Positions 1 to 64,000 of a DNA stretch of 64,000 nucleotides are shown here, piece by piece (positions within the stretch are counted from its first letter, which is position 1; every line of letters begins with the position of its first letter). Below the pieces are notes generated by a model. It searched no databases, was not told the DNA's origin, and saw only the letters and a list, made by a program, of their open reading frames with translations. The DNA is from an uncultured Pelagibacteraceae bacterium (GTDB lineage: Bacteria; Pseudomonadota; Alphaproteobacteria; Pelagibacterales; Pelagibacteraceae). The stretch covers positions 88,803 to 152,802 of the forward strand of contig CACFTX010000002.1 of NCBI GenBank assembly GCA_902569405.1, given 5' to 3'. A program made the position numbers and the translations under genes.

Positions 1-321
1 AAACAGATAATTCAAAATACTATAAATTCTTTAAAAAATAAAAAAAATCAATCTCAGCCAACTAAAATTAAAACTGGAGGAAGTACTTTTAAAAACCCTA
101 TCAATCAAACTAAAGAAAAAGTATGGGAATTAATTAAAAAATCAGTTCCTTTAGATACTAAATTTGGCCATGCTGAAATTTCTCAAAAGCACTGTAATTT
201 TTTTGTTAATAGAAATAATGCTACCTTCAAAGATATGAAAAATTTAATAGATTTTGTTAAGCAAACCGTTAAATCTAAAACTGGAATTGATATAGAAACA
301 GAGATCGAGATAATTAAATGA
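1..321 (+). CDS. murB: MurB, UDP-N-acetylenolpyruvoylglucosamine reductase (3' end only)
   Basis: Frame 1 is open from the first base to a TGA that overlaps the ddl ATG, so this is the C-terminal ~106 residues of a gene starting before the window. The visible part carries the GGSTFKNP motif, whose serine is the proton donor of MurB, and a SQKHCNFFVN-NAT segment typical of the MurB C-terminal domain. It ends in an acidic stretch (ETEIEIIK) corresponding to the region with the second catalytic glutamate. MurB reduces UDP-GlcNAc-enolpyruvate to UDP-MurNAc in the cytoplasm with FAD and NADPH. The 4-base ATGA overlap with ddl indicates translational coupling in a dcw-type cluster. Confidence 0.93.
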   Translation, partial: KQIIQNTINSLKNKKNQSQPTKIKTGGSTFKNPINQTKEKVWELIKKSVPLDTKFGHAEISQKHCNFFVNRNNATFKDMKNLIDFVKQTVKSKTGIDIETEIEIIK

Positions 322-1235
322 AAAAAAAAGTTATAATTTTGGGTGGTGGGATTTCCAAAGAACGACTTATAAGTTTAGAGACAGCTAAAAGTGTTTACAA
401 AGAGCTTAAAAAAAATAAGAATTATAAATCAATTATTACAGAACCAGATAGTAGTTTTTTAAAAAAAATAAAATCTTTTAAACCAGATATAATATTTAAT
501 GCTCTTCATGGTCAGTTTGGTGAAGATGGTTACATCCAAACAATCCTTGAGTCTCAGAAAATTAACTATACTCATTCAGGCGTTCTTGCTTCGGCGATAG
601 CTATGGATAAAGAAATATCTAAAAAGATTTTTTTGAATAATAAAATTTTAACACCAAAATATATTAAGTATGATTTTAATAAAAAAAATAAAAAAATTAT
701 TTCATTAATTGAAAAAAAATTGAAATTTCCTGTGGTAATTAAACCAATAAACGAAGGATCAAGTGTAAATGTTTATATTTGTACAAAAAAAAATTTAATT
801 AAAAATCTTAAAAAATTATCAATGTATAATGAAATTTTAATTGAAGAATTTATTTCTGGTAGAGAAATTCAAGTAGCAATTATGGGAAACGTTAAATTAG
901 GTGCTATTGAACTAAAACCCAGAAGAAAATTTTATGACTATAAAGCAAAGTATAGCGTAAAAGCAAAAACAAAACATATAATCCCTGTTGATATAGAAAA
1001 AAGGAAAATGGAAGAAGTAATGAATATAGCACTTAAGGCACATAAATTAATTGGTTGCAAAGGCGTTACAAGGTCAGATTTTAAATTTTATAAAAATAAG
1101 TTTTATTTATTAGAGATAAATACACAACCAGGAATGACTAAACTTTCCTTAGTACCTGAAATTGCAAACTATAAAGGAATAAATTTTGCAAATTTAATTA
1201 AATGGATTTTAAAAGATGCATCAAAAAATAGATAA
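318..1235 (+). CDS. ddl: D-alanine--D-alanine ligase
   Basis: An ATP-grasp ligase that makes the D-Ala-D-Ala dipeptide for peptidoglycan precursors. The 305-residue length fits DdlB. Visible family features are an N-terminal GGGISKERLISLE substrate loop (about residues 9-21), LHGQFGEDG (about 63-71), EGSSVNVY (about 145) and the C-terminal metal-binding EINTQPGMTKLS (about 265). The start is set by the ATGA overlap with murB. Its 3' end overlaps ftsQ by 20 bases, as in compact division clusters. Lysine and asparagine are very frequent, in line with the AT-rich genome. No anomaly is seen. Confidence 0.95.
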   Translation: MKKKVIILGGGISKERLISLETAKSVYKELKKNKNYKSIITEPDSSFLKKIKSFKPDIIFNALHGQFGEDGYIQTILESQKINYTHSGVLASAIAMDKEISKKIFLNNKILTPKYIKYDFNKKNKKIISLIEKKLKFPVVIKPINEGSSVNVYICTKKNLIKNLKKLSMYNEILIEEFISGREIQVAIMGNVKLGAIELKPRRKFYDYKAKYSVKAKTKHIIPVDIEKRKMEEVMNIALKAHKLIGCKGVTRSDFKFYKNKFYLLEINTQPGMTKLSLVPEIANYKGINFANLIKWILKDASKNR

Positions 1236-1902
1236 AAAAAATAAAATATACATATATTTATTTATCTTTTTTTTGCTAAGTACTATCAATAATCAAAAAA
1301 TAGTTAATTCAAAATTTTTTAAATTTAATGTCAATCAAATAGAAGTTTCAGGTCTTTCAGAAAAAAATAACTTACTTATTTCAAATGAAATAAAAAAAAT
1401 ATTTTTAGGAAATATTTTTTTAATCAAAAAAGAATTTTTATTAGAAATTTTAAAAAAAAATAATTTGATAAATTCATTTGAAATAAAAAAAATATATCCA
1501 GATAAAATAGAAATTAAAATAGAAAAAACAGAGTTTTTAGGAATAACAAACATCGATGGAAATTTTTTTTTTATAGGATCTAATGGAAAATTAATTAATC
1601 ATAGAGATACAAAAAAAATTTTACCATATGTATTTGGAAAAATTAATATTAATAATTTTATTCAATTTGTAAAAATTATTCATCAGTCAAAATTTAATTA
1701 TAATCAAATTAAAGAAATTTATTTCTTTCCATCCGGAAGATGGGATATAAAAACCAAAGATAATCAATTGATTAAGTTGCCAATAGAAAATCTAAGATTT
1801 AAATTAGATTCAATAAGTAAGATTAATAACATTGAAAAATTTAAAAATGCAAAAATAATTGATCTGAGGTTTGCTAACAAAATCATTACAACAAATGAGT
1901 GA
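1216..1902 (+). CDS. ftsQ: Cell division protein FtsQ
   Basis: FtsQ is a bitopic inner-membrane divisome scaffold. This 228-residue protein has a short cytoplasmic N-terminus, a membrane segment at about residues 11-24 (IYLFIFFLLSTI), and then a POTRA-like start (FNVNQIEVSGLSEKNN) followed by the hallmark KKIYPDKIEIKIEKTE and the IDGNFFFIGSNGKLI beta-hairpin. It lies between ddl and an ftsA-like gene, the standard order. It starts inside the end of ddl and ends in an ATGAGTGA overlap with the next gene. It is rather short and very lysine-rich, but all expected parts can be traced. Confidence 0.88.
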   Translation: MHQKIDKKNKIYIYLFIFFLLSTINNQKIVNSKFFKFNVNQIEVSGLSEKNNLLISNEIKKIFLGNIFLIKKEFLLEILKKNNLINSFEIKKIYPDKIEIKIEKTEFLGITNIDGNFFFIGSNGKLINHRDTKKILPYVFGKININNFIQFVKIIHQSKFNYNQIKEIYFFPSGRWDIKTKDNQLIKLPIENLRFKLDSISKINNIEKFKNAKIIDLRFANKIITTNE

Positions 1903-2605
1903 AAAAGAAATCGATGTTTATTTTAGTTTAAATAAAAAAGAATTAAGCGTTGGTGTTTTTAAAAAATTAGATCATAGTTTAATTTTTTTCAATGTAGAAA
2001 ATATCAATACTGTTTCTTTAAATGAAGATACCAATTTTGAAATATTAGAAAAACCCATAGAAAAAAATATTAGAATAATAGAAAAGAATATAGATTCATT
2101 TATAACCAATATTTTTTTAATGATAGATACAAATGAAACAATATCTATTTATATTTCTTTAATGAAAAAACTTGATAATAAAAAGATCCAACAAAAGGAT
2201 ATTAAATATCTTATACAAGATGCCAAACTTCAAATTCTTAAAGCACATTCTGATAAGGATATTTTACACATACTTGTAAACAAATATGTTGTTAATGATT
2301 TAGATTATGATTTTGTACCTTTGGATATTAACTGTAATAAAATTTCTATAGATATTCAATTTATTTGCCTTACTAAAAATTTAACCAAAAAAATAGAAAC
2401 TTTGTTTAATAATTTTCAAATTTCAGTTGATAGAATGATCTGCTCAAATTATGCAAAATCTTTCGTGAGTAACGAGAATCAAGGTAATATTTGTCAAATT
2501 GGGTATAATTTAAATAGAGGTCTTAATAAACAAGAAGTTTTAATAGTTCCTAAAAAAATTGAAAAAAGCGGTTTTTTTGAGAAACTTTTTCACTTTTTTA
2601 AATAA
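1895..2605 (+). CDS. ftsA: Truncated FtsA-like protein (mini-FtsA, no ATPase domain 2)
   Basis: Position after ftsQ and sequence indicate FtsA, the actin-like membrane tether of the Z-ring, but the protein is only 236 residues where FtsA is normally around 400 or more. I place the start at the ATG at 1895 overlapping the ftsQ stop, not the upstream TTG of the ORF track. The middle (HILVNKYVVNDLDYDF through FQISVDRMICSNYAKS) matches the FtsA-specific SHS2/1C subdomain. The expected DIGGGT phosphate loop and subdomains 2A/2B are absent. The protein instead runs into a short tail ending KSGFFEKLFHFFK, which looks like the amphipathic membrane-targeting helix of FtsA. Only 65 bases separate it from lpxC, so there is no room for a lost second half or for ftsZ. 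Confidence 0.7.
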   Translation: MSEKEIDVYFSLNKKELSVGVFKKLDHSLIFFNVENINTVSLNEDTNFEILEKPIEKNIRIIEKNIDSFITNIFLMIDTNETISIYISLMKKLDNKKIQQKDIKYLIQDAKLQILKAHSDKDILHILVNKYVVNDLDYDFVPLDINCNKISIDIQFICLTKNLTKKIETLFNNFQISVDRMICSNYAKSFVSNENQGNICQIGYNLNRGLNKQEVLIVPKKIEKSGFFEKLFHFFK

Positions 2606-2670
2606 AATTGTATTTTCTTGTAACATTTGTTGTTTTTTAATTTTTTTATTAAACTTTTATAAGTTTTTTC

Positions 2671-3591
2671 ATGTCAGTTTTAAATCAAAAAACAATCAAA
2701 AGACCAATTATCTTTGATGGTGTTGCCTTGCATTCTGGAAAAATGGCACACATGGAAATTAAACCTGCCCAACCAAATACTGGTGTAGTTTTTAAAAGAA
2801 CTGATTTAAAAAATAATAATATAGTAATTCCTGGAATTTTTAATGTTAGTAGTGCAGTTTTTTGTACAACAATTTCAAATGATTATGGTGTAAAAATTTC
2901 AACAATTGAACATCTAATGGGTGCATTTTCTGGAATGGGAATTGACAATGCTATAGTGGAAATAGATGGAGATGAACTTCCTATTATGGATGGTTCTGCC
3001 AAACTTTATGTTGATGAAATAAGTCGTTCTGGAATTGACATCAGCAATTCACCAATAAAAGTTGTTAAGATAGAAAAAAAAATAACCTTAAAAGATGAAA
3101 AAAAAACTATTTCTATAGAACCAAGTAAGTTAAGTTTAGATATAGATTTTGAAATTAAATATAAAAACTCTTTGATTGGAAATCAAAGAAATTTTATAAA
3201 AGTTTATGAAGATGACCTTACCGACATATTTAATTCAAGAACTTTTTGTTTATATGAAGATATAGATAAGTTAAAACAAATAAATTTAGCTAAAGGTGGT
3301 TCCTTAGAAAATGCTATTGTTGTTCAAAATGAAAAAGTTCTAAATAAAAATGGTTTAAGAAATAAACTAGAATTTGTAAATCATAAAATTCTTGATTGTA
3401 TTGGAGATTTATATTTGTCCGGTTATAAAATTATTGGAAAACTCATATGTTCACAAGGTGGTCATAAATTAACAAATCAATTATTAAGGAAAGTTTTTGA
3501 GAATAATTCAAATTTTTCAATTATAGAGGTTAAAGAAAGCAAAATTCCTCATTCGTTAATCAACAAAAGATATCTAAAATCAATAGCTTAA
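2671..3591 (+). CDS. lpxC: UDP-3-O-acyl-N-acetylglucosamine deacetylase LpxC
   Basis: LpxC catalyses the committed step of lipid A synthesis, a zinc-dependent deacetylation in the cytoplasm. The 306-residue protein shows the family's paired domains: VALHSGK near residue 20, the zinc-ligand motif TIEHLMGAFSGMGIDNA near residue 78, ELPIMDGSA, and the C-terminal NHKILDCIGDLYLSG with the second histidine and the aspartate ligand. This means the cell makes lipid A and has a lipopolysaccharide-type outer membrane. It follows the ftsA-like gene after a short T-rich spacer; ftsZ, which often lies here, is missing. Its own weak promoter in that spacer is possible. Confidence 0.95.
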   Translation: MSVLNQKTIKRPIIFDGVALHSGKMAHMEIKPAQPNTGVVFKRTDLKNNNIVIPGIFNVSSAVFCTTISNDYGVKISTIEHLMGAFSGMGIDNAIVEIDGDELPIMDGSAKLYVDEISRSGIDISNSPIKVVKIEKKITLKDEKKTISIEPSKLSLDIDFEIKYKNSLIGNQRNFIKVYEDDLTDIFNSRTFCLYEDIDKLKQINLAKGGSLENAIVVQNEKVLNKNGLRNKLEFVNHKILDCIGDLYLSGYKIIGKLICSQGGHKLTNQLLRKVFENNSNFSIIEVKESKIPHSLINKRYLKSIA

Positions 3592-3630
3592 AAGTTTAGA
3601 TTTTTATAGAAAATCTGTTAAAACTTTTTA

Positions 3631-4464
3631 ATGAGTAATTTAAAGAAACTTGTTTTTCTATTTATATTTTTTTTGTCTTCATGTTCAGGAAACCAGGAAA
3701 AAATTGATTCAGTAGTGCAAGAAGAAGATCTAGATCTTCAAATGATTTCTGCATACAAGCAAGGAATGAAAGCTTTAGAAAATGGAGACATTTATTATGC
3801 AGCAAAAAAATTTAATGAGGCAGAACTATTATACCCACAATCAGAGTGGGCTCCTAAATCTATTTTAATGGCTGCGTATGGTTATTATTCACAATCATAC
3901 TATCAAAGTGCAAGCGATGAACTTAATAGATTTATAAAAAAATATCCAAAAAATCCTAATTTAGATTATGCTTATTATCTTTTGGCGATGTGTCACTATG
4001 AAAGTATTGTTGACGAAAAAAAAGATTTAAAACCTTTGCTGCAAGCAAAGGAAAGTTTTAATTTAGTTATAAATAAATTTCCTCTTACTGATTTTGCGAT
4101 AGACGCTAAATATAAAATTAATTTAATAAATGATTTATTAGCAGCAAAAGAAATGTTTATAGCAAGGCACTATATTAAAAAAGAAAAATGGATAGCGGCA
4201 ATTAATAGGCTAAAAGTTATAGTTAATCAATACGATACAACTATATATATTGAGGAAGCTCTTCATAGATTAGTTGAAATTCACTATAGAATTGGACTTG
4301 TTTCTGAAGCAAAAAAATACGCTAATACTTTAGGTTATAACTATTTGTCAAGTCAGTGGTATAAAGAATCCTATAAAGTTTTTAATAAAAATTACAAAAT
4401 TGATAGAAAAACTTCAAAAAAGGAAAAGAAGAAGCTTAGAGATAGAATTAAATCTTTTTTTTAA
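3631..4464 (+). CDS. bamD: Outer membrane assembly lipoprotein BamD
   Basis: BamD is the essential lipoprotein of the BAM complex that inserts beta-barrel proteins into the outer membrane. The protein has a lipoprotein signal peptide with lipobox-like FLSSC (cysteine about residue 18). TPR-type helical repeats follow, recognisable as YKQGMKALENGDIYYAAKKFNEAE, YYSQSYYQSASDELNRFIKKYP and FNLVINKFPLTDFAIDAKYK, the classic BamD pattern of tetratricopeptides ending in P-x-S/D. It is 277 residues, near the usual length. It sits just downstream of lpxC, as is common in alphaproteobacteria, and 3 bases upstream of ligA. Confidence 0.93.
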   Translation: MSNLKKLVFLFIFFLSSCSGNQEKIDSVVQEEDLDLQMISAYKQGMKALENGDIYYAAKKFNEAELLYPQSEWAPKSILMAAYGYYSQSYYQSASDELNRFIKKYPKNPNLDYAYYLLAMCHYESIVDEKKDLKPLLQAKESFNLVINKFPLTDFAIDAKYKINLINDLLAAKEMFIARHYIKKEKWIAAINRLKVIVNQYDTTIYIEEALHRLVEIHYRIGLVSEAKKYANTLGYNYLSSQWYKESYKVFNKNYKIDRKTSKKEKKKLRDRIKSFF

Positions 4465-4467
4465 TAA

Positions 4468-6489
4468 ATGAGAATTTCAAAAATTGAGAAAGAATATTTA
4501 AAAAAAATTAAACTTTTTCAGAAGTATAATAGACACTACTATGATAAGAGCAATCCTCAGGTATCTGATAGTGAATTTGATTCTTTAAAAAAAGAAATAA
4601 TTGAACTTGAAAAAAAACATAAATTTTTAAAGTCTGAAAACTCTCCATCAAAATCAGTAGGTTTTACTCCATCAAAAAATTTTAAAAAAGTAAAGCACAG
4701 AATTCAAATGTTATCATTATCCAATGTTTTTAATGAAGAAGGTTTAAAAAATTTTGAAAAAAAAATACGTAATTTTTTAAGTTTAAAGGAAAATGTGGAA
4801 ATAGAATACAGTGCCGAACCAAAAATAGACGGTATTTCAGCTTCATTAACTTATAAAGATGGAAAATTTGTTCAAGGTTTATCAAGAGGCGATGGAAAAG
4901 AAGGTGAAGATATAACCGAAAACTTAAAAACTATTAAAGATATACCAAAAATTATTAATAAAGAAAAATTTCCAGTTGAAATCGATATAAGAGGAGAAGT
5001 TTTTATTGAGAACAGCGATTTTGAAAAAATAAATGAAAAGTTTGCTAACCCAAGAAATGCAGCATCTGGAAGTTTGAGGCAAAAGGATCCAGTTGCAACA
5101 AATAAAATCCCATTAAAATTTATTGCCTATACCTTTGGGTATGCAAAAGGAATGAATATAAAATCTCAATCTAATTTTTTAGAAAATTTAAAAAAGTGGG
5201 GCTTTAAAACGAATGAATATAACAAGAATATAAAAGGAATTAAAAATTTAATTCTCAATCATCAATACCTAGAAAAAAAAAGAAAAGAAATAAATTTTGA
5301 TATAGATGGTATTGTTTATAAAATAAATGATTTTGATTTACAAAAAAGACTTGGATATGTAACTAACGCACCAAGGTGGGCTGTTGCACATAAATTTTCT
5401 GCTAATAGTTCAATCTCAGAAATTATAAATATAGAAGTTCAAGTGGGCAGAACTGGAGCTTTAACACCCGTTGCTAAAATTAAACCAGTAAATATTGGGG
5501 GAGTTATTGTATCAAATGCAACTCTTCATAATGAAGATGAAATTGTTAGAAAGGATATACGAGTTGGTGATACTGTAACTGTTGAGAGAGCAGGCGATGT
5601 AATACCTCACGTAGTTTCTGTCGACTTAGTAAAAAGAAAAAAAAATTCTAAAAAATTTATTTTTCCGCTTAAGTGTCCTTCTTGTGGATCTACAACCGTG
5701 AAAGATTTCAATGAAATTACAAAAAAAGAAGATGCAGTAAGAAGATGTTCCAGTGAAGGTTTTGAGTGTGATCAAATTGCAAAGGAAAAAATCAAACATT
5801 TTGTTTCTAAAGAAGCTTTTAATATTGATGGACTTGGTAAAAAAATAGTTGAAAATTTTTGGAAACTTAAATTAGTAAAATTTCCACAGGATATTTTTAA
5901 ATTAGATTATGAAAAAATAAAAAATTTGGATGGATGGGGAAATTTATCAACTTCCAATTTAAAATATGCAATAGAAAGCAAAAAAAATATTCCATTAGAT
6001 AAGTTTATTTACTCTTTAGGTATACGACATATAGGACAAGAAAATGCAAAGCTTTTAGCAAGACATCTAAAAACAGCAAATAATTTTTTTAATCTATCAT
6101 TAAAAAAAGATATTGATGAACTTAAAAATATTGATGGAATTGGAGATACTCAAATTAAATCTATTATAAATTTTTTTTTAAATAAAACTAATCAGAAATT
6201 TTTACTTGAACTTAAAAAAACTTTAGAAATAAAAGACGCTATCCAATTAAGCCATTCTGGTTTGTTAAAAAATAAAACTTTCATGTTTACTGGTAAACTT
6301 GAAGACATGAGTAGAGCAGAAGCAAAATCAATTATAGAGGAAAACTCAGGAAAAATAATAAGCAATGTAAATAAAAAACTTGATTACTTAATAATTGGAG
6401 AAAAACCTACTACAAAAAAAATCAATTTAGCTAAAGAATTAAATATAAAAATAATAACTCAAAAAGAATGGTTAAAAATGTTAAATTAA
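4468..6489 (+). CDS. ligA: NAD-dependent DNA ligase LigA
   Basis: LigA seals nicks in replication and repair using NAD+. At 673 residues it is full length. Domains in order: N-terminal Ia region with YDKSNPQVSDSEFD; adenylation domain with the active-site lysine in EPKIDGISASLTY (about residue 119); OB fold (VQVGRTGALTPVAKIKPV); a four-cysteine zinc finger (CPSCG... then RRCSSEGFEC, about 403-430); HhH repeats (SLGIRHIGQENAKLLARHL); and a C-terminal BRCT domain (FTGKLEDMSRAEAKSII). It closes the lpxC-bamD-ligA run and converges on the aminopeptidase gene, overlapping its end by 9 bases. Confidence 0.97.
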   Translation: MRISKIEKEYLKKIKLFQKYNRHYYDKSNPQVSDSEFDSLKKEIIELEKKHKFLKSENSPSKSVGFTPSKNFKKVKHRIQMLSLSNVFNEEGLKNFEKKIRNFLSLKENVEIEYSAEPKIDGISASLTYKDGKFVQGLSRGDGKEGEDITENLKTIKDIPKIINKEKFPVEIDIRGEVFIENSDFEKINEKFANPRNAASGSLRQKDPVATNKIPLKFIAYTFGYAKGMNIKSQSNFLENLKKWGFKTNEYNKNIKGIKNLILNHQYLEKKRKEINFDIDGIVYKINDFDLQKRLGYVTNAPRWAVAHKFSANSSISEIINIEVQVGRTGALTPVAKIKPVNIGGVIVSNATLHNEDEIVRKDIRVGDTVTVERAGDVIPHVVSVDLVKRKKNSKKFIFPLKCPSCGSTTVKDFNEITKKEDAVRRCSSEGFECDQIAKEKIKHFVSKEAFNIDGLGKKIVENFWKLKLVKFPQDIFKLDYEKIKNLDGWGNLSTSNLKYAIESKKNIPLDKFIYSLGIRHIGQENAKLLARHLKTANNFFNLSLKKDIDELKNIDGIGDTQIKSIINFFLNKTNQKFLLELKKTLEIKDAIQLSHSGLLKNKTFMFTGKLEDMSRAEAKSIIEENSGKIISNVNKKLDYLIIGEKPTTKKINLAKELNIKIITQKEWLKMLN

Positions 6490-8178
6490 GTTTGCCAACC
6501 ATTTTTTTTCTTCTTTATTTAAAAACTTAGATATTTTTGCATAAACGTTTAAATGATATTTGAATAAATATTCCTTTTCTTTCTTGTTTAATAAATCAAA
6601 GTTTATTAGATCCTTTTCAATTGGAGCCAATGTAAGATTTTCAAAATTTAAATTTTTATTATTTTTTTTTACAAAAACTAAATTTTCAATTCTAATACCA
6701 AAATATCCTTTTTTATAATAACCTGGTTCATTACTTACAACCATTCCTTCTTCAAGTTTAACAGAATTATATTTTGAAATAGATTGTGGTCCTTCGTGAA
6801 CATTTAAAAAAAAACCAACTCCATGACCAGTGCCATGAGCATAATCTAAACCATCTTTTTTTAAAAACTGTCTAGCTCTTATATCTATTTGTTTACCTTT
6901 GCTTAATTTATTAATATTTGTAGTCGCTACTGCAATGTGGCCTTTTAAAACCTTTGTAAAAATATTTTTAATAGAATTTTTTTGCTGTGAAAAACATATT
7001 GTTCTAGTTACATCAGTTGTTCCAAATTTATATTGACCACCTGAGTCACATAAAAAAATATCTTTTTTTTTTATAACTTTGTTAGAATTTTTTGTGGCTC
7101 TGTAATGGACAATCGCACCATTAGATCCCGATCCAGCAATTGTATTAAAGCTTGGAAACAAATAGTTTTTATTGATTTTTCTAAATTTTTCCAATTTTTT
7201 TTCAGCATCAATTTCGGTTATTTTTTTTTTATTTTTATATTTAATCCAAAAAATAAATTTTGTTAAAGCTGCACCATCTTCAATATGTGCATTAATCATA
7301 TTTTTTATTTCTGCAGGACTTTTTATTGATTTTAGTTTATAGCAAGGATCATTTTTAAGAACTATATTAAATTTTGATTTGATAATATTTTCATTTTTTA
7401 TTGAGCAGGTTAATGAATCAATTATAAATTTTTTACCTTTAAGATCATTTACAAATATTTCAAAGTTATCTGGTTTAATTATTTTATAATTATTAAGTTT
7501 TTTTTCTTTTATAATTGTTGAAACCTTTTTTTTATTTACGAATAAAAAAATCCAATTTTTTTTGCTGATTATCATTCTACAATTAGGAATAGGACTGTTT
7601 GGGTTATCATGACCCCTGATGTTAAGTAACCATGCTACATTTTCTGGGGCGCTAATAAATATATAATCTGCTTTATAGATTTTCATTTTTTTTATAATTT
7701 TTTTAATTTTTGAAATATGACTTTCACCGGTAATTTTTTTATTTAGAGAAAAGAAAGGTTTAGAAGTAATAATTTTTTTTTTATAAATTTCATCTATTAA
7801 ATTTTTTGATATTGGTTTTAAAGTTGATGTATTATTAAAATATATTTTTAATTGTTTTTCTGTAAATAATGTTGGATCAAAACCTATATTAAGATTTTTT
7901 ATAATTTTATAAGGAAGAAACCTATGAATTTCTATTATCTTAAAATTTTTACCAGACTGTTTTTTTGCTTGAATTGTGTACCTTCCATCTACGAATAAAA
8001 AATTTTTATCTTTTAAAATGATTGCTAATCCAGCTGAACCGTCAAAATTCGAGATGGTTTTTAGCCTGTCTCGACTTGAATATTCACCAAAAAATTCATC
8101 ATTTTTTGGAATTATATATCCATCAATTTTATTGATAATAAATTTTTTTCTTAATAACTTAATTCTTTCACTGATCAT
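6481..8178 (-). CDS. pepP: Xaa-Pro aminopeptidase, M24B family
   Basis: A metalloaminopeptidase that removes an N-terminal residue preceding proline. The protein has two N-terminal creatinase-like domains and a C-terminal pita-bread catalytic domain. Metal ligands are visible in LCDSGGQYKFGTTDVTRT (two Asp), GTGHGVGFFLNVHEGPQ (His) and SNEPGYYKKGYFGIRIENL (two Glu). I choose the ATG at 8178 (MISERIKLLRKKF), which overlaps the uvrD stop as ATGA, over the TTG at 8205; this gives 565 residues, matching the three-domain AMPP1-type enzymes. It is co-transcribed with uvrD. The symbol is by family; substrate specificity cannot be read from sequence. Confidence 0.9.
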   Translation of the reverse strand: MISERIKLLRKKFIINKIDGYIIPKNDEFFGEYSSRDRLKTISNFDGSAGLAIILKDKNFLFVDGRYTIQAKKQSGKNFKIIEIHRFLPYKIIKNLNIGFDPTLFTEKQLKIYFNNTSTLKPISKNLIDEIYKKKIITSKPFFSLNKKITGESHISKIKKIIKKMKIYKADYIFISAPENVAWLLNIRGHDNPNSPIPNCRMIISKKNWIFLFVNKKKVSTIIKEKKLNNYKIIKPDNFEIFVNDLKGKKFIIDSLTCSIKNENIIKSKFNIVLKNDPCYKLKSIKSPAEIKNMINAHIEDGAALTKFIFWIKYKNKKKITEIDAEKKLEKFRKINKNYLFPSFNTIAGSGSNGAIVHYRATKNSNKVIKKKDIFLCDSGGQYKFGTTDVTRTICFSQQKNSIKNIFTKVLKGHIAVATTNINKLSKGKQIDIRARQFLKKDGLDYAHGTGHGVGFFLNVHEGPQSISKYNSVKLEEGMVVSNEPGYYKKGYFGIRIENLVFVKKNNKNLNFENLTLAPIEKDLINFDLLNKKEKEYLFKYHLNVYAKISKFLNKEEKKWLANLI

Positions 8179-10211
8179 TTTAATTTTTTTTGGTACCTTA
8201 TCCAACCTGGACTTTTTATTGGTTCTTGAGACTCTAAATCCTGATTAAATTCGAATTCTTCATCGGTATTTAATTGATCTTCATCGTAATAATTATTTTT
8301 TTCTATATTTTTTTCCGGTAGTTCATCTAGAAATCTAGATGCCAAACTATCAATCCAGTCGCCTTGATAAAATCTGTTCATTGAAAATGAAATTGTTGCT
8401 ATTTTTTTTGCTCTTGTAATACCCACATAAGCTAGTCGTCTTTCTTCTTCAAGGCCGTCTTGTCCTTTTTCATCAATAGATTTTTGATGAGGAAATAAAC
8501 CTTCTTCCCATCCTGGCAAAAAAACAACATCAAATTCTAAGCCTTTTGATCCATGCATTGTCATTAAATTTACTTTTTCCCCGTCCCATTTTTGATCAAT
8601 AGAAGTTGCCAATGAAACATGTTCAAGAAAACTCTCTAAATTATCAAACTCTTTCATCGCATTTAAAAGTTCTTTTATGTTTTCTAGTCTATTTTCATTT
8701 TCCAAATCTTTTTTATTTTTTAACATTAGAGAATAGCCCGATTCATCAAGTATTATTTGCATTAATTTTATATGGTTAATTTTTTTTATTGTTAAATCAT
8801 TTCTCCATTTAGAGATCATACCAAGAAAAGAACTAAGACCAATTTTTGTCTTTGGTTTTATTAAATTTAATTCAATTAGTTTTTTTGCTGCCGATTCGAG
8901 ACTCAATGAATTTTTTTTTCCGTATTGATTAATTTGTTTAACTGTAGTGTCCCCAATTGATCTTTTTGGTGTATTCACTATACGTTCAAAAGCCAAGTCA
9001 TCTTTATTTTGGTAAACTAGTCTAAGATAAGAAATACAATCTTTTATTTCGGCTCTTTCATAAAATTTGATACCACCTATAATTCTATATGGTAAACCAA
9101 TTGTAAGGAATCTCTCTTCAAATTCTCTAGTTTGAAAAATTGCTCTTACTAAAACTGCAATATTATTTAAAGAGAATTTTTTCTTAAGTTTTTCAATTTT
9201 ATCGCTAACTCCAGTTGCTTCATCTTTTCCATTTCTAAAGCATTCAAGAGCAACTAATTCTCCATCATTGCTATTAGTATATAAGTTTTTTCCAACTCTA
9301 TTTTTATTATTTTCAATTAATTTTGATGCAACAGTTAAAATATTTTGAGTTGAACGATAATTTTCTTCTAATCTTATAATTTTAGTATTTTTATAAGTTT
9401 TATCAAACTCTAAAAAATTTTTAATTTCTGCACCACGCCAGCTATAAATTGATTGGTCATCATCACCAACACAACATAAGTTTTTATGGTAGTTTGCTAA
9501 ATAATTAAGCCATCTACTTTGTATATGGTTTGTATCTTGATATTCATCTACAAGTATATATTTAAAATTTTTAGAATATAATTCTGCAATATCTTTGTGC
9601 TTTTCGAATATTTTAACACAATGTAAAATTAAATCACCAAAGTCACATGTATTTAAGTCTAATAATTTGGATTGATAAATTTTATAAATTTTTAAAAAAC
9701 CTTTTTCCAAGATATCCTTTTTTTTTATAATTACATCTTCTGGATACCATCCTTTATTTTTCCATCTATCTATGACCGCCAAGATAAAATTAGGTGAAAT
9801 TTTTTTTATGTCTATATTTTCTGCTCTACAAATATTTTTTATCAGTCTTGTTTGATCGTCTTGGTCAATTATTGAAAAGTTAGAATTTAAACCAACGGCT
9901 TTTGCATGTTTTCTTAATAATTTGGCACTTATTGAATGAAATGTTCCAAGCCAAGACAGTCCAATTGCATCTTTACTTAAAATTGAACTGACTCTATTTC
10001 GCATTTCACTTGCGGCTTTATTTGTGAAAGTTACAGCTAGTACTTGATTTGGAAATGCTTTTTTTTCTTTAATAATATGAGCAATTCTAGAAGTTAATAC
10101 CCTGGTTTTTCCAGACCCTGCTCCAGCAACAATCAATAAGGGACCATCTAACCACAAAACTGCATCTTTTTGAGAATTATTGAGGTTTTTTAGATATTCA
10201 GAGTTTATCAT
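8175..10211 (-). CDS. uvrD: UvrD/PcrA-type superfamily I DNA helicase
   Basis: A 3'-5' DNA helicase for nucleotide excision and mismatch repair. Motifs in order are Q motif LNNSQKDAV, Walker A VAGAGSGKTRVLTSR, motif Ia VLAVTFTNKAASEMRNRV, motif II VDEYQDTN, motif III CVGDDDQSIYSWRGAE, motif IV EENYRST, motif V MTMHGSKGLEFDVVFLPGWEEGLFPH and motif VI EERRLAYVGITRAK. An acidic C-terminal tail follows, ending SPGWIRYQKK. The track start at 10235 is a TTG; an in-frame ATG at 10211 (MINSEYLKNLNNSQ) is the more likely start, giving 678 residues. It diverges from the AsmA-like gene and overlaps the downstream aminopeptidase. Confidence 0.95.
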   Translation of the reverse strand: MINSEYLKNLNNSQKDAVLWLDGPLLIVAGAGSGKTRVLTSRIAHIIKEKKAFPNQVLAVTFTNKAASEMRNRVSSILSKDAIGLSWLGTFHSISAKLLRKHAKAVGLNSNFSIIDQDDQTRLIKNICRAENIDIKKISPNFILAVIDRWKNKGWYPEDVIIKKKDILEKGFLKIYKIYQSKLLDLNTCDFGDLILHCVKIFEKHKDIAELYSKNFKYILVDEYQDTNHIQSRWLNYLANYHKNLCCVGDDDQSIYSWRGAEIKNFLEFDKTYKNTKIIRLEENYRSTQNILTVASKLIENNKNRVGKNLYTNSNDGELVALECFRNGKDEATGVSDKIEKLKKKFSLNNIAVLVRAIFQTREFEERFLTIGLPYRIIGGIKFYERAEIKDCISYLRLVYQNKDDLAFERIVNTPKRSIGDTTVKQINQYGKKNSLSLESAAKKLIELNLIKPKTKIGLSSFLGMISKWRNDLTIKKINHIKLMQIILDESGYSLMLKNKKDLENENRLENIKELLNAMKEFDNLESFLEHVSLATSIDQKWDGEKVNLMTMHGSKGLEFDVVFLPGWEEGLFPHQKSIDEKGQDGLEEERRLAYVGITRAKKIATISFSMNRFYQGDWIDSLASRFLDELPEKNIEKNNYYDEDQLNTDEEFEFNQDLESQEPIKSPGWIRYQKKLK

Positions 10212-10246
10212 TTTTAAATTATCATTATAAATCAATTAAATTTTTC

Positions 10247-11761
10247 ATGAAAAAAAAACTTTTTAAAGAAATTGCAAGAATTAACAACTTTTTTACTTTT
10301 CATTTCAACAAAATAAATGAATTTGTAAAAATTATAAATCAAAAATTTAAAAAAATTAGTAGTTTTAACAAGTATTTAATCTTTTTCATCACAACATTAT
10401 TCCTTTACTTGTTTTACTTATCTATTCCCAGTCTATACGACAAAGGATTTATTCAAGCAAAATTAAGTAAAATGATAACTGAAGAATATAATATTAATTT
10501 AAGTTTATCTTCAGATATTAACTATAATATTTTACCAAGGCCTCATATATTAATAAAAAATTCAAAGTTTTATACCAATGACCTGACGTCACCAAAGGAA
10601 CTTGGTCAAATAAAAAAAATAAAAATATTTATTAGTCAAAAGAATTTTTTTGATCAAAAAAATATAGAGATAAAATCCATATTAATAAACCAAGCTAATT
10701 TTTCACTTAAAGCAGAGGATTTAAATTATTTAATAAAATTTATTGAAAAAAAATTTTCAAAAAAAAAATTAAATATAAATAATAGTAATTTTTTTTATAT
10801 AGATGATAATGAAAATGTAATTTCTATTTTTCCAGTTAAAAAACTTAGTTTATTTTTTGATGAAAAAAAATTTCAAAATTTTTTAAGTTCCAGCGGTAAA
10901 TTTTTTACTATGCCATATAGATTTAATTGGAACAAAGATTTGAATAAAAATATGAATTCATCAATTTTTAAAATAAATAAATTAAATCTTAAAATAGAAA
11001 ATTTTACTGAATCATTAAATTCTGATTTGTTGATGAAAAATTTTATTTTTTTTAGAAACATGGAAATAGAAAGTAATATTTTTGTTAAAAAAAATTTAAT
11101 AGAAATAAAATCAACTAATAAATCAAATACAAAAAATGACACTTTAAGCTATGAAGGTTTAATTGAATTAAATCCTTTTAATTTAGATTTTGAATTAAAA
11201 TTAAATAAATTAAATTTTAAAAAAAATATTTTTAATAATGATTTATTGAGGAGTTTTTTTGAAATTAAACATTTTTATAATCCGAATTTAAGCTCAAAAA
11301 TAAATTTAAAAATTGATAATTTAATAAAAAATAAATTATTTAATTCTTCAGCAATATTTATTAATTTAAAAAATGGTGGTATTGATTTTAATAATACAAT
11401 TTTCAATGGAAATGTTGGTAATTTAAATTTAATTAATAGTGACATTAATAATGTCAAAGGTGATTTGATATTCAATGGTAGTTTTTTATTTAAAATTACT
11501 TCAAAAAATGAATTTCATAGATTATTTCAAATTGGAAAAAAAAATAGAAAACATCTAAGTAATATTTATTTTAACTTAGAATATAATTTAACTAAAAATA
11601 AATTTGAAATTAGCAATTTAGTTTTTGAGCCTGGTAAGATCAAAAATGAAGATGAGTTGTCTAATTATTTAAATAATTATAGTAATAATTCAAAAAACCC
11701 TACTTGGATTGACTTTAAAATTTTTATTAAAAAAATTTTATTAGACTACTATGACGGATAA
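10247..11761 (+). CDS. AsmA-family inner-membrane protein
   Basis: A 504-residue protein with a short cytoplasmic lysine-rich N-terminus, one membrane helix at about residues 44-62 ([18 protein letters not shown]), and a large periplasmic part. Just after the helix it shows the AsmA N-terminal signature: an I/L-rich strand, [24 protein letters not shown], matching the family pattern in which a Leu-x-Gly/Asp-Ile-x-x-x-x-x-P-x-P block precedes repeated beta strands. AsmA-like proteins are thought to form long beta grooves that move phospholipids to the outer membrane. The body is extremely rich in Asn, Lys, Ile and Phe. It overlaps the convergent fumC end by 13 bases. Confidence 0.75.
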
Positions 11762-13137
11762 ATCATTTTTTTTGGATTAATAATTTTATTATATTCTTTT
11801 TCACTTATTAAACCTGTTTTTAATGTTTCGTATTTTAATGTAGTTTTATTTTTTAATGCACGTTTAGCAATTTTTGCTGCATTATCATAACCAATTTTTG
11901 GAGTAAGTGCAGTTACCAACATCAATGAATTATCTAGCAAATTTTTAATTCTATTTTTGTCAGCTTTAAGTCCAGATATACAATATTTAGAAAAACTTTT
12001 TGTGCTGTCTGATAAAATTTTAATTGATTGAAGTATATTGTGTATTATTAAAGGTTTAAAAACATTTAGCTCAAAATGTCCGTGAGATCCGGCCATGGTA
12101 ATTCCATTATGATTTCCAATTACTTTAACACAAACCATGGTGACAGCTTCGCATTGAGTTGGATTAATTTTACCTGGCATAATTGAAGACCCGGGCTCAT
12201 TCTCTGGTAAGATTAATTCTCCATATCCTGCTCTAGGTCCCGATCCTAAGAATCTAATGTCATTAGCAATTTTCATTAGACATACTGCCGTTGTATTTAA
12301 AGTTCCAGAAAAGTTAACTATAGAATCATGCGCTGCCAAAGCCGCAAATTTATTTTTTGCTGGTTTAAAAGGCAGTCTAGTGATTTTTTTAATTTCATTT
12401 ACAATTTTTTTATCAAAATTTTTTTTTGTATTTATACCAGTTCCTACTGCTGTGCCGCCTTGAGCCAAGTAATAAATTTCATTTAAAGCATTTTTTATTC
12501 TTTTGATGCTTTCTTCAAGTTGGGATTGGTATCCAGAAAACTCCTGTCCAAGAGATAATGGGGTAGCATCTTGAAGATGAGTTCTTCCAATTTTTACAAT
12601 TTTATTGAACTGTTTAACTTTTTTTTTTAGTTCATTGTTAAGCATGTTAAGTGAAGGAATTAATAAATCTTTAGTTTGCAATGCAATTGCAATATGCATT
12701 GCTGTAGGAAAAACATCATTTGTTGATTGCGATCTATTAACATGGTCATTTGGATGAACTGGCTTTTTTGTGCCTTTTTTACCCCCTAATATTTCAATTG
12801 CTCTATTTGCAATTACCTCATTAACGTTCATATTAGTTTGAGTTCCAGAACCTGTTTGCCAAACTTTTAAGGGAAAATTGTCATACATTTTTCCTTGAGT
12901 TATTTCATTAGCTGCTTTGATAATTGCCCCAGAAACTTTTTTATCAAGATCTTTATTTTTGTAATTAACAATTGCTGCAGCTTTTTTAATAATTGCGATA
13001 GATTTTATTAAAACTGGTCTAACTAAAAAGTCACCAATATTGAAGTATTTTTTAGATCTTTGTGTTGATGCACCCCAGTATTTGTCTGAGGGTACTTTAA
13101 TATTTCCAAGACTGTCAAATTCTTTTCTAAATTTCAT
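11749..13137 (-). CDS. fumC: Class II fumarate hydratase
   Basis: Fumarase of the TCA cycle: interconverts fumarate and L-malate without an iron-sulfur cluster. The 462-residue protein has the superfamily signature [17 protein letters not shown], the substrate loop [39 protein letters not shown], and the catalytic region [17 protein letters not shown]. These assign it to FumC rather than argininosuccinate lyase or aspartase; the GSGTQTNMN form is typical of fumarase. The ATG at 13137 gives the conserved [15 protein letters not shown]-terminus. It is transcribed divergently from the MazG-like gene. Confidence 0.96.
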
Positions 13138-13203
13138 ATTTTGTTTGAATACAACCTGTTAAATCTTATACATTAATTTTCTTAAAAATCATATAGGAGC
13201 ATT

Positions 13204-13575
13204 ATGACAAATTTTGAAAAAGTAGGTCAATTTATGAAAACATTCGGTCAAGAAGTAAAAAATAAACCAGGGTTGAGTTCAGAAAAAATAAATAATTTAA
13301 GAATTGGTTTGATAAATGAAGAGCTAGAAGAGTTTAAGGAAGCAATCAAAAATAATGATTTAAAAGAAGCAATTGATGCTTTAACAGACATTTTATATGT
13401 TACTTATGGTGCCGGACATGCTTTTGGCGTAAATCTTGATGAATGCTTTGATGAGGTGCAGAAATCTAATATGAGTAAATTAGGAGAAGATGGAAAACCA
13501 ATTTATAACGAATCTGGCAAAGTTATGAAGGGGCCTAATTATTTTAAACCCGATTTGTCAAAATTTATAAAGTAA
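13204..13575 (+). CDS. MazG/PRA-PH-like nucleotide pyrophosphohydrolase
   Basis: A 123-residue all-alpha protein of the MazG/HisE-like nucleoside triphosphate pyrophosphohydrolase superfamily. The metal-binding pattern is clear: INEELEEFKEAI (E-E-x-x-E) about residues 38-49, then LKEAIDALTDILYVTYGAG (E-x-x-D-x-x-x-D), which chelates magnesium in this fold. Family members hydrolyse NTPs or dNTPs to monophosphates, often for pool sanitation; the exact substrate is not readable. A good ribosome site (TAGGAGC) lies 7 bases before the ATG. It is divergent from fumC and ends just 1 base before the left repeat of the tmRNA-bounded islet. Confidence 0.8.
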   Translation: MTNFEKVGQFMKTFGQEVKNKPGLSSEKINNLRIGLINEELEEFKEAIKNNDLKEAIDALTDILYVTYGAGHAFGVNLDECFDEVQKSNMSKLGEDGKPIYNESGKVMKGPNYFKPDLSKFIK

Positions 13576-13576
13576 A

Positions 13577-13604
13577 AAGGGGCGTTCTGTTGCCAGGTGC
13601 CCCG
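13577..13604. repeat. Left 28-bp direct repeat: displaced tmRNA 3'-end fragment (att-like)
   Basis: A 28-base sequence beginning AAGGGGCGTTCTGTTGCCAG is identical to 14406-14433, which forms the 3' end of the minus-strand tmRNA gene. Read on the minus strand, this copy is a GGGGC...GCCCC hairpin followed by TTTTT, so it still has a terminator-like T-run that the copy inside the tmRNA gene lacks. This is the pattern left when an element inserts at a tRNA or tmRNA 3' end: an intact gene on one side and a duplicated end on the other. Confidence 0.85.
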
Positions 13605-13660
13605 AACTTTGTACCATTATTCGCGAATAATTTGAATTGAAAAGTGAGATTTTGCACTAG

Positions 13661-13684
13661 TAGTGCGATCGTAGTGCGATCAGA
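13661..13684. repeat. Tandem TAGTGCGATC pair, left copy
   Basis: TAGTGCGATC occurs twice here with 11-bp periodicity, followed by AGA. A near-identical 24-base block lies at 14341-14364. Together the two blocks bracket the two small genes, nested inside the 28-bp repeats. They may be recombinase or regulator binding sites, or the ends of a small inserted unit. They also lie just upstream of the ribosome site of the first gene. Confidence 0.7.
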
Positions 13685-13719
13685 TTATTTATGATAAATT
13701 AAAATTAAAAGGAGGAAAT

Positions 13720-13920
13720 ATGGATAGATATACTAAATTTATATTATCAATAATTGCAGTTGGAATACTTGGGGTAAACTTTCATTTGTACAAAGACGCA
13801 ATTATTACACCAGCTCATGCAGAAAATATTCAGTACATGATTATTTGTGATACAGAAGGTCAATGTGCTGATGTTACAAATTCAGGTAGATTTAAGGTTA
13901 GCATTAACGATCCTAGATAA
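13720..13920 (+). CDS. Small membrane-anchored or exported hypothetical protein (islet gene 1)
   Basis: A 66-residue protein with an unusually strong ribosome site (AAGGAGG) upstream of its ATG. Residues 7-24 form a hydrophobic helix (FILSIIAVGILGVNFHLY). A possible signal-peptidase site follows at AHA (about residue 35), so it could be either exported or anchored. The remainder contains two cysteines (ICDTEGQCADV) that could form a disulfide in the periplasm. I do not recognise a named family. It lies inside the repeat-bounded islet next to the tmRNA gene and is followed by a small lipoprotein gene. Confidence 0.6.
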   Translation: MDRYTKFILSIIAVGILGVNFHLYKDAIITPAHAENIQYMIICDTEGQCADVTNSGRFKVSINDPR

Positions 13921-13978
13921 GAATTAATACTAGTACTGATCTAGTGAGATAAGAATTATTGTGTTACGATCATTAATT

Positions 13979-14335
13979 ATGAAAAAGCTTTTAGTGATCT
14001 TGGTTCTGGGCTTTATGCTAAGCTCTTGCGGTACTCCAAGCCATTATCACAATATTAGTACAAGCGGTCATAAGGCATCAGTAATATATCCTGATGAAGG
14101 ACAGTACGGTTTATCTTATAACCAACCAACCATAGAGTTTGCTGTGTTCGCTGCTTTTAGAAATTGTGAATCAGTAGCAAAGCTGAGTTCTTGCGAACTA
14201 GATTATATTGATGAGAGACAAATTACTAATAAAGGTGAAAAAGATGATTGGAGAAAAAGATATTTACTGAACAAAGACAATTATGAATTTATAACTGATT
14301 CTCAAGGCAACATTTTAATAAAAAAAAAGGACTAG
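13979..14335 (+). CDS. Small lipoprotein of unknown function (islet gene 2)
   Basis: The ORF track starts at a GTG (13961), but the ATG at 13979 gives a clean lipoprotein signal peptide, MKKLLVILVLGFMLSSCGTP, with lipobox LSSC and lipidated cysteine at about residue 17. The mature part is about 100 residues, with two further cysteines (FRNCESVAKLSSCELDYI) that may pair in the periplasm, and a charged C-terminus. No family is recognised. Base use is somewhat less A-rich than in the flanking housekeeping genes. Its position within the tmRNA-bounded islet suggests it arrived with, or is the cargo of, a mobile or formerly mobile unit. Confidence 0.6.
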   Translation: MKKLLVILVLGFMLSSCGTPSHYHNISTSGHKASVIYPDEGQYGLSYNQPTIEFAVFAAFRNCESVAKLSSCELDYIDERQITNKGEKDDWRKRYLLNKDNYEFITDSQGNILIKKKD

Positions 14336-14340
14336 GTCTT

Positions 14341-14364
14341 TAGTGCGATCACAGAGCGATCAGA
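14341..14364. repeat. Tandem TAGTGCGATC-like pair, right copy
   Basis: TAGTGCGATC followed 11 bases on by CAGAGCGATCAGA, matching 20 or so of the 24 bases of the block at 13661-13684. It begins just after the stop codon of the lipoprotein gene and 42 bases before the right 28-bp repeat. Confidence 0.65.
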
Positions 14365-14405
14365 ATTAAATTTAGCTAAATAATTATTGATAAATATAAG
14401 ATGCT

Positions 14406-14433
14406 AAGGGGCGTTCTGTTGCCAGGTGCCCCG
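14406..14433. repeat. Right 28-bp direct repeat (within tmRNA 3' end)
   Basis: Identical to 13577-13604. Here it is the 3'-terminal hairpin/pseudoknot segment of the intact minus-strand tmRNA gene (GGGGCACCTGGCAACAGAA on that strand). The base after the repeat on each side differs, so the duplication is exactly bounded. Confidence 0.85.
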
Positions 14434-14664
14434 GACCCCGTAACTTAATTAAAAAATTAATTAAGCTGCAAGTGCAAATTTATTATTTGCATTTGTAAAT
14501 TAGCCCGTTACGGCGGTACAATACCGAACGAAAGAATAGCTTTTAGACATTCGTCGATCCTAATTCACCCCCGCAAGTTGTAAATGGTGGAGGTGGTGGG
14601 TACTGCCCCCACGTCCGTAATGGTTATTACGAAATTCGTTTATCGTCATAGTTGGAAAACCAAC
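14408..14664 (-). ncRNA. ssrA: Two-piece (circularly permuted) tmRNA, alphaproteobacterial type
   Basis: tmRNA rescues stalled ribosomes and tags the nascent protein for proteolysis. On the minus strand the acceptor piece comes first: a T-arm GTGGG-loop-CCCAC at 14596-14612 with the atypical loop GGCAGTA, then acceptor strand CACCTCC and ACCA ending at 14585. A 12-base spacer would be removed in processing. The coding piece starts at 14572 with GGGGGTG, which pairs fully (one G-U) with CACCTCC, followed by GAATTAGGATCGACG, the conserved tmRNA 5' segment. The predicted tag frame at 14490-14461 is GCA AAT AAT AAA TTT GCA CTT GCA GCT TAA, encoding ANNKFALAA, with the ALAA ending expected for ClpXP. 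The outer limits and the exact resume codon are approximate. Confidence 0.88.
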
Positions 14665-14708
14665 ATTAATAATATAAAACCTATTAACTAAGATTCAATA
14701 ACTAATTC

Positions 14709-15659
14709 ATGAAATTAACTAAAGAACAGTTGCAAGAAATAAAAGATCAGCAAAAACAAGAAAATAAGACAAAAAGAGTTACTGCACCAGAACTTGAAAA
14801 AATTTTATATGAAGCAATACCTATTCTTGATCATGGGTTTATAAGAGTGATTGATTATATGGGTGACGATAGTTCTATTGTTCAGGCTGCTAGAGTTTCT
14901 TACGGAAAAGGAACAAAAAAAGTTTCTACTGATAGCGGATTGATTAAATATTTAATGCGTCACTGGCATAGTACTCCATTTGAGATGTGTGAAATTAAGT
15001 ATCATGTAAAACTTCCAATTTTTATAGCGCGTCAATGGATTAGACATAGAACTGCAAATGTTAATGAATATTCAGCTCGATATTCAATTTTAGATAAGGA
15101 ATTTTATTTACCATCTAATGAAAATTTAGCTGTACAATCACAAAGCAATAGACAGGGCAGAGGAGGCGTTATTGGAGGTGATCAAGCAAAACAGGTTTTA
15201 GAATTGTTAAAAAGTGATGCTGAACGTACTTATAAAAATTATGAAGAAATGCTCAATCAAAAATTTGATGGCACAACCATAGATGAGAACAAAAAAGGAT
15301 TGGCCAGAGAACTTGCTAGAATGAACTTAACTTTAAATACTTATACCCAATGGTATTGGAAAACAGATTTATTAAATTTAATGAATTTTTTAAGACTTAG
15401 AGCAGATAGTCATGCTCAATATGAAATTAGAGCTTATGCTAATGCAATGCTTGATACAGTAAAAAAATGGGTTCCAATTACATATGATGCTTTTATGGAT
15501 TACAGAGTCGGAGGTACAGAAGTTTCAGCAAAAGGAAAAATTGTAATTCAAAAACTTATCAATGGTGAAGATGTTAAAGCTAATGACTCAGGTTTGTCAA
15601 AAAGAGAATGGAATGAATTAATGGAAGCTTTTAAACTTCATGAAAAAATAATTAATTGA
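14709..15659 (+). CDS. thyX: Flavin-dependent thymidylate synthase ThyX
   Basis: ThyX makes dTMP from dUMP using FAD, NADPH and methylene-tetrahydrofolate. The 316-residue protein contains the diagnostic ThyX motif [15 protein letters not shown] (about residue 115; consensus RHR-x7-S-x-R), preceded by PIFIARQWI, and a C-terminal [17 protein letters not shown] that contributes to dUMP and flavin binding. It is longer than many ThyX proteins because of an N-terminal helical extension of roughly 35 residues rich in Lys and Gln. It is divergent from the tmRNA gene and nearly abuts the convergent GNAT gene. Presence of ThyX normally means the cell lacks ThyA. Confidence 0.96.
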
Positions 15660-15663
15660 TCTT

Positions 15664-16251
15664 TCAAATATTCCAATAAAATTCATAATAAGTTCTATTT
15701 AAAATTTTAAATTTTTTAATTAAATTTATTTTTTTCTCTCTTTCATAATATTTAAATAATCTTTCATTATGAGTTTTGGTAAATATTCCTTTATAATTTT
15801 TATTTTTTGTTAAAACTTGTGCTTCGTTAATTAACATCTTTCCTATACCTTGAGATGAAAATTCTTTCCTTACTGCGAATGCATGAATTTCAGAATAGGT
15901 ATCAGGGTTTTCATCTTTTTTAAAAATTTGAAAAATTAGTCTAATTACAAGAAGTGGATTTGTTAGAGATTTAAAAATAAAAATGAAAATGCTTTTAATA
16001 CTAATAATTTTTTTAAGATTTATTTTATTAAATTTAAGAACTAAAAAACCTAAAATTAAATTATTTTTTGAAGCAATAATTACATTTGCATTATTTTTTA
16101 TCATTAATTTGAAATAATTTTTTAAAGTGTCATATCCAAAATTAGGCAATATATCTGATGATAAATTTTTAGAGTAAATATTACAAATTTCATCAATTTG
16201 TTTTGGATTAATTTTATCTATTGATGAGTCTAAATTTTTAATCAAAATCAT
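15664..16251 (-). CDS. GNAT-family N-acetyltransferase
   Basis: A 195-residue protein with the GNAT acetyl-CoA fold. Motif A is seen as EIHAFAVRKEFSSQGIGKMLINEAQ, with the pyrophosphate loop SSQGIGK (consensus R/Q-x-x-G-x-G/A) at about residue 135. Earlier strands (VIIASKNNLILGFLVLKF) match the N-terminal sheet. A hydrophobic stretch at about 80-105 (ISIKSIFIFIFKSLTNPLLVIRLIF) is unusual for a soluble acetyltransferase and may lie against a membrane. The substrate is unknown. Its start overlaps the end of mrp by 4 bases (ATGA), so it is translated from the mrp transcript. Confidence 0.75.
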   Translation of the reverse strand: MILIKNLDSSIDKINPKQIDEICNIYSKNLSSDILPNFGYDTLKNYFKLMIKNNANVIIASKNNLILGFLVLKFNKINLKKIISIKSIFIFIFKSLTNPLLVIRLIFQIFKKDENPDTYSEIHAFAVRKEFSSQGIGKMLINEAQVLTKNKNYKGIFTKTHNERLFKYYEREKKINLIKKFKILNRTYYEFYWNI

Positions 16252-17072
16252 AAATAAATTGATTTTAGTTCATTTGCTAAATTTAAAAATATTTTTGAAA
16301 TTTCATGATCTAAATTATTTTCTACAATTGGTTTACCATCATCTCCACATTTTCCTACTTCCGGATTAATTGGGATCTCTCCTAAAAATTTTTTACTAAA
16401 TTCCTCAGCAGTTTTTTTAACACCTCCTTCTCCAAAAATATTATATCTTTTTCCATCATCTCCTAAAAAAAAACTCATATTATCTACTAAACCAATTACT
16501 TTTACACCAAGCTTATCAAACATTTTTATTCCTCTCTTAACATCCAACAATGCAACTTCTTGTGGGGTAGATACTATGATTGCGCCATCTAGTTTAATTT
16601 CTTGTGCAAATGTTAATTGCGTATCTCCTGTTCCTGGTGGCATATCTACAATTATAAAATCTAAATCTTTCCATGATACTTTTTGTGTAAAAGTTTTTAT
16701 AGCGCTCGTTACCATTGGTCCTCTCCAGATCATTGGAGTTTGTTGGTCCGCAAGAAAACCTATGGACATACATTGAATATCATATTTAATTACTGGACTT
16801 AAAGTCTGGCCATCACTTTTAGGTTTTTCATTAATGTCGAACATTTTTGGAATTGAAGGTCCATAAATATCTGCATCAAGTAAACCAACTTTGCATCCAG
16901 TTTTTTTTAATGCCAAAGCAAGGTTTGTGGCAAAAGTAGATTTTCCGACTCCTCCTTTTGCACTAGAAATTGCGATAGTAAATTTGGTTCCCTTAATTGG
17001 GTTTTTTTCAAAGGTTTTACCCTGCATTTTTTTCTTCATTGCTTCAGTTAATACTGGTTTTTCTTTTGGCAT
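16248..17072 (-). CDS. mrp: Mrp/ApbC/NBP35-family P-loop ATPase
   Basis: A cytoplasmic iron-sulfur cluster carrier/assembly ATPase. The deviant Walker A SSAKGGVGKSTFATNLALAL is at about residues 33-52, followed by LLDADIYGPSIPKMF and IVDMPPGTGDTQLTFAQ, which define the Mrp family. The N-terminal DUF59 domain present in many homologues is missing, so the protein is 274 residues. The usual C-x-x-C of the family is not visible: the corresponding region reads VDNMSFFLGDDGKRYNIFG. Alphaproteobacterial members can lack it, so cluster binding by this copy is uncertain. It is divergent from hflK across about 50 bases. Confidence 0.9.
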   Translation of the reverse strand: MPKEKPVLTEAMKKKMQGKTFEKNPIKGTKFTIAISSAKGGVGKSTFATNLALALKKTGCKVGLLDADIYGPSIPKMFDINEKPKSDGQTLSPVIKYDIQCMSIGFLADQQTPMIWRGPMVTSAIKTFTQKVSWKDLDFIIVDMPPGTGDTQLTFAQEIKLDGAIIVSTPQEVALLDVKRGIKMFDKLGVKVIGLVDNMSFFLGDDGKRYNIFGEGGVKKTAEEFSKKFLGEIPINPEVGKCGDDGKPIVENNLDHEISKIFLNLANELKSIYL

Positions 17073-17121
17073 AATTCTATCTTAACTTGTTTTTCTAATT
17101 AAAGACATTATATAGATTGTC

Positions 17122-18219
17122 ATGGTTGATGATTTTAAAAGTAGAGGTGGCAGTCCATGGGGTACACCCCCAGGAGGTGGAGGAAATGGATCTGGAAGAG
17201 GACCAACCCCACCAGACATTGAAGAAATCATAAAAAAAATTCAAAAAACAATTAATAATATTTTGCCCGGCGGAGGTTCTGGTGGAGCAAAATCTATAGT
17301 TGTCGGAATAGTTATTCTTGGTTTTATTTGGTTAGCTAGTGGTTTGTATAGAGTATTGCCAGATGAACAAGGCGTTGTTTTAAGATTTGGAAAATTTGTA
17401 AAAACAACTCAACCAGGATTAAATTATCATATTCCTTTTCCTGTAGAGAGCGTTCAAACACCTAAAGTTACAAAAGTAAATCGAATGGATATTGGTTTTA
17501 GATCTGAAAGAGATACTGGTTTTACTTCCGGAGGAGTTGCAGATGTTCCAGAAGAAAGTTTAATGTTAACCGGAGATGAAAATATTGTTAACATCGACTT
17601 TTCTGTTTTCTGGGTAATTAAAGATGCTGGTAAATTTTTATTTAAGATTCAAGACCCACAAGGAACAGTTAAGGCAGCAGCCGAAACTGCAATGAGAGAA
17701 GTTATTGCAAAATCAAGAATTCAACCAATTTTAACAGAAGGAAGAGCAAAAATTGAAATAGAAACTCAAGAAATTATTCAATCAATTTTAGATGAATACA
17801 ACAGCGGTATTCAAGTTACACAAGTGCAAACTCAAAAAGCTGACCCACCCGATCAAGTAATTGATGCATTTAGAGATGTACAAGCTGCAAGAGCAGATAT
17901 GGAAAGATCTAAAAATGAAGCAGAGGCTTATGCAAACGATGTTATCCCAAGAGCAAGAGGAGAAGCTCAAAAAATTTTACAGGCAGCTGAAGCATACAAA
18001 AAAGAAGTGGTTGCAAAAGCAGAAGGTGAAGCGAGCAGATTTGTATCGATATATAATGAGTATGCAAAAGCAAAACAAGTTACCCAAGAGAGAATGTATT
18101 TAGAAACAATGGAAAAAGTACTTGCAGATATTGACAAAGTAATTATTGATAAAAATTCTGGCTCAGGAGTAGTACCTTATTTACCATTGCCAGAATTAAA
18201 AAAAAAAGGAAGTAATTAA
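17122..18219 (+). CDS. hflK: HflK, subunit of the FtsH-associated HflKC complex
   Basis: HflK and HflC form a membrane cage of SPFH/prohibitin proteins around the FtsH protease. HflK has its usual Gly/Pro-rich cytoplasmic N-terminus (SPWGTPPGGGGNGSGRG), a membrane helix at about residues 58-76 (SIVVGIVILGFIWLASGLY), an SPFH domain starting RVLPDEQGVVLRFGKFV, and a long alpha-helical stalk rich in Ala, Glu and Lys. It ends where hflC begins (shared ATGA). The 365-residue length is normal. It heads an operon hflK-hflC-DUF2065-degP devoted to membrane and envelope protein quality control. Confidence 0.96.
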   Translation: MVDDFKSRGGSPWGTPPGGGGNGSGRGPTPPDIEEIIKKIQKTINNILPGGGSGGAKSIVVGIVILGFIWLASGLYRVLPDEQGVVLRFGKFVKTTQPGLNYHIPFPVESVQTPKVTKVNRMDIGFRSERDTGFTSGGVADVPEESLMLTGDENIVNIDFSVFWVIKDAGKFLFKIQDPQGTVKAAAETAMREVIAKSRIQPILTEGRAKIEIETQEIIQSILDEYNSGIQVTQVQTQKADPPDQVIDAFRDVQAARADMERSKNEAEAYANDVIPRARGEAQKILQAAEAYKKEVVAKAEGEASRFVSIYNEYAKAKQVTQERMYLETMEKVLADIDKVIIDKNSGSGVVPYLPLPELKKKGSN

Positions 18220-19091
18220 TGAAAGCTAATAAATTTATATTACCAATAATTGTCGGAATATTTGTAATATCCTTTTTCTCTATTTTTATAGTTAAAGAAG
18301 TTAATCAAGCAATTGTATTACAATTTGGTGACCCTAAGAGAATTATATTAAAACCAGGTTTAAATTTTAAAATTCCTTTTATACAAAATGTTGTTTTCTT
18401 GGATAAAAGAATTTTGAATCTTGATACACCGCCAGAAGAAGTTATTGCATCAGATCAAAAAAGATTAATAGTAGACGCATTTGCAAGATTTCAAATTGTA
18501 GATCCTTTAAAATTCTATATTTCAGTTGGCAATGAAAGAGTAGCAAGATCAAGATTATCTACTGTTATAAATTCAAGAATAAGAAACGTTCTTGGTCAAC
18601 AAGAACTTCAAACGCTATTATCTAAAGATAGGACTAAACAAATGACCTTAATTCAAGAAGGTGTTAATACCGAAGCAGAAAACTTTGGTATTAAAATAGT
18701 AGACGTTAGAATTAAGAGAGCAGATTTGCCTCAGGCAAATAGTGAAGCGATTTATAGAAGAATGCAAACTGAAAGAGAAAGAGAAGCAAAAGAATTTAGA
18801 GCTAGAGGTGCTGAAATGGCAGTAACAATTACTTCAACTGCGGATAAAGAAGTTACAGTAATACTTGCAGATGCTGAAAAACAATCTGAAATAATGAAAG
18901 GAGAAGGCGACGGGTTAAGAAACAAAATATTTGCTGATGCATTTGGTAAAGACCCAGATTTTTTTGCTTTTTATAGAGCAATGCAAGCATATGAAAAAGC
19001 TTTAATAGGAGGAGATACCTCTCTAATTTTATCTCCAGATAGTGAATTTTTTAAATTCTTTGGAAATATAAAGCATAAATCATCACAATAA
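18219..19091 (+). CDS. hflC: HflC, subunit of the FtsH-associated HflKC complex
   Basis: Partner of HflK. A 290-residue protein with an N-terminal membrane helix (ILPIIVGIFVISFFSIFIV), then the SPFH domain (EVNQAIVLQFGDPKRIILKPGLNFKIPF), and the helical stalk with EREREAKEFRARGAEMA and TADKEVTVILADAEKQSEIMKGEGDG, which are characteristic of HflC. The end FFAFYRAMQAYEKAL and the LSPDSEFFKFF tail also fit. It overlaps the hflK stop and precedes a small DUF2065 gene by 11 bases. Confidence 0.96.
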   Translation: MKANKFILPIIVGIFVISFFSIFIVKEVNQAIVLQFGDPKRIILKPGLNFKIPFIQNVVFLDKRILNLDTPPEEVIASDQKRLIVDAFARFQIVDPLKFYISVGNERVARSRLSTVINSRIRNVLGQQELQTLLSKDRTKQMTLIQEGVNTEAENFGIKIVDVRIKRADLPQANSEAIYRRMQTEREREAKEFRARGAEMAVTITSTADKEVTVILADAEKQSEIMKGEGDGLRNKIFADAFGKDPDFFAFYRAMQAYEKALIGGDTSLILSPDSEFFKFFGNIKHKSSQ

Positions 19092-19102
19092 ATAATATAG
19101 AA

Positions 19103-19288
19103 ATGAAAGAGCTTATAATAGCTTTTGGACTTTTTCTTTTTATCGAAGGCATTTTATATGCCTTATTTCCAGCAAAAATGAAAAATATGTTACAAAGACT
19201 AGGAATGATTAAAGACTCTCAACTAAGAACAGGGGGATTAGTCTTTGCTTTAATTGGTTTTTTAATTGTTTGGTACATTAAAAATTAA
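19103..19288 (+). CDS. DUF2065-type small membrane protein
   Basis: A 61-residue protein with two membrane helices: ELIIAFGLFLFIEGILYALFP and LRTGGLVFALIGFLIVWYIK, separated by a short basic loop (KMKNMLQRLGMIKDS). Sequence, size and position directly after hflC match the DUF2065 family, which is commonly encoded between hflC and degP/purA. Its function is unknown. It is one base from the degP ATG, implying translational coupling. Confidence 0.8.
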   Translation: MKELIIAFGLFLFIEGILYALFPAKMKNMLQRLGMIKDSQLRTGGLVFALIGFLIVWYIKN

Positions 19289-19289
19289 T

Positions 19290-20690
19290 ATGAAGAAAAT
19301 AAAATTAATATTATTTGCGATTTTTTTTATTAATTATTCATTTGTTTCATTAGGCAAAGATGTGCCTGCTTCTTTTGCAGATTTAGCAGAAAAGTTAATG
19401 CCATCAGTGGTAAATATATCAACAACACAAACGGTTGTAACAAGCACAAATCCTTTTCCTTTTGAATTTCCACCAGGCTCTCCATTTGAGGATTTATTTA
19501 AGGAATTTGGCACACCTCAAAAAAGAAAAGCAAGTGCACTTGGTTCTGGCTTTATAATAGATGCTAAAGGAATAGTAGTTACCAATAACCATGTTATTCA
19601 GGGTGCTGAAGATATTTTAGTAAGAGTTGATGGAGAGGAAGAATATAAGGCAAAAGTTATAGGAGCAGATCCATTGTCAGATATTGCAGTTCTTGAAATA
19701 GATTCAAATGAAAAATTTAAACCTGTAAAATTTGGAGATTCTGACAAAGCAAGAATTGGAGATTGGGTTATAGCAATAGGAAATCCCTTTGGCTTAGGAG
19801 GAACTGTAACATCTGGAATTATTTCTGCTCGGAATAGATCAATAGGTTTGTCAAGATATGAAGACTATATTCAAACTGATGCATCTATTAATCAAGGAAA
19901 TTCAGGTGGACCTCTTTTTGATATGAGTGGGAATGTTATAGGAATTAATACAGCAATATTAGGACAATCAGGATCAATTGGAATTGGTTTTTCTATTCCA
20001 GCTAATAGTGCAAAAATAGTTATAGATCAATTAATAGAATTTGGAGAAACTAAAAGGGGATGGCTAGGTGTAAGAATTCAAGATGTGTCAAAAGAAATTG
20101 CAGATTTAGAAAAATTAGATAAACCAAGAGGAGCATTAGTTGCAAGTGTTGCTAAAAATAGTCCATCAGACAAAGCCGGAATTAAAGCTGGAGATATTAT
20201 TTTGGAATTTAATGGAACTCCAATTAAAGAAATGAAAGAATTACCAAAAATTGTTGCTCTAACAGAAGTAGGCAAGGTAGTAGAAGTTAAAATTTGGAGA
20301 AATCAAAAAGAAATAATAAAAAAAATTAAATTAGGACGATTAGAGACATCGGAAGATTTCAAAGCGAAGAAGCCAATAGAAACATCTAAGCATACAAAAA
20401 TAGATGAGCTAAAAATAACAGTAAGACTTTTAAACAGTGATGATATTGATAAAAGGCAACTTCCAAAAGGTAGCACAGGATTGGTGATAACTGATATTGA
20501 TACTGATAGCCCAATCAATTATTTAAATGTCAACAATATTATTGTTGAAGCCCAAAAGAAAAAGATTAAATCTATTGAAGAATTTAAAAGAATAATAAAG
20601 GTAACTAAAAACTCAAGTGAAAAAACTATTCTTATTGCAATTTATAATAATCAAAACCAAAGACGATATATTGGTATTAAACTAGATTAA
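19290..20690 (+). CDS. degP: DegP/HtrA-family periplasmic serine protease
   Basis: A trypsin-like protease/chaperone of the periplasm. The ATG at 19290 gives a typical signal peptide (MKKIKLILFAIFFINYSFVSLG); the TTG start of the ORF track is rejected. The triad is His in VVTNNHVIQGA (about residue 104), Asp in PLSDIAVLEID (about 134) and Ser in QGNSGGPLFD (about 208). Two PDZ domains follow, the first opening RGWLGVRIQDVSKEI, the second near the C-terminus (KGSTGLVITDIDTDSP). The 466-residue length fits. Position after hflKC suggests shared duty in clearing damaged envelope proteins. Confidence 0.95.
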   Translation: MKKIKLILFAIFFINYSFVSLGKDVPASFADLAEKLMPSVVNISTTQTVVTSTNPFPFEFPPGSPFEDLFKEFGTPQKRKASALGSGFIIDAKGIVVTNNHVIQGAEDILVRVDGEEEYKAKVIGADPLSDIAVLEIDSNEKFKPVKFGDSDKARIGDWVIAIGNPFGLGGTVTSGIISARNRSIGLSRYEDYIQTDASINQGNSGGPLFDMSGNVIGINTAILGQSGSIGIGFSIPANSAKIVIDQLIEFGETKRGWLGVRIQDVSKEIADLEKLDKPRGALVASVAKNSPSDKAGIKAGDIILEFNGTPIKEMKELPKIVALTEVGKVVEVKIWRNQKEIIKKIKLGRLETSEDFKAKKPIETSKHTKIDELKITVRLLNSDDIDKRQLPKGSTGLVITDIDTDSPINYLNVNNIIVEAQKKKIKSIEEFKRIIKVTKNSSEKTILIAIYNNQNQRRYIGIKLD

Positions 20691-20692
20691 CA

Positions 20693-21604
20693 ATGGAGAT
20701 AAAGTCCAAAATTATTTTAATTTCTGGACCAACAGCTTCAGGAAAATCAAATTTTGCAGTTAAACTTGCTAAAAAAATAAATGGAGAAATTATTAATGCA
20801 GATAGTATGCAAATATACAAACAATTTAAAATATTAACTGCAAGACCATCCAAAATAGATCAAAAAAATATAAAACATCATCTTTATGGAGTAGTTGATG
20901 TAAAAACTAATTTTTCGACAGGACATTGGTTAAAACTTGCAATTAAAAAAATTCAAGAAATTCAAAAGAGAAACAAAATACCAGTTTTAGTTGGTGGTAC
21001 AGGGCTTTATTTTAATTCTCTAGTAAACGGATTAGTTAAAATACCAAATATTCCAATAAAATTTAGAAACAAAATTAGATTAATGCAAAAAAAATATGGT
21101 CAAAAAAAATTTTATAAAAAACTTTTAAAAATTGATCCAAAGGTAAAAGATAAAATTGACACAAATGATTCACAAAGATCCATAAGAGCTTTTGAAGTTA
21201 AGTCTTACAGCAAAAAATCTATGTATGATTGGTTAGCTCAAACAAAACCGAACTTTAAAGAGGATCAATTTTTAAAATTGTATATAAATTTTGATAGAAA
21301 AAAATTGATTGATAGAATTGAAAAAAGAGTTGAAAAAATGATAAAATTGGGCGCAATAAAAGAAGTTAAAAAATTTAGAAAATTAAAATTTTACAAACAA
21401 TCTAGTGTTCATAAAGTTATAGGAGTTCAAGAATTAAGTAAATTTTTAGAAAAAAAAATAAAAAAAACAGAAGCCAAAGAATTGATAGCCATAAGAACCA
21501 GACAATATGCTAAGAGACAGGCTACTTGGGCAAGAAGCAAGATGACCAAATGGTTTTGGATTAATCCTAAAGACCTACAAATTTGGATAAAAAAAGCTTT
21601 TTAA
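20693..21604 (+). CDS. miaA: tRNA dimethylallyltransferase MiaA
   Basis: MiaA adds an isopentenyl group to A37 of tRNAs reading UNN codons. The protein (303 residues) opens with the P-loop LISGPTASGKSNFAVKLA, followed by INADSMQIYKQF, the LYGVVD block, PVLVGGTGLYFNSLVNGL, and the C-terminal IAIRTRQYAKRQATWARSK, all family hallmarks. It starts 2 bases after degP and so belongs to the same transcript. Convergent with a small secreted-protein gene, with a 4-base overlap. Confidence 0.96.
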   Translation: MEIKSKIILISGPTASGKSNFAVKLAKKINGEIINADSMQIYKQFKILTARPSKIDQKNIKHHLYGVVDVKTNFSTGHWLKLAIKKIQEIQKRNKIPVLVGGTGLYFNSLVNGLVKIPNIPIKFRNKIRLMQKKYGQKKFYKKLLKIDPKVKDKIDTNDSQRSIRAFEVKSYSKKSMYDWLAQTKPNFKEDQFLKLYINFDRKKLIDRIEKRVEKMIKLGAIKEVKKFRKLKFYKQSSVHKVIGVQELSKFLEKKIKKTEAKELIAIRTRQYAKRQATWARSKMTKWFWINPKDLQIWIKKAF

Positions 21605-21807
21605 TAATTTTTAACTTCTTCTTTAACTTCTGAAGGAGTTTTTCCATCTATTTTAAAACTTTTTCCTAATTTTTTTGCTGTACACATCAAATATTCTTTA
21701 GATAGTTTTTTATATTCAGAACATTCTTTCTTTTCTTCTGCATTGGAAGAATGGGAAATGCTTAGTAAGATAACAAGCATTACGCTTAATTTAATAAAAA
21801 ATTTCAT
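21601..21807 (-). CDS. Small secreted hypothetical protein
   Basis: The track ORF (126 residues) begins with an unlikely N-terminus. The in-frame ATG at 21807 gives a clean 68-residue protein, MKFFIKLSVMLVILLSISHSSNA, with signal-peptidase site SNA-EE at about residue 23. The mature part is about 45 residues, charged, with two cysteines (ECSEYKKLSKEYLMCTAKKLGKS). This resembles small periplasmic proteins common in SAR11-type genomes, but I recognise no named family. It is divergent from ilvB and convergent on miaA. Confidence 0.55.
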   Translation of the reverse strand: MKFFIKLSVMLVILLSISHSSNAEEKKECSEYKKLSKEYLMCTAKKLGKSFKIDGKTPSEVKEEVKNY

Positions 21808-21874
21808 AAAACCATTATAAACGTAAAATGATATTCGTAAATAGCTAAGGTTCAATAAGAATATTGTTGAAGGG

Positions 21875-21925
21875 ATGAATTTTGTGGTTCTTTTCTCTAA
21901 AGTCCAAAAATTTTTATTACAATAA
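21875..21925 (+). CDS. Possible 16-residue branched-chain leader peptide upstream of ilvB
   Basis: ATG AAT TTT GTG GTT CTT encodes the beginning of a 16-residue ORF, MNFVVLFSKVQKFLLQ, in which six residues are Val or Leu, located 50 bases before ilvB. Leader peptides of this kind sense branched-chain aminoacyl-tRNA in attenuated ilv operons. I see no convincing terminator/antiterminator pair, and the GAAGGG ribosome site is too close to the ATG. Chance occurrence is quite possible. Confidence 0.2.
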   Translation: MNFVVLFSKVQKFLLQ

Positions 21926-21974
21926 TTTGCTCTTAAACTTGACCAATTAATATAAAGTCCGATAGATTGCCTGA

Positions 21975-23741
21975 ATGTCAAAATTGTATTCAGGCGCTGA
22001 AATTGTATTTAAATGTCTAGAAGACCAGGGAGTTAAATCTATCTTTGGTTATCCGGGTGGAGCTGTACTTCCAATTTATGATGAGTTAAAAAATTTTCCA
22101 TCAGTTAAACATTTTTTGGTTAGACATGAACAAGGAGCGGGGCATGCTGCAGAAGGATATGCAAGATCTTCAGGAAAGCCAGGAGTTGCTATAGTAACAT
22201 CAGGACCTGGTGCAACAAACATAGTCACAGCTTTAACTGATGCATATATGGACTCTGTCCCAATTGTTTGTATATCTGGACAAGTACCGACTCATTTAAT
22301 CGGAACTGATGCTTTTCAAGAATGTGATACTACCGGTATCACTAGACCATGCACAAAACACAATTGGTTAGTTAAAGATGTAAAAGATTTATCGAAAATT
22401 ATTCACAGAGCATTTGAAGTTGCAACAACAGGAAGACCAGGACCAGTTCTGGTCGATATTCCAAAAGATATTCAGTTTCAAAAAACAAGTTATACAAAAT
22501 ATAAAAAACAAAAAAAATTAAACGGCAAATCTCAAAATAATTTTAAACAGTCCGAAATTGATGAGTTAATAAAATTAATGGGCAGCGCTTCAAAACCAAT
22601 TTTTTATACTGGTGGAGGCGTAATTAACTCGGGTCCCAAAGCAAGTGAACTGCTTAGAGAGCTAGTTTCTGCAACTGGATTTCCAATCACATCAACTCTG
22701 CAAGGTCTTGGTGCTTTTCCTGCAAGTGATAATCAGTTTTTAGGCATGTTAGGAATGCACGGAACTTATGAAGCAAACAATGCAATGCATGATTGTGATT
22801 TAATGATAAACATCGGTGCAAGATTTGATGACAGAATTACTGGAAAGTTAGATGAATTTTCTCCAAAATCAAAAAAAGTTCATATTGATATTGATCCATC
22901 TTCAATTAATAAAAATGTTAAAGTAGATTTAGCAATTGTTGGAGATGTAGCAGAAGTTATGAGCTCAACTTTAAAAACAATAAAAAAAATTAAACCAAGT
23001 TTTACAAAATCAAACAAACAAAAGATTTCTAAATGGTGGGAAAAGATTGAAAAGTGGCGTTCTGTAAATTCACTTAATTATATAAATAGTACAGAAACTA
23101 TAAAACCACAGTATGCCGTTCAAAGACTTTATGAATTAACAAAAGATAAAGACACTTATATAACGACTGAGGTTGGACAACATCAAATGTGGGCAGCTCA
23201 ACATTACAAATTTGATAAACCAAATAGATGGATGACTTCTGGTGGTTTAGGAACAATGGGATATGGATTACCAGCGGCGATAGGGGTTCAGGTTGCTAAT
23301 CCAAATAAATTAGTTGTTGATATTGCCGGAGAAGCATCTGTTTTGATGACTATGCAAGAAATGTCAACTGCAGTTCAATATAGCTTACCGATTAAAATTT
23401 TTATTTTAAATAATGAATATATGGGAATGGTTCGTCAATGGCAGGAATTATTACACGATAAAAATTATTCAGAAAGTTATACCGCTGCTTTACCAGATTT
23501 TGTTAAATTAGCAGAAGCTTATGGTTGTGTTGGTATAAGAGCAACAACTCCTGAAGAACTTGATGATAAAATTATCGAGATGCTAAATACGGAAAGACCA
23601 GTAATATTTGATTGTCGAGTTGATAAAATTGAGAACTGCTTTCCAATGATTCCATCAGGAAAACCACATAATGAAATGTTACTTGGTCCAAATGATCAAA
23701 AAGAAAAAAAAATTACCGGAAAGGGGAAAACGTTAGTTTAA
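21975..23741 (+). CDS. ilvB: Acetolactate synthase, large (catalytic) subunit
   Basis: A ThDP-dependent enzyme that condenses pyruvate with pyruvate or 2-oxobutyrate, the first common step of Val, Leu and Ile synthesis. The 588-residue protein has the N-terminal pyrimidine-binding domain (FGYPGGAVLPIYDEL; catalytic Glu in RHEQGAGHAAEGYARSSG), a central FAD-type domain (GARFDDRITGKL), and the C-terminal ThDP pyrophosphate domain (GGLGTMGYGLPAAIG, then AGEASVLMTMQE and LNNEYMGMVRQWQ). It shares an ATGA junction with ilvN. First gene of ilvB-ilvN-ilvC. Confidence 0.97.
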   Translation: MSKLYSGAEIVFKCLEDQGVKSIFGYPGGAVLPIYDELKNFPSVKHFLVRHEQGAGHAAEGYARSSGKPGVAIVTSGPGATNIVTALTDAYMDSVPIVCISGQVPTHLIGTDAFQECDTTGITRPCTKHNWLVKDVKDLSKIIHRAFEVATTGRPGPVLVDIPKDIQFQKTSYTKYKKQKKLNGKSQNNFKQSEIDELIKLMGSASKPIFYTGGGVINSGPKASELLRELVSATGFPITSTLQGLGAFPASDNQFLGMLGMHGTYEANNAMHDCDLMINIGARFDDRITGKLDEFSPKSKKVHIDIDPSSINKNVKVDLAIVGDVAEVMSSTLKTIKKIKPSFTKSNKQKISKWWEKIEKWRSVNSLNYINSTETIKPQYAVQRLYELTKDKDTYITTEVGQHQMWAAQHYKFDKPNRWMTSGGLGTMGYGLPAAIGVQVANPNKLVVDIAGEASVLMTMQEMSTAVQYSLPIKIFILNNEYMGMVRQWQELLHDKNYSESYTAALPDFVKLAEAYGCVGIRATTPEELDDKIIEMLNTERPVIFDCRVDKIENCFPMIPSGKPHNEMLLGPNDQKEKKITGKGKTLV

Positions 23742-24289
23742 TGAGTAAACCAAAATCAGCTTACAGCATCCCAGGTAAAATTGGCAAAATGGACACTCAT
23801 ATTATTGTTGTATGGGTAGATAATGAAGCAGGTGTTTTGGCTAGAGTAGTTGGTTTGTTTTCTGGCAGAGGATACAATATTGAGTCTTTAGCTGTTGCAG
23901 AAATAGATTCAAAAAAAAATCTTTCTAGAATAACCATAGTAACAACAGGTACCCCTCAAGTGATAGAGCAGATTAAGTTACAGTTAAAAAAATTAGTGCC
24001 AGTTCATAAAGTTGCTGATTTTAAAAGAGAAGATAAAAAAGTTATATTTAAAGAGATGGCTTTATTAAAAATAGTAGGAAATACAGCAAAAACAAAGAAA
24101 GCTTTAAATGTTTGTAAAAAATATAATGCCGTTATACTAGACAAAACTAAAAAGTCGATTGTAATTCAAATTACTGCTTTGAGGAGAGATATAGATAGAG
24201 TGTCAGTTAAATTAAAGTTACTTGGTCTTGTTAGTGCCTCTAGAACAGGAGCAGTTGCAATGACAAGAGGAGCAGAAGTATTTAAATAA
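23741..24289 (+). CDS. ilvN: Acetolactate synthase, small (regulatory) subunit
   Basis: The regulatory subunit that stabilises IlvB and confers feedback inhibition by valine. The 182-residue protein has an N-terminal ACT domain beginning IIVVWVDNEAGVLARVVGLFSGRGYNIESLAV, the standard IlvN/IlvH signature, and a C-terminal domain (ALLKIVGNTAKTKKALNV...TGAVAMTRGAEVFK). An N-terminal tail of about 17 residues precedes the ACT domain. Overlaps ilvB by 1 base and precedes ilvC by 15 bases. Confidence 0.96.
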   Translation: MSKPKSAYSIPGKIGKMDTHIIVVWVDNEAGVLARVVGLFSGRGYNIESLAVAEIDSKKNLSRITIVTTGTPQVIEQIKLQLKKLVPVHKVADFKREDKKVIFKEMALLKIVGNTAKTKKALNVCKKYNAVILDKTKKSIVIQITALRRDIDRVSVKLKLLGLVSASRTGAVAMTRGAEVFK

Positions 24290-25327
<1,038 letters not shown>

Positions 25328-25346
25328 ATTAATCGATTAATTTTTT
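25328..25346 (+). terminator. Weak intrinsic-terminator-like palindrome after ilvC
   Basis: ATTAATCGATTAAT is a perfect 14-base palindrome followed directly by TTTTT, beginning immediately after the ilvC stop. The stem is short and AT-rich, so termination would be weak or partial, with leuA 70 bases further on. Confidence 0.3.
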
Positions 25347-25417
25347 ACTAAAATAATCAATTTATTTTGCAATCTAGGCGAGAGGTTGTATATTATTGGT
25401 GCTATAAATTAATTACA

Positions 25418-27001
25418 ATGTCAGAGAATAATAGAGTTTACATATTTGATACAACAATGCGTGACGGTGAACAATCACCAGGTGCATCAATGAGTTTGGA
25501 AGAAAAAATCCAAATCGCAAGAGTATTTGACGAATTGGGGGTTGATATAATTGAAGCTGGATTTCCGATTGCTTCTCCAGGAGATTTTGAAGCTGTAACT
25601 GAAATTAGTAAAATATTAAAAAAATCTATTCCTGCAGGATTATCAAGACATTCAAAAAAAGATATTGATAGATGCTATGAAGCACTAAAACATGCTGAAA
25701 GATTTAGAATTCATACTTTTATATCTACAAGCCCACTACATATGAAGCATAAGTTAAATAAATCTCCAGAAGAAGTTTATGAAGCAATAAAAGAACATGT
25801 AACTTACGCAAGAAAATTTACTGATGATGTTGAGTGGTCTTGTGAGGATGGAACAAGAACTGATATGGACTATATGTGCAAAACTGTAGAGCTTGCAATT
25901 AAATGCGGAGCAAAAACAATAAACATTCCTGATACAGTGGGATACACGGTTCCTTCAGAATTTACAAAAATTATTCAAACCTTATTAAATAAAGTTCCAA
26001 ACATAGACAAAGCAATATTATCTACACACTGTCACAATGATTTGGGCTTAGCTGTAGCAAACTCATTAGCAGGAGTACAAGCTGGCGCAAGACAAATTGA
26101 ATGTACAATAAATGGAATTGGAGAAAGAGCAGGCAATGCTGCATTAGAGGAAGTAGTTATGGCAATGAAGACAAGACCCGACTTAATGCCTTATGAAACT
26201 GGAATTAATACTACACTTTTGAGCAAAGCATCAAAAGTTGTTTCAAATGCAACTGGTTTTCCTGTTCAATACAATAAAGCAATTGTAGGTAAAAATGCTT
26301 TTGCACATGAATCTGGCATTCACCAAGATGGAATGCTTAAAAATAGAAATACTTATGAGATAATGACACCTGAAAGTGTTGGAGTTAAACAGACATCATT
26401 AGTTATGGGAAAACATTCAGGTAGACATGCATTTAAAGACAAATTAACAAGTCTTGGATATAAAGATGTTACTGACGATGTAATTGAGAGTGCATTTGGA
26501 AAATTTAAAGTTTTAGCAGATAAGAAAAAACATGTTTACGACGAAGATATTATCGCTTTGGTAGATGATAGCTTAATTATAGACAATAAAGTAAATGCTA
26601 TTAACTTAAAATCTTTAAAGGTATATGCAGGAACAGGTGAGCCTCAAAAAGCCGAAATGATTTTGGATGTATATGGCGATGTCAAAAATGCTACAGAAAC
26701 TGGAGATGGTCCTGTTGATGCTATTTTTAAATGCATCAAAAAATTATATCCTCACGATGTTAAGCTTCAATTGTATCAAGTTCATGCTGTGACCGAAGGA
26801 ACAGATGCCCAGGCAACTGTAAGTGTCCGAATTGAGGAAAATGGGAAAACAACTGTTGGACAAGCAGCAGATACTGATACATTAGTTGCATCAGCTAATG
26901 CATACATCAACGCGTTGAATAAAATGATAATTAAGAGAGACAAAACTGCTCCAGGAGAAACCAAAGAGCAAAATTTTGAACAAAAAGTGAGAGGAATTTA
27001 A
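25418..27001 (+). CDS. leuA: 2-isopropylmalate synthase
   Basis: LeuA condenses acetyl-CoA with 2-oxoisovalerate, the first committed step of leucine synthesis. I start it at the ATG at 25418 (MSENNRVYIFDTTMRDG), discarding 17 residues of the track ORF; this gives 527 residues. The catalytic TIM barrel carries FDTTMRDGEQSPGASM, HTFISTSP, and the metal-binding STHCHNDLGLAVANSLAGV. Next come GIGERAGNAALEEVVM and the LeuA dimer region with HESGIHQDGMLKNRNTYEIM. The C-terminal regulatory domain, which binds leucine, is complete (residues about 390-510). It ends one base before mreB. Confidence 0.95.
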   Translation: MSENNRVYIFDTTMRDGEQSPGASMSLEEKIQIARVFDELGVDIIEAGFPIASPGDFEAVTEISKILKKSIPAGLSRHSKKDIDRCYEALKHAERFRIHTFISTSPLHMKHKLNKSPEEVYEAIKEHVTYARKFTDDVEWSCEDGTRTDMDYMCKTVELAIKCGAKTINIPDTVGYTVPSEFTKIIQTLLNKVPNIDKAILSTHCHNDLGLAVANSLAGVQAGARQIECTINGIGERAGNAALEEVVMAMKTRPDLMPYETGINTTLLSKASKVVSNATGFPVQYNKAIVGKNAFAHESGIHQDGMLKNRNTYEIMTPESVGVKQTSLVMGKHSGRHAFKDKLTSLGYKDVTDDVIESAFGKFKVLADKKKHVYDEDIIALVDDSLIIDNKVNAINLKSLKVYAGTGEPQKAEMILDVYGDVKNATETGDGPVDAIFKCIKKLYPHDVKLQLYQVHAVTEGTDAQATVSVRIEENGKTTVGQAADTDTLVASANAYINALNKMIIKRDKTAPGETKEQNFEQKVRGI

Positions 27002-28036
<1,035 letters not shown>

Positions 28037-28042
28037 AATAAA

Positions 28043-28876
28043 ATGGAAGCGAGCCGAGACGATTTCGTCATTGCAATCCGTTCTGCTTTTATTCAAAGAG
28101 GTAACAAACAAAGATTTTCTTTATTTTTTTTATTAATTTTATCAATTATACTTTTAGTTCTAGGAAGATTTAATTTTTCAGCAGTAAATTATCTAACAAT
28201 TTCTGTTAAAGAACTTGTTTATAGATCTTCTTTTATAGTTTCTGTTCCTGAAAATTATTTAATTAATAGCTACATAGATTTAAAAGATCATTTTACTTAT
28301 TATAATCATTACCAAGAATTAAAAAAAAAAAATAAAGAATTAAATTCTAATATTGAAAATAACAAATTTATCATCGCAGAAAATAAAAGGTTAAAAAAAA
28401 TTATCGACGACTATGTAATAGTATCTGATGAGATTGTTGCAAAAGTATTAATAGATAAACAAAGTCCCTTTTTAAGATCGGTAATTATCAATAAGGGCAG
28501 TAAAGATAACATAAAATTAGGAATGGCCGTTTTAGATGGTGATTTTTTGGTTGGAAAAGTAGTTGAGGTAAATTTTACAACAGCAAGAGTTTTATTGCTT
28601 TCTGATTTAAATAGTAAAATTCCAGTTACGATAGAGCCAGAAGGCTATCAATCAATATTGTCAGGCACTGGAAAAAATGATGGAATGATACAGTATACAA
28701 AAGAAGAAATTTTACTAGAAGACGGTTATACAGTTTATACTTCAGGATCTGGAGCTATTTTTAAATCAGGAATACCCATAGGGACAATTCGAGAAAAAAG
28801 AAGAGTAATTTATTTCTCAGATTTTTCTCAGCTTAGATTCGTTAAAATTATAGCTTTTAAAAAAGGTGAAAATTAA
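28043..28876 (+). CDS. mreC: Rod-shape-determining protein MreC
   Basis: A bitopic protein that links MreB to PBP2 in the periplasm. The 277-residue sequence has a short cytoplasmic N-terminus, a membrane helix at about residues 28-46 (LFFLLILSIILLVLGRFNF), a coiled coil (about 85-120, KKNKELNSNIENNKFIIAENKRLKK), and the MreC beta-barrel core with SPFLRSVIINKGSKDNIKLGMAVLDGDFLVGKVVEV and VTIEPEGYQSILSG. Overlaps mreD by 1 base. Confidence 0.93.
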   Translation: MEASRDDFVIAIRSAFIQRGNKQRFSLFFLLILSIILLVLGRFNFSAVNYLTISVKELVYRSSFIVSVPENYLINSYIDLKDHFTYYNHYQELKKKNKELNSNIENNKFIIAENKRLKKIIDDYVIVSDEIVAKVLIDKQSPFLRSVIINKGSKDNIKLGMAVLDGDFLVGKVVEVNFTTARVLLLSDLNSKIPVTIEPEGYQSILSGTGKNDGMIQYTKEEILLEDGYTVYTSGSGAIFKSGIPIGTIREKRRVIYFSDFSQLRFVKIIAFKKGEN

Positions 28877-29397
28877 TGTCTAGATTAGGAAAGGGAAAAT
28901 TTTTAAATAGATTATTAGATCTTGGACCAATTATCTTACTTTATATTTCAGTCTTAAATGAATTGGATTTTAATTATTTAAACTTAACTTATTTTTCATT
29001 TAATTTTCCTTTCATTTTAATTTTTTATTGGAGTTTAAAAAAACCTGAAAATTTAGGTTATGGACTTATATTTGCCGCTGGATTGATCAATGATGTAGTT
29101 GTCGGTTTTCCAATGGGAACGAGTAGTTTTGCATATCTTTTTATTTGTGGATTTGCAGCTTATTTAAGAAATATAACTTTAAGACCAAGTATTCTAAAAG
29201 ATTGGATGTTTTTTTTATTTACAGTTTTAGTAGTGAGCTCTTTAAATTATTCAATATTAGTTTTGTTTTTTGAATATAACATTAACTACTTAAACATTAT
29301 AATAAATATAATTTTTACATTTTTCCTGTACGTAATTTTCGCAAATATATTTCAAATTTATCAAAAATTTATAGCAAGTAGTGAAAAAAATGATTAG
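28876..29397 (+). CDS. mreD: Rod-shape-determining protein MreD
   Basis: A 173-residue polytopic membrane protein between mreC and mrdA. It contains about five hydrophobic helices, including FNFPFILIFYWSLK, LIFAAGLINDVVVGFPMGTSSFAYLFICGFAAYL and IIINIIFTFFLYVIFANIFQ. The GLINDVVVGFPMG segment corresponds to the conserved loop (G-x-x-x-D-x-x-x-G-x-P-x-G) of MreD. MreD assists the MreC-PBP2-RodA machine. Identification rests on that motif plus gene order. Confidence 0.88.
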   Translation: MSRLGKGKFLNRLLDLGPIILLYISVLNELDFNYLNLTYFSFNFPFILIFYWSLKKPENLGYGLIFAAGLINDVVVGFPMGTSSFAYLFICGFAAYLRNITLRPSILKDWMFFLFTVLVVSSLNYSILVLFFEYNINYLNIIINIIFTFFLYVIFANIFQIYQKFIASSEKND

Positions 29398-31366
29398 TGG
29401 CGGCGATACAAGTTTTAGAAAATTAAACACAATTAATAGAAGAATGTTTATTATTTCAGCTGCTAAAGTTGTAGTTTTCACTGGAATTGTAGCAAGACTT
29501 TTTTCTTTACAAATTAATGAAAACAAAAAATATTTAACTTTATCTGATAAAAATCGTCTTAGAGAATGGAAGTTGCCACCAGAACGAGGAGAGTTTTTAG
29601 ATTTTTTTGGAAACACTATAGCAGGCAATCTTAAAGTATACCAACTTCATGTTGTTCCTGAACAAGTTGAAGATTTTAAATATTTAATGATAAGACTTAA
29701 AGACATTTTAGAAATAGATGATAAGCAATTTTCAAAAATAATAAAAAAGAAAGAAAAACAAAAACCTTGGGAAACTTTAGTAGTTTCAGAAAACTTGAGT
29801 TGGGATCAGTTTTCAAAAGTAAACTTCTATTTACATGAACTTGGCGGAGCAAAACCAGTTTTATCTGTAGCAAGAAGTTACCCTCACAAAGAAAACTTCA
29901 CTCATGTCCTAGGTTATGTTGCTCAAGCTAGTGAAAGTGATTTAGCAAATAGTGAAATAATCAGAAAAAATCACGTACCTGGATTAAGAGTAGGAAAAAT
30001 TGGTTTGGAAAAAGCTTTTGAAAATGATTTGATTGGATCTAATGGAATACAAAGATACGAAGTTAATGCGTATGGAAAAAGAATAAATCAAATAGATTAT
30101 TTAGAAGGCAAAAAAGGAAAAAATCTAAGATTAACTATTGATACCGAGGTTCAAAAACTTGCCAATGAATTGTTAGTAGGAAAATCTGGATCAATAAGCG
30201 TTATGGATATTTATACAGGGGATGTAATAGCTATGCATTCATCGCCATCCTTTGATCCAAATTTATTTTTATATGGCATTAGCCACAAAGACTGGCAAGA
30301 TATTAGAGAAAATCCTTTAAAACCTTTAATTAATAAAACAGTTGCGGGACTATATTCCCCAGGTTCAACTATTAAACCTTTGGTAGCTTTGTCGGCACTA
30401 GAAAATGATGTTATTTCTCCTAAATTTATAGTTCGATGCACAGGAAAAATGGAAATGTATGGTCAAACTTATCACTGTTGGAAGAAAAAAGGCCATGGAT
30501 TTATGAATTTAAGAGATGCGATAAAACAATCATGTGACACTTATTTTTATGAGGCAGCAAGAAAATTAGGTGTGGACCGGTTGAATAAAACTGGATTAAA
30601 ATTTGGCTTGGGTGAAAAAGTTTTTGGTAAAACATTTATTGATGAAAAAAAAGGTCTAGTGCCAAGTACTCAATGGAAAAAAGACAATCTTGGTTTTGGA
30701 TGGGTTTTGGGAGAAACGTTAATCACAGGTATTGGACAAGGATACATTCAAACAACACCATTACAGTTATGTTTGATGACTGCTCAATTGGCAAATGGAG
30801 GTTATAAAATTTATCCGAGAATTAGAGTTGAAAAAAACCAAGATACAGCTGAACAAATAAAAGCAAAAATGATTAAAACAGCTATAGAAAAAAAAGAAAA
30901 TGAAAACTCAACCATTTCTCCAATTAGAAGAGCACAAGACTTTTTAAACATTGGGCAAAAGGAACATACTGTACTTTATAGAAATTCTGAGAATATTAAG
31001 TTTGTTTTAGAAGCAATGTGGGGTTCTACCAATGAAGTAAGAGGAACTTCTTTTGGATCTAGAATAGACGACAAAAAATATCAATTTGCCGGAAAAACTG
31101 GAACATCACAGGTAAAAAAGATAAGTGAAAGACACAGAGAATTAGAATTAAAAGCAAAAGACGTTCCTTACGAAGAAAGAGATCATGCGCTATATATTGC
31201 TTTTGGTCCTTATAAAAATCCACGCTATGCGCTTAGTATTATTGTTGAACATGGTGGATCTGGAAGTACAACTGCTGCACCGATGGCAAAAAAATTATTT
31301 AAATTAATAATAGATCGCCATGAAGAAAGAGAAAAAATTATAAAACAAAACTTAACAATTTCATAA
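29390..31366 (+). CDS. mrdA: Penicillin-binding protein 2 (elongasome transpeptidase)
   Basis: Class B PBP that cross-links peptidoglycan during elongation. After an N-terminal membrane helix (FIISAAKVVVFTGIVARLFSLQI) come the pedestal motifs RLREWKLPPERGEFLDFFGN and VLGYVAQASESD, then the transpeptidase domain: catalytic serine in YSPGSTIKPLVALSALE (about residue 323), SxN variant KQSCDTYFYEAA, and KTG box GKTGTSQVKK. I prefer the ATG at 29390 over the GTG at 29381; both overlap the mreD stop. Length is about 658 residues, normal for PBP2. Confidence 0.95.
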   Translation: MISGGDTSFRKLNTINRRMFIISAAKVVVFTGIVARLFSLQINENKKYLTLSDKNRLREWKLPPERGEFLDFFGNTIAGNLKVYQLHVVPEQVEDFKYLMIRLKDILEIDDKQFSKIIKKKEKQKPWETLVVSENLSWDQFSKVNFYLHELGGAKPVLSVARSYPHKENFTHVLGYVAQASESDLANSEIIRKNHVPGLRVGKIGLEKAFENDLIGSNGIQRYEVNAYGKRINQIDYLEGKKGKNLRLTIDTEVQKLANELLVGKSGSISVMDIYTGDVIAMHSSPSFDPNLFLYGISHKDWQDIRENPLKPLINKTVAGLYSPGSTIKPLVALSALENDVISPKFIVRCTGKMEMYGQTYHCWKKKGHGFMNLRDAIKQSCDTYFYEAARKLGVDRLNKTGLKFGLGEKVFGKTFIDEKKGLVPSTQWKKDNLGFGWVLGETLITGIGQGYIQTTPLQLCLMTAQLANGGYKIYPRIRVEKNQDTAEQIKAKMIKTAIEKKENENSTISPIRRAQDFLNIGQKEHTVLYRNSENIKFVLEAMWGSTNEVRGTSFGSRIDDKKYQFAGKTGTSQVKKISERHRELELKAKDVPYEERDHALYIAFGPYKNPRYALSIIVEHGGSGSTTAAPMAKKLFKLIIDRHEEREKIIKQNLTIS

Positions 31367-32491
31367 ATGTTTCAAAGAAGAACAATAACAAACCAATTAA
31401 CATTTTTTCAAAAATTAAGATCTTTTGACTTTATATTAATGGGATGCATTTTTATAATTGGAATAATTAGTTGTTATTCAATGTACTCGACTGATGGCGG
31501 TGAATTATTGTACCATAGCAAAAGTCATATAGTTAGATTTTTTGTTTTTTTTGTAATGATGATAGTTTTATCCTTTTTTAATGTTAAATTTTGGCACTCA
31601 ACTGGTTATTTATTTTATATTATTGTTTTAGGATTTTTAATATGGGCTTCATTTTATGGAATAACAGCTTCTGGTTCTCAACGTTGGATTAATTTGTATT
31701 TTATTAATTTACAGCCCTCTGAATTAATGAAAATTGCAATTATAGTTTGTTTTGCAAAATATTATCACAGAACCCAAGTTAGTGATGTAAATAGTTTTAA
31801 AAATTTATTGTTACCAATTGCAATATTAATTATTCCAATAGTATTAGTAATATCTCAACCAGATTTAGGAACTTCAATTTTAATTGCTCTAAGCGGTTTA
31901 GTTGTTTTATGGCTTGCGGGATTAAATATAAAATATTTTATTTATTCTTCTCTAATTTTTATAATTTCAATGCCTTTTGTAATTGCATTTTTAGAACCGT
32001 ATCAAAAATTAAGAATATTAACTTTTTTTAACCCAGATAAAGATCCACTAGGTGCCGGATATCAAATTATCCAATCAAAAATTGCAATAGGTTCAGGAGG
32101 TTTAACAGGCAAAGGTTTTTTAAGAGGAACACAAAGTTATTTAGATTTTTTACCAGAAAAACATACTGATTTTATTTTTACGCTATTTTCTGAAGAACAT
32201 GGATTTACTGGTTCATTACTTCTATTAATTTTGTATGCAATTATGATTTTTAGAATTTTAAGAATAGGTGCATTAACTAGAAGTTATTTTGCAAAACTTT
32301 ATTGTTTTAGTTTTGCATCAGCTATATTTATTTATATTGCTGTTAATATGAGTATGGTTTTAGGACTTTTACCTATTGTTGGTTCTCCACTACCAATTAT
32401 GTCTTACGGGGGATCATCTATGCTTGCAACCATGATCGGCTTTAGTATTGTGATGAGTGCAAAGATATATAATAAACAAGTAATCTCATAA
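31367..32491 (+). CDS. rodA: RodA, SEDS peptidoglycan glycosyltransferase
   Basis: RodA polymerises glycan strands with PBP2. The 374-residue protein has about ten membrane helices and SEDS hallmarks: GSQRWINLYFINLQPSELMKIAIIV, the extracellular loop segment SQPDLGTSILIALSGL with the catalytic aspartate, AIGSGGLTGKGFLRGTQ, FLPEKHTDFIFTLFSEEHGF, and the C-terminal GSPLPIMSYGGSSMLATM. It begins directly after the mrdA stop and ends the elongasome operon. A 116-base spacer separates it from pilT. Confidence 0.96.
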   Translation: MFQRRTITNQLTFFQKLRSFDFILMGCIFIIGIISCYSMYSTDGGELLYHSKSHIVRFFVFFVMMIVLSFFNVKFWHSTGYLFYIIVLGFLIWASFYGITASGSQRWINLYFINLQPSELMKIAIIVCFAKYYHRTQVSDVNSFKNLLLPIAILIIPIVLVISQPDLGTSILIALSGLVVLWLAGLNIKYFIYSSLIFIISMPFVIAFLEPYQKLRILTFFNPDKDPLGAGYQIIQSKIAIGSGGLTGKGFLRGTQSYLDFLPEKHTDFIFTLFSEEHGFTGSLLLLILYAIMIFRILRIGALTRSYFAKLYCFSFASAIFIYIAVNMSMVLGLLPIVGSPLPIMSYGGSSMLATMIGFSIVMSAKIYNKQVIS

Positions 32492-32607
32492 ATTTTTTCA
32501 ACCTACAAACGTAAAGATTAAAGAAAAACCAATATTTTAGAGACTATTTTGGGTTTATTCTTCAGTTTATTCATTGTTATTTAGTGTTTATTATATAAAA
32601 AAATCAA

Positions 32608-33621
32608 ATGTTTGAAAAATTAGAAGAATTAGCAAAAAACAATAAGAAGATATCTGACTTCCATATTAGATCTGGGTCACCACTTGGTTATAGGCAAACT
32701 GGAGAAATATATAAAGTAAAAGAAGTAATTGTTAAGGCACAAGATCTTCAAGATCTTATATCTACCAACTGTAACGAGGTAGAATCAAAAAGATTTCAAG
32801 AAACTCATGAATTAGATTCATCAGTAACTTTAAGTGGACTAAGATTTAGGGCAAATTTCTATAAAACTATTAATGGCCCAGCGGCTGTTCTTAGAAGAGT
32901 TGAAACTGTAATGCCAGAAATGGCACAATTTGATTTGCCGCAAGTTCTTTATGATATTATTGATATGCACAAAGGACTAGTTTTAGTAACCGGACCAACG
33001 GGTTCTGGAAAATCAACAACTCTTGCTGCAATTGTTAATGAGATAAATAAAACAAGAACCTCAAACATAATTACAGTTGAAGATCCAGTTGAATTTATTC
33101 ATAAAGATATAAAAAGTATTGTGTCTCATAGGGAAGTTGGAAAACAAACAAAAAGTTTCGCGAGTGCTTTGAAAGCTGCGCTAAGGGAAGACCCAGATGT
33201 TATACTTGTTGGTGAGATGAGAGATTTAGAAACGGTTGGACTTGCACTAACAGCGGCAGAAACTGGTCACTTAGTTTTTGGAACACTACATACAAGTGGT
33301 GCCCCAAGTACAATTAATAGAATTATAGATGTGTTTCCTCCAGAACAACAAGCACAAATACGTGCACAAATTTCAACATCTTTAAAGATGGTTGTAACAC
33401 AAAGATTACTTAAAACTAAAGACGGCCAAGGTCGTGTCGGTGCTTTTGAAGTGATGAAGTGTACTGCTCCTATTCAAAACTTAATTAGAGAATCTAAAAT
33501 TCATCAAATCCCCAGCATCATGCAGACTGCAGTTAAAGATGGTATGATAACCATGACTAAGTCATTAGAGGAACTTGTAAAAGCAGGTAAAATAGATGCG
33601 AGCGCAGGAAAAGAACATTAA
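32608..33621 (+). CDS. pilT: Type IV pilus retraction ATPase PilT
   Basis: Hexameric motor that depolymerises the pilus, driving twitching and DNA pull-in. The 337-residue protein has the PilT N-terminal PAS-like part (DFHIRSGSPLGYRQTGEI), Walker A VTGPTGSGKSTTLAAIVNEIN (about residues 128-148), Asp box IITVEDPVEF, Walker B ALREDPDVILVGEMRDLETV, His box GHLVFGTLHTSGAPSTINRIID, and the C-terminal APIQNLIRESKIHQI, the PilT-specific AIRNLIRE-type motif that separates it from PilB. The spacer upstream has a TATAAA-like -10, so it likely starts a new transcript, and its end overlaps the first minor pilin by 26 bases. Confidence 0.95.
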   Translation: MFEKLEELAKNNKKISDFHIRSGSPLGYRQTGEIYKVKEVIVKAQDLQDLISTNCNEVESKRFQETHELDSSVTLSGLRFRANFYKTINGPAAVLRRVETVMPEMAQFDLPQVLYDIIDMHKGLVLVTGPTGSGKSTTLAAIVNEINKTRTSNIITVEDPVEFIHKDIKSIVSHREVGKQTKSFASALKAALREDPDVILVGEMRDLETVGLALTAAETGHLVFGTLHTSGAPSTINRIIDVFPPEQQAQIRAQISTSLKMVVTQRLLKTKDGQGRVGAFEVMKCTAPIQNLIRESKIHQIPSIMQTAVKDGMITMTKSLEELVKAGKIDASAGKEH

Positions 33622-34300
33622 AGGTTTTAACATACTTGAAGTTGTAGTTGTTCTTGTTATAGTTGGAGTTATTTCAGCTGCAGCATATCCTAAATTTTCT
33701 GACTGGAAAAAAAAAAGAGAAATTAGAGACACTGCTTTGAAGGTAAAAAGTTTAATGTTAGGAATAAATGCTCAAGTCCAAAGAGGATTGTATTCATTTG
33801 TTCAAGTTTATGTGAATGTTGAAGACACAGAAATAACTTTTACATCAAAAGGAATGAAATCAGATACACTCAATAAAAAAATAAATGATGGCGACCATGT
33901 TTGGAATACAGATTCTTCAACAAGGTGTAATATTTCAAGCGCTACTTATTGGGATGACGATGGAGCAGTTGATAATAAATTAGAAGTACAGACACTTGTG
34001 ATAGACAGACAAAATATTACCACTAATTTTGAAGGAGAAGCTGCTGTATGTTTTTCTAAAAACGCAAGATGGTATAGCGGAGCAGGTAATTTTGTAAGTG
34101 GTACAGGGTCATCTATGGTTGTAGATGGAACAATGTTTTTATGTATAAGACCTACAGATGTTAACTTCTGTGCTGTAGATGAAAGTACTGGGAACCCAAC
34201 TATAGTTGTAGAAAATTTATACTCAGTTGATTGGACGAGATTTGGAGATGTAACTTTAGACAAGTGGAGTTCAATATCTAACGAGTGGGTATCACAATAA
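33596..34300 (+). CDS. Minor pilin with GspH/FimT-like N-terminus
   Basis: A type IV prepilin: short leader ending in Gly, then FNILEVVVVLVIVGVISAAAYPKFSDW, with Phe at +1 and Glu at +5 of the mature protein and the conserved hydrophobic alpha-1 spine. The 234-residue size and the position as first of four prepilins suggest FimU/FimT/GspH-type, a component of the pilus tip complex. The C-terminal head contains several cysteines (CFSKNARW, CIRPTDVNFC) that may form disulfides. The ATG lies within the end of pilT. The exact orthologue cannot be assigned. Confidence 0.85.
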   Translation: MRAQEKNIKGFNILEVVVVLVIVGVISAAAYPKFSDWKKKREIRDTALKVKSLMLGINAQVQRGLYSFVQVYVNVEDTEITFTSKGMKSDTLNKKINDGDHVWNTDSSTRCNISSATYWDDDGAVDNKLEVQTLVIDRQNITTNFEGEAAVCFSKNARWYSGAGNFVSGTGSSMVVDGTMFLCIRPTDVNFCAVDESTGNPTIVVENLYSVDWTRFGDVTLDKWSSISNEWVSQ

Positions 34301-34304
34301 TTAA

Positions 34305-34994
34305 ATGACAAAAAAAATTAAAAATATTTTAGGACTAACAATTTTAGAAGCGCTGATCTCAACAGCGATAGTGGGAATTGGCTTTGTTGCAATACTTCAG
34401 ATGGTAAATTATTCAGTTCAATCAATTGATACTTCAGGAGAAAGAACTAAGGCGAATTATCTAGTAAGCATGATGGCAGAAGACGTTATTGGCCATAGAG
34501 ATAGCATCTATGGTGTAAACACCAACACACAGGATGTTGTTATGAATGTTGATGGAACTATTACAATTGAGGGTGTAGAGAGACCAGACGCAAGAAGGTT
34601 TTCAGATCATTTAGCAGGACAAGAATTTACAGCAAGATGTGGTGGACCAGCAGCTGTAGCTATTGACGCAACAGGAGATCCAGATGCCACACCTCCTCCC
34701 ACAAACGATCCAACAAAAAGTATTTATGAAACTGAATTTGTTGATGCCCCTTCCAATAAAGAGGAAAAGTGGATGAGAATATTTTCTGAAAATCGATATT
34801 TGAAATGCAAAGGAGAAAAAGATGTAAAGAAAATGAAAGTTTATAAAATATGTAGGTGGCCAGGTGTATGCCCGTATCAGGACAATTCAATTACAGATGA
34901 TGGAATGTACATTGGTAGAGTTCAAATTAACTTAAATGACGGCAGAAAAAGAAAATTTTTATATTTTCAAACTGATTACAAAATTAGAAAATGA
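34305..34994 (+). CDS. pilV: PilV-like minor pilin
   Basis: A 229-residue prepilin with cleavage context NILG-LTILEALISTAIVGIGFVAILQMVNYS. Glu is kept at mature +5, but the +1 residue is Leu instead of the usual Phe, which can slow N-methylation but is tolerated in some pilins. Position between the FimU-like and PilW-like genes and the EALIS/VGI pattern fit PilV. The head has an acidic and proline-rich stretch (GDPDATPPPTNDP) and four or more cysteines. Overlaps pilW by 4 bases (ATGA). Confidence 0.8.
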   Translation: MTKKIKNILGLTILEALISTAIVGIGFVAILQMVNYSVQSIDTSGERTKANYLVSMMAEDVIGHRDSIYGVNTNTQDVVMNVDGTITIEGVERPDARRFSDHLAGQEFTARCGGPAAVAIDATGDPDATPPPTNDPTKSIYETEFVDAPSNKEEKWMRIFSENRYLKCKGEKDVKKMKVYKICRWPGVCPYQDNSITDDGMYIGRVQINLNDGRKRKFLYFQTDYKIRK

Positions 34995-35905
34995 TGAAAA
35001 AAAGCTATTTAAAAAATATTTTAGGTTTTACTTTAATTGAGGTGCTTATAGGTGTTGTGATTTCTTCAATTATGATGGCCGCAATGTATACTACTTATAG
35101 CGTTGTCAACAAAAGTTTTTCCCAAGTTACAGACCGTGCAAAAATTAGCCGATCAGGAAGAGACATAGTAGAAATGATGATGAGGGATGTAAGGATGGCA
35201 GGTTTTAAATATAGACTTGGAACAAATACACTAGACTTTCCAAAAACGAGTTACTTACAATTTTTAGGTGGAGATACCACTATTGCTTTAAGTCATGATC
35301 CTATAATAATAGAAAAAAATGCGCCGTTGGGTTTTTCTATAGCTGGAGCAACCGATCCAACTCCTAAGCATAACGATGATGATAAGTGCTGTGATAGAAT
35401 ACATATTGTCTATGATGATTTTAATCAAAATGATGCAACTCAACCTTATAAGAGATATAAGATCACTTACTATGCGGAACCAGTAGATGATGGGGGAGAC
35501 AAAAGGTATGCAGCATACAAAACTGTGCAAAGCTGGATACAAGGTTTAGATGCAGCAAGTGGATCATGGGTAAGTGATTGTTCTGAATGTTATGTTGGGC
35601 AAAAAATTCGTGATCATGTAGTTGATATGGAATTTATACCGCTTGATGCAGCAGGAAGAAAAATTTCCCCTATTCCAAAACCGGGATCTGACGAAGCAGC
35701 TAGAATTAATCTTTACAAAATAAGAGCAGTTGATGTGAGGTTAACGTTTAGATCAAAAAAAGAATTTTTTAGATTTGGTGCAAACGCTAGCGCTCCAAGA
35801 TTAGTAAAAGGACTTGGAGATAGATCGCAGGCATTTTTTGACAAATATTTAAGAGACTCTGTTGTTGTTACAATTCACACAAGAAACATTGGGAGTGGAA
35901 TATAA
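34991..35905 (+). CDS. pilW: PilW-like minor pilin
   Basis: A 304-residue prepilin with leader ...NILG then FTLIEVLIGVVISSIMMAAMYTTYSVVNKSF, and RSGRDIVEMMMRDVRMAGFKYRLG, the helix-to-head junction typical of PilW/GspJ-type minor pilins. The length is in the PilW range. Cysteines cluster at DDDKCCDRIHIVYDD and WVSDCSECYVG. The acidic DDDK region could bind a cation. It forms part of the tip-initiating complex with PilV, PilX and PilY1. Confidence 0.85.
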   Translation: MMKKSYLKNILGFTLIEVLIGVVISSIMMAAMYTTYSVVNKSFSQVTDRAKISRSGRDIVEMMMRDVRMAGFKYRLGTNTLDFPKTSYLQFLGGDTTIALSHDPIIIEKNAPLGFSIAGATDPTPKHNDDDKCCDRIHIVYDDFNQNDATQPYKRYKITYYAEPVDDGGDKRYAAYKTVQSWIQGLDAASGSWVSDCSECYVGQKIRDHVVDMEFIPLDAAGRKISPIPKPGSDEAARINLYKIRAVDVRLTFRSKKEFFRFGANASAPRLVKGLGDRSQAFFDKYLRDSVVVTIHTRNIGSGI

Positions 35906-35908
35906 ATC

Positions 35909-36673
35909 ATGAAACATAGAAATGAAAAAGGTTTTGCTTTAGTCATGTCTCTTGTTCTTCTTATGGTAATGTCATTAATGGGAGGAGCTTTAATTGTAAT
36001 TTCTTCAACGGATCATCAAAGTAATAATTCAAGTGATGAATACCAACAAGCTTTCTATGTAGCTGAGACTGCATTATTAGAAGCTGAAAAAAGTGTAGTA
36101 AATAAAATGATGGGGCCGTGGGTGCAGGTTGATACAGAATTTCAAACAAAACCTACAGGTATGACTTCAGGTGAAGAAGCAGAATGGGATAGTATGGTAG
36201 AAAACATTACAAATGCAGCAGTTGGAGGTTTGGCAAGAAATACAGATAAGAGAGATTTACCAACAAACTTAATTGCTGCTTCGGACACACCTTGTTTCAA
36301 CAGCTTTAGAAACATAAACAAAGCTGGTTTTTTGGTAACTGAACATCAAGTAAATAAAAATTTTGGAACTTTAATTCAGGCTGTCTTTACAGATGGTAAT
36401 CTTGATACCTTAGCATCAACCGAAATGATTACAAAAGAACAAGAGTATATGGCAAGGTTTAGATACGAATATTTTATAGCAAATATTGGTCCAGCAGAAT
36501 ATAGAGGCCCTGGTTCGAGTTTAAAAAAAACATCAACAAACTCTCAAACTTCTGGAACAGCATATAAAATTTATGGCTGTGGCTATATGATGTCAAGTGG
36601 TGCTGCGGCCGATGAGTTTGATGATCCAGATATACTAGTTCCACTAGAAACTGTGATTGTTTTATCAAATTAG
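35909..36673 (+). CDS. pilX: PilX-like minor pilin
   Basis: A 254-residue protein whose N-terminus, EKGFALVMSLVLLMVMSLMGGALIVISSTDHQSNN, is characteristic of PilX: cleavage after Gly, Phe at +1, and no Glu at +5 (Val/Met instead), as in PilX/GspK-type pilins that cap the fibre. YVAETALLEAEKSV matches the PilX junction. The GspK-like absence of Glu+5 supports a tip location. It precedes pilY1 as in other bacteria, with a tiny ORF and one unknown gene in between. Confidence 0.85.
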   Translation: MKHRNEKGFALVMSLVLLMVMSLMGGALIVISSTDHQSNNSSDEYQQAFYVAETALLEAEKSVVNKMMGPWVQVDTEFQTKPTGMTSGEEAEWDSMVENITNAAVGGLARNTDKRDLPTNLIAASDTPCFNSFRNINKAGFLVTEHQVNKNFGTLIQAVFTDGNLDTLASTEMITKEQEYMARFRYEYFIANIGPAEYRGPGSSLKKTSTNSQTSGTAYKIYGCGYMMSSGAAADEFDDPDILVPLETVIVLSN

Positions 36674-36674
36674 A

Positions 36675-36749
36675 ATGCCCAGAATAGACATAAAATTTGA
36701 AGAAGAAGCTTTAAAAACAATAATGACATTTTATAATATAAAAAAATGA
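36675..36749 (+). CDS. Possible 24-residue ORF bridging pilX and the next gene
   Basis: An ATG 1 base after the pilX stop opens MPRIDIKFEEEALKTIMTFYNIKK, whose TGA overlaps the following ATG (ATGA). The whole spacer is thus open and coupled to both neighbours, as expected for a translated mini-gene or for a relay of ribosomes. No ribosome site stands out. It could equally be a chance ORF in a 72-base spacer. Confidence 0.3.
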   Translation: MPRIDIKFEEEALKTIMTFYNIKK

Positions 36750-37282
36750 AAAATTTTCTAAAATCAATGGTGTTAATTTTGACATTAGTCTTATTTAGCA
36801 AAAGTGCCTATTCTTGTGATGCATTAAAAAATGTTAAGTTAGGTGAAGATTTTTCAAAATCTTCAGAAGTATTAGATTTTATCGATGTCCATCTTCCAGA
36901 AAATTATGAGGATGGTGCAACTGCAGTTTACGAAGCCAGTACAGCTGATTACTGCCCTGACATGGGACTTGATAATACGACATTAAAAGTTTTTATCTAT
37001 GATTCAAAAATAGCAGGCATGAGAATAGAAACATGGGATCTTGAAGTTCAAAAACTTGAAATCTATAAATTTGTGAAAAACTATTATGGCAATATAGGCA
37101 AAGAGCCAAAAAAAAATTGGACAGGTTATAAAGATGTAAGTAGTGGTGGTAATAAATTATTTTATGCAAGAATGAAAGACAGCAATGGAGTTGTTGATGG
37201 AATTATAGAAACTTTTGATATTTCAACTCAAGAATTAATAAATTATACTATATCGGAAGATATAGTTGAGGTTGGGGAATAA
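36746..37282 (+). CDS. Secreted hypothetical protein in the pilX-pilY1 interval
   Basis: A 178-residue protein with a signal peptide (MKNFLKSMVLILTLVLFSKSAYS, cleavage near S-CDALKN). The mature protein is acidic, about 155 residues, with cysteines at the new N-terminus (CDALKN) and in ADYCPDMG that could pair, and a mixed alpha/beta look (LKVFIYDSKIAGMRIETWDLEVQKLEIYKFVKNYYG). I do not recognise the family. Its place between pilX and pilY1 in the same operon suggests a periplasmic accessory or a PilY1 partner. The alternative, cleavage further upstream as a lipoprotein, is less likely because the lipobox would be S-A-Y-S-C, which is imperfect. Confidence 0.7.
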   Translation: MKNFLKSMVLILTLVLFSKSAYSCDALKNVKLGEDFSKSSEVLDFIDVHLPENYEDGATAVYEASTADYCPDMGLDNTTLKVFIYDSKIAGMRIETWDLEVQKLEIYKFVKNYYGNIGKEPKKNWTGYKDVSSGGNKLFYARMKDSNGVVDGIIETFDISTQELINYTISEDIVEVGE

Positions 37283-37285
37283 TTT

Positions 37286-40200
37286 ATGATGAAAATTTTT
37301 AAATATTTTTTATTTTCTTTTCTTTTTTTGAATTTATATTCAGAAATTCAAGTTCAAGCCAAACCGGTACCACCAGGATCAGGAGAAGGTGATGTTCCCG
37401 CAAATATTTTATTTTTAATAGATAGCTCAGCAAGTATGAGCAGAAGAATTAATAATCGTGATGCAGTTTTTGGTATTTCAGGCGTAGGCTACGATACCGA
37501 TGGAGATATTATTGCAGGACAAAGAAGAAACCTTGGAGTAGTAAAATTTGATGCTGATGGGGCAAGAAATAGAGAATTTGGTAATAATGCAGCAAGATGG
37601 ACAGGACAATGGGGCGACACCTGCGAGGCAGGTCTTAACTTTGCATCCGGTGGTGGCACAGGGTATGGTCCAATGACAGTGGATACAAGATCAAGAACAG
37701 GGTCAAAAGTTAGAGTGGTTGCAAACATGTCGACTGATGACGGAATAATTTCTAATGAGGATATTGTTTTTTTTACATCTACTTTAAAACCTCTTAGAGG
37801 GGATATAATTGGAATGTCTGAAGATGGAACAGACTGTAGATTCTATTTAAATCCAAGCAATATGAAAGTACAGGCAATGGATATAGCTACAATAGGTGGT
37901 GAAGTTTTTTTATTTGCTGTTGGTAGATGGGGAAGAAATTCTGCTTTTGTTTCTTATAATTTAACAAAAGGAATAATGGGTCCAGTTCATAATTTTGGAA
38001 GAAATGGTAATTCGAGCTCACCTAGATATAATTTTAGACATACTTGGAGAATTGCAGTAAATAGCGATGCATCAATTCTGTATGCTGCTAGATATCATTT
38101 GTTTGGATTTGACTTAACGAAGGTAGGAGATGTTTACGAAATTACAGGAGGTGGAAATGCTATTTGCTCAAGATGCTATACAGCTACTAACTCAGGAAAT
38201 CTAGATACTCAGTTAGTGCCCGTTAGTGCTGTTGATGTATCTCCTGAAGATAACAATGTTCTATATATTAGTTCAAACTACAGACACGTTGTACAAAAAT
38301 TAAGTTTAGATGGAACTCAAAGGGGTTTAACAGTTGTTGCAAGAGCTGGAACTGGTTCTCGTGAATTCGGTATGAATACTGAAGATTCAGGAGAGCTTGA
38401 CGCAAGCAAAGTCAGATTTAGCTACCCAAATTCAATACATGTTACAGCTGATAAAATTTTAGTTGGATCTACTTCTGGAACGATTGACGAATTTAATGAA
38501 AATCTTTTTACTTCAGCAAATAAAGACTCAGCATGGCTTCAACAAATGGGTGGAGGCGCAGTCTCAAGATGGACTGGAGTAAAACAAGCAATGGCTACCA
38601 TTATAAGTGATACCACTTTAACAAGCGGTGCTCATTTTGGATATGGCCACTGGAATGCAGGTGAAACTGGAGGACATAAAAAAAGAGGAAGAGGTGGAAG
38701 ATTTTGTCATTTCAATGATTCATGTGATTATTATGGTGGATGGACCGGCAATCAAACAGATGGTCATTCTACAAAATGTAATAGAGACTCATGTTTAAAT
38801 GTTGGTATTAGCTCTGAAGGATACACTAGGATCCTCGACCATTTATTACCCCAAAGACTTGCATGGGGAACAGATTCTAGAGCATTTGCTCAAATAGCGT
38901 ATAAATATTTTGAAAACGACTTTGAAGGTTATGATTCTACATCTGATTGTCAGCTAAATTATGTAATTGTTATTGGCGACGGAATGTTTATGAACAATGA
39001 TTCTGCAGCAGCAGAGATTACTAAATTAAGAGGTAAACAAAATCCAGTTGTAACATTATTTGTGGCTTATGGCGGGGGTATTAACCCAGTTGGAATGGAA
39101 AGATTTGAGCAACTGGCCGTTGCAGGGTCTTGCCCAAATGGCGACTCATCACATCCAGATTGTGAACCAGTTATAGAAGCAGCAACACCTGTAGAATTAA
39201 AAACTCAACTAACAAGTAAAATTAGACAAATTCTTGCTGAAAAATTATCATTTACAGCACCATCAATTACCGCAACGGTTCAAGAAGGTGGATCATTATA
39301 TCAAGCTCAATTTTCTTATGAGCAATATGGTGAATGGCATGGGACAATTTTAAGAAAAAAACTTAATTCAGACGGCACAGTAGAACATGATACTACTTCA
39401 GGAAATGGTTTTGGAAATTGGGACGCAGCAAGAGAGGTGAAAGGACAGGCAGCTGCAGCAGGAGCAGCTGATACAAGAAAAATTTGGAGCGCAATGCCCG
39501 ATGCAAATTATATAGGAAATTGGGATAATTTTAATACCGATAACACAGAAGCTGTCATGGAGCTTTTTGGGTTGTTAGAATATTCTGTTTTAGATTACCA
39601 CAATACAACTTCACACTGTGCAACACGCGGCCATATTGGAGAAAATGGACATGAAGACGATGTCAAAGGTTTAATTAACTTCATGAAAGGAACTGATTAT
39701 TTTGACTATAATGGTGATTGTAATGTTACCCAAAAAAGAGAACATGTTTTAGGGGATATATATCATTCTCAGTTGGTAGAAATAGGGCCTCCTGATGCAA
39801 GTACAGATTTTACAAGTCCTAACGAAGAGGCATATTTTAGATCTGCAAACAATTATCAAGGTTATCAGAAAAATAACTATGCGAGAAGAAAAGTAATTTA
39901 CGCTGGTTCAAACTCTGGGATGTTACATGCAATAAATGCTGAAACGGGTAAAGAAGAATGGGCTTTCGTTCCACCATTTGTAGCCGGTATTATGCCATCA
40001 ATTATAAATCCAGGCCTAGATGGAAATATTGAAGTTACTTACGATGATGAAGGCAATAAATCAGCTAAAGGAGGAACAAATGCAATTTTTGGTGTTGATG
40101 GATCACCAGTTGTTCACGATGTATTTATGGCAGGCTATGACTCATCAGGAACTTTAGAAACTACAAAGTCTTGGCGTACTATTTTAATGATACCTTACGG

Positions 40201-42112
40201 AAGAGGTGGTGCTGGATTTTCAGTGTTAGATGTAACTAATCCAATATTAGTAGAAGGAAAAGGTCCTATACACATGTATTCAATATTTAATGATGCAATA
40301 AACAATAAGGTTTTAGTTGCTGATCATGAAGGAGTTATAACAGAGCACCCTTATTCTTCAGGTTCAGCAAGTGTTGGAGATTCTCTAGAAGGTCAACAGG
40401 CAACAAAAAATTATAATGATGCTCGAGACGAAGATGAGAAAAATTCACTTTCTTGTGGTGAAGAGGGTTCACCAGCTTGTATTGAACAAGATGCTATTGC
40501 TGCTTGTCAAACCAATGCTGCAGCAGGAGGCTCTTTTCATGTAACTGGAACAGCTTCTTGTTACCAGGGAACAACATTTACTTTTGAAGGATTAACTCCA
40601 CATGCACCTGATGGTGTAAATGTTCCTAAAAGTAATTTAAAAATAACAGAAAGAGTAGAAGGTACAATAAAAGCTATAGATTTTACTAGTGCAAAATATG
40701 TTTCTGGTCAGCTAGTTATTACATTTGGTGCAGACAAAATTTTTGCTGCCCCTGGAAGTGTATTAACTACTGTTACTAATGCCGAAACAGGCGTCGAAGA
40801 AGAAGTAAATCAACCAACTAATTCTTTCAATGTTGCTACTTCTTGTACTTCTGCTAGTGGTATTGATCCTAAATATGATTATAGCCAATTAGGTGAAACT
40901 TGGTCAACGCCAAGAATAGTTAGAATTCCTTCTGAAAAAAAAGGTGAAAGGGGCAATTATAAAAAGGACACTTATGTAGCTGTAATGGGCGCTGGAATGG
41001 GTGCCACAAATTTATGTGCTGGCTCTGCAGTTTATCTTGTTAATTTGGAAAATATGGACGATCCAGGATCAATTTATGGTTGGGAGGCTAATGGAGGTCC
41101 AATTACTATAGTTGACACTGACCCAGCTGGAATACTTACAGATACAGGACTTATCGCAACGCCAAATGGTAGTGATATAGGTAATTCATTACCTTCATCT
41201 GCAGTTGTGATCACTCCTGATACCGCTTACAACATTCCTTGGAGAGGAGCGATGGTATACTTTAATGATCTTGAAGGTAAAATTACAAAAATTAACTTAA
41301 CAAGCTCAAATGAGAACGGTGCAGAATTATTTGATCAAACAACATTATTTAGATTAAATGCCAATACTCTCAATAGAAGATATAGTTACTTTTCAATGGA
41401 TGCTGGAATTGGATTAACAACACGTGATTTTTGGTTGTTTGGTGGAACAGGAAATTTTGGGAATATAGGTGGAGGATCAAAATTTATGGATAATATATTA
41501 TACGGAATAAAGGATCCTCATTATCCATACTTTAAACATCTTAATTCAGTACATGTCCCACCTGAAACGGATAGTACTTTTATAAAAACAGCACACGAAG
41601 GTGCTAATGCTGCTAAAAGCGTTGAAGATGGTGTTGTATGTGTTAATACAACTGGAAAAGTAACATGCGACTATGGACCTGGACCAGGTGATTTAGCTTG
41701 GGTAATACATCTAGACACAGTAGATGGTTTGGCTCCAAATAATCCATCAACAGTAAATACATACAGAAAACTTTCTGCACCTCCAACGTTGTTTAAAGGA
41801 CAAGTGTATTTTCCAATTTACGAACCACCACCAGGTACCGACGCGTGTAATATTGGAATGGCATACATATGTGTAGCTGATGATGAATGTGGATCTAACA
41901 CTTCTCACCTTTTAACTAGAGGTGGTGTGGCTAACGACAAGAAATGTAAACAAGTAAGAGAAGGTATTTTATCTGAATTAGTAATTTTTGGTGATACACT
42001 TTTCGCTAACGTTGCTGGACCTAAAGAGGATGAAGATACATTGTATCAAGTTTTATCAGCAGCAGGAGAAGTTAAATCAAGCAGAGGAAGCTGGAGAGAA
42101 AGCGGATTTTAG
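37286..42112 (+). CDS. pilY1: PilY1-type pilus tip adhesin/biogenesis factor
   Basis: A 1608-residue secreted protein. A signal peptide is followed by a vWA MIDAS-like motif, ILFLIDSSASMSRR (DxSxS, about residues 42-55). The vWA helix region appears only at about residue 425 (RWTGVKQAMATII), separated by roughly 350 residues with repeated strands resembling NHL/beta-propeller blades (VDVSPEDNNVLYISSNYRH). The C-terminal half is the PilY1 beta-propeller, marked by RKVIYAGSNSGMLHAINAETG, GKEEWAFVPP, GTNAIFGVDGSPVVHDV and WRTILMIPYGRGGAGFSVLDV. PilY1 with minor pilins primes pilus assembly and mediates surface contact; cation binding controls extension and retraction in the family. Cysteine content is high, as expected for an extracellular protein. 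The sequence is visibly richer in G and C than the housekeeping genes upstream. Confidence 0.92.
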   Translation: MMKIFKYFLFSFLFLNLYSEIQVQAKPVPPGSGEGDVPANILFLIDSSASMSRRINNRDAVFGISGVGYDTDGDIIAGQRRNLGVVKFDADGARNREFGNNAARWTGQWGDTCEAGLNFASGGGTGYGPMTVDTRSRTGSKVRVVANMSTDDGIISNEDIVFFTSTLKPLRGDIIGMSEDGTDCRFYLNPSNMKVQAMDIATIGGEVFLFAVGRWGRNSAFVSYNLTKGIMGPVHNFGRNGNSSSPRYNFRHTWRIAVNSDASILYAARYHLFGFDLTKVGDVYEITGGGNAICSRCYTATNSGNLDTQLVPVSAVDVSPEDNNVLYISSNYRHVVQKLSLDGTQRGLTVVARAGTGSREFGMNTEDSGELDASKVRFSYPNSIHVTADKILVGSTSGTIDEFNENLFTSANKDSAWLQQMGGGAVSRWTGVKQAMATIISDTTLTSGAHFGYGHWNAGETGGHKKRGRGGRFCHFNDSCDYYGGWTGNQTDGHSTKCNRDSCLNVGISSEGYTRILDHLLPQRLAWGTDSRAFAQIAYKYFENDFEGYDSTSDCQLNYVIVIGDGMFMNNDSAAAEITKLRGKQNPVVTLFVAYGGGINPVGMERFEQLAVAGSCPNGDSSHPDCEPVIEAATPVELKTQLTSKIRQILAEKLSFTAPSITATVQEGGSLYQAQFSYEQYGEWHGTILRKKLNSDGTVEHDTTSGNGFGNWDAAREVKGQAAAAGAADTRKIWSAMPDANYIGNWDNFNTDNTEAVMELFGLLEYSVLDYHNTTSHCATRGHIGENGHEDDVKGLINFMKGTDYFDYNGDCNVTQKREHVLGDIYHSQLVEIGPPDASTDFTSPNEEAYFRSANNYQGYQKNNYARRKVIYAGSNSGMLHAINAETGKEEWAFVPPFVAGIMPSIINPGLDGNIEVTYDDEGNKSAKGGTNAIFGVDGSPVVHDVFMAGYDSSGTLETTKSWRTILMIPYGRGGAGFSVLDVTNPILVEGKGPIHMYSIFNDAINNKVLVADHEGVITEHPYSSGSASVGDSLEGQQATKNYNDARDEDEKNSLSCGEEGSPACIEQDAIAACQTNAAAGGSFHVTGTASCYQGTTFTFEGLTPHAPDGVNVPKSNLKITERVEGTIKAIDFTSAKYVSGQLVITFGADKIFAAPGSVLTTVTNAETGVEEEVNQPTNSFNVATSCTSASGIDPKYDYSQLGETWSTPRIVRIPSEKKGERGNYKKDTYVAVMGAGMGATNLCAGSAVYLVNLENMDDPGSIYGWEANGGPITIVDTDPAGILTDTGLIATPNGSDIGNSLPSSAVVITPDTAYNIPWRGAMVYFNDLEGKITKINLTSSNENGAELFDQTTLFRLNANTLNRRYSYFSMDAGIGLTTRDFWLFGGTGNFGNIGGGSKFMDNILYGIKDPHYPYFKHLNSVHVPPETDSTFIKTAHEGANAAKSVEDGVVCVNTTGKVTCDYGPGPGDLAWVIHLDTVDGLAPNNPSTVNTYRKLSAPPTLFKGQVYFPIYEPPPGTDACNIGMAYICVADDECGSNTSHLLTRGGVANDKKCKQVREGILSELVIFGDTLFANVAGPKEDEDTLYQVLSAAGEVKSSRGSWRESGF

Positions 42113-42312
42113 TTAAATATTTTAAAGTAAAAATATACAATCCATGAAAACATCGTAAGCATTGTAACAAAAATCAACGCAAGTCCAACTAGCGTGTCTT
42201 GATTAACTTTCTTTCTCCACTTTATTGGAAAAAAATTTAAAGAATAGGCATAAACAATAATAAAAATATTAAGTGCCGTAACAATGATGCTAAAGAATAA
42301 AAATTTATCCAT
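42109..42312 (-). CDS. Small two-helix membrane protein
   Basis: The track ORF is longer, but the ATG at 42312 overlaps the pilD stop (TAATG) and yields a sensible 67-residue protein, MDKFLFFSIIVTALNIFIIVYAYSL, followed by a basic loop (KWRKKVNQDT) and a second helix (LVGLALIFVTMLTMFSWIVYFYF). No family is recognised. Coupling to pilD suggests co-expression with the prepilin peptidase; it meets the pilY1 end convergently with a 4-base overlap. Confidence 0.6.
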   Translation of the reverse strand: MDKFLFFSIIVTALNIFIIVYAYSLNFFPIKWRKKVNQDTLVGLALIFVTMLTMFSWIVYFYFKIFN

Positions 42313-43076
42313 TATAAAAACATATGTTTTATTTGATTTGCAAAAGACACATAAATTATACACCCTATAATTATGTAGGGTCCAAAGGGAATTTGAGTTG
42401 TCATATTTTTATTTTTTTTAAGTAAAGATGGAACGTTAAAAATTAAAGCAACAAAAGATGAAATAAAAATTGTAAATGGAATACTTGCCCATCCAAACCA
42501 AAATCCAACTACAGCCATTAATTTTGCATCACCAAGCCCCATTCCTTCTTTGTTTCTAACTTTCTTGTAGAAAAAAATGATTAACCAAATTATTAGATAG
42601 CCAAAAACTCCACCAATTAAAGAATTAATATAATTTGGAAATATTGTTTGATTTAAATTTGGTTCAAAAGATTTTACAAAACCGATAAACATTAATGGAA
42701 AAGTTAATTCATTTGGAATTATAAAATGCTTTAAATCAATAAAAAAAATAATTATAAAAAATATACTTAAAATTATTAGCAATAATGTTGTGATGGATAT
42801 CCCATAGAGATGGTAGATAATTACAAAACTAATTGCCGAAATAAACTCAACCAAAAAATATTGTGAGCTAATTTTGTTACTACATTTTCTGCATTTTCCT
42901 TTAAGAAATATAAATGATAAAAATGGAATGTTATCATACCATTTTATTTGTTCTTTACACGATGGGCAAAAAGATCTTCCTTTAGCAATGCTTTGTTCGT
43001 TAGGTAATCGGTAAATACAAACATTACTGAAGCTGCCCCAAATACACCCTAATATAAAGGCAGCAATATAAAACAC
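42312..43076 (-). CDS. pilD: Prepilin peptidase / N-methyltransferase PilD
   Basis: Membrane aspartic peptidase (A24A) that cleaves and N-methylates prepilins. N-terminal methyltransferase-type domain: GCIWGSFSNVCIYRLP, then a zinc site with CPSCKEQIKWYDNIPFLSF and CRKCSNKIS. Catalytic aspartates: FFIDLKHFIIPNELTFP and GMGLGDAKLMAVVGFWFGW (the G-x-GD box). About seven further hydrophobic helices. The start is a GTG at 43076; an in-frame stop lies just before it, so no ATG alternative exists. Convergent with pilY1 and transcribed opposite to the other pilus genes around it. Confidence 0.94.
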   Translation of the reverse strand: MFYIAAFILGCIWGSFSNVCIYRLPNEQSIAKGRSFCPSCKEQIKWYDNIPFLSFIFLKGKCRKCSNKISSQYFLVEFISAISFVIIYHLYGISITTLLLIILSIFFIIIFFIDLKHFIIPNELTFPLMFIGFVKSFEPNLNQTIFPNYINSLIGGVFGYLIIWLIIFFYKKVRNKEGMGLGDAKLMAVVGFWFGWASIPFTIFISSFVALIFNVPSLLKKNKNMTTQIPFGPYIIIGCIIYVSFANQIKHMFL

Positions 43077-43079
43077 AGA

Positions 43080-43193
43080 TTAGATTTTTAATTGAGTTGC
43101 TACTTCCAATATTCCATCTATACAATATTGAATAAAAATTACTGCATCTTGAAGATGCAAATAAAAATTAGGAGAATATATTATAACTTCCAT
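43080..43193 (-). CDS. Possible 37-residue ORF upstream of pilD
   Basis: An ATG-started ORF on the pilD strand (MEVIIYSPNFYLHLQDAVIF...) ending 3 bases before the pilD GTG. Spacing and strand would suit translational coupling that helps initiate at the weak GTG. It is mildly hydrophobic and has no recognised family. It also contains the 17-base palindrome listed separately. It could be fortuitous. Confidence 0.3.
   Translation of the reverse strand: MEVIIYSPNFYLHLQDAVIFIQYCIDGILEVATQLKI
43143..43159. promoter_or_regulatory. 17-bp perfect palindrome between pilD and the PP2C gene
   Basis: TGCATCTTGAAGATGCA is a perfect inverted repeat with one central base, located in the divergent pilD/phosphatase intergenic region about 80 bases before the phosphatase ATG. 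Such symmetric sites are typical of dimeric repressor operators. No T-run follows, so it is not a terminator. Confidence 0.4.
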
Positions 43194-43239
43194 TATTGTT
43201 AAAATTATCAAAATAGATGTAAAATGCAAAATATAAAAT

Positions 43240-44520
43240 ATGTTTTTTAAACCAAAAAAGCCTGAAGTAGTAAAAGAAGACTCTAGAATTCAGGATTTAC
43301 AAATCATTACGCAAATGAATCAAGAGTTTGCCACATCTCTTGATTTAAATGAAACACTTCAAAATTCTTTAGAAGTTATAATTAAAAGAATTAATGCTCA
43401 AGCTGCCAATATTTTTTTAATTGAAGATAAAAAACAGGTCTTTCAATGTATTGCATCAAAACACCAAGCTTATTTAGAAGAATATGAAATTCCCTTAACA
43501 CAAGGAGTGATGGGCAAAGCTATTTTGCAGAAAAAATGTATTAGGGTAGGAGACGTTAGGAAAGATGTAAGAGAGATCGCAGAATTTTATTTTGATTTGG
43601 ATAATAAAACAAATTTTACAACGTACTCAGTCTTGTGTGCCCCTCTTATTGCTGCCAATGAATGCATTGGAGTAATTCATTGTTTAAATAAAAAAACAAC
43701 AAATAAACTTTTTGAAGAAAGTGATAGAAAACTTTTAGAAACTCTTGCAACGCCCGCGGCTCTTGCTATTAGAAATGCTCGAATGGCCAAAGAACTTGTT
43801 GATAAAAATAGAATGCAAAAAGAAATAGAAATAGTTGGAGAAATTCAAAAAACTTTACTATCAAAAAATAAAGAAGATCCTTTTCCAATAGCGGGAATAA
43901 ACATTCCAGCAAAAGTAGTATCCGGAGATTTTTATAATTTTTCGGACCTGGGAAATGGTAGATATGGATTTGGTGTTGCTGATGTTTCAGGAAAAGGTAT
44001 CAAGTCATCATTGCTGATGTCAAAAGCTTCAAGTCTTTATCGATGTTTGAGTAAAACAATGTTTTCAGCATCTGATTTATTAAATTTATTAAATAAAGAA
44101 ATTTGTGAAACAGCAGCAAGAGGAATGTTTGTAACTATGTTGATTGGAATATATGACAGTAATAAAAAAGAATTACTTATCTCGAACGCTGGTCACGAAC
44201 CTCCTTTGATTTATTCAAAGGATGGAAAATTTTCTAACCATACAGAGGCGGGTCCCCCATTAGGCATCATGCCAAAGATTACTTACAAAGAAAGTTCAAT
44301 ATCTTTTTCAGAAAGCTCAATGTACATTTTTACTGATGGTGTTACTGAGATCAAAGATCCTAATGGTGACATGTTAGGCTCAGAAGGCTTTCAAAATTAT
44401 ATTAAAAAATACCAATCCACACCAAACAATAACAGGTTAAAAGTTATCATTGAAGACATCGTTAAGTCGGGCAAAATTCAAAAAGATGATTTAACAATAG
44501 TAGTGATAGACGGAAAATAA
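43240..44520 (+). CDS. GAF-domain PP2C (SpoIIE/RsbU-type) serine phosphatase
   Basis: A 426-residue sensor phosphatase. The N-terminal GAF domain (about residues 25-185) includes LDLNETLQNSLEVI, IEDKKQVFQCIASKH and the GVMGKAILQKKCIRVGDVR core. A linker helix (MAKELVDKNRMQKEIEIVGEIQKTLL) leads to the PP2C domain, with metal-binding aspartates in VSGDFYNFSDLGNGRYGFGVADVSGKGIKSSLLM and in MYIFTDGVTEIKD, QKDDLTIVVI. Such enzymes dephosphorylate STAS-domain anti-anti-sigma or switch proteins. Candidate partners, an RsbV-like and an RsbW-like protein, lie at 59.1-59.8 kb after the pilus operon. No membrane helix is visible, so it is cytosolic. Confidence 0.88.
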   Translation: MFFKPKKPEVVKEDSRIQDLQIITQMNQEFATSLDLNETLQNSLEVIIKRINAQAANIFLIEDKKQVFQCIASKHQAYLEEYEIPLTQGVMGKAILQKKCIRVGDVRKDVREIAEFYFDLDNKTNFTTYSVLCAPLIAANECIGVIHCLNKKTTNKLFEESDRKLLETLATPAALAIRNARMAKELVDKNRMQKEIEIVGEIQKTLLSKNKEDPFPIAGINIPAKVVSGDFYNFSDLGNGRYGFGVADVSGKGIKSSLLMSKASSLYRCLSKTMFSASDLLNLLNKEICETAARGMFVTMLIGIYDSNKKELLISNAGHEPPLIYSKDGKFSNHTEAGPPLGIMPKITYKESSISFSESSMYIFTDGVTEIKDPNGDMLGSEGFQNYIKKYQSTPNNNRLKVIIEDIVKSGKIQKDDLTIVVIDGK

Positions 44521-44522
44521 AA

Positions 44523-44825
44523 ATGATTGGCATACCTAAGGTCATGATGTTTTTTGCAATAATAATAAGCACAATACTTTATTGGGCGACTTCAAATGTT
44601 TGCAAATATAACTTCGCACTAGAAAAAAGAACTAATATAATAAATATTGTCACAGATGACATTGATCCATCGTTAGGAAATGCAAAGTATTATATATATA
44701 AAGAATTAAATTGTAATGAGGTTGATTTAGACTGGGATGTTGAAAGAGTAATGGATAATTTAAGAACCATTTCAGTAATTATTTACCAAGAACTTAGTAC
44801 CGATATAAGAGGCGATCCAAATTAA
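44523..44825 (+). CDS. Small membrane-anchored hypothetical protein
   Basis: A 100-residue protein starting 2 bases after the phosphatase stop. The N-terminal hydrophobic segment KVMMFFAIIISTILYWATS could be a signal or anchor. The remaining 75 residues are mixed, with two cysteines (SNVCKYN, KELNCNEVD). Unrecognised. Tight coupling to the phosphatase gene suggests a partner in the same control system; convergent on the sulfatase-like gene with 2 bases between. Confidence 0.6.
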   Translation: MIGIPKVMMFFAIIISTILYWATSNVCKYNFALEKRTNIINIVTDDIDPSLGNAKYYIYKELNCNEVDLDWDVERVMDNLRTISVIIYQELSTDIRGDPN

Positions 44826-44827
44826 AA

Positions 44828-46279
44828 TTATTTTTTAGAAAAAAAGTAAACATCAATTATATCTTCAAAATGAACTCTTTTTTTCGAAGAAAACATTGGA
44901 GGTGTATCAGAAAATAAAACAAGCAAATCATCTTTGTCCATGTTTGATAGAAATTTAGAAATATTTTCATTGAAAAACATCTGATTGTTATAAAGAGTAC
45001 AAAATTGTTCATTTAAATTTAAAGGAAAGTTTTCTTTACAATCAATATAGGAATTTTTATAAAAAGGCTCTAAAGGTATGTGATTGTTAACAGTTAAAAA
45101 AATTACAAAATTATTTTTTTCTTTTGTGATTAATTTGTCCATGTTATTTAAAATTTCATAATCACATATACCACTATATTTTTGATCACATTTTTTGAAA
45201 TTAAAAAGTTCTAAATCTTTTTTGAAATAACTTTTATCAAAAAAACTTTTATACCTTGTTCTATTAAAAAAATTTTCATTATAACTATGGATATAGATCA
45301 AATTTTTATCTTTGATTAAGCCAAACCAACAATTATTTTCATTTATAAAAGTTTTTAATTCAGTTGTAATGAATTTTTCAAAATCAACACTTTTATTACA
45401 AAAAAATTCCATTTCAGAACCTTGTGTAGATAGTTTTCTATTCCATTTTTTTTTAAAATTTTGAACAATTACATCACCATTATTAAATTTAATTTTTTGC
45501 ATTAAATTGTTCTTTAATTTTTTGTTTCTAAAATTAGGATAGGACTCATTAATTATTACAAAAATATTATTGTATTTTTTTTCCTGAATAACTTCACCAA
45601 AGTTAGTAAAGTTTTTAAAATTTATATTCTTATCAATTTCCGAAAGCAATCTACTTCCGGAAGGATCGCTATCAGGATAATAAAATGAATATTTTAATGT
45701 ATTATACCAATTATCATTTCTAAAAAAATTATTTTTTGTAAGTTGCTTATTGTATCTGGGTACTTTAAAAAATAAATCTATCGAGGTCCAATTGTTAGTT
45801 AGTCCTTTATATTTTTTAATAAGAGCATGATGTGTAAGGTTTGGATTGAAATTGGTCAAAATAAAAATAATAAATATTATAATAATTGAAATAATTTTTT
45901 TAGAATTAAAAGAATTTTTTTTAAAATTTATATTATATTTTTTTTTTTCTAAAAAAAATAATGATCCTGAGGAAAATATTAAAAAATAAATAAAATTAAT
46001 ATTTTCCTGAAATATAAATGCTATATATCCGTAATTTAAATTATTTAAATTATTTGTAATTAATTTATAAAAATGAAAATCTAATCCATAAAATGACAAA
46101 TAAGAACATATAGTTTCAAAAAGTATAAAAAAATATAATAAATAAATATTAATAGAATAAAATATTGATTGAATTGAAAAAAAACCATAATCAAAAGAAG
46201 TTGTGCCGACGAGATAAATTAATGAAAAAAAATTTATTAGTATAACTCTGATAAAATATTTTTTAACTTGATCGTGCAT
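44828..46279 (-). CDS. Membrane-bound sulfatase/phosphoethanolamine-transferase-like protein
   Basis: A 483-residue protein with about five N-terminal membrane helices (residues 10-150) and a periplasmic domain. The domain resembles the alkaline-phosphatase-fold sulfatases that modify lipid A or teichoic acids (EptA/LTA synthase group): strand NNIFVIINESYPNFRNKKL at its start, KLSTQGSEMEFFCNKS at the nucleophile position, and FVIFLTVNNHIPLEPFYKNSYIDC, then LLVLFSDTPPMFS in place of a metal-binding D-H motif. The nucleophile Thr/Ser and metal ligands are not all canonical, so activity is uncertain. Very AT-rich, like ftsQ. Follows the autotransporter gene on the same strand. Confidence 0.6.
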   Translation of the reverse strand: MHDQVKKYFIRVILINFFSLIYLVGTTSFDYGFFSIQSIFYSINIYLLYFFILFETICSYLSFYGLDFHFYKLITNNLNNLNYGYIAFIFQENINFIYFLIFSSGSLFFLEKKKYNINFKKNSFNSKKIISIIIIFIIFILTNFNPNLTHHALIKKYKGLTNNWTSIDLFFKVPRYNKQLTKNNFFRNDNWYNTLKYSFYYPDSDPSGSRLLSEIDKNINFKNFTNFGEVIQEKKYNNIFVIINESYPNFRNKKLKNNLMQKIKFNNGDVIVQNFKKKWNRKLSTQGSEMEFFCNKSVDFEKFITTELKTFINENNCWFGLIKDKNLIYIHSYNENFFNRTRYKSFFDKSYFKKDLELFNFKKCDQKYSGICDYEILNNMDKLITKEKNNFVIFLTVNNHIPLEPFYKNSYIDCKENFPLNLNEQFCTLYNNQMFFNENISKFLSNMDKDDLLVLFSDTPPMFSSKKRVHFEDIIDVYFFSKK

Positions 46280-46288
46280 TAGTAAATA

Positions 46289-48565
46289 TTAATGACTTTT
46301 CCTAAATGAAGATTGAAAGATAGATATAATTAAAGAAGTAATTCCATAAGCAAGCAAAATTAAAACTGTAACAAATAACAATACTAAAAATTTATTAACA
46401 ACTTTATCTGCAACTGCACTTTCAATTTCTTCTTTTAACTCCTTATTTTCTATTTCTAAAAGTTTATTTTTAAAAATTTCCTTTTCTAGTTTTATTTTTT
46501 CGTTTTCCTTTAGCAATTCAACAATTAATCTCTTGCTAGTTTTATTTTCTTCAATTGTTTTTGCATATAACGATTTTAATTTTTCATTTTCAGCTTTTAA
46601 TTTTGTGTTTTGAGCTTTTATTTGTTCATTTATCTCTTTAAGCTTGCCAAACTCTAATAAATTCTCATCGATGTTTATGCTCGCTGTCTTCAAGTCTTTT
46701 GTTGATTTCTTGCTTGTATCTTTTGTTGTAGACTCTCCAAATGATTTAGTTAATGAAACAGCTGCAATTTGATTAATTAAGCCATCTTCATTGCCATACA
46801 TTAAATCTAGATCAAAGTTGATATCTTCAGTTTTTTTTGCAAAAGAAACACCAGCAAAGTATCCAGTTGTCATTTCATTAGCAGGAGATACATTTTTATT
46901 TTCTCCATCTGCTTTTATCTTTATAGAATTGTTAAGATTATTATTTATATTAATTCCCGCATAAGGCTGAATAACAAAACCTTTTCCAAGTCCTTCCACA
47001 TATCTTACTTCAAATCCTGCACCAAGTACTTGTTCTATTGCTTCATCGACTGATAAATCACCCTCACTAAATTTTGCAAGATATTCAGGAAACCTTTGCA
47101 CTCCTAAAGTTGACTGAACACTTAAGTTTAACTTACTATCTTCACTTGTTTTTATTTCTTTTCCAAGCTTTGTATTAAACCCAGCAAATTCAGATAATAA
47201 ATTTGTGCTTATTTTTGTTTTTGTATCTGTATCAAAATCAGTAACAGTTAGATCGTTCAAACCAATCATAGGGGTGAAGGATGCTTTAAATCCATTATTT
47301 TCATAAACACTCTTTAAACCTAATGCAAAGTTATCTCCTCCTAGGAATTCACCATTGTCAAAGTCACCATCTTGTCTTGTATAACCTAGAAAAATATTAT
47401 TTCTTATATCTCCTAAAATAAAAGGACTTAACTGACCAACAACACCTGACATTTCTCCTTTATAAGTCCCATCTCTTTTTTGTGTGCTATGAAATATTTT
47501 AAACATTTTATCTTCAGGGAAATGCCAATTAATATAGTTTGCTGCATCAAACAAACCTCTAAGCTTAGTTAAAACATTTTCGCTTCTGTATTTTGGATTG
47601 TCTTGAGCTATCTCAAGATCTTCACCAAGTATTGTGAGAACTCCATCTCCAAGAGTAGTATCACCCTCACCACTATCTAAGTTTTCACTTGTAATTGAGT
47701 AAGTATCATTTCCTGTGAGGTTATTTACAATTGTAAGATTGTCCTTATTGTAAATTGTTACTGTAGTATCTCTTTTAATATCTGGTTCTAAAACTAATTG
47801 TACAGTTGTATCATTTAGTTCAATTCCATTGTTAAAGCTTCCTTCTCCACTAATCTTGATTGTAGTTGTGGCTGTACCGGAAGCATCATCAGCAACTAAA
47901 ATATCTTTAGCAGTGCCATGTCCAGAAATTGTTCCTGAGTTGATTATAGTTGAAGTAGTTTCATCATTAGTATAAATCGCTGGCCTATCATCTCCTATAG
48001 TTTCAATTGTTCCAGAGTTTGTAATAGTTACAGCTCCTGTTGAACCTGCGGTACAAATTGCACAAAGTGCTTCCACATTACTTTGACTGACACTTACTCC
48101 TCTCATTCTAATTGTTCCTGAATTTGTAATATTTACAATTGAAGTGCTTGCCCCCCAATTATTAATTGTACCGTGTGTTTTAGAAATTATAGTTCCCGCA
48201 TTTGTAAGAGTGAATGTGCCGTCGGAACCTTTATAATCAATAGTACAACATCCTCCTGTTGATTGCATTATGCCTGTACTTTTATTATCAATAGTAGCAT
48301 CCGTTGTATTTCGCATATGAAGTGTGAAATGGTTATTATTAGTTATAGTTCCGTGATTTGTTATTTTTACATTGTCATCGTTAACTGCATACACAGCATA
48401 TTTACCATTTCTATTTAGGGTCACACCTTGATTAATAGTTAATTCATCATCTGAATCACATAAGAGTTGAGTAGTTGAGTCCGAAGTTAAAGTGGTATCA
48501 CAACTCGCCCAAGCAGAACCGCTATAAAAAAGTAAAACTAGAACTAAAAGTATCAATCTTTTCAT
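46289..48565 (-). CDS. Autotransporter-like surface protein with C-terminal coiled coil and membrane helix
   Basis: A 758-residue protein. Signal peptide (MKRLILLVLVLLFYSGSAWA), then a passenger of about 300 residues with repeated ITNSGTI/ITNHGTI strands typical of a beta-helix. Next, a region resembling an autotransporter beta-barrel, about residues 345-605 (SGVVGQLSPFILGDIRNNIFLGYTRQDGD ... AAVSLTKSFG). Instead of ending there, it continues with a Ser/Lys/Thr linker, a coiled coil (about 630-715, KLKEINEQIKAQNTKLKAENEKLKS) and a membrane helix (about 722-745, FLVLLFVTVLILLAYGITSLIISIF) ending RKSH. The gene is divergent from a winged-helix regulator. Passenger function unknown. Confidence 0.75.
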   Translation of the reverse strand: MKRLILLVLVLLFYSGSAWASCDTTLTSDSTTQLLCDSDDELTINQGVTLNRNGKYAVYAVNDDNVKITNHGTITNNNHFTLHMRNTTDATIDNKSTGIMQSTGGCCTIDYKGSDGTFTLTNAGTIISKTHGTINNWGASTSIVNITNSGTIRMRGVSVSQSNVEALCAICTAGSTGAVTITNSGTIETIGDDRPAIYTNDETTSTIINSGTISGHGTAKDILVADDASGTATTTIKISGEGSFNNGIELNDTTVQLVLEPDIKRDTTVTIYNKDNLTIVNNLTGNDTYSITSENLDSGEGDTTLGDGVLTILGEDLEIAQDNPKYRSENVLTKLRGLFDAANYINWHFPEDKMFKIFHSTQKRDGTYKGEMSGVVGQLSPFILGDIRNNIFLGYTRQDGDFDNGEFLGGDNFALGLKSVYENNGFKASFTPMIGLNDLTVTDFDTDTKTKISTNLLSEFAGFNTKLGKEIKTSEDSKLNLSVQSTLGVQRFPEYLAKFSEGDLSVDEAIEQVLGAGFEVRYVEGLGKGFVIQPYAGININNNLNNSIKIKADGENKNVSPANEMTTGYFAGVSFAKKTEDINFDLDLMYGNEDGLINQIAAVSLTKSFGESTTKDTSKKSTKDLKTASINIDENLLEFGKLKEINEQIKAQNTKLKAENEKLKSLYAKTIEENKTSKRLIVELLKENEKIKLEKEIFKNKLLEIENKELKEEIESAVADKVVNKFLVLLFVTVLILLAYGITSLIISIFQSSFRKSH

Positions 48566-48668
48566 AATTTTTAATTAGATTAGCTTATTAAACCCACATT
48601 AGGGAAAAAGATTGATTATACCTATTTTAGGTTGTAATCTGCCTAGTATAGGGAGACTAAAAACTACA

Positions 48669-49214
48669 ATGAGCAATGAAAAAACCAGAATAGGTATTAG
48701 TAAAATCATTTCTTTAGAAGCAGCATCAAAAGCAATGGGATCAAAGGAGCCCCTTTTTTCAAAAGGACTTTACCACTGGGTAATGTTTGTTCTCTCTTTA
48801 TATACAAGAGTACGTGAAAAATTAAATATAGACTACGAATCTTTTGTAATACTTCAAGTAGTTGTTAGTCATTCACTTTATGAAATAAATAAATCTGGAG
48901 ACAAAACATTTACAGAGCTTGAAGAACAAATGTCAAGGATAACACAAAAAAAAAATATAAAGACTAGCAAATTAACTTTTGCAAGTATCGCAGAAGTTTT
49001 GCAGCTTCCAAGAGAAACAGTAAGAAGAAAAGTAATTTCTTTAAGTAAAAAAGATATTTTAACTTTTAATACTTATGGTGGGATCAAACTTGGACCGTCT
49101 TACAAAACAATTTACAAAGAATTTGTAAGTCAAACTACTTTAGATTTAAGTTCTTTGATGAAGAAGTGGGAAAAGTCAGGCGCATTAAAAACATTATTGG
49201 AGTTAGATAAATAA
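48669..49214 (+). CDS. Winged-helix DNA-binding regulator
   Basis: The ORF opens at 48612, but the ATG at 48669 (MSNEKTRIGISKII) is preferred because the upstream residues look unlike a protein start; this gives 181 residues. The C-terminal part holds a helix-turn-helix of the Crp/MarR-type winged fold: LTFASIAEVLQLPRETVRRKVISLSKKDILTF, about residues 110-140. No cyclic-nucleotide domain is seen; the N-terminal half is helical. It is divergent from the autotransporter gene and 2 bases upstream of an MFS gene, so it probably controls one or both, and is a candidate to bind the nearby repeat array. Family not identified. Confidence 0.7.
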   Translation: MSNEKTRIGISKIISLEAASKAMGSKEPLFSKGLYHWVMFVLSLYTRVREKLNIDYESFVILQVVVSHSLYEINKSGDKTFTELEEQMSRITQKKNIKTSKLTFASIAEVLQLPRETVRRKVISLSKKDILTFNTYGGIKLGPSYKTIYKEFVSQTTLDLSSLMKKWEKSGALKTLLELDK

Positions 49215-49216
49215 TT

Positions 49217-50446
49217 ATGAGCAAATTCTTTTATGGACTGTATGATTTAGCAAACTCTGCTTACACAATGATCATTATAACATTTGTAACGTCAGCTTAC
49301 TTTGCAAATCAAATTGTTGGCAACCCACAACTAGGTGCAGCATACTGGCAATGGACCGCGGGACTTTGTGGAATTGTAATTGCAATCACTGGACCGTTCA
49401 TTGGAGCACTAGCTGACAAAAAACCAAAAGGAAAAATAAATTTCTTACAATTTTTTACTTTACTTTGCATTCTAACAACTTGTTTGTTTTGGTTTGCTAA
49501 ACCAAACCCAAATTATATTTTATTTACTTTAATTATTTTTTTTATTTCAAACTACTGTTACGAAGTTGGAACAATATTTTACAATTCATTATTAAAAAAA
49601 TGTTCAGATGAAAATAATATTGGAAAAACTTCTGGGTTCGCATTTGCATTAGGTTACATTGGATCGATACCAATACTATTATTGGTTTTGTATTTTTTTA
49701 TTTTACCAGAAACAATTCCTTTCGGTTTAGATAAAAATAATTTCGAACATACAAGATTCATTCCATTAATTGTTGCGTTCTGGTTTTTTATTTTTTCTTT
49801 ACCAATGATTAATTATTTTAAAAAAAAAATATCTTATGAAGAAAATAATGACACAACACCAGTGGTTAAAAAAATTATTGAAATAATTTGGCAAAATAAA
49901 TTTACATCAGTTGGAAAATTTCTTTTAGCAAGAATGATTTATTCTGATGCGTTAATTGTATTGATCGCGGGTGGAGGCGTTTATGCTTCAGGAGTTTTTA
50001 ATTTTACCTCAAGTGATTTATTAACACTTGCAATCGCCGGAAACATTGTTGCATTCCTCGGGGTTTTAATTGGTGGATACTTAAATGATAAATTTTCTTC
50101 TAAAACAATTATTTTATTCTGTATTGCTGTACTAACATGCACAGTTGTCTATGGATCACTGATTGCTCAAACGAAAAGTGAATTCTTTTATAATGTAATG
50201 GTAATTTCTTTTTTTATTGGCTCTATTCAAAGTGCAAGCCGTGTAATGATGACAAAACTATTATCTAAAACAGATTTAGGAAAAGGTTTTGGTTTGTTTA
50301 GCTTTTCTGGAAGAGTTACTGCTTTTGCAGGACCATTAATGGTTGGAACTTTAACTTATTTATATTCTCAAAGAATTGGTTTCTTATCTGTGTCATTTTT
50401 TTTTGTTGTAGGATTTTTATTAATGATTTCAGTTAAAAATGTTTAA
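49217..50446 (+). CDS. MFS permease, UMF1/Atg22-like
   Basis: A 409-residue polytopic membrane protein with about 12 helices. It opens FFYGLYDLANSAYTMIIITFVTSAYFANQIVG, the signature of the UMF1 (Atg22-like) branch of the major facilitator superfamily, and has GPFIGALADKKPKGKINFLQ, the A-type loop between helices 2 and 3. FIGSIQSASRVMMTKLLSKTDLGKGFGLFSFSGRVTAFAGP matches the second half. Atg22-type proteins export amino acids; the substrate here cannot be told. Immediately downstream of the regulator. The 548-base repeat-bearing region follows. Confidence 0.85.
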   Translation: MSKFFYGLYDLANSAYTMIIITFVTSAYFANQIVGNPQLGAAYWQWTAGLCGIVIAITGPFIGALADKKPKGKINFLQFFTLLCILTTCLFWFAKPNPNYILFTLIIFFISNYCYEVGTIFYNSLLKKCSDENNIGKTSGFAFALGYIGSIPILLLVLYFFILPETIPFGLDKNNFEHTRFIPLIVAFWFFIFSLPMINYFKKKISYEENNDTTPVVKKIIEIIWQNKFTSVGKFLLARMIYSDALIVLIAGGGVYASGVFNFTSSDLLTLAIAGNIVAFLGVLIGGYLNDKFSSKTIILFCIAVLTCTVVYGSLIAQTKSEFFYNVMVISFFIGSIQSASRVMMTKLLSKTDLGKGFGLFSFSGRVTAFAGPLMVGTLTYLYSQRIGFLSVSFFFVVGFLLMISVKNV

Positions 50447-50530
50447 TTGTTTTAAAAAATAATATTTTAAATATTTTTCTATTAAGAATTGAATTTTTTA
50501 AAAATTTAGTCCAAATTTTAATTTTTTGTT

Positions 50531-50544
50531 ATACAACTTATAAT
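50531..50544 (+). promoter_or_regulatory. ATACAACTTATAAT element, upstream copy
   Basis: A 14-base sequence with a perfect TATAAT -10-like hexamer at its 3' end, repeated exactly at 50906-50919. It lies about 85 bases after the MFS stop. No well-spaced -35 is evident. It may be a distal promoter or part of the repeat structure. Confidence 0.35.
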
Positions 50545-50626
50545 ATTTGTCAAATTTAGGTGTGCAAAAGGTAAAAATTCTACAATTTTTAGTTTAAAAT
50601 ATTATTTATTAAAAATATTTATTAAA

Positions 50627-50975
50627 CTCTAACACAATTATTATTTACTCTAACACAAATTATCTATTTGAGATTGAAAAATTAAAAAACGTTGATTTTA
50701 CTATCTTTTTTAAAAAAATATAAATTTTATAAACTCTAACACAAATGAAAAAAATTTAAAAAGTTTAAGTTGTGTTAGAGTTTTTCCTTTTTGTGTTAGA
50801 GATTTGATAAAATTGATAAAAAAAAAGTTTTTTTATCTAAAATAAGTAAAACCAATATAAGTATTGATTTTACTAATTAAATTGACTTTTTAACCTAATT
50901 TGAGCATACAACTTATAATTATGTGTTAGACAATTTTATAATTTGTGTTAGAGATTTGAATGTTTTGTGTTAGAG
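50627..50975. repeat. Array of eight 11-bp motifs (CTCTAACACAA / TTGTGTTAGAG) upstream of pilMN
   Basis: The non-coding interval 50447-50994 contains seven perfect copies and one degenerate copy of an 11-mer. CTCTAACACAA is at 50627, 50648 and 50734; its reverse complement TTGTGTTAGAG is at 50770, 50791, 50943 and 50965; ATGTGTTAGAC is at 50921. Neighbours within groups start 21, 21, 22 and 22 bases apart, two helical turns. The left group faces one way and the right group the other. The last copy ends 19 bases before the pilMN ATG. This resembles an iterated operator or iteron cluster, not a coding remnant. The rest of the interval is featureless AT-rich DNA. Confidence 0.85.
50906..50919 (+). 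promoter_or_regulatory. Likely pilMN promoter (-10 TATAAT within ATACAACTTATAAT)
   Basis: Second exact copy of the 14-base element; its TATAAT lies 75 bases before the pilMN start. The three right-most 11-bp motifs (50921, 50943, 50965) begin right after it and would cover the transcription start and 5' leader, so a bound protein could block or modulate this promoter. The best -35 match (TTGACT at 50882) is too far upstream (26 bases), which suggests activator dependence or a wrong assignment. Confidence 0.4.
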
Positions 50976-50994
50976 AAAATATATTTTATTTAAA

Positions 50995-53349
50995 ATGAGC
51001 GACGAAGATAAAGATAATATAAATAAAGAGGCTGACGTTAAGGTAGATGAAAATCAACCTGTAGACGAAAATAAGCCTACTGAACCAGAAACTGTTCAAA
51101 GCTCTGGGACACCAGAAGATAATAAAGAGAAATCTCAATCAGAAGGAGAATCCTCAACTAATATTAATGAAAAAACTGAATCTTCTACAGAAACAGGTGA
51201 GGAAGTTGAAAAAAGTTCTGAAAATAAGAAAGAGCATGAGGTAATTCATAAAAAAGATGGCAGGCTACATATATATGTAAGACAAGATAAGTATAAAGGT
51301 GAGTTAAAATCAAAAAATTGGGTTGGTAGACTTTATATTGATGGAAAGCAAAAGATTTCTTCATCAGGAACTCCAAATATTGAAGAAGCAATACCAATAT
51401 TAGAGAAATGGTTTGATGATATTCAGGCAAATAAAGAAAAAGAGACTGTAGCTCCCCCAGAAACAACCGAACCACCAAAAGAAGAGCAACCTTCACCAAC
51501 GCCACCACCGGTTACAGAAGCACCTAAAGAAGTTGCACCTGTTGTACAGAAAACTCCAGAACCTGTGGCATCACCAACAGCAAGCAATGAACCAACGGAA
51601 ACAAAAATCGCTTCAAGCTTTTTAGATAAGTTAAAAAATATTAAATTAAAAAAACCATCCTTTGCTGGTGGTATTAAAATGCCAAAAGCACCTGCGATGG
51701 GCAAAGGTAATTTTAAAAGTAAATTAGATAATTTTTTTAAATCTAAATTAGGAAAAGCTACCGCCCAAGGAGAAGAAATACTTGGAGTAGAGATTACAAA
51801 TAAAGAAATAAGACTTGCTCAAATATCAGCCAATAAAGCTAATCAGTGGGTATTAGAAAAATTTTATGTTCATAAAGTGGACTTACCGGACGACGCAGTT
51901 GTTTTAGAGAATGCAGATAAACTAGGTGGAGAGTTATCGATTGCAATTCAAAAATCAAAAATCACAACTCCTAATGCAGCAATTGCTATTCCTGTAACAA
52001 GTGCAATTATTAGAGTTGTTACAGCACCTTTAATGAAAGATGAAGAGCTGCAAAAAGCTATTGAAACAAATTCACTTTGGGAAAATTTAGTTCAATTAAC
52101 AGACAACTTGGATGATTATTCAATATTCCATCAAGTAATAAATAGAAATCAAAAAGAAAACACGATGGATATTTTATTTGTTGCATCAAAACTTGCAGAT
52201 ATAAATAGCTATACATCAATTATAAAATCTAGTGGACTTAATGCAGTTATAATTGACGTAAAATGTTTTGCATTAAAGTCTGCAGTTGATCAAATAAATC
52301 AAATTTCAAAAAAAGTAGAAGATGCAAATTTAACCGCTGTTTTGGAATTTGGTCTTGATGAAAATTATCTTATGATTTTATATGATAACAACCCAATAAT
52401 TACTGATATATTTTTAAGGGGCCAAGATAGACAAATATTAAAACAGTCAGAAAATCAAGAAGAGAAAGAAGGATTAGTTAGAAGGTTTGTTACACAAGTA
52501 AAACAAGCGGTTCAAGATTTTGAAACAAAATATGAAAAAAGAATTAGAAATATAAAAGTTGTTTCAGATTTAGAAAATATTGAAGATTATTTATCTATTT
52601 TTAGAAAAAATCTTGTAAATATTGGTTTTAAAACATTTGATCCAATTGATGGTTTAAAAATTCCTCAGCAACTAGAACAACAAATAAACCAAACAAATAG
52701 GTCATACCTTTCAACAGTTGTAGGACTTGCATTTAGAAAGTTAGATGTATTTGGATATTACAAATTTGTTACAGCGGTAAAAAACATAAACTTACTACCA
52801 AACAGACAAGGAATGGCTAAGCAAAAGAAAATGAAAGCGATTTCAAATTTTGCATTTAAAGGGTTTGTTGGTGGAGTGGTTGGGATCTACGTTATATTAT
52901 TTGCATTATCTTTTTGGAATATTCATTCATACAATCAAAAATTAAAAGACTATCCAAAAGTAAAGAAAATTCATTCAGAAAAAGCTAAGGAAAACAAGGC
53001 AGTCTCAAAAGAATTAAAATTAATAACAACTGCTTTAAAATTAAGTAGTAGTTTGAAATCGAATAAAGATTTGAGTTATAGAATTTTGGCACAAATTGCT
53101 TCAAGCGTTCCAAAAAGAGTAAGATTTGATGAAGTTAAATATAATGGAAAGACAAAAGTTACAATTCAAGGAGTTGCAGCGAGTGATCAAGATATATTAA
53201 AATTTATAAAAAATTTAAGCAAACAAACATATGTTAAACAAGCATCATTATCTTCTATGAAGCTTCCAAGAAAATCAGCATCAGGAATAACAATGAAAGG
53301 ATTTAGAATCTTTGTTGTGATTGATCCAAAAGGAAAAAGCAAAGGATAA
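50995..53349 (+). CDS. pilMN: PilM-PilN fusion protein with extra N-terminal domain
   Basis: A 784-residue protein combining two usually separate alignment-complex subunits. Residues 1-80 are acidic and disordered. Residues about 86-145 form a small predicted beta-beta-beta-alpha unit (GRLHIYVRQ, NWVGRLYIDGKQK, SGTPNIEEAIPILEKWFDDI) recalling the N-terminal DNA-binding modules of integrases. A Pro-rich linker (PPPVTEAPKEVAP) follows, then PilM, an actin-like cytoplasmic protein (EILGVEITNKEIRLAQIS, about 261 onward). PilN begins at INLLPNRQGMAKQKK (about 598), the motif that normally binds PilM, followed by a membrane helix (about 620-641) and a periplasmic ferredoxin-like part. Heads the pilMN-O-P-Q-B-C operon. 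Confidence 0.88.
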   Translation: MSDEDKDNINKEADVKVDENQPVDENKPTEPETVQSSGTPEDNKEKSQSEGESSTNINEKTESSTETGEEVEKSSENKKEHEVIHKKDGRLHIYVRQDKYKGELKSKNWVGRLYIDGKQKISSSGTPNIEEAIPILEKWFDDIQANKEKETVAPPETTEPPKEEQPSPTPPPVTEAPKEVAPVVQKTPEPVASPTASNEPTETKIASSFLDKLKNIKLKKPSFAGGIKMPKAPAMGKGNFKSKLDNFFKSKLGKATAQGEEILGVEITNKEIRLAQISANKANQWVLEKFYVHKVDLPDDAVVLENADKLGGELSIAIQKSKITTPNAAIAIPVTSAIIRVVTAPLMKDEELQKAIETNSLWENLVQLTDNLDDYSIFHQVINRNQKENTMDILFVASKLADINSYTSIIKSSGLNAVIIDVKCFALKSAVDQINQISKKVEDANLTAVLEFGLDENYLMILYDNNPIITDIFLRGQDRQILKQSENQEEKEGLVRRFVTQVKQAVQDFETKYEKRIRNIKVVSDLENIEDYLSIFRKNLVNIGFKTFDPIDGLKIPQQLEQQINQTNRSYLSTVVGLAFRKLDVFGYYKFVTAVKNINLLPNRQGMAKQKKMKAISNFAFKGFVGGVVGIYVILFALSFWNIHSYNQKLKDYPKVKKIHSEKAKENKAVSKELKLITTALKLSSSLKSNKDLSYRILAQIASSVPKRVRFDEVKYNGKTKVTIQGVAASDQDILKFIKNLSKQTYVKQASLSSMKLPRKSASGITMKGFRIFVVIDPKGKSKG

Positions 53350-53352
53350 AAA

Positions 53353-54042
53353 ATGGATTTAAAAAATATAGATTTAAAAAACTTAAATATTGAAGATATA
53401 AAAAAGAAAATTTTACAATTTGCTGACAAAAAAACTTTAATTAAAATTGCTATTTCAGCTGGAGCAATAATTATTTTTCTAATAATTTATTATTCTATTT
53501 TAAATCCTCTAGTTAATAAAAAGAAAATGCAACTAGATAAAATGAATAAAAAGAAACAAGAAACTGCACAATTTATAAGTGAAATTAAATCTAAGAGAAA
53601 CAAGATTAAAAAACTTACACCAAAGTACGAAAAATATTCCACACTATTTCACTCAAAGGCAGAAGTTGAAGGCCTGTATGAAACTTTAAGTTATTATGCA
53701 GGACTAAATGATTTGGTGATTTCAAAAATAGAAAAAAAGAAACCAAAAGGAGTAAGCAAAGCAGACGCATTAGCAAGTGCTTCTAAAGACAAAAAGAAGA
53801 AAAAGAAGAAAAAGAAGAAAAAAGCAACCAAGAAGAAAAGCTCTAAAAACATGGCTTACTATAAAATACCAGTTACTTTTGAAATAACAGGTAACTTTTT
53901 GGGTTATATTAAGTTTAAACGAGCATTATCATTGTCACAAAAGATGCTAAATTTTGACAAGGAGTCTATCAAAGTGGTAAAAGGTAATACAACCGGAGCG
54001 ATAAAAGTTAAAGGAACTTTAACGATAGTAGGGATTGACTGA
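53353..54042 (+). CDS. pilO: Pilus alignment protein PilO with lysine-rich insert
   Basis: Bitopic inner-membrane protein that pairs with PilN. The 229 residues comprise a basic cytoplasmic N-terminus, a membrane helix at about residues 30-50 (IAISAGAIIIFLIIYYSILNP), a coiled coil (KKKMQLDKMNKKKQETAQFISEIKSKRNKIKKL), and the PilO periplasmic fold (YYKIPVTFEITGNFLGYIKFKRALSLSQKMLNFDKESI). Between them lies an insert of about 20 residues that is nearly all lysine (KDKKKKKKKKKKKATKKKSS), encoded by repeating AAGAAA units. Follows pilMN by 3 bases and overlaps pilP by 1. Confidence 0.88.
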   Translation: MDLKNIDLKNLNIEDIKKKILQFADKKTLIKIAISAGAIIIFLIIYYSILNPLVNKKKMQLDKMNKKKQETAQFISEIKSKRNKIKKLTPKYEKYSTLFHSKAEVEGLYETLSYYAGLNDLVISKIEKKKPKGVSKADALASASKDKKKKKKKKKKKATKKKSSKNMAYYKIPVTFEITGNFLGYIKFKRALSLSQKMLNFDKESIKVVKGNTTGAIKVKGTLTIVGID

Positions 54043-54554
54043 TGAATAATAAAATTTTGATTTTAATTTTGATTGTTATTTTTAGTATAAACAATGTCAT
54101 TGCTGACAATCATGATGTTGGTGAGAAAGACATACTAGAAAAAGCAAAAGAAATTAATGAAAAAATAAAAAAACAACAGGCTGAAAAACAATCAACTATT
54201 AGCGCAGAAATAGGAGGAGAAGAACCATTACCTTTAAACGATCCTTTCGTTGGAGATGCATCCCTTGGAGGAGCAACTACAATGTCAGTTGGTGCAGCAT
54301 CAGGTGAAGAAAGAAGTGAAATGAGTTTATATAATTTTAAACTTGTAGCTATTATGACAGGAGAATATGAAAGCTTTGTCTCTTTGATTAATGCAACGGG
54401 CGAAATAGTTACCCTACAAATGAACGAAGAATTAAGTCCCGGAGTTAAACTGATAGGATTAAATCCTGGAAGAGCTGTATTTGAAAAAGGTCCAGAATCT
54501 TTTCTAGTTATAAATTTTAAAAATCAAATCAAAGAAACATCGGAGCCATTTTAA
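54042..54554 (+). CDS. pilP: Pilus alignment protein PilP
   Basis: A 170-residue periplasmic protein linking PilN/O to the secretin. It has an N-terminal signal peptide or anchor (ILILILIVIFSINNVIA). No lipobox cysteine is seen, although PilP is often a lipoprotein. A charged helical linker (ILEKAKEINEKIKKQQAEKQ) leads to NDPFVGDASLGG and then the PilP beta-sandwich: LYNFKLVAIMTGEYESFVSLINATGEIVTLQMNEELSPGVKLIGLNPGRAVF, matching the family pattern. Identification is by this core and its place before pilQ. Confidence 0.82.
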   Translation: MNNKILILILIVIFSINNVIADNHDVGEKDILEKAKEINEKIKKQQAEKQSTISAEIGGEEPLPLNDPFVGDASLGGATTMSVGAASGEERSEMSLYNFKLVAIMTGEYESFVSLINATGEIVTLQMNEELSPGVKLIGLNPGRAVFEKGPESFLVINFKNQIKETSEPF

Positions 54555-56125
54555 TGAATTGTAAATCTCTTAAAATATTATTTTCTTTGATTTTCTTGTT
54601 ATTTGTTCTTAGCGGATGTGCTGAAAAAATGAACAAAATGAAACAAAAGAAAACATTTAAGCATGACACTCCATTGATTAAGCAAGATGTTAAAAAGTTA
54701 GGCAAAATGGAAGTTGAAAAAAGTGCAGAAATGGGACCGATACCAGTTGAAGGAGATGTGAACAAATTAGAAAAAAGAAAGCAAATTTCTTCTGTTAAAG
54801 AGAAAAATTATTTATTGATACCCGATGACTATATGTTGCTTAAACAAAAAGTAACATTTAAATTTCAAAACTTAGATTATAAAGAAGCAATGGGCCTTAT
54901 GGCAAAAATTGGAGATGTTAACATTTTAGTCGGCGAAGAAGTTGCAGGCGCAATTACAGCTGAGTTATCAGATGTTCCTTGGGATAAAGCATTTAATGCA
55001 TTGTTAGATATGAAAAATTTTGCTGCTGATATCGATGTTAGTAGTAACATTATAAGAGTTCATTCTCCAGCAACTTTAACATCACAAGAAAGCTATAAAT
55101 CTGCAAGAGCTTCTGCAGTTAGAAAAAAAGTTGAGCTTGAAAATTCTGTTGAACCTGTAATTTCTGAAATATTTAGACTTTATTATATTACGCCAGCAGA
55201 AGCAAAAGCTACTATAACAGAATTATTTACCTCAACAGGGGAAGGATCATCTTATTCACCAATTCAAGTAACAGAGGAAAAAACAACAAGATCTGTAATT
55301 GTAAGAGGAAAAGCAAAAGATCTTGATGTAGTGGATAGTGTAATTAGAGAAATTGATGTAAGGACAAAACAAGTTTTAATTGAAGCTTTTATAGTAGAAG
55401 CTACTTCATCTTTTGAAAGAGCTTTAGGAAACAAATTGGGAGCTGCGTATACAAGAAAAAGTCTTAGAGCAGGTGGTACTATAGAAGGTAGTACAATTGG
55501 AAATCCATCTGGAAGTGAAGCGGCACTTTCAACTACGACTGGTTCACTAGCTGACGCTGGAACAGCCGCACAAGATACTATTTTTAACACCAATGTTGCA
55601 GGAGCAACTAGCGGAATAGGGGTTTTGAAAAAAACTGGATCTGCAGTTTTAAAACTTCAAATAGAAGCACTTGAAAAAGAAGGTTTAGGGAAAACTATAT
55701 CTAATCCAAAATTATTTACTTTGGATAACCAGGTAGCTTCTATAACTCAAGGTGTGCAAATACCAGTTCCTGGAAGCGGAGATTCTCCTACAACGTTCAA
55801 AGATGCAGCTTTAAAACTTACTGTTACACCAAGCATTATAGGGGATGGAAACGTACTTTTAGAAGTACAAGTAAATAATGACACCCCCGATAGAACTGAC
55901 CCAACTGCAGTTGGTATAAATAAAATGGAAATTACCACAAAACTCTTAATTGGAGACGGAGATATCGTTGTAATCGGTGGAATTAAGAAAAATGATATAT
56001 CTGATGCAACAGAACAAGTTCCTGGCATGAATAAAATACCTCTACTAGGAAAAATGTTTCAAGGATCACAAAAAACAGATAAGATGACTGAACTTTTAGT
56101 GTTTATTGCACCAAGGATTTTATAA
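54554..56125 (+). CDS. pilQ: Outer-membrane secretin PilQ (lipoprotein form)
   Basis: Forms the outer-membrane gate for the pilus. The 523-residue protein is short for PilQ: it lacks AMIN domains. It starts with a lipoprotein signal, SLIFLLFVLSGCAEKM (lipobox LSGC, cysteine at about 22). One N0/STN-type domain (VTFKFQNLDYKEAMGLMAKIGDVNILVGEEVAG) and an N1-type domain (FRLYYITPAEAKATITELF) follow. The secretin domain has VLIEAFIVEATSSFERALG, ITQGVQIPVPGSGDS and the C-terminal VPGMNKIPLLGKMFQGSQKTDKMTELLVFIAPRIL. A lipid anchor could replace a separate pilotin. Confidence 0.93.
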   Translation: MNCKSLKILFSLIFLLFVLSGCAEKMNKMKQKKTFKHDTPLIKQDVKKLGKMEVEKSAEMGPIPVEGDVNKLEKRKQISSVKEKNYLLIPDDYMLLKQKVTFKFQNLDYKEAMGLMAKIGDVNILVGEEVAGAITAELSDVPWDKAFNALLDMKNFAADIDVSSNIIRVHSPATLTSQESYKSARASAVRKKVELENSVEPVISEIFRLYYITPAEAKATITELFTSTGEGSSYSPIQVTEEKTTRSVIVRGKAKDLDVVDSVIREIDVRTKQVLIEAFIVEATSSFERALGNKLGAAYTRKSLRAGGTIEGSTIGNPSGSEAALSTTTGSLADAGTAAQDTIFNTNVAGATSGIGVLKKTGSAVLKLQIEALEKEGLGKTISNPKLFTLDNQVASITQGVQIPVPGSGDSPTTFKDAALKLTVTPSIIGDGNVLLEVQVNNDTPDRTDPTAVGINKMEITTKLLIGDGDIVVIGGIKKNDISDATEQVPGMNKIPLLGKMFQGSQKTDKMTELLVFIAPRIL

Positions 56126-57879
56126 TGCTTAAGATAAGTAGAGAAAGCGAAATTAATCTTATTAATGTCTTGATTGATCATGACATTATATCAGGTAAGG
56201 ATTTAGCAAAAATAAAAAAAGCTAGCGCTGATGGCAACAAATCTCAACTCGATGCAGTTTTTGAACTTAAACTTACGGATGAAGACAAAATTTTAGATGT
56301 ATTAGTTAAAGAACAAAATTTAGAAGTTGTTGATTTAACAAAAGTTCAAGCAGTTGAAGAGGTAAAAGCAGTATTACCATCTAATTATATTAAAATGAAT
56401 TTTGTTGCACCTTTCAAGGTTGATGGGAAAACACTTCATATAGCAATTTCAGATAGTTCAAAACTTGGTTTAATGAGAAACTTAAAAGCAATTACAAAAA
56501 AAAATATTGAGTTACATGCTGCTAAAGTTTCTCAAATCTCAGATTTTATTGACAAACTATTAAGCGAAGGTGGAGATGTAACCGCTGCAACAATCAGAGA
56601 GGAAAATGTTTCAAAAGAAAAAACAAAAACTTTTGATAGTGATTTAGGAGAAGCAGGTGAAGTTCTAGAAAAACCACCCGAGGAAGATATTGAAGCGTTA
56701 GAAAACGAGTCTGAAGTTATAAAATTCAGTACAGCAGTTGTGGCTGATGCAATTAAATCTGGTGTCAGTGATATTCACATTGAACCTTATAGATTTAGTT
56801 CAAGAGTTCGTTATCGTCAGGACGGTATGTTACAAGAGCAAGAACAATACAGAAAATTTCTTCATGACAATTATGGTGCGGTAGTAACCCGTTTTAAAAT
56901 AATGGGTAAACTAGATATTGCTGAAAGAAGGTTACCACAAGACGGAGCAATTAATTTTAAAATAGATGGTAAAGTTGTTGATTTACGATTGTCTATTTTG
57001 CCAACCGCAAGCAATGAAAGAATTGTAATGCGGGTATTAAATAAAGATGCAGGAGATATAACTCTTGAACAATTAAATTTTGAAGATGCTGATTTAAAAA
57101 ATTTAAGAAAAGCAATTCACAGTACTCAAGGATTAATTCTTGTAACAGGTCCTACTGGTTCAGGAAAATCAACAACTTTATATAGTATTCTTAAAGAAGT
57201 AAGTAAACCACATTTAAATATTTTAACTGCAGAAGATCCTGTCGAATATGAACTGGATGGTGTGGGGCAAGTTCAAATTAAAGATGATATAGGATTAACT
57301 TTTAGTGCAGCATTAAGATCTTTTCTTCGTCAAGACCCAGAAATAATTTTGGTTGGAGAGATGAGGGATAAGGAAACAGTTGATATTGGTTTGAAAGCTG
57401 CACTTACTGGTCACTTAGTGTTTAGTACACTCCACACTAATGATGCACCGAGTACAATTACTAGATTACAAAATATGGGAACGCCCGATTATTTAATTAG
57501 TGCTGCGACCCAGTTGGTACTAGCACAGAGACTTGCAAGAAGATCCTGTAAAGAATGTAGAGTGCCTGATGAAGATGTTACTCCAAAAGTTTTAACCGAT
57601 TTAGGTTTTTCTCCAGAACTAGCTTCAAGAGTTAAAGCGCTTAAAGGTAAAGGGTGTCCAAAATGCAAAGACTCAGGCTACAAAGGACGACAAGGAATTT
57701 ATGAAATTTTAGTTGTTTCTAAACCAGTTAAAGAAGCAATATTAAGACAAGCAACCACTCCTGAACTAAGAGAAATTGCAATAAAAGAAGGTTTTCAAAC
57801 CATGCAGGATATGGGAAGAAGACTTATTGCAAATGGAGAACTTAATTTTAGAGAGTATGAGCGTGTTTTATCATCATAA
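56125..57879 (+). CDS. pilB: Type IV pilus extension ATPase PilB
   Basis: Hexameric motor for pilus assembly. At 584 residues it has the N-terminal MshEN-type domain (about residues 1-150, KLGLMRNLKAITKKNIELHAA), a linker, an N2 domain (DIHIEPYRFSSRVRYRQDGMLQE), then Walker A LVTGPTGSGKSTTLYSILKEV (about residues 340-360), Asp box ILTAEDPVEYELDGVGQVQI, Walker B LRQDPEIILVGEMRDKETVDI, and His box GHLVFSTLHTNDAPSTITRL. The zinc-binding pairs CKEC and CPKC, spaced as in PilB/GspE, distinguish it from PilT. One-base overlap with pilQ. Confidence 0.96.
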   Translation: MLKISRESEINLINVLIDHDIISGKDLAKIKKASADGNKSQLDAVFELKLTDEDKILDVLVKEQNLEVVDLTKVQAVEEVKAVLPSNYIKMNFVAPFKVDGKTLHIAISDSSKLGLMRNLKAITKKNIELHAAKVSQISDFIDKLLSEGGDVTAATIREENVSKEKTKTFDSDLGEAGEVLEKPPEEDIEALENESEVIKFSTAVVADAIKSGVSDIHIEPYRFSSRVRYRQDGMLQEQEQYRKFLHDNYGAVVTRFKIMGKLDIAERRLPQDGAINFKIDGKVVDLRLSILPTASNERIVMRVLNKDAGDITLEQLNFEDADLKNLRKAIHSTQGLILVTGPTGSGKSTTLYSILKEVSKPHLNILTAEDPVEYELDGVGQVQIKDDIGLTFSAALRSFLRQDPEIILVGEMRDKETVDIGLKAALTGHLVFSTLHTNDAPSTITRLQNMGTPDYLISAATQLVLAQRLARRSCKECRVPDEDVTPKVLTDLGFSPELASRVKALKGKGCPKCKDSGYKGRQGIYEILVVSKPVKEAILRQATTPELREIAIKEGFQTMQDMGRRLIANGELNFREYERVLSS

Positions 57880-57890
57880 TTAATTAAAAA

Positions 57891-59132
57891 ATGGAAGCAT
57901 TTACATACAAAGGTATTGCAGATGGCAAGTATGTTGAGGGCGATATAGAAGCTTTAAACCAAGAAGAAGCCTCTCATAAACTCAAAGAACAAAAAGTAAT
58001 TATTACAAACTTAGTTAAATCTAAGAAAAAAAGTAAAGACGTTGCAAAAGCCAAAGGCAAAAAGGGTGGAGGTTTTTCTTTTGGTAAAAAGAAAGTAAAA
58101 GTAGAAGATATTCTAATATTCTCAAAGCAATTTGCTACAATGGTTAAAGCAGGTCTTCCAATCTTAGAAGTGCTTTCTATGTTAAGAGATCAGCTTGAAA
58201 GTCCTGCAATCAAAGAAGTAATTGAAGATATAAGAAAAAGTCTTGAGGGAGGTGTAACTTTATCAAAGTGTTTTGAAAAATACCCGCAGTATTTTGACAA
58301 CGTGTATTGTAATCTTATTAAAGCTGGTGAGGCCAGTGGTAAATTAGATGTCTTCCTTTTGAAAATTGTAGACTCGCTTGAAAAAAAAGAAAAAATTAAA
58401 AAGAAAATTAAGGGTGCATTAATGTACCCAGCTATAATGTTTACTGTTGCGATTACAGTAAGTGCCTTTATGTTAGTTAAAGTAGTTCCAGTATTTGCTA
58501 AAATGTATGACGGAATGGGTATTAAGCTTCCAGCTGCTACGTCAACTATAATGGCTATGAGTGATTTTTTGAGAGGTACTGGAGGAACAGTATTATTATT
58601 TGGTAGTATTGGCGGTTTTTTTCTTTTTAGATTTTTAACAACAAAATATCCAGCCATCCAATACAAGTGGCATAAACAAGTTTTAAAGATGCCAGTTTTT
58701 GGAGATATGATTTTGAAATCTTTGCTAGCAAGAATATCTTTGATTTTAGGAAATCTTAGTGCAGCTGGTGTTAATTTATTAGAAAGTTTAGAAATTGCTA
58801 AATCTGTTAGCAATAACGTAGTTGTAACTGAAGCTTTAGAAAATGTTAAAAAAGGAGTTTTTTCAGGAGATACTTTAACAAAACTTTTTTTAAAAGAACC
58901 TTTGTTCCCGCCGACGTTTAGTCAGTTAATTTCAGTTGGAGAACAAACTGGACAATTAGATGAAATGTTTAATTCTGTTGCAATGTATTACGAAGAAGAG
59001 TTTGATGGTTCAGTTGACAACATGTCTAGTTTAATTGAACCTATTATGATTGTTTTTATGGGGTTAATGATTGGTGGACTGATGATAGCAATGTATTCTC
59101 CAATATTTAACGTTGGAGCTTTAATAGGCTAA
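57891..59132 (+). CDS. pilC: Type IV pilus platform protein PilC
   Basis: Inner-membrane platform on which PilB or PilT act. The 413-residue protein has an N-terminal basic region (FTYKGIADGKYVEGDIEALNQEEA), a Lys/Gly-rich linker, and two GspF-type repeats. The first, ILIFSKQFATMVKAGLPILEVLSML, precedes helices at about 170-230 (YPAIMFTVAITVSAFMLVKVVPVF); the second, RISLILGNLSAAGVNLLESLEIAKSV, is followed by PLFPPTFSQLISVGEQTGQLDEMF and a terminal helix (PIMIVFMGLMIGGLMIAMYSPIF). Its end overlaps the convergent RsbW-like gene by 4 bases. Confidence 0.95.
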   Translation: MEAFTYKGIADGKYVEGDIEALNQEEASHKLKEQKVIITNLVKSKKKSKDVAKAKGKKGGGFSFGKKKVKVEDILIFSKQFATMVKAGLPILEVLSMLRDQLESPAIKEVIEDIRKSLEGGVTLSKCFEKYPQYFDNVYCNLIKAGEASGKLDVFLLKIVDSLEKKEKIKKKIKGALMYPAIMFTVAITVSAFMLVKVVPVFAKMYDGMGIKLPAATSTIMAMSDFLRGTGGTVLLFGSIGGFFLFRFLTTKYPAIQYKWHKQVLKMPVFGDMILKSLLARISLILGNLSAAGVNLLESLEIAKSVSNNVVVTEALENVKKGVFSGDTLTKLFLKEPLFPPTFSQLISVGEQTGQLDEMFNSVAMYYEEEFDGSVDNMSSLIEPIMIVFMGLMIGGLMIAMYSPIFNVGALIG

Positions 59133-59542
59133 ATTTTTTTTGTTAAAACAAGGTGGTTCACCCAACCTTTTTGATCTTTTTTAAAAACAGCACCATCCAT
59201 TATTTGTTTTATAAAAAAAGTTCCTAATCCTCCTGGTTTTATATCATCCAATTTTCTGTGCTGGACGTTTCCAGGAACTACAGGTTTTCCTTTATCGTAA
59301 AAACCTATCTCTAACTGACTGTCATTTAAGGAAATTTTTATTTCCATTCTATCGCTAGTTTCTTCAACTCCTTTATAACCATGTTTAACAATATTTTGAG
59401 CCGCTTCTGCAATTGCTAAAACTAGCTCATCTTTTAAATCTTGAGATAAATTTATTTTTTCGAAAGTTTCCCTTGAAAATACTCTAACTTCTTTAAGGCT
59501 AGCAGTGTTTACTGGAAAATCTTTTGCTTCTGATAAAATCAT
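59129..59542 (-). CDS. RsbW/SpoIIAB-like HATPase (anti-sigma/switch kinase)
   Basis: A 137-residue GHKL ATPase. The N box is LVLAIAEAAQNIVKHGYKG (about residues 41-60), the G1 region IGFYDKGKPVVPG, and G2 GGLGTFFIKQIMDG. RsbW-type proteins phosphorylate a STAS partner and hold a sigma factor or other target. It shares an overlap with the upstream STAS gene (RsbV-like). No sigma-B homologue is in the window, so the target may be something else, possibly pilus-related given the flanking genes. Alphaproteobacteria generally use PhyR-NepR for general stress, which makes this pair noteworthy. Confidence 0.85.
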   Translation of the reverse strand: MILSEAKDFPVNTASLKEVRVFSRETFEKINLSQDLKDELVLAIAEAAQNIVKHGYKGVEETSDRMEIKISLNDSQLEIGFYDKGKPVVPGNVQHRKLDDIKPGGLGTFFIKQIMDGAVFKKDQKGWVNHLVLTKKI

Positions 59543-59841
59543 TATTCAAGGTTTAGTATCTGCTCTAATTTTGCCATCATAATTACTTTTAAAACAGATT
59601 TGCTTACTTCCTTTACGACTACTTTGGTATTTTTTTCTAATGCTTTTTGGTGACTTTCAATAAGAACAGAAATTCCTGAAGAATCCATGTAAGAAACATC
59701 TTTTAAGTTTAAATGAACTTCTTTGCCCGATTCTACTATGGGTAAAATCACTTCTTTAGCTTTTTCGGTAACATCCATGTCTATCTCTCCATTTAGAAAG
59801 ACAGTGCTCACGTTCCCTTCTTCAGTAACTTTGTATGTCAT
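59542..59841 (-). CDS. RsbV/SpoIIAA-like STAS-domain switch protein
   Basis: A 99-residue single STAS domain. The signature loop KDVSYMDSSGISVLIESHQKAL carries the serine (about residue 56-57) that is phosphorylated by RsbW-type kinases and dephosphorylated by PP2C phosphatases. The N-terminal beta strands (VSTVFLNGEIDMDVTEKAKE) match anti-anti-sigma proteins. Transcribed first, with the kinase gene overlapping its stop. With the GAF-PP2C at 43.2 kb it would complete a partner-switching module. Divergent from pilA across about 170 bases that must hold both promoters. Confidence 0.87.
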   Translation of the reverse strand: MTYKVTEEGNVSTVFLNGEIDMDVTEKAKEVILPIVESGKEVHLNLKDVSYMDSSGISVLIESHQKALEKNTKVVVKEVSKSVLKVIMMAKLEQILNLE

Positions 59842-60010
59842 AATTAATTATTGATAACATAAAAATTAGTTATTAAATAAAGAAAATTAGACCCATAATG
59901 GGCAATTTAACACCAACTTTGCTAGTAATATGTTTAATTTTTTTAGTATTTACTTAATACACAATATTATATTAAATGCTTATTAATTATTTAAAATAAA
60001 AAGGAAGGTT

Positions 60011-60508
60011 ATGAAAAACAATAAAGGTTTTACTCTTATAGAATTATTAGTTGTTGTAGCTATTATTGGTATTCTAGCTGCGGTTGGAACAGTTGCTTAT
60101 ACTGGTTACACAGCAGGTGCAAAAAAGAACAGTGCTAAATCAAATCATGCTTCAGCAGTTAAATATATAGCTGCGGAATTACAAAAGTGCGCAATGGATA
60201 GTAGTGCAAAAGCATTTAACGACAGTGATTTCTGTGGAACAGATTACACTGCTACGAGTACAGCGACTGCTGCAATATCAGCGCTATCCGATTTTAAAAA
60301 TCCTTATTACAATACTACAAGTGCAATTGTTGCTGCAGTACCAGATGCCGCTACGGCTGGTACAAGTGAAGAGCCAGGCGATCAAGGATTTGTTATAGTT
60401 ACTGGTGATGATACTGCTTCAGAAATTACTATTCAAACTTGTACAGAAAAAGGCAAGTGTTCGGGAGCATCACCAAGTATAACAACAAATACTGTTTCAG
60501 TAGAATAA
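60011..60508 (+). CDS. pilA: Type IV pilin (PilA-like major pilin candidate)
   Basis: A 165-residue prepilin with leader MKNNKG and mature FTLIELLVVVAIIGILAAVGTVAYTGYTAGAKKNSAKSNHAS: Phe +1, Glu +5, and the classical hydrophobic helix. The head has paired cysteines (ELQKCAMDSS and SDFCGTDYT; CTEKGKC near the C-terminus), as in PilA disulfide loops. Its strong ribosome site (AAGGAAGG), own upstream region and position at the end of the pil operon suggest the abundant major pilin. The ORF nested in another frame at 60204 is a shadow. Confidence 0.9.
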   Translation: MKNNKGFTLIELLVVVAIIGILAAVGTVAYTGYTAGAKKNSAKSNHASAVKYIAAELQKCAMDSSAKAFNDSDFCGTDYTATSTATAAISALSDFKNPYYNTTSAIVAAVPDAATAGTSEEPGDQGFVIVTGDDTASEITIQTCTEKGKCSGASPSITTNTVSVE

Positions 60509-60527
60509 TTGTTGTAAATAAAATTTA

Positions 60528-60959
60528 ATGACCATTAAAAGTTCAGGGTTTAGTTTAATTGAACTTTTAGTGGTCATTGCAATTATAGGTATATTATCTG
60601 CGGTTGGAACCGTTACTTATAGTTCATATTCAAACAGTGCAAAAGTAACTTCTGCTAAAAATATAATGCAACAGATAGGTTTGGGACAAATTGAATATCT
60701 TTCAGGCTATGGAACTTATTATTACAACTCAGAATCAGGCGACTGTAATGTGGATATCGGCCAAGGTAATGGAACTACCTCAAATGCTATCGAAGCAAAC
60801 TTGTTTAACGGAGGAGATATAATCACTAGCGAAACTCGTTTTGATATGTGCATACAAAAAGTTGACGGTAATAACGGCACATTTTTAATTAAAGCAACAA
60901 ATGGAAGCAGCGAAATTACATTAGATCATACTGGAGCTTGGGGAGACTCCTTCGATTAA
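60528..60959 (+). CDS. Second type IV pilin
   Basis: A 143-residue prepilin with a short leader (MTIKSSG) and FSLIELLVVIAIIGILSAVGTVTYSSYSNSAKVTSAKNI, closely resembling PilA over the first 35 mature residues but with a different, smaller head containing two cysteines (SGDCNVDIGQGNG and FDMCIQKVDG). It starts 20 bases after pilA and is likely a paralogue from gene duplication. It could be a minor subunit, an alternative major pilin, or a DNA-binding pilin of the ComP type; sequence alone does not decide. Confidence 0.88.
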   Translation: MTIKSSGFSLIELLVVIAIIGILSAVGTVTYSSYSNSAKVTSAKNIMQQIGLGQIEYLSGYGTYYYNSESGDCNVDIGQGNGTTSNAIEANLFNGGDIITSETRFDMCIQKVDGNNGTFLIKATNGSSEITLDHTGAWGDSFD

Positions 60960-60977
60960 TGCAAGAATTTTTATCCA

Positions 60978-62717
60978 ATGAAAAAAAAAATAAGAAAAAA
61001 CAAAAGAAGAAAAAATTGGATTAAAAAAAAGAAGTCAAAATCTTCATCTATTTTACCAGTTCTTTTTGCCATTGCATTGTTGTCTTTATTTTCTGAGACT
61101 GTGCGAACACTTCCTGCTGGCGCTAAAAGCGAAAAGTTCATTGATTTACCTTTTGAATTACCAAATTTAAATTCTACAATTTTAGAAAAGAAAATTACCA
61201 ACAATGTTTTGTTATCAAATAAAAAACAAAACAACTATCAAGAATCAAAAAATTATGATTTTTTAATTGAAGAAAATTTCACTATAGATAATGAATTAAT
61301 TATTGCAAAAGCAGTAGAAAAACAAATTGAAAAAGTTGAAACAAAAATAGTCAGTCAAGAAATTGTAGACGTTCCAAAAGTTGAAGAAACAATTAAAGTT
61401 GCTTCTACATTAAAATTAACCCAGGCCGATACCAGTACAAAAACTATTATAGTTGATGGTGAAGAAAAAATTATCCCAGGCTCAAATGACAAAAATATTA
61501 CATATATGCAAATTTTACAAAATCCAAATGATATTGATTTAAATTTAAAATATGCAAGACAACAAGGAAAAGCTGGAAATTTTAAACAAACAATAGCAAC
61601 ACTTGAAAGATTAAATATGCTTTATCCAGATAACGTTGAAATAAAATTATATTTACTTTCTGTTTTGGTACAGGCCGACTCTCCAGATAAAGCGTTAACT
61701 GTAATTGAAGAAATTAAAACTAATTCAGATCTTACACCGGAAGATTTAGAAACAGTAAATGAAATTGAAGAACAAATGAAAGAAAGAAAAGCACCTAAGC
61801 TTTGGAATTTTTATGCAGATCTTGGTGGTGGTTTTATACAAAATAACAATGTTAACAGCGTTTCTAAAAATAGACTACAGGTAAGTTCTGATGCTATTGT
61901 TCCTTTTAACTCTGCCATGCATGATAGAACTTATAGCAGTAGCGTTGGTTTAACTGCACTTAGATCTGTTGGAGCAGGATCTTCATTTATGATTAATGCG
62001 GGTTTTTCAGATTCAAGACAAGTAACTGATACGGCAGATGATTTTGACAGTTATAGTTTAACCTTTGCTTTTGATACAACAATAGGAAATCAAAGTATCA
62101 GTCCATACTTATCATTAAGCAAAACTGATAACCAAGATGATGCTGACAACTTTGCTACAGGTGCTGGAATTGGTGGGTTTTTTCCTGTAGGTGATCGTAA
62201 TTCTTTTAGTTATGGTTATGCTTATTCAGAATCTAAAAATAATCGTAATCTAAATGACACAACTGCAGATGAAACAAATGCAATTGGTCATAACGTTTCT
62301 TTAGGACACGATTTTGCGCTAAATGAAATAATTTCAACATCAACTGGTTTAGGATACAGTATTTCGGAAGCAAAGGTTGGTACAAATGATTTCCATACTT
62401 ATGATTTTAGTTTAAGATTAAATCTAGCATTTCCTTGGGCTTATATTTCTATTGGTGATGCGTTAAGTTTTAACGATTATATACACCAGGACACAAGTGT
62501 AGTTTCAAACATTATAAGATCTGACGTAACAAATACCATGGATATTATGGTCACGAAAGCTCTTGGTGATTTTATTCCTTTTTTAGACCCCAATAAAAGT
62601 CTCTTTTTAAACTTGTCTTATGAAAAAATTATTTCGGAGGCCAATATAATGAACTATGACTATATTGCTGATTCTTATTCATTTAGCTTTTCAAAATCAT
62701 TTCAACTAAACAAATAA
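60978..62717 (+). CDS. TPR protein with predicted outer-membrane beta-barrel
   Basis: A 579-residue protein. A very basic N-terminus (MKKKIRKNKRRKNWIKKKKSK) precedes a hydrophobic helix (SILPVLFAIALLSLFS) that could act as an uncleaved anchor or a long signal. A charged linker leads to TPR-like repeats (about residues 175-265, DLNLKYARQQGKAGNFKQTIATLERLNMLYPDNVEIKLYLLSVLVQ). The C-terminal 310 residues are alternating strands (WNFYADLGGGFIQNNNVNSVS, SFMINAGFSDSRQVTD) ending YIADSYSFSFSKSFQLNK, as in Slam-like or DUF560 barrel proteins. It precedes a FecR-domain gene. It may secrete or anchor a surface protein. Confidence 0.65.
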   Translation: MKKKIRKNKRRKNWIKKKKSKSSSILPVLFAIALLSLFSETVRTLPAGAKSEKFIDLPFELPNLNSTILEKKITNNVLLSNKKQNNYQESKNYDFLIEENFTIDNELIIAKAVEKQIEKVETKIVSQEIVDVPKVEETIKVASTLKLTQADTSTKTIIVDGEEKIIPGSNDKNITYMQILQNPNDIDLNLKYARQQGKAGNFKQTIATLERLNMLYPDNVEIKLYLLSVLVQADSPDKALTVIEEIKTNSDLTPEDLETVNEIEEQMKERKAPKLWNFYADLGGGFIQNNNVNSVSKNRLQVSSDAIVPFNSAMHDRTYSSSVGLTALRSVGAGSSFMINAGFSDSRQVTDTADDFDSYSLTFAFDTTIGNQSISPYLSLSKTDNQDDADNFATGAGIGGFFPVGDRNSFSYGYAYSESKNNRNLNDTTADETNAIGHNVSLGHDFALNEIISTSTGLGYSISEAKVGTNDFHTYDFSLRLNLAFPWAYISIGDALSFNDYIHQDTSVVSNIIRSDVTNTMDIMVTKALGDFIPFLDPNKSLFLNLSYEKIISEANIMNYDYIADSYSFSFSKSFQLNK

Positions 62718-62751
62718 TAGAAAATGTTATAAATTTTATGAAATTTAAAAT

Positions 62752-62777
62752 AAAAATGGCAAAAAATTGCCCATTTT
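62752..62777 (+). terminator. Intrinsic-terminator-like hairpin after the TPR/barrel gene
   Basis: AAAATGGCAA, a four-A loop, then TTGCCCATTTT form a ten-pair stem with one bulged base, ending in TTTT. It lies 35 bases after the stop of the barrel gene and 50 bases before the FecR gene, a good place for the end of the pilus-linked transcript. Confidence 0.5.
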
Positions 62778-62827
62778 GGTTAAAATTATACTTTAAACAT
62801 ATGATAATTATTATATAAATTTTAGTA

Positions 62828-64000
62828 ATGAAAAAGATTTTATCATTAATCGCAGGAATCTGTATGTTGTTCAACACAGCTCAAGCTGATGAACTTAGCA
62901 TTGAAAAACAATTAGTAGGAATTGTTGGTGCTGTATCTGGAACAGTTAAAACTGAAACAAGAACACTTAAAGCTGGTGATAAAATTTATCTAAATGAAAC
63001 TATTTACGCTGGCAATGGCTCAGGAACACAGCTATTATTATTAGATCAATCAACATTTACTATTGGCGCAGATTCAGAAGTTTTAATGGATACTTTTATA
63101 TATGATCCAGCAACTAACGATGGAAAAATAGTAGCTACAGTTAAAGAGGGAAGTTTAAAAGTTATTTCAGGTCTTATAAGCAAAAAAAATCCTGAAAGTT
63201 TAACAGTTAAAGTTCCAGAAGGAACTCTAGGTTCAAGAGGTACAGAATTTCAAACTATTGTTTCTAAGAATAGAAAAAAAACAGATACTTTATTAATAGG
63301 ACCTGGAAAAAATAATACACTAGGTTTAAGACCGGGTGCGGTGCTAGTTGGTAATAAGTTTGGAAATACAATGCTAAACAATCCTTATACTTTTGCAAGC
63401 ATGACATCTGGTAAGAAGCCAGGAAAAGCAAAACAAATTACGCAAGGCCAGTTAAAGAAATTTAAAAAAAGAATGAAAGCACTTAGAGTTGCAAAAGCTG
63501 ATGGTGCTACAAAAGAAGAAAAAAAAGCAATTAGAAAAAAAATTAGAAAAGAACTTAAAGAAGCGGGTTTAGATAAAGAAGAAATAAAAACTTTAATTAA
63601 AGAAAATATCAAAATAGATAAAGAGAAGAGAATTGTTTTATTAAAAGAAAGAGGAGAGGACGTTTCAGATCTAGAAATAGCTGATGAAAGTATACTTGAA
63701 GAAGGGGCTGAACCAGAAGGAATGGAAAATGAGCCAGAAATTGCTGAACCAGAAACTCCTGAAATTGAAGAACCAAAAGTAGTAGAACCAAAAGTAGTAG
63801 AACCAAAAGTAGTAGAACCAAAAGAACCTAAAAAAGAAAAAGCAGATAAAAAGAAAAAGAAAAAGAAAAAAGTAAATAAAAAGAAAAATAAAAAGAAAAA
63901 AGGCAAAAAAGCTAAAAACAAAAAAAAGAAAAAGAAAAAAGCTAAAGCTAAAAACAAAAAAGACAAAAAGAAAAAAGCTACTAAGAAAAAATCTAAAAAG
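62828..64000 (+). CDS. Secreted FecR-domain protein with lysine-rich tail (3' end beyond window)
   Basis: Open from the ATG at 62828 to the last base (391 residues so far); absent from the ORF track because no stop is reached. Signal peptide MKKILSLIAGICMLFNTAQA, then a FecR domain (about residues 30-150: LVGIVGAVSGTVKTETRTLKAGDKIY, GNGSGTQLLLLDQSTFTIGADSEVLMDTF, VTVKVPEGTLGSRGTEFQT). A basic helical region, a threefold KVVEP repeat (about residues 317-331) and a very long lysine-rich tail follow. Stand-alone secreted FecR proteins are often paired with TPR or barrel proteins, as here. Function unknown; the tail suggests binding to polyanions or to the cell wall. Confidence 0.75.
   Translation, partial: MKKILSLIAGICMLFNTAQADELSIEKQLVGIVGAVSGTVKTETRTLKAGDKIYLNETIYAGNGSGTQLLLLDQSTFTIGADSEVLMDTFIYDPATNDGKIVATVKEGSLKVISGLISKKNPESLTVKVPEGTLGSRGTEFQTIVSKNRKKTDTLLIGPGKNNTLGLRPGAVLVGNKFGNTMLNNPYTFASMTSGKKPGKAKQITQGQLKKFKKRMKALRVAKADGATKEEKKAIRKKIRKELKEAGLDKEEIKTLIKENIKIDKEKRIVLLKERGEDVSDLEIADESILEEGAEPEGMENEPEIAEPETPEIEEPKVVEPKVVEPKVVEPKEPKKEKADKKKKKKKKVNKKKNKKKKGKKAKNKKKKKKKAKAKNKKDKKKKATKKKSKK

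Follow-up and report, generated by a model that had tools for sequence, protein, structure and literature searches.

In dozens of Pelagibacter species, the slot between ftsQ and lpxC is occupied by an FtsA of only 222–237 amino acids, from which the actin half has been removed and the rest of which is under selection, in cells that are very abundant in the ocean. The purpose that FtsA serves in division as an actin, which binds ATP and forms filaments, is a standing question that this mini form addresses. We put at about one half the probability that mini-FtsA, built of domain 1 only, serves the divisome as a membrane adaptor that needs no nucleotide and forms no filaments.

The window analyzed here is a stretch of 64,000 nucleotides from a Pelagibacter (SAR11) genome of 98.6% completeness; all window coordinates refer to the forward strand. 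The first-pass annotation had guessed Pelagibacterales, correctly. The ftsA reading frame (1895–2605), identified by its match to the TIGR01174 model and by the fold of its AlphaFold model, has 236 codons from ATG to stop and encodes 236 amino acids. It overlaps the stop of ftsQ (1216–1902; FtsQ_DivIB_C and POTRA_1 matches) by 8 bp, and lpxC (2671–3591; PF03331, 1.5e-91) starts after a gap of 65 bp. The order ddl-ftsQ-ftsA-lpxC is found in the window and in its relatives, which is the operon position of FtsA. The TIGR01174 match (5.9e-13) aligned protein residues 47–189 with model positions 45–185 of 371, and no match to the second half of FtsA was found. The score of 48.6 bits is below the NCBIfam equivalog cut-off of 175.85 bits, which only 2 of the 101 searched relatives passed, so this cut-off is strict for the order to which Pelagibacter belongs. 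The IC/SHS2 subdomain (residues 84–157, 2144–2365) was recognized by PF02491 (SHS2_FTSA) above the gathering score (1.6e-6), and together with the fold match this shows that it lies in FtsA's own place.

The motifs were compared in an alignment of 97 proteins, which were 49 full-length and 48 mini FtsAs. As judged from this alignment, domain 2 (subdomains IIA and IIB) is removed by an in-frame internal deletion that kept the C-terminus, because the residues beyond the gap correspond to the tail of the full-length proteins in relatives (GLNKQEVLIVPKK...GFFEKLFHFFK in the mini form versus GLNKQEVVVVPKK...GFFEKLFHLFK in the full-length form). The sequence runs from the middle of IA (CSNYAKS) across the gap left by IIA and IIB to the C-terminal IA helix, the linker, and the membrane helix. 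Alignment with same-genus proteins of 363–399 amino acids places the excision at about residues 189–196 (2459–2482), and the C-terminal helix of IA follows at residues 199–207 (2489–2515), where the AlphaFold model agrees with the alignment, which pairs it with the C-terminal part of IA in full-length relatives. The first-pass annotation had stated that subdomains 2A and 2B and the DIGGGT region were gone, and the alignment, Pfam and the model all agree with it. Its picture of a lost domain 2 needs correction in two respects, as the deletion is internal and in frame, and domain 1 has lost its phosphate-1 motif in addition. At the place of this motif (1919–1948) the protein reads YFSLNKKELS, compared with YLDFGSSKIR in one full-length relative; the aspartate is present in 48/49 and the glycine in 49/49 full-length proteins, and neither is retained in the 48 minis. 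The adenosine-site G-x-G-S, found in all 49 full-length proteins, is also absent from the 48 minis, in which all three parts of the bipartite ATP site (phosphate 1, phosphate 2 and adenosine) are therefore missing. The absence of these parts suggests that mini-FtsA would neither bind ATP nor form canonical filaments.

The linker contains a motif, GxNxxEV (2519–2539), which is near-invariant in the minis only (N and E in 48/48, V in 43/48, G in 42/48), while at the same positions of the full-length proteins N was found in 22/49 and E in 27/49. At the C-terminus, GFFEKLFHFFK (2570–2602) is predicted to form the amphipathic membrane-targeting helix. Its hydrophobic moment of 0.56 was reached or exceeded by 5% of shuffled sequences, and it is modeled as a helix at residues 227–234, at low confidence. 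The core residues G, F, and F of this helix are present in 97/97 proteins of both classes, which, together with the PF02491 match, confirms the earlier description of a reduced FtsA that keeps SHS2 and the membrane helix. The scanned full-length relatives matched PF14450, while the scanned minis matched SHS2 alone or nothing.

The AlphaFold model, based on 44 aligned proteins, was confident (pLDDT 86.5, pTM 0.80), with low confidence in the linker at residues 219–226. As with sequence and Pfam, no two-domain actin fold with IIA and IIB was seen in the model; a full actin fold had been named beforehand as a reason to doubt the reduction, and the prediction gave only an IA–IC body, which superposes on solved FtsA. 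In the fold search the 19 best PDB matches were FtsA chains, with 7q6i_B at the top (TM 0.69 by query), followed by PilM and then by GspL/EpsL, and a sequence profile of seven minis found the PDB FtsA 7q6d (5.7e-7).

Among known systems mini-FtsA is most similar to FtsA itself (TIGR01174; PDB 7q6i, 7q6d, 4a2a, 1e4g), with which it shares the operon slot, the IA and IC/SHS2 fold, and the C-terminal amphipathic helix, and from which it differs in lacking IIA/IIB, the ATP motifs, the known FtsZ pocket, and the longitudinal filament contact. Full-length Pelagibacter FtsA, such as that of HTCC9565, has the same gene, slot, tail, and membrane helix, but retains domain 2 (PF14450) and the phosphate-1 and adenosine motifs. 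PilM of type IV pili (5eou, 2ych) also has an IA–IC body, and it binds the tail of bitopic PilN in the same cleft; it differs in having both actin domains and ATP, in its pilus context, and in the weaker match. The identification of mini-FtsA as a PilM was rejected, because FtsA chains outranked every PilM chain and the gene lies in a division operon rather than a pilus context. The cytoplasmic domain of GspL/EpsL from type II secretion (1yf5, 4pht) is a degenerate actin fold. Like mini-FtsA it is a reduced actin-like adaptor on the membrane side, of 224–238 amino acids, but the match is weak (TM 0.35–0.39), and the protein belongs to another system and is anchored as a bitopic protein, not through an amphipathic helix.

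To see where the two forms occur, 399 Pelagibacter genomes were searched. In the ftsQ-lpxC slot at least 97 frames encode full-length FtsA of 363–406 amino acids, two of them cut by contig ends and two with an internal TAA, and at least 48 mini frames were found among the matches listed. The full-length-class genes at G010:C2:70922-72061 (L049) and G380:C1:173117-174286 each contain one internal TAA. By the contig scan the relatives belong to Pelagibacteraceae or Candidatus Pelagibacter; for example, strain HTCC9565 (L115) has an FtsA of 368 amino acids, and the single cell AAA795-E22 has a mini. All 10 near-complete genomes that were inspected, four of them in one contig, had the short gene in the slot, with one copy frameshifted and one cut by a contig end. 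The 20 checked genomes without an FtsA match were not taken as true cases of ftsA absence, as they had no lpxC match either, and the ftsA region is probably missing from these assemblies. The length comparison proposed in the first-pass annotation thus showed that the short form is conserved in many species. Outside the genus the protein is long, with 393–401 amino acids in the sister family of the same order and a 407-amino-acid frame in a second genus of the family to which Pelagibacter belongs. No SHS2 frame in 118 other alphaproteobacterial genomes was shorter than 398 amino acids, compared with about 235 for the minis, so that the window frame was the sole one below 398 among 119 SHS2-positive genomes. 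Minis are 39–46% identical to the closest full-length Pelagibacter FtsA over the shared part, and 25–45% identical among themselves, with invariant residues. Of the two most diverged minis scanned, L165 had no NCBIfam or Pfam match and L160 a weak one, and such weak recognition may account for minis having gone unnoticed. Because the form recurs in independent single-cell and metagenome assemblies, assembly error was ruled out. A phage origin was rejected as well, with no match in 50,697 phage records.

The anatomy can be compared with contacts known from solved FtsA, in which the FtsN tail sits in the IA–IC cleft, lateral contacts are made through IC, and the longitudinal contact is that of IIA–IIB (PMC7613929). 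The C-terminal peptide of E. coli FtsZ binds subdomain 2B (PMC9098913). With the in-frame loss of IIA/IIB went the ATP site, the longitudinal contact of the filament, and the pocket known to bind the FtsZ peptide; what is left is a folded IA–IC body that a flexible linker joins to an amphipathic membrane-targeting helix. As the protein keeps the FtsN-cleft and IC surfaces but not the longitudinal surface, the FtsZ pocket, or the ATP site, it is best read as a monomeric or laterally paired membrane adaptor. It may retain a late role of FtsA, in which some bitopic divisome protein would have its cytoplasmic tail bound in the IA–IC cleft, by analogy with FtsN in Vibrio and E. coli and with PilN on PilM, perhaps with lateral pairing via IC, and FtsZ anchoring would be left to some other factor. 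This reading is favored by the clean domain boundaries and the correlated loss of phosphate 1, by the difference in Pfam content between the two classes and the purifying selection, by a confident model superposing on IA–IC and a membrane helix in both classes, and by PilM and the smaller GspL/EpsL cytoplasmic domain as the next fold matches. Against it, no SPOR-domain match, and hence no FtsN, was found in the genome of the window. The SPOR proteins seen in other Pelagibacter genomes (L199–L204) are lipoprotein-like, of RlpA type, and encoded beside a D-Ala-D-Ala carboxypeptidase-like gene. FtsN was therefore set aside as the cleft partner, as these proteins look like RlpA and gave no FtsN candidate. 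FtsX_ECD gave no match, but as it missed the Caulobacter control as well, this negative carries no weight.

The mini form raises directly the question of how FtsZ is attached to the membrane in these cells. The ftsZ gene (481 amino acids, C2:74938-76383, which is L035:6939-8384) is the sole tubulin-family match in the genome, and instead of its normal place in the ftsA-lpxC interval it occupies a site about 14 kb upstream of ftsA, with mraZ and rsmH as its neighbors. All Pelagibacter loci of sufficient length have the order mraZ-ftsZ-rsmH, and the sister family has mraZ-ftsZ as well. The C-terminal sequence of FtsZ, EIPAFLRRQK followed by N, D, or H, is identical in mini and full-length Pelagibacter species. 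ZapA was present in all ten genomes examined for division proteins, and neither SepF nor ZipA was found in them, which also counts against the adaptor role, as there is then no known anchor for FtsZ if mini-FtsA does not hold it. This leads to the strongest alternative, that mini-FtsA still anchors the Z-ring by means of a new FtsZ-peptide site in domain 1 or the GxNxxEV linker, without ATP or filaments. We regard it as possible though rather doubtful. The unchanged peptide, which would also fit a retained contact and so counts against the adaptor role, would be explained by it, as would the missing SepF and ZipA, the kept membrane helix, and the linker motif specific to minis. On the other hand, the loss of IIB took the known pocket with it, and the domain-1 site is only putative; moreover, other proteins also bind the peptide, which is conserved throughout the alphaproteobacteria, and FtsA is therefore not singled out by this conservation. 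For the same reason, that the FtsZ-binding subdomain IIB is among the lost parts, the word tether used in the first-pass annotation is a weak one for this protein. It is plausible, if somewhat short of probable, that cell division in dozens of Pelagibacter species relies on an FtsA that does not bind ATP, polymerize, or hold FtsZ in the known way. In that case the actin half of FtsA is dispensable, domain 1 is the part retained as an adaptor, and FtsZ is attached by a route not yet described.

The selection on the short gene was estimated from NG86 dN/dS values, which were 0.13–0.30 for mini pairs and 0.10–0.29 for ftsQ in the same pairs, while full-length ftsA, in other pairs, gave 0.12–0.16. 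Hence, the minis are under purifying selection, which is perhaps a little weaker than on the full form. The idea that mini-FtsA is a decaying remnant heading for loss, with little function left, is improbable and was already disfavored by these values, which are like those of ftsQ, as well as by the constant length, the presence of the gene in all ten near-complete genomes, the invariant residues at 25–45% identity, and the confident fold. It could draw on the fast divergence that puts some minis below family models, on dN/dS at the upper end of the range of the neighboring genes, and on a frameshift in one closed genome. In that genome (G012, L163:720-1415) mini-ftsA reads in two frames, with the shift near an A run, for which sequencing error, pseudogene, or slippage are candidates. 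Recent truncation was ruled out by the independent assemblies and the selection, and the view that the reduction is settled, as first proposed, holds for many species. A full-length ftsA in close relatives at this site, together with relaxed selection on the short copy, had been named as evidence against it; such relatives do exist, but selection is not relaxed, as the closest mini pair gave 0.21 for ftsA versus 0.18 for ftsQ.

In trees of the flanking genes the minis did not form one clade, and a clade of 363–372-amino-acid proteins was placed among them. Constraining the minis together was modestly rejected with the flanking genes (AU p 0.03) and with the flanking genes plus FtsA (p 0.034), and not rejected with FtsA alone (p 0.54), in a test made post hoc, after the pattern had been seen, with quick trees and neighboring genes that may recombine. 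Several deletions are thus likelier than one, on modest evidence, and the matter is not settled.

The search of the genome with TIGR01174 found no second piece of FtsA; the other matches were MreB and one 643-amino-acid frame, presumably DnaK, which ruled out a split gene with a detached domain 2. The possibility that another protein, such as MreB, provides the missing half in trans, rebuilding an FtsA-like dimer from two genes, is very improbable, because mreB, although it lies in the window (27002–28036) and matches FtsA model positions 169–346, is intact with its DIGGGT and its own domain 1, and is equally present alongside full-length FtsA.

The literature on FtsA and Pelagibacter or SAR11, in which subscription papers and preprints were barely covered, contained passing co-occurrences and no description of a mini-FtsA. 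Because close relatives still have the whole protein, the gene can be compared in one and the same slot before and after the loss, as in a natural experiment. In these full-length Pelagibacter proteins the phosphate-2 motif reads D-[IVM]-G-x-x-[KR]-[TS] rather than DIGGGT, and IIB looks shortened (loci L037–L054). The decay of FtsA may have begun before the deletion. In full-length FtsA of the sister family (L005, L027, L032), DIRADK or DIRPDR replaces the DIG(S/T) phosphate-1 motif.
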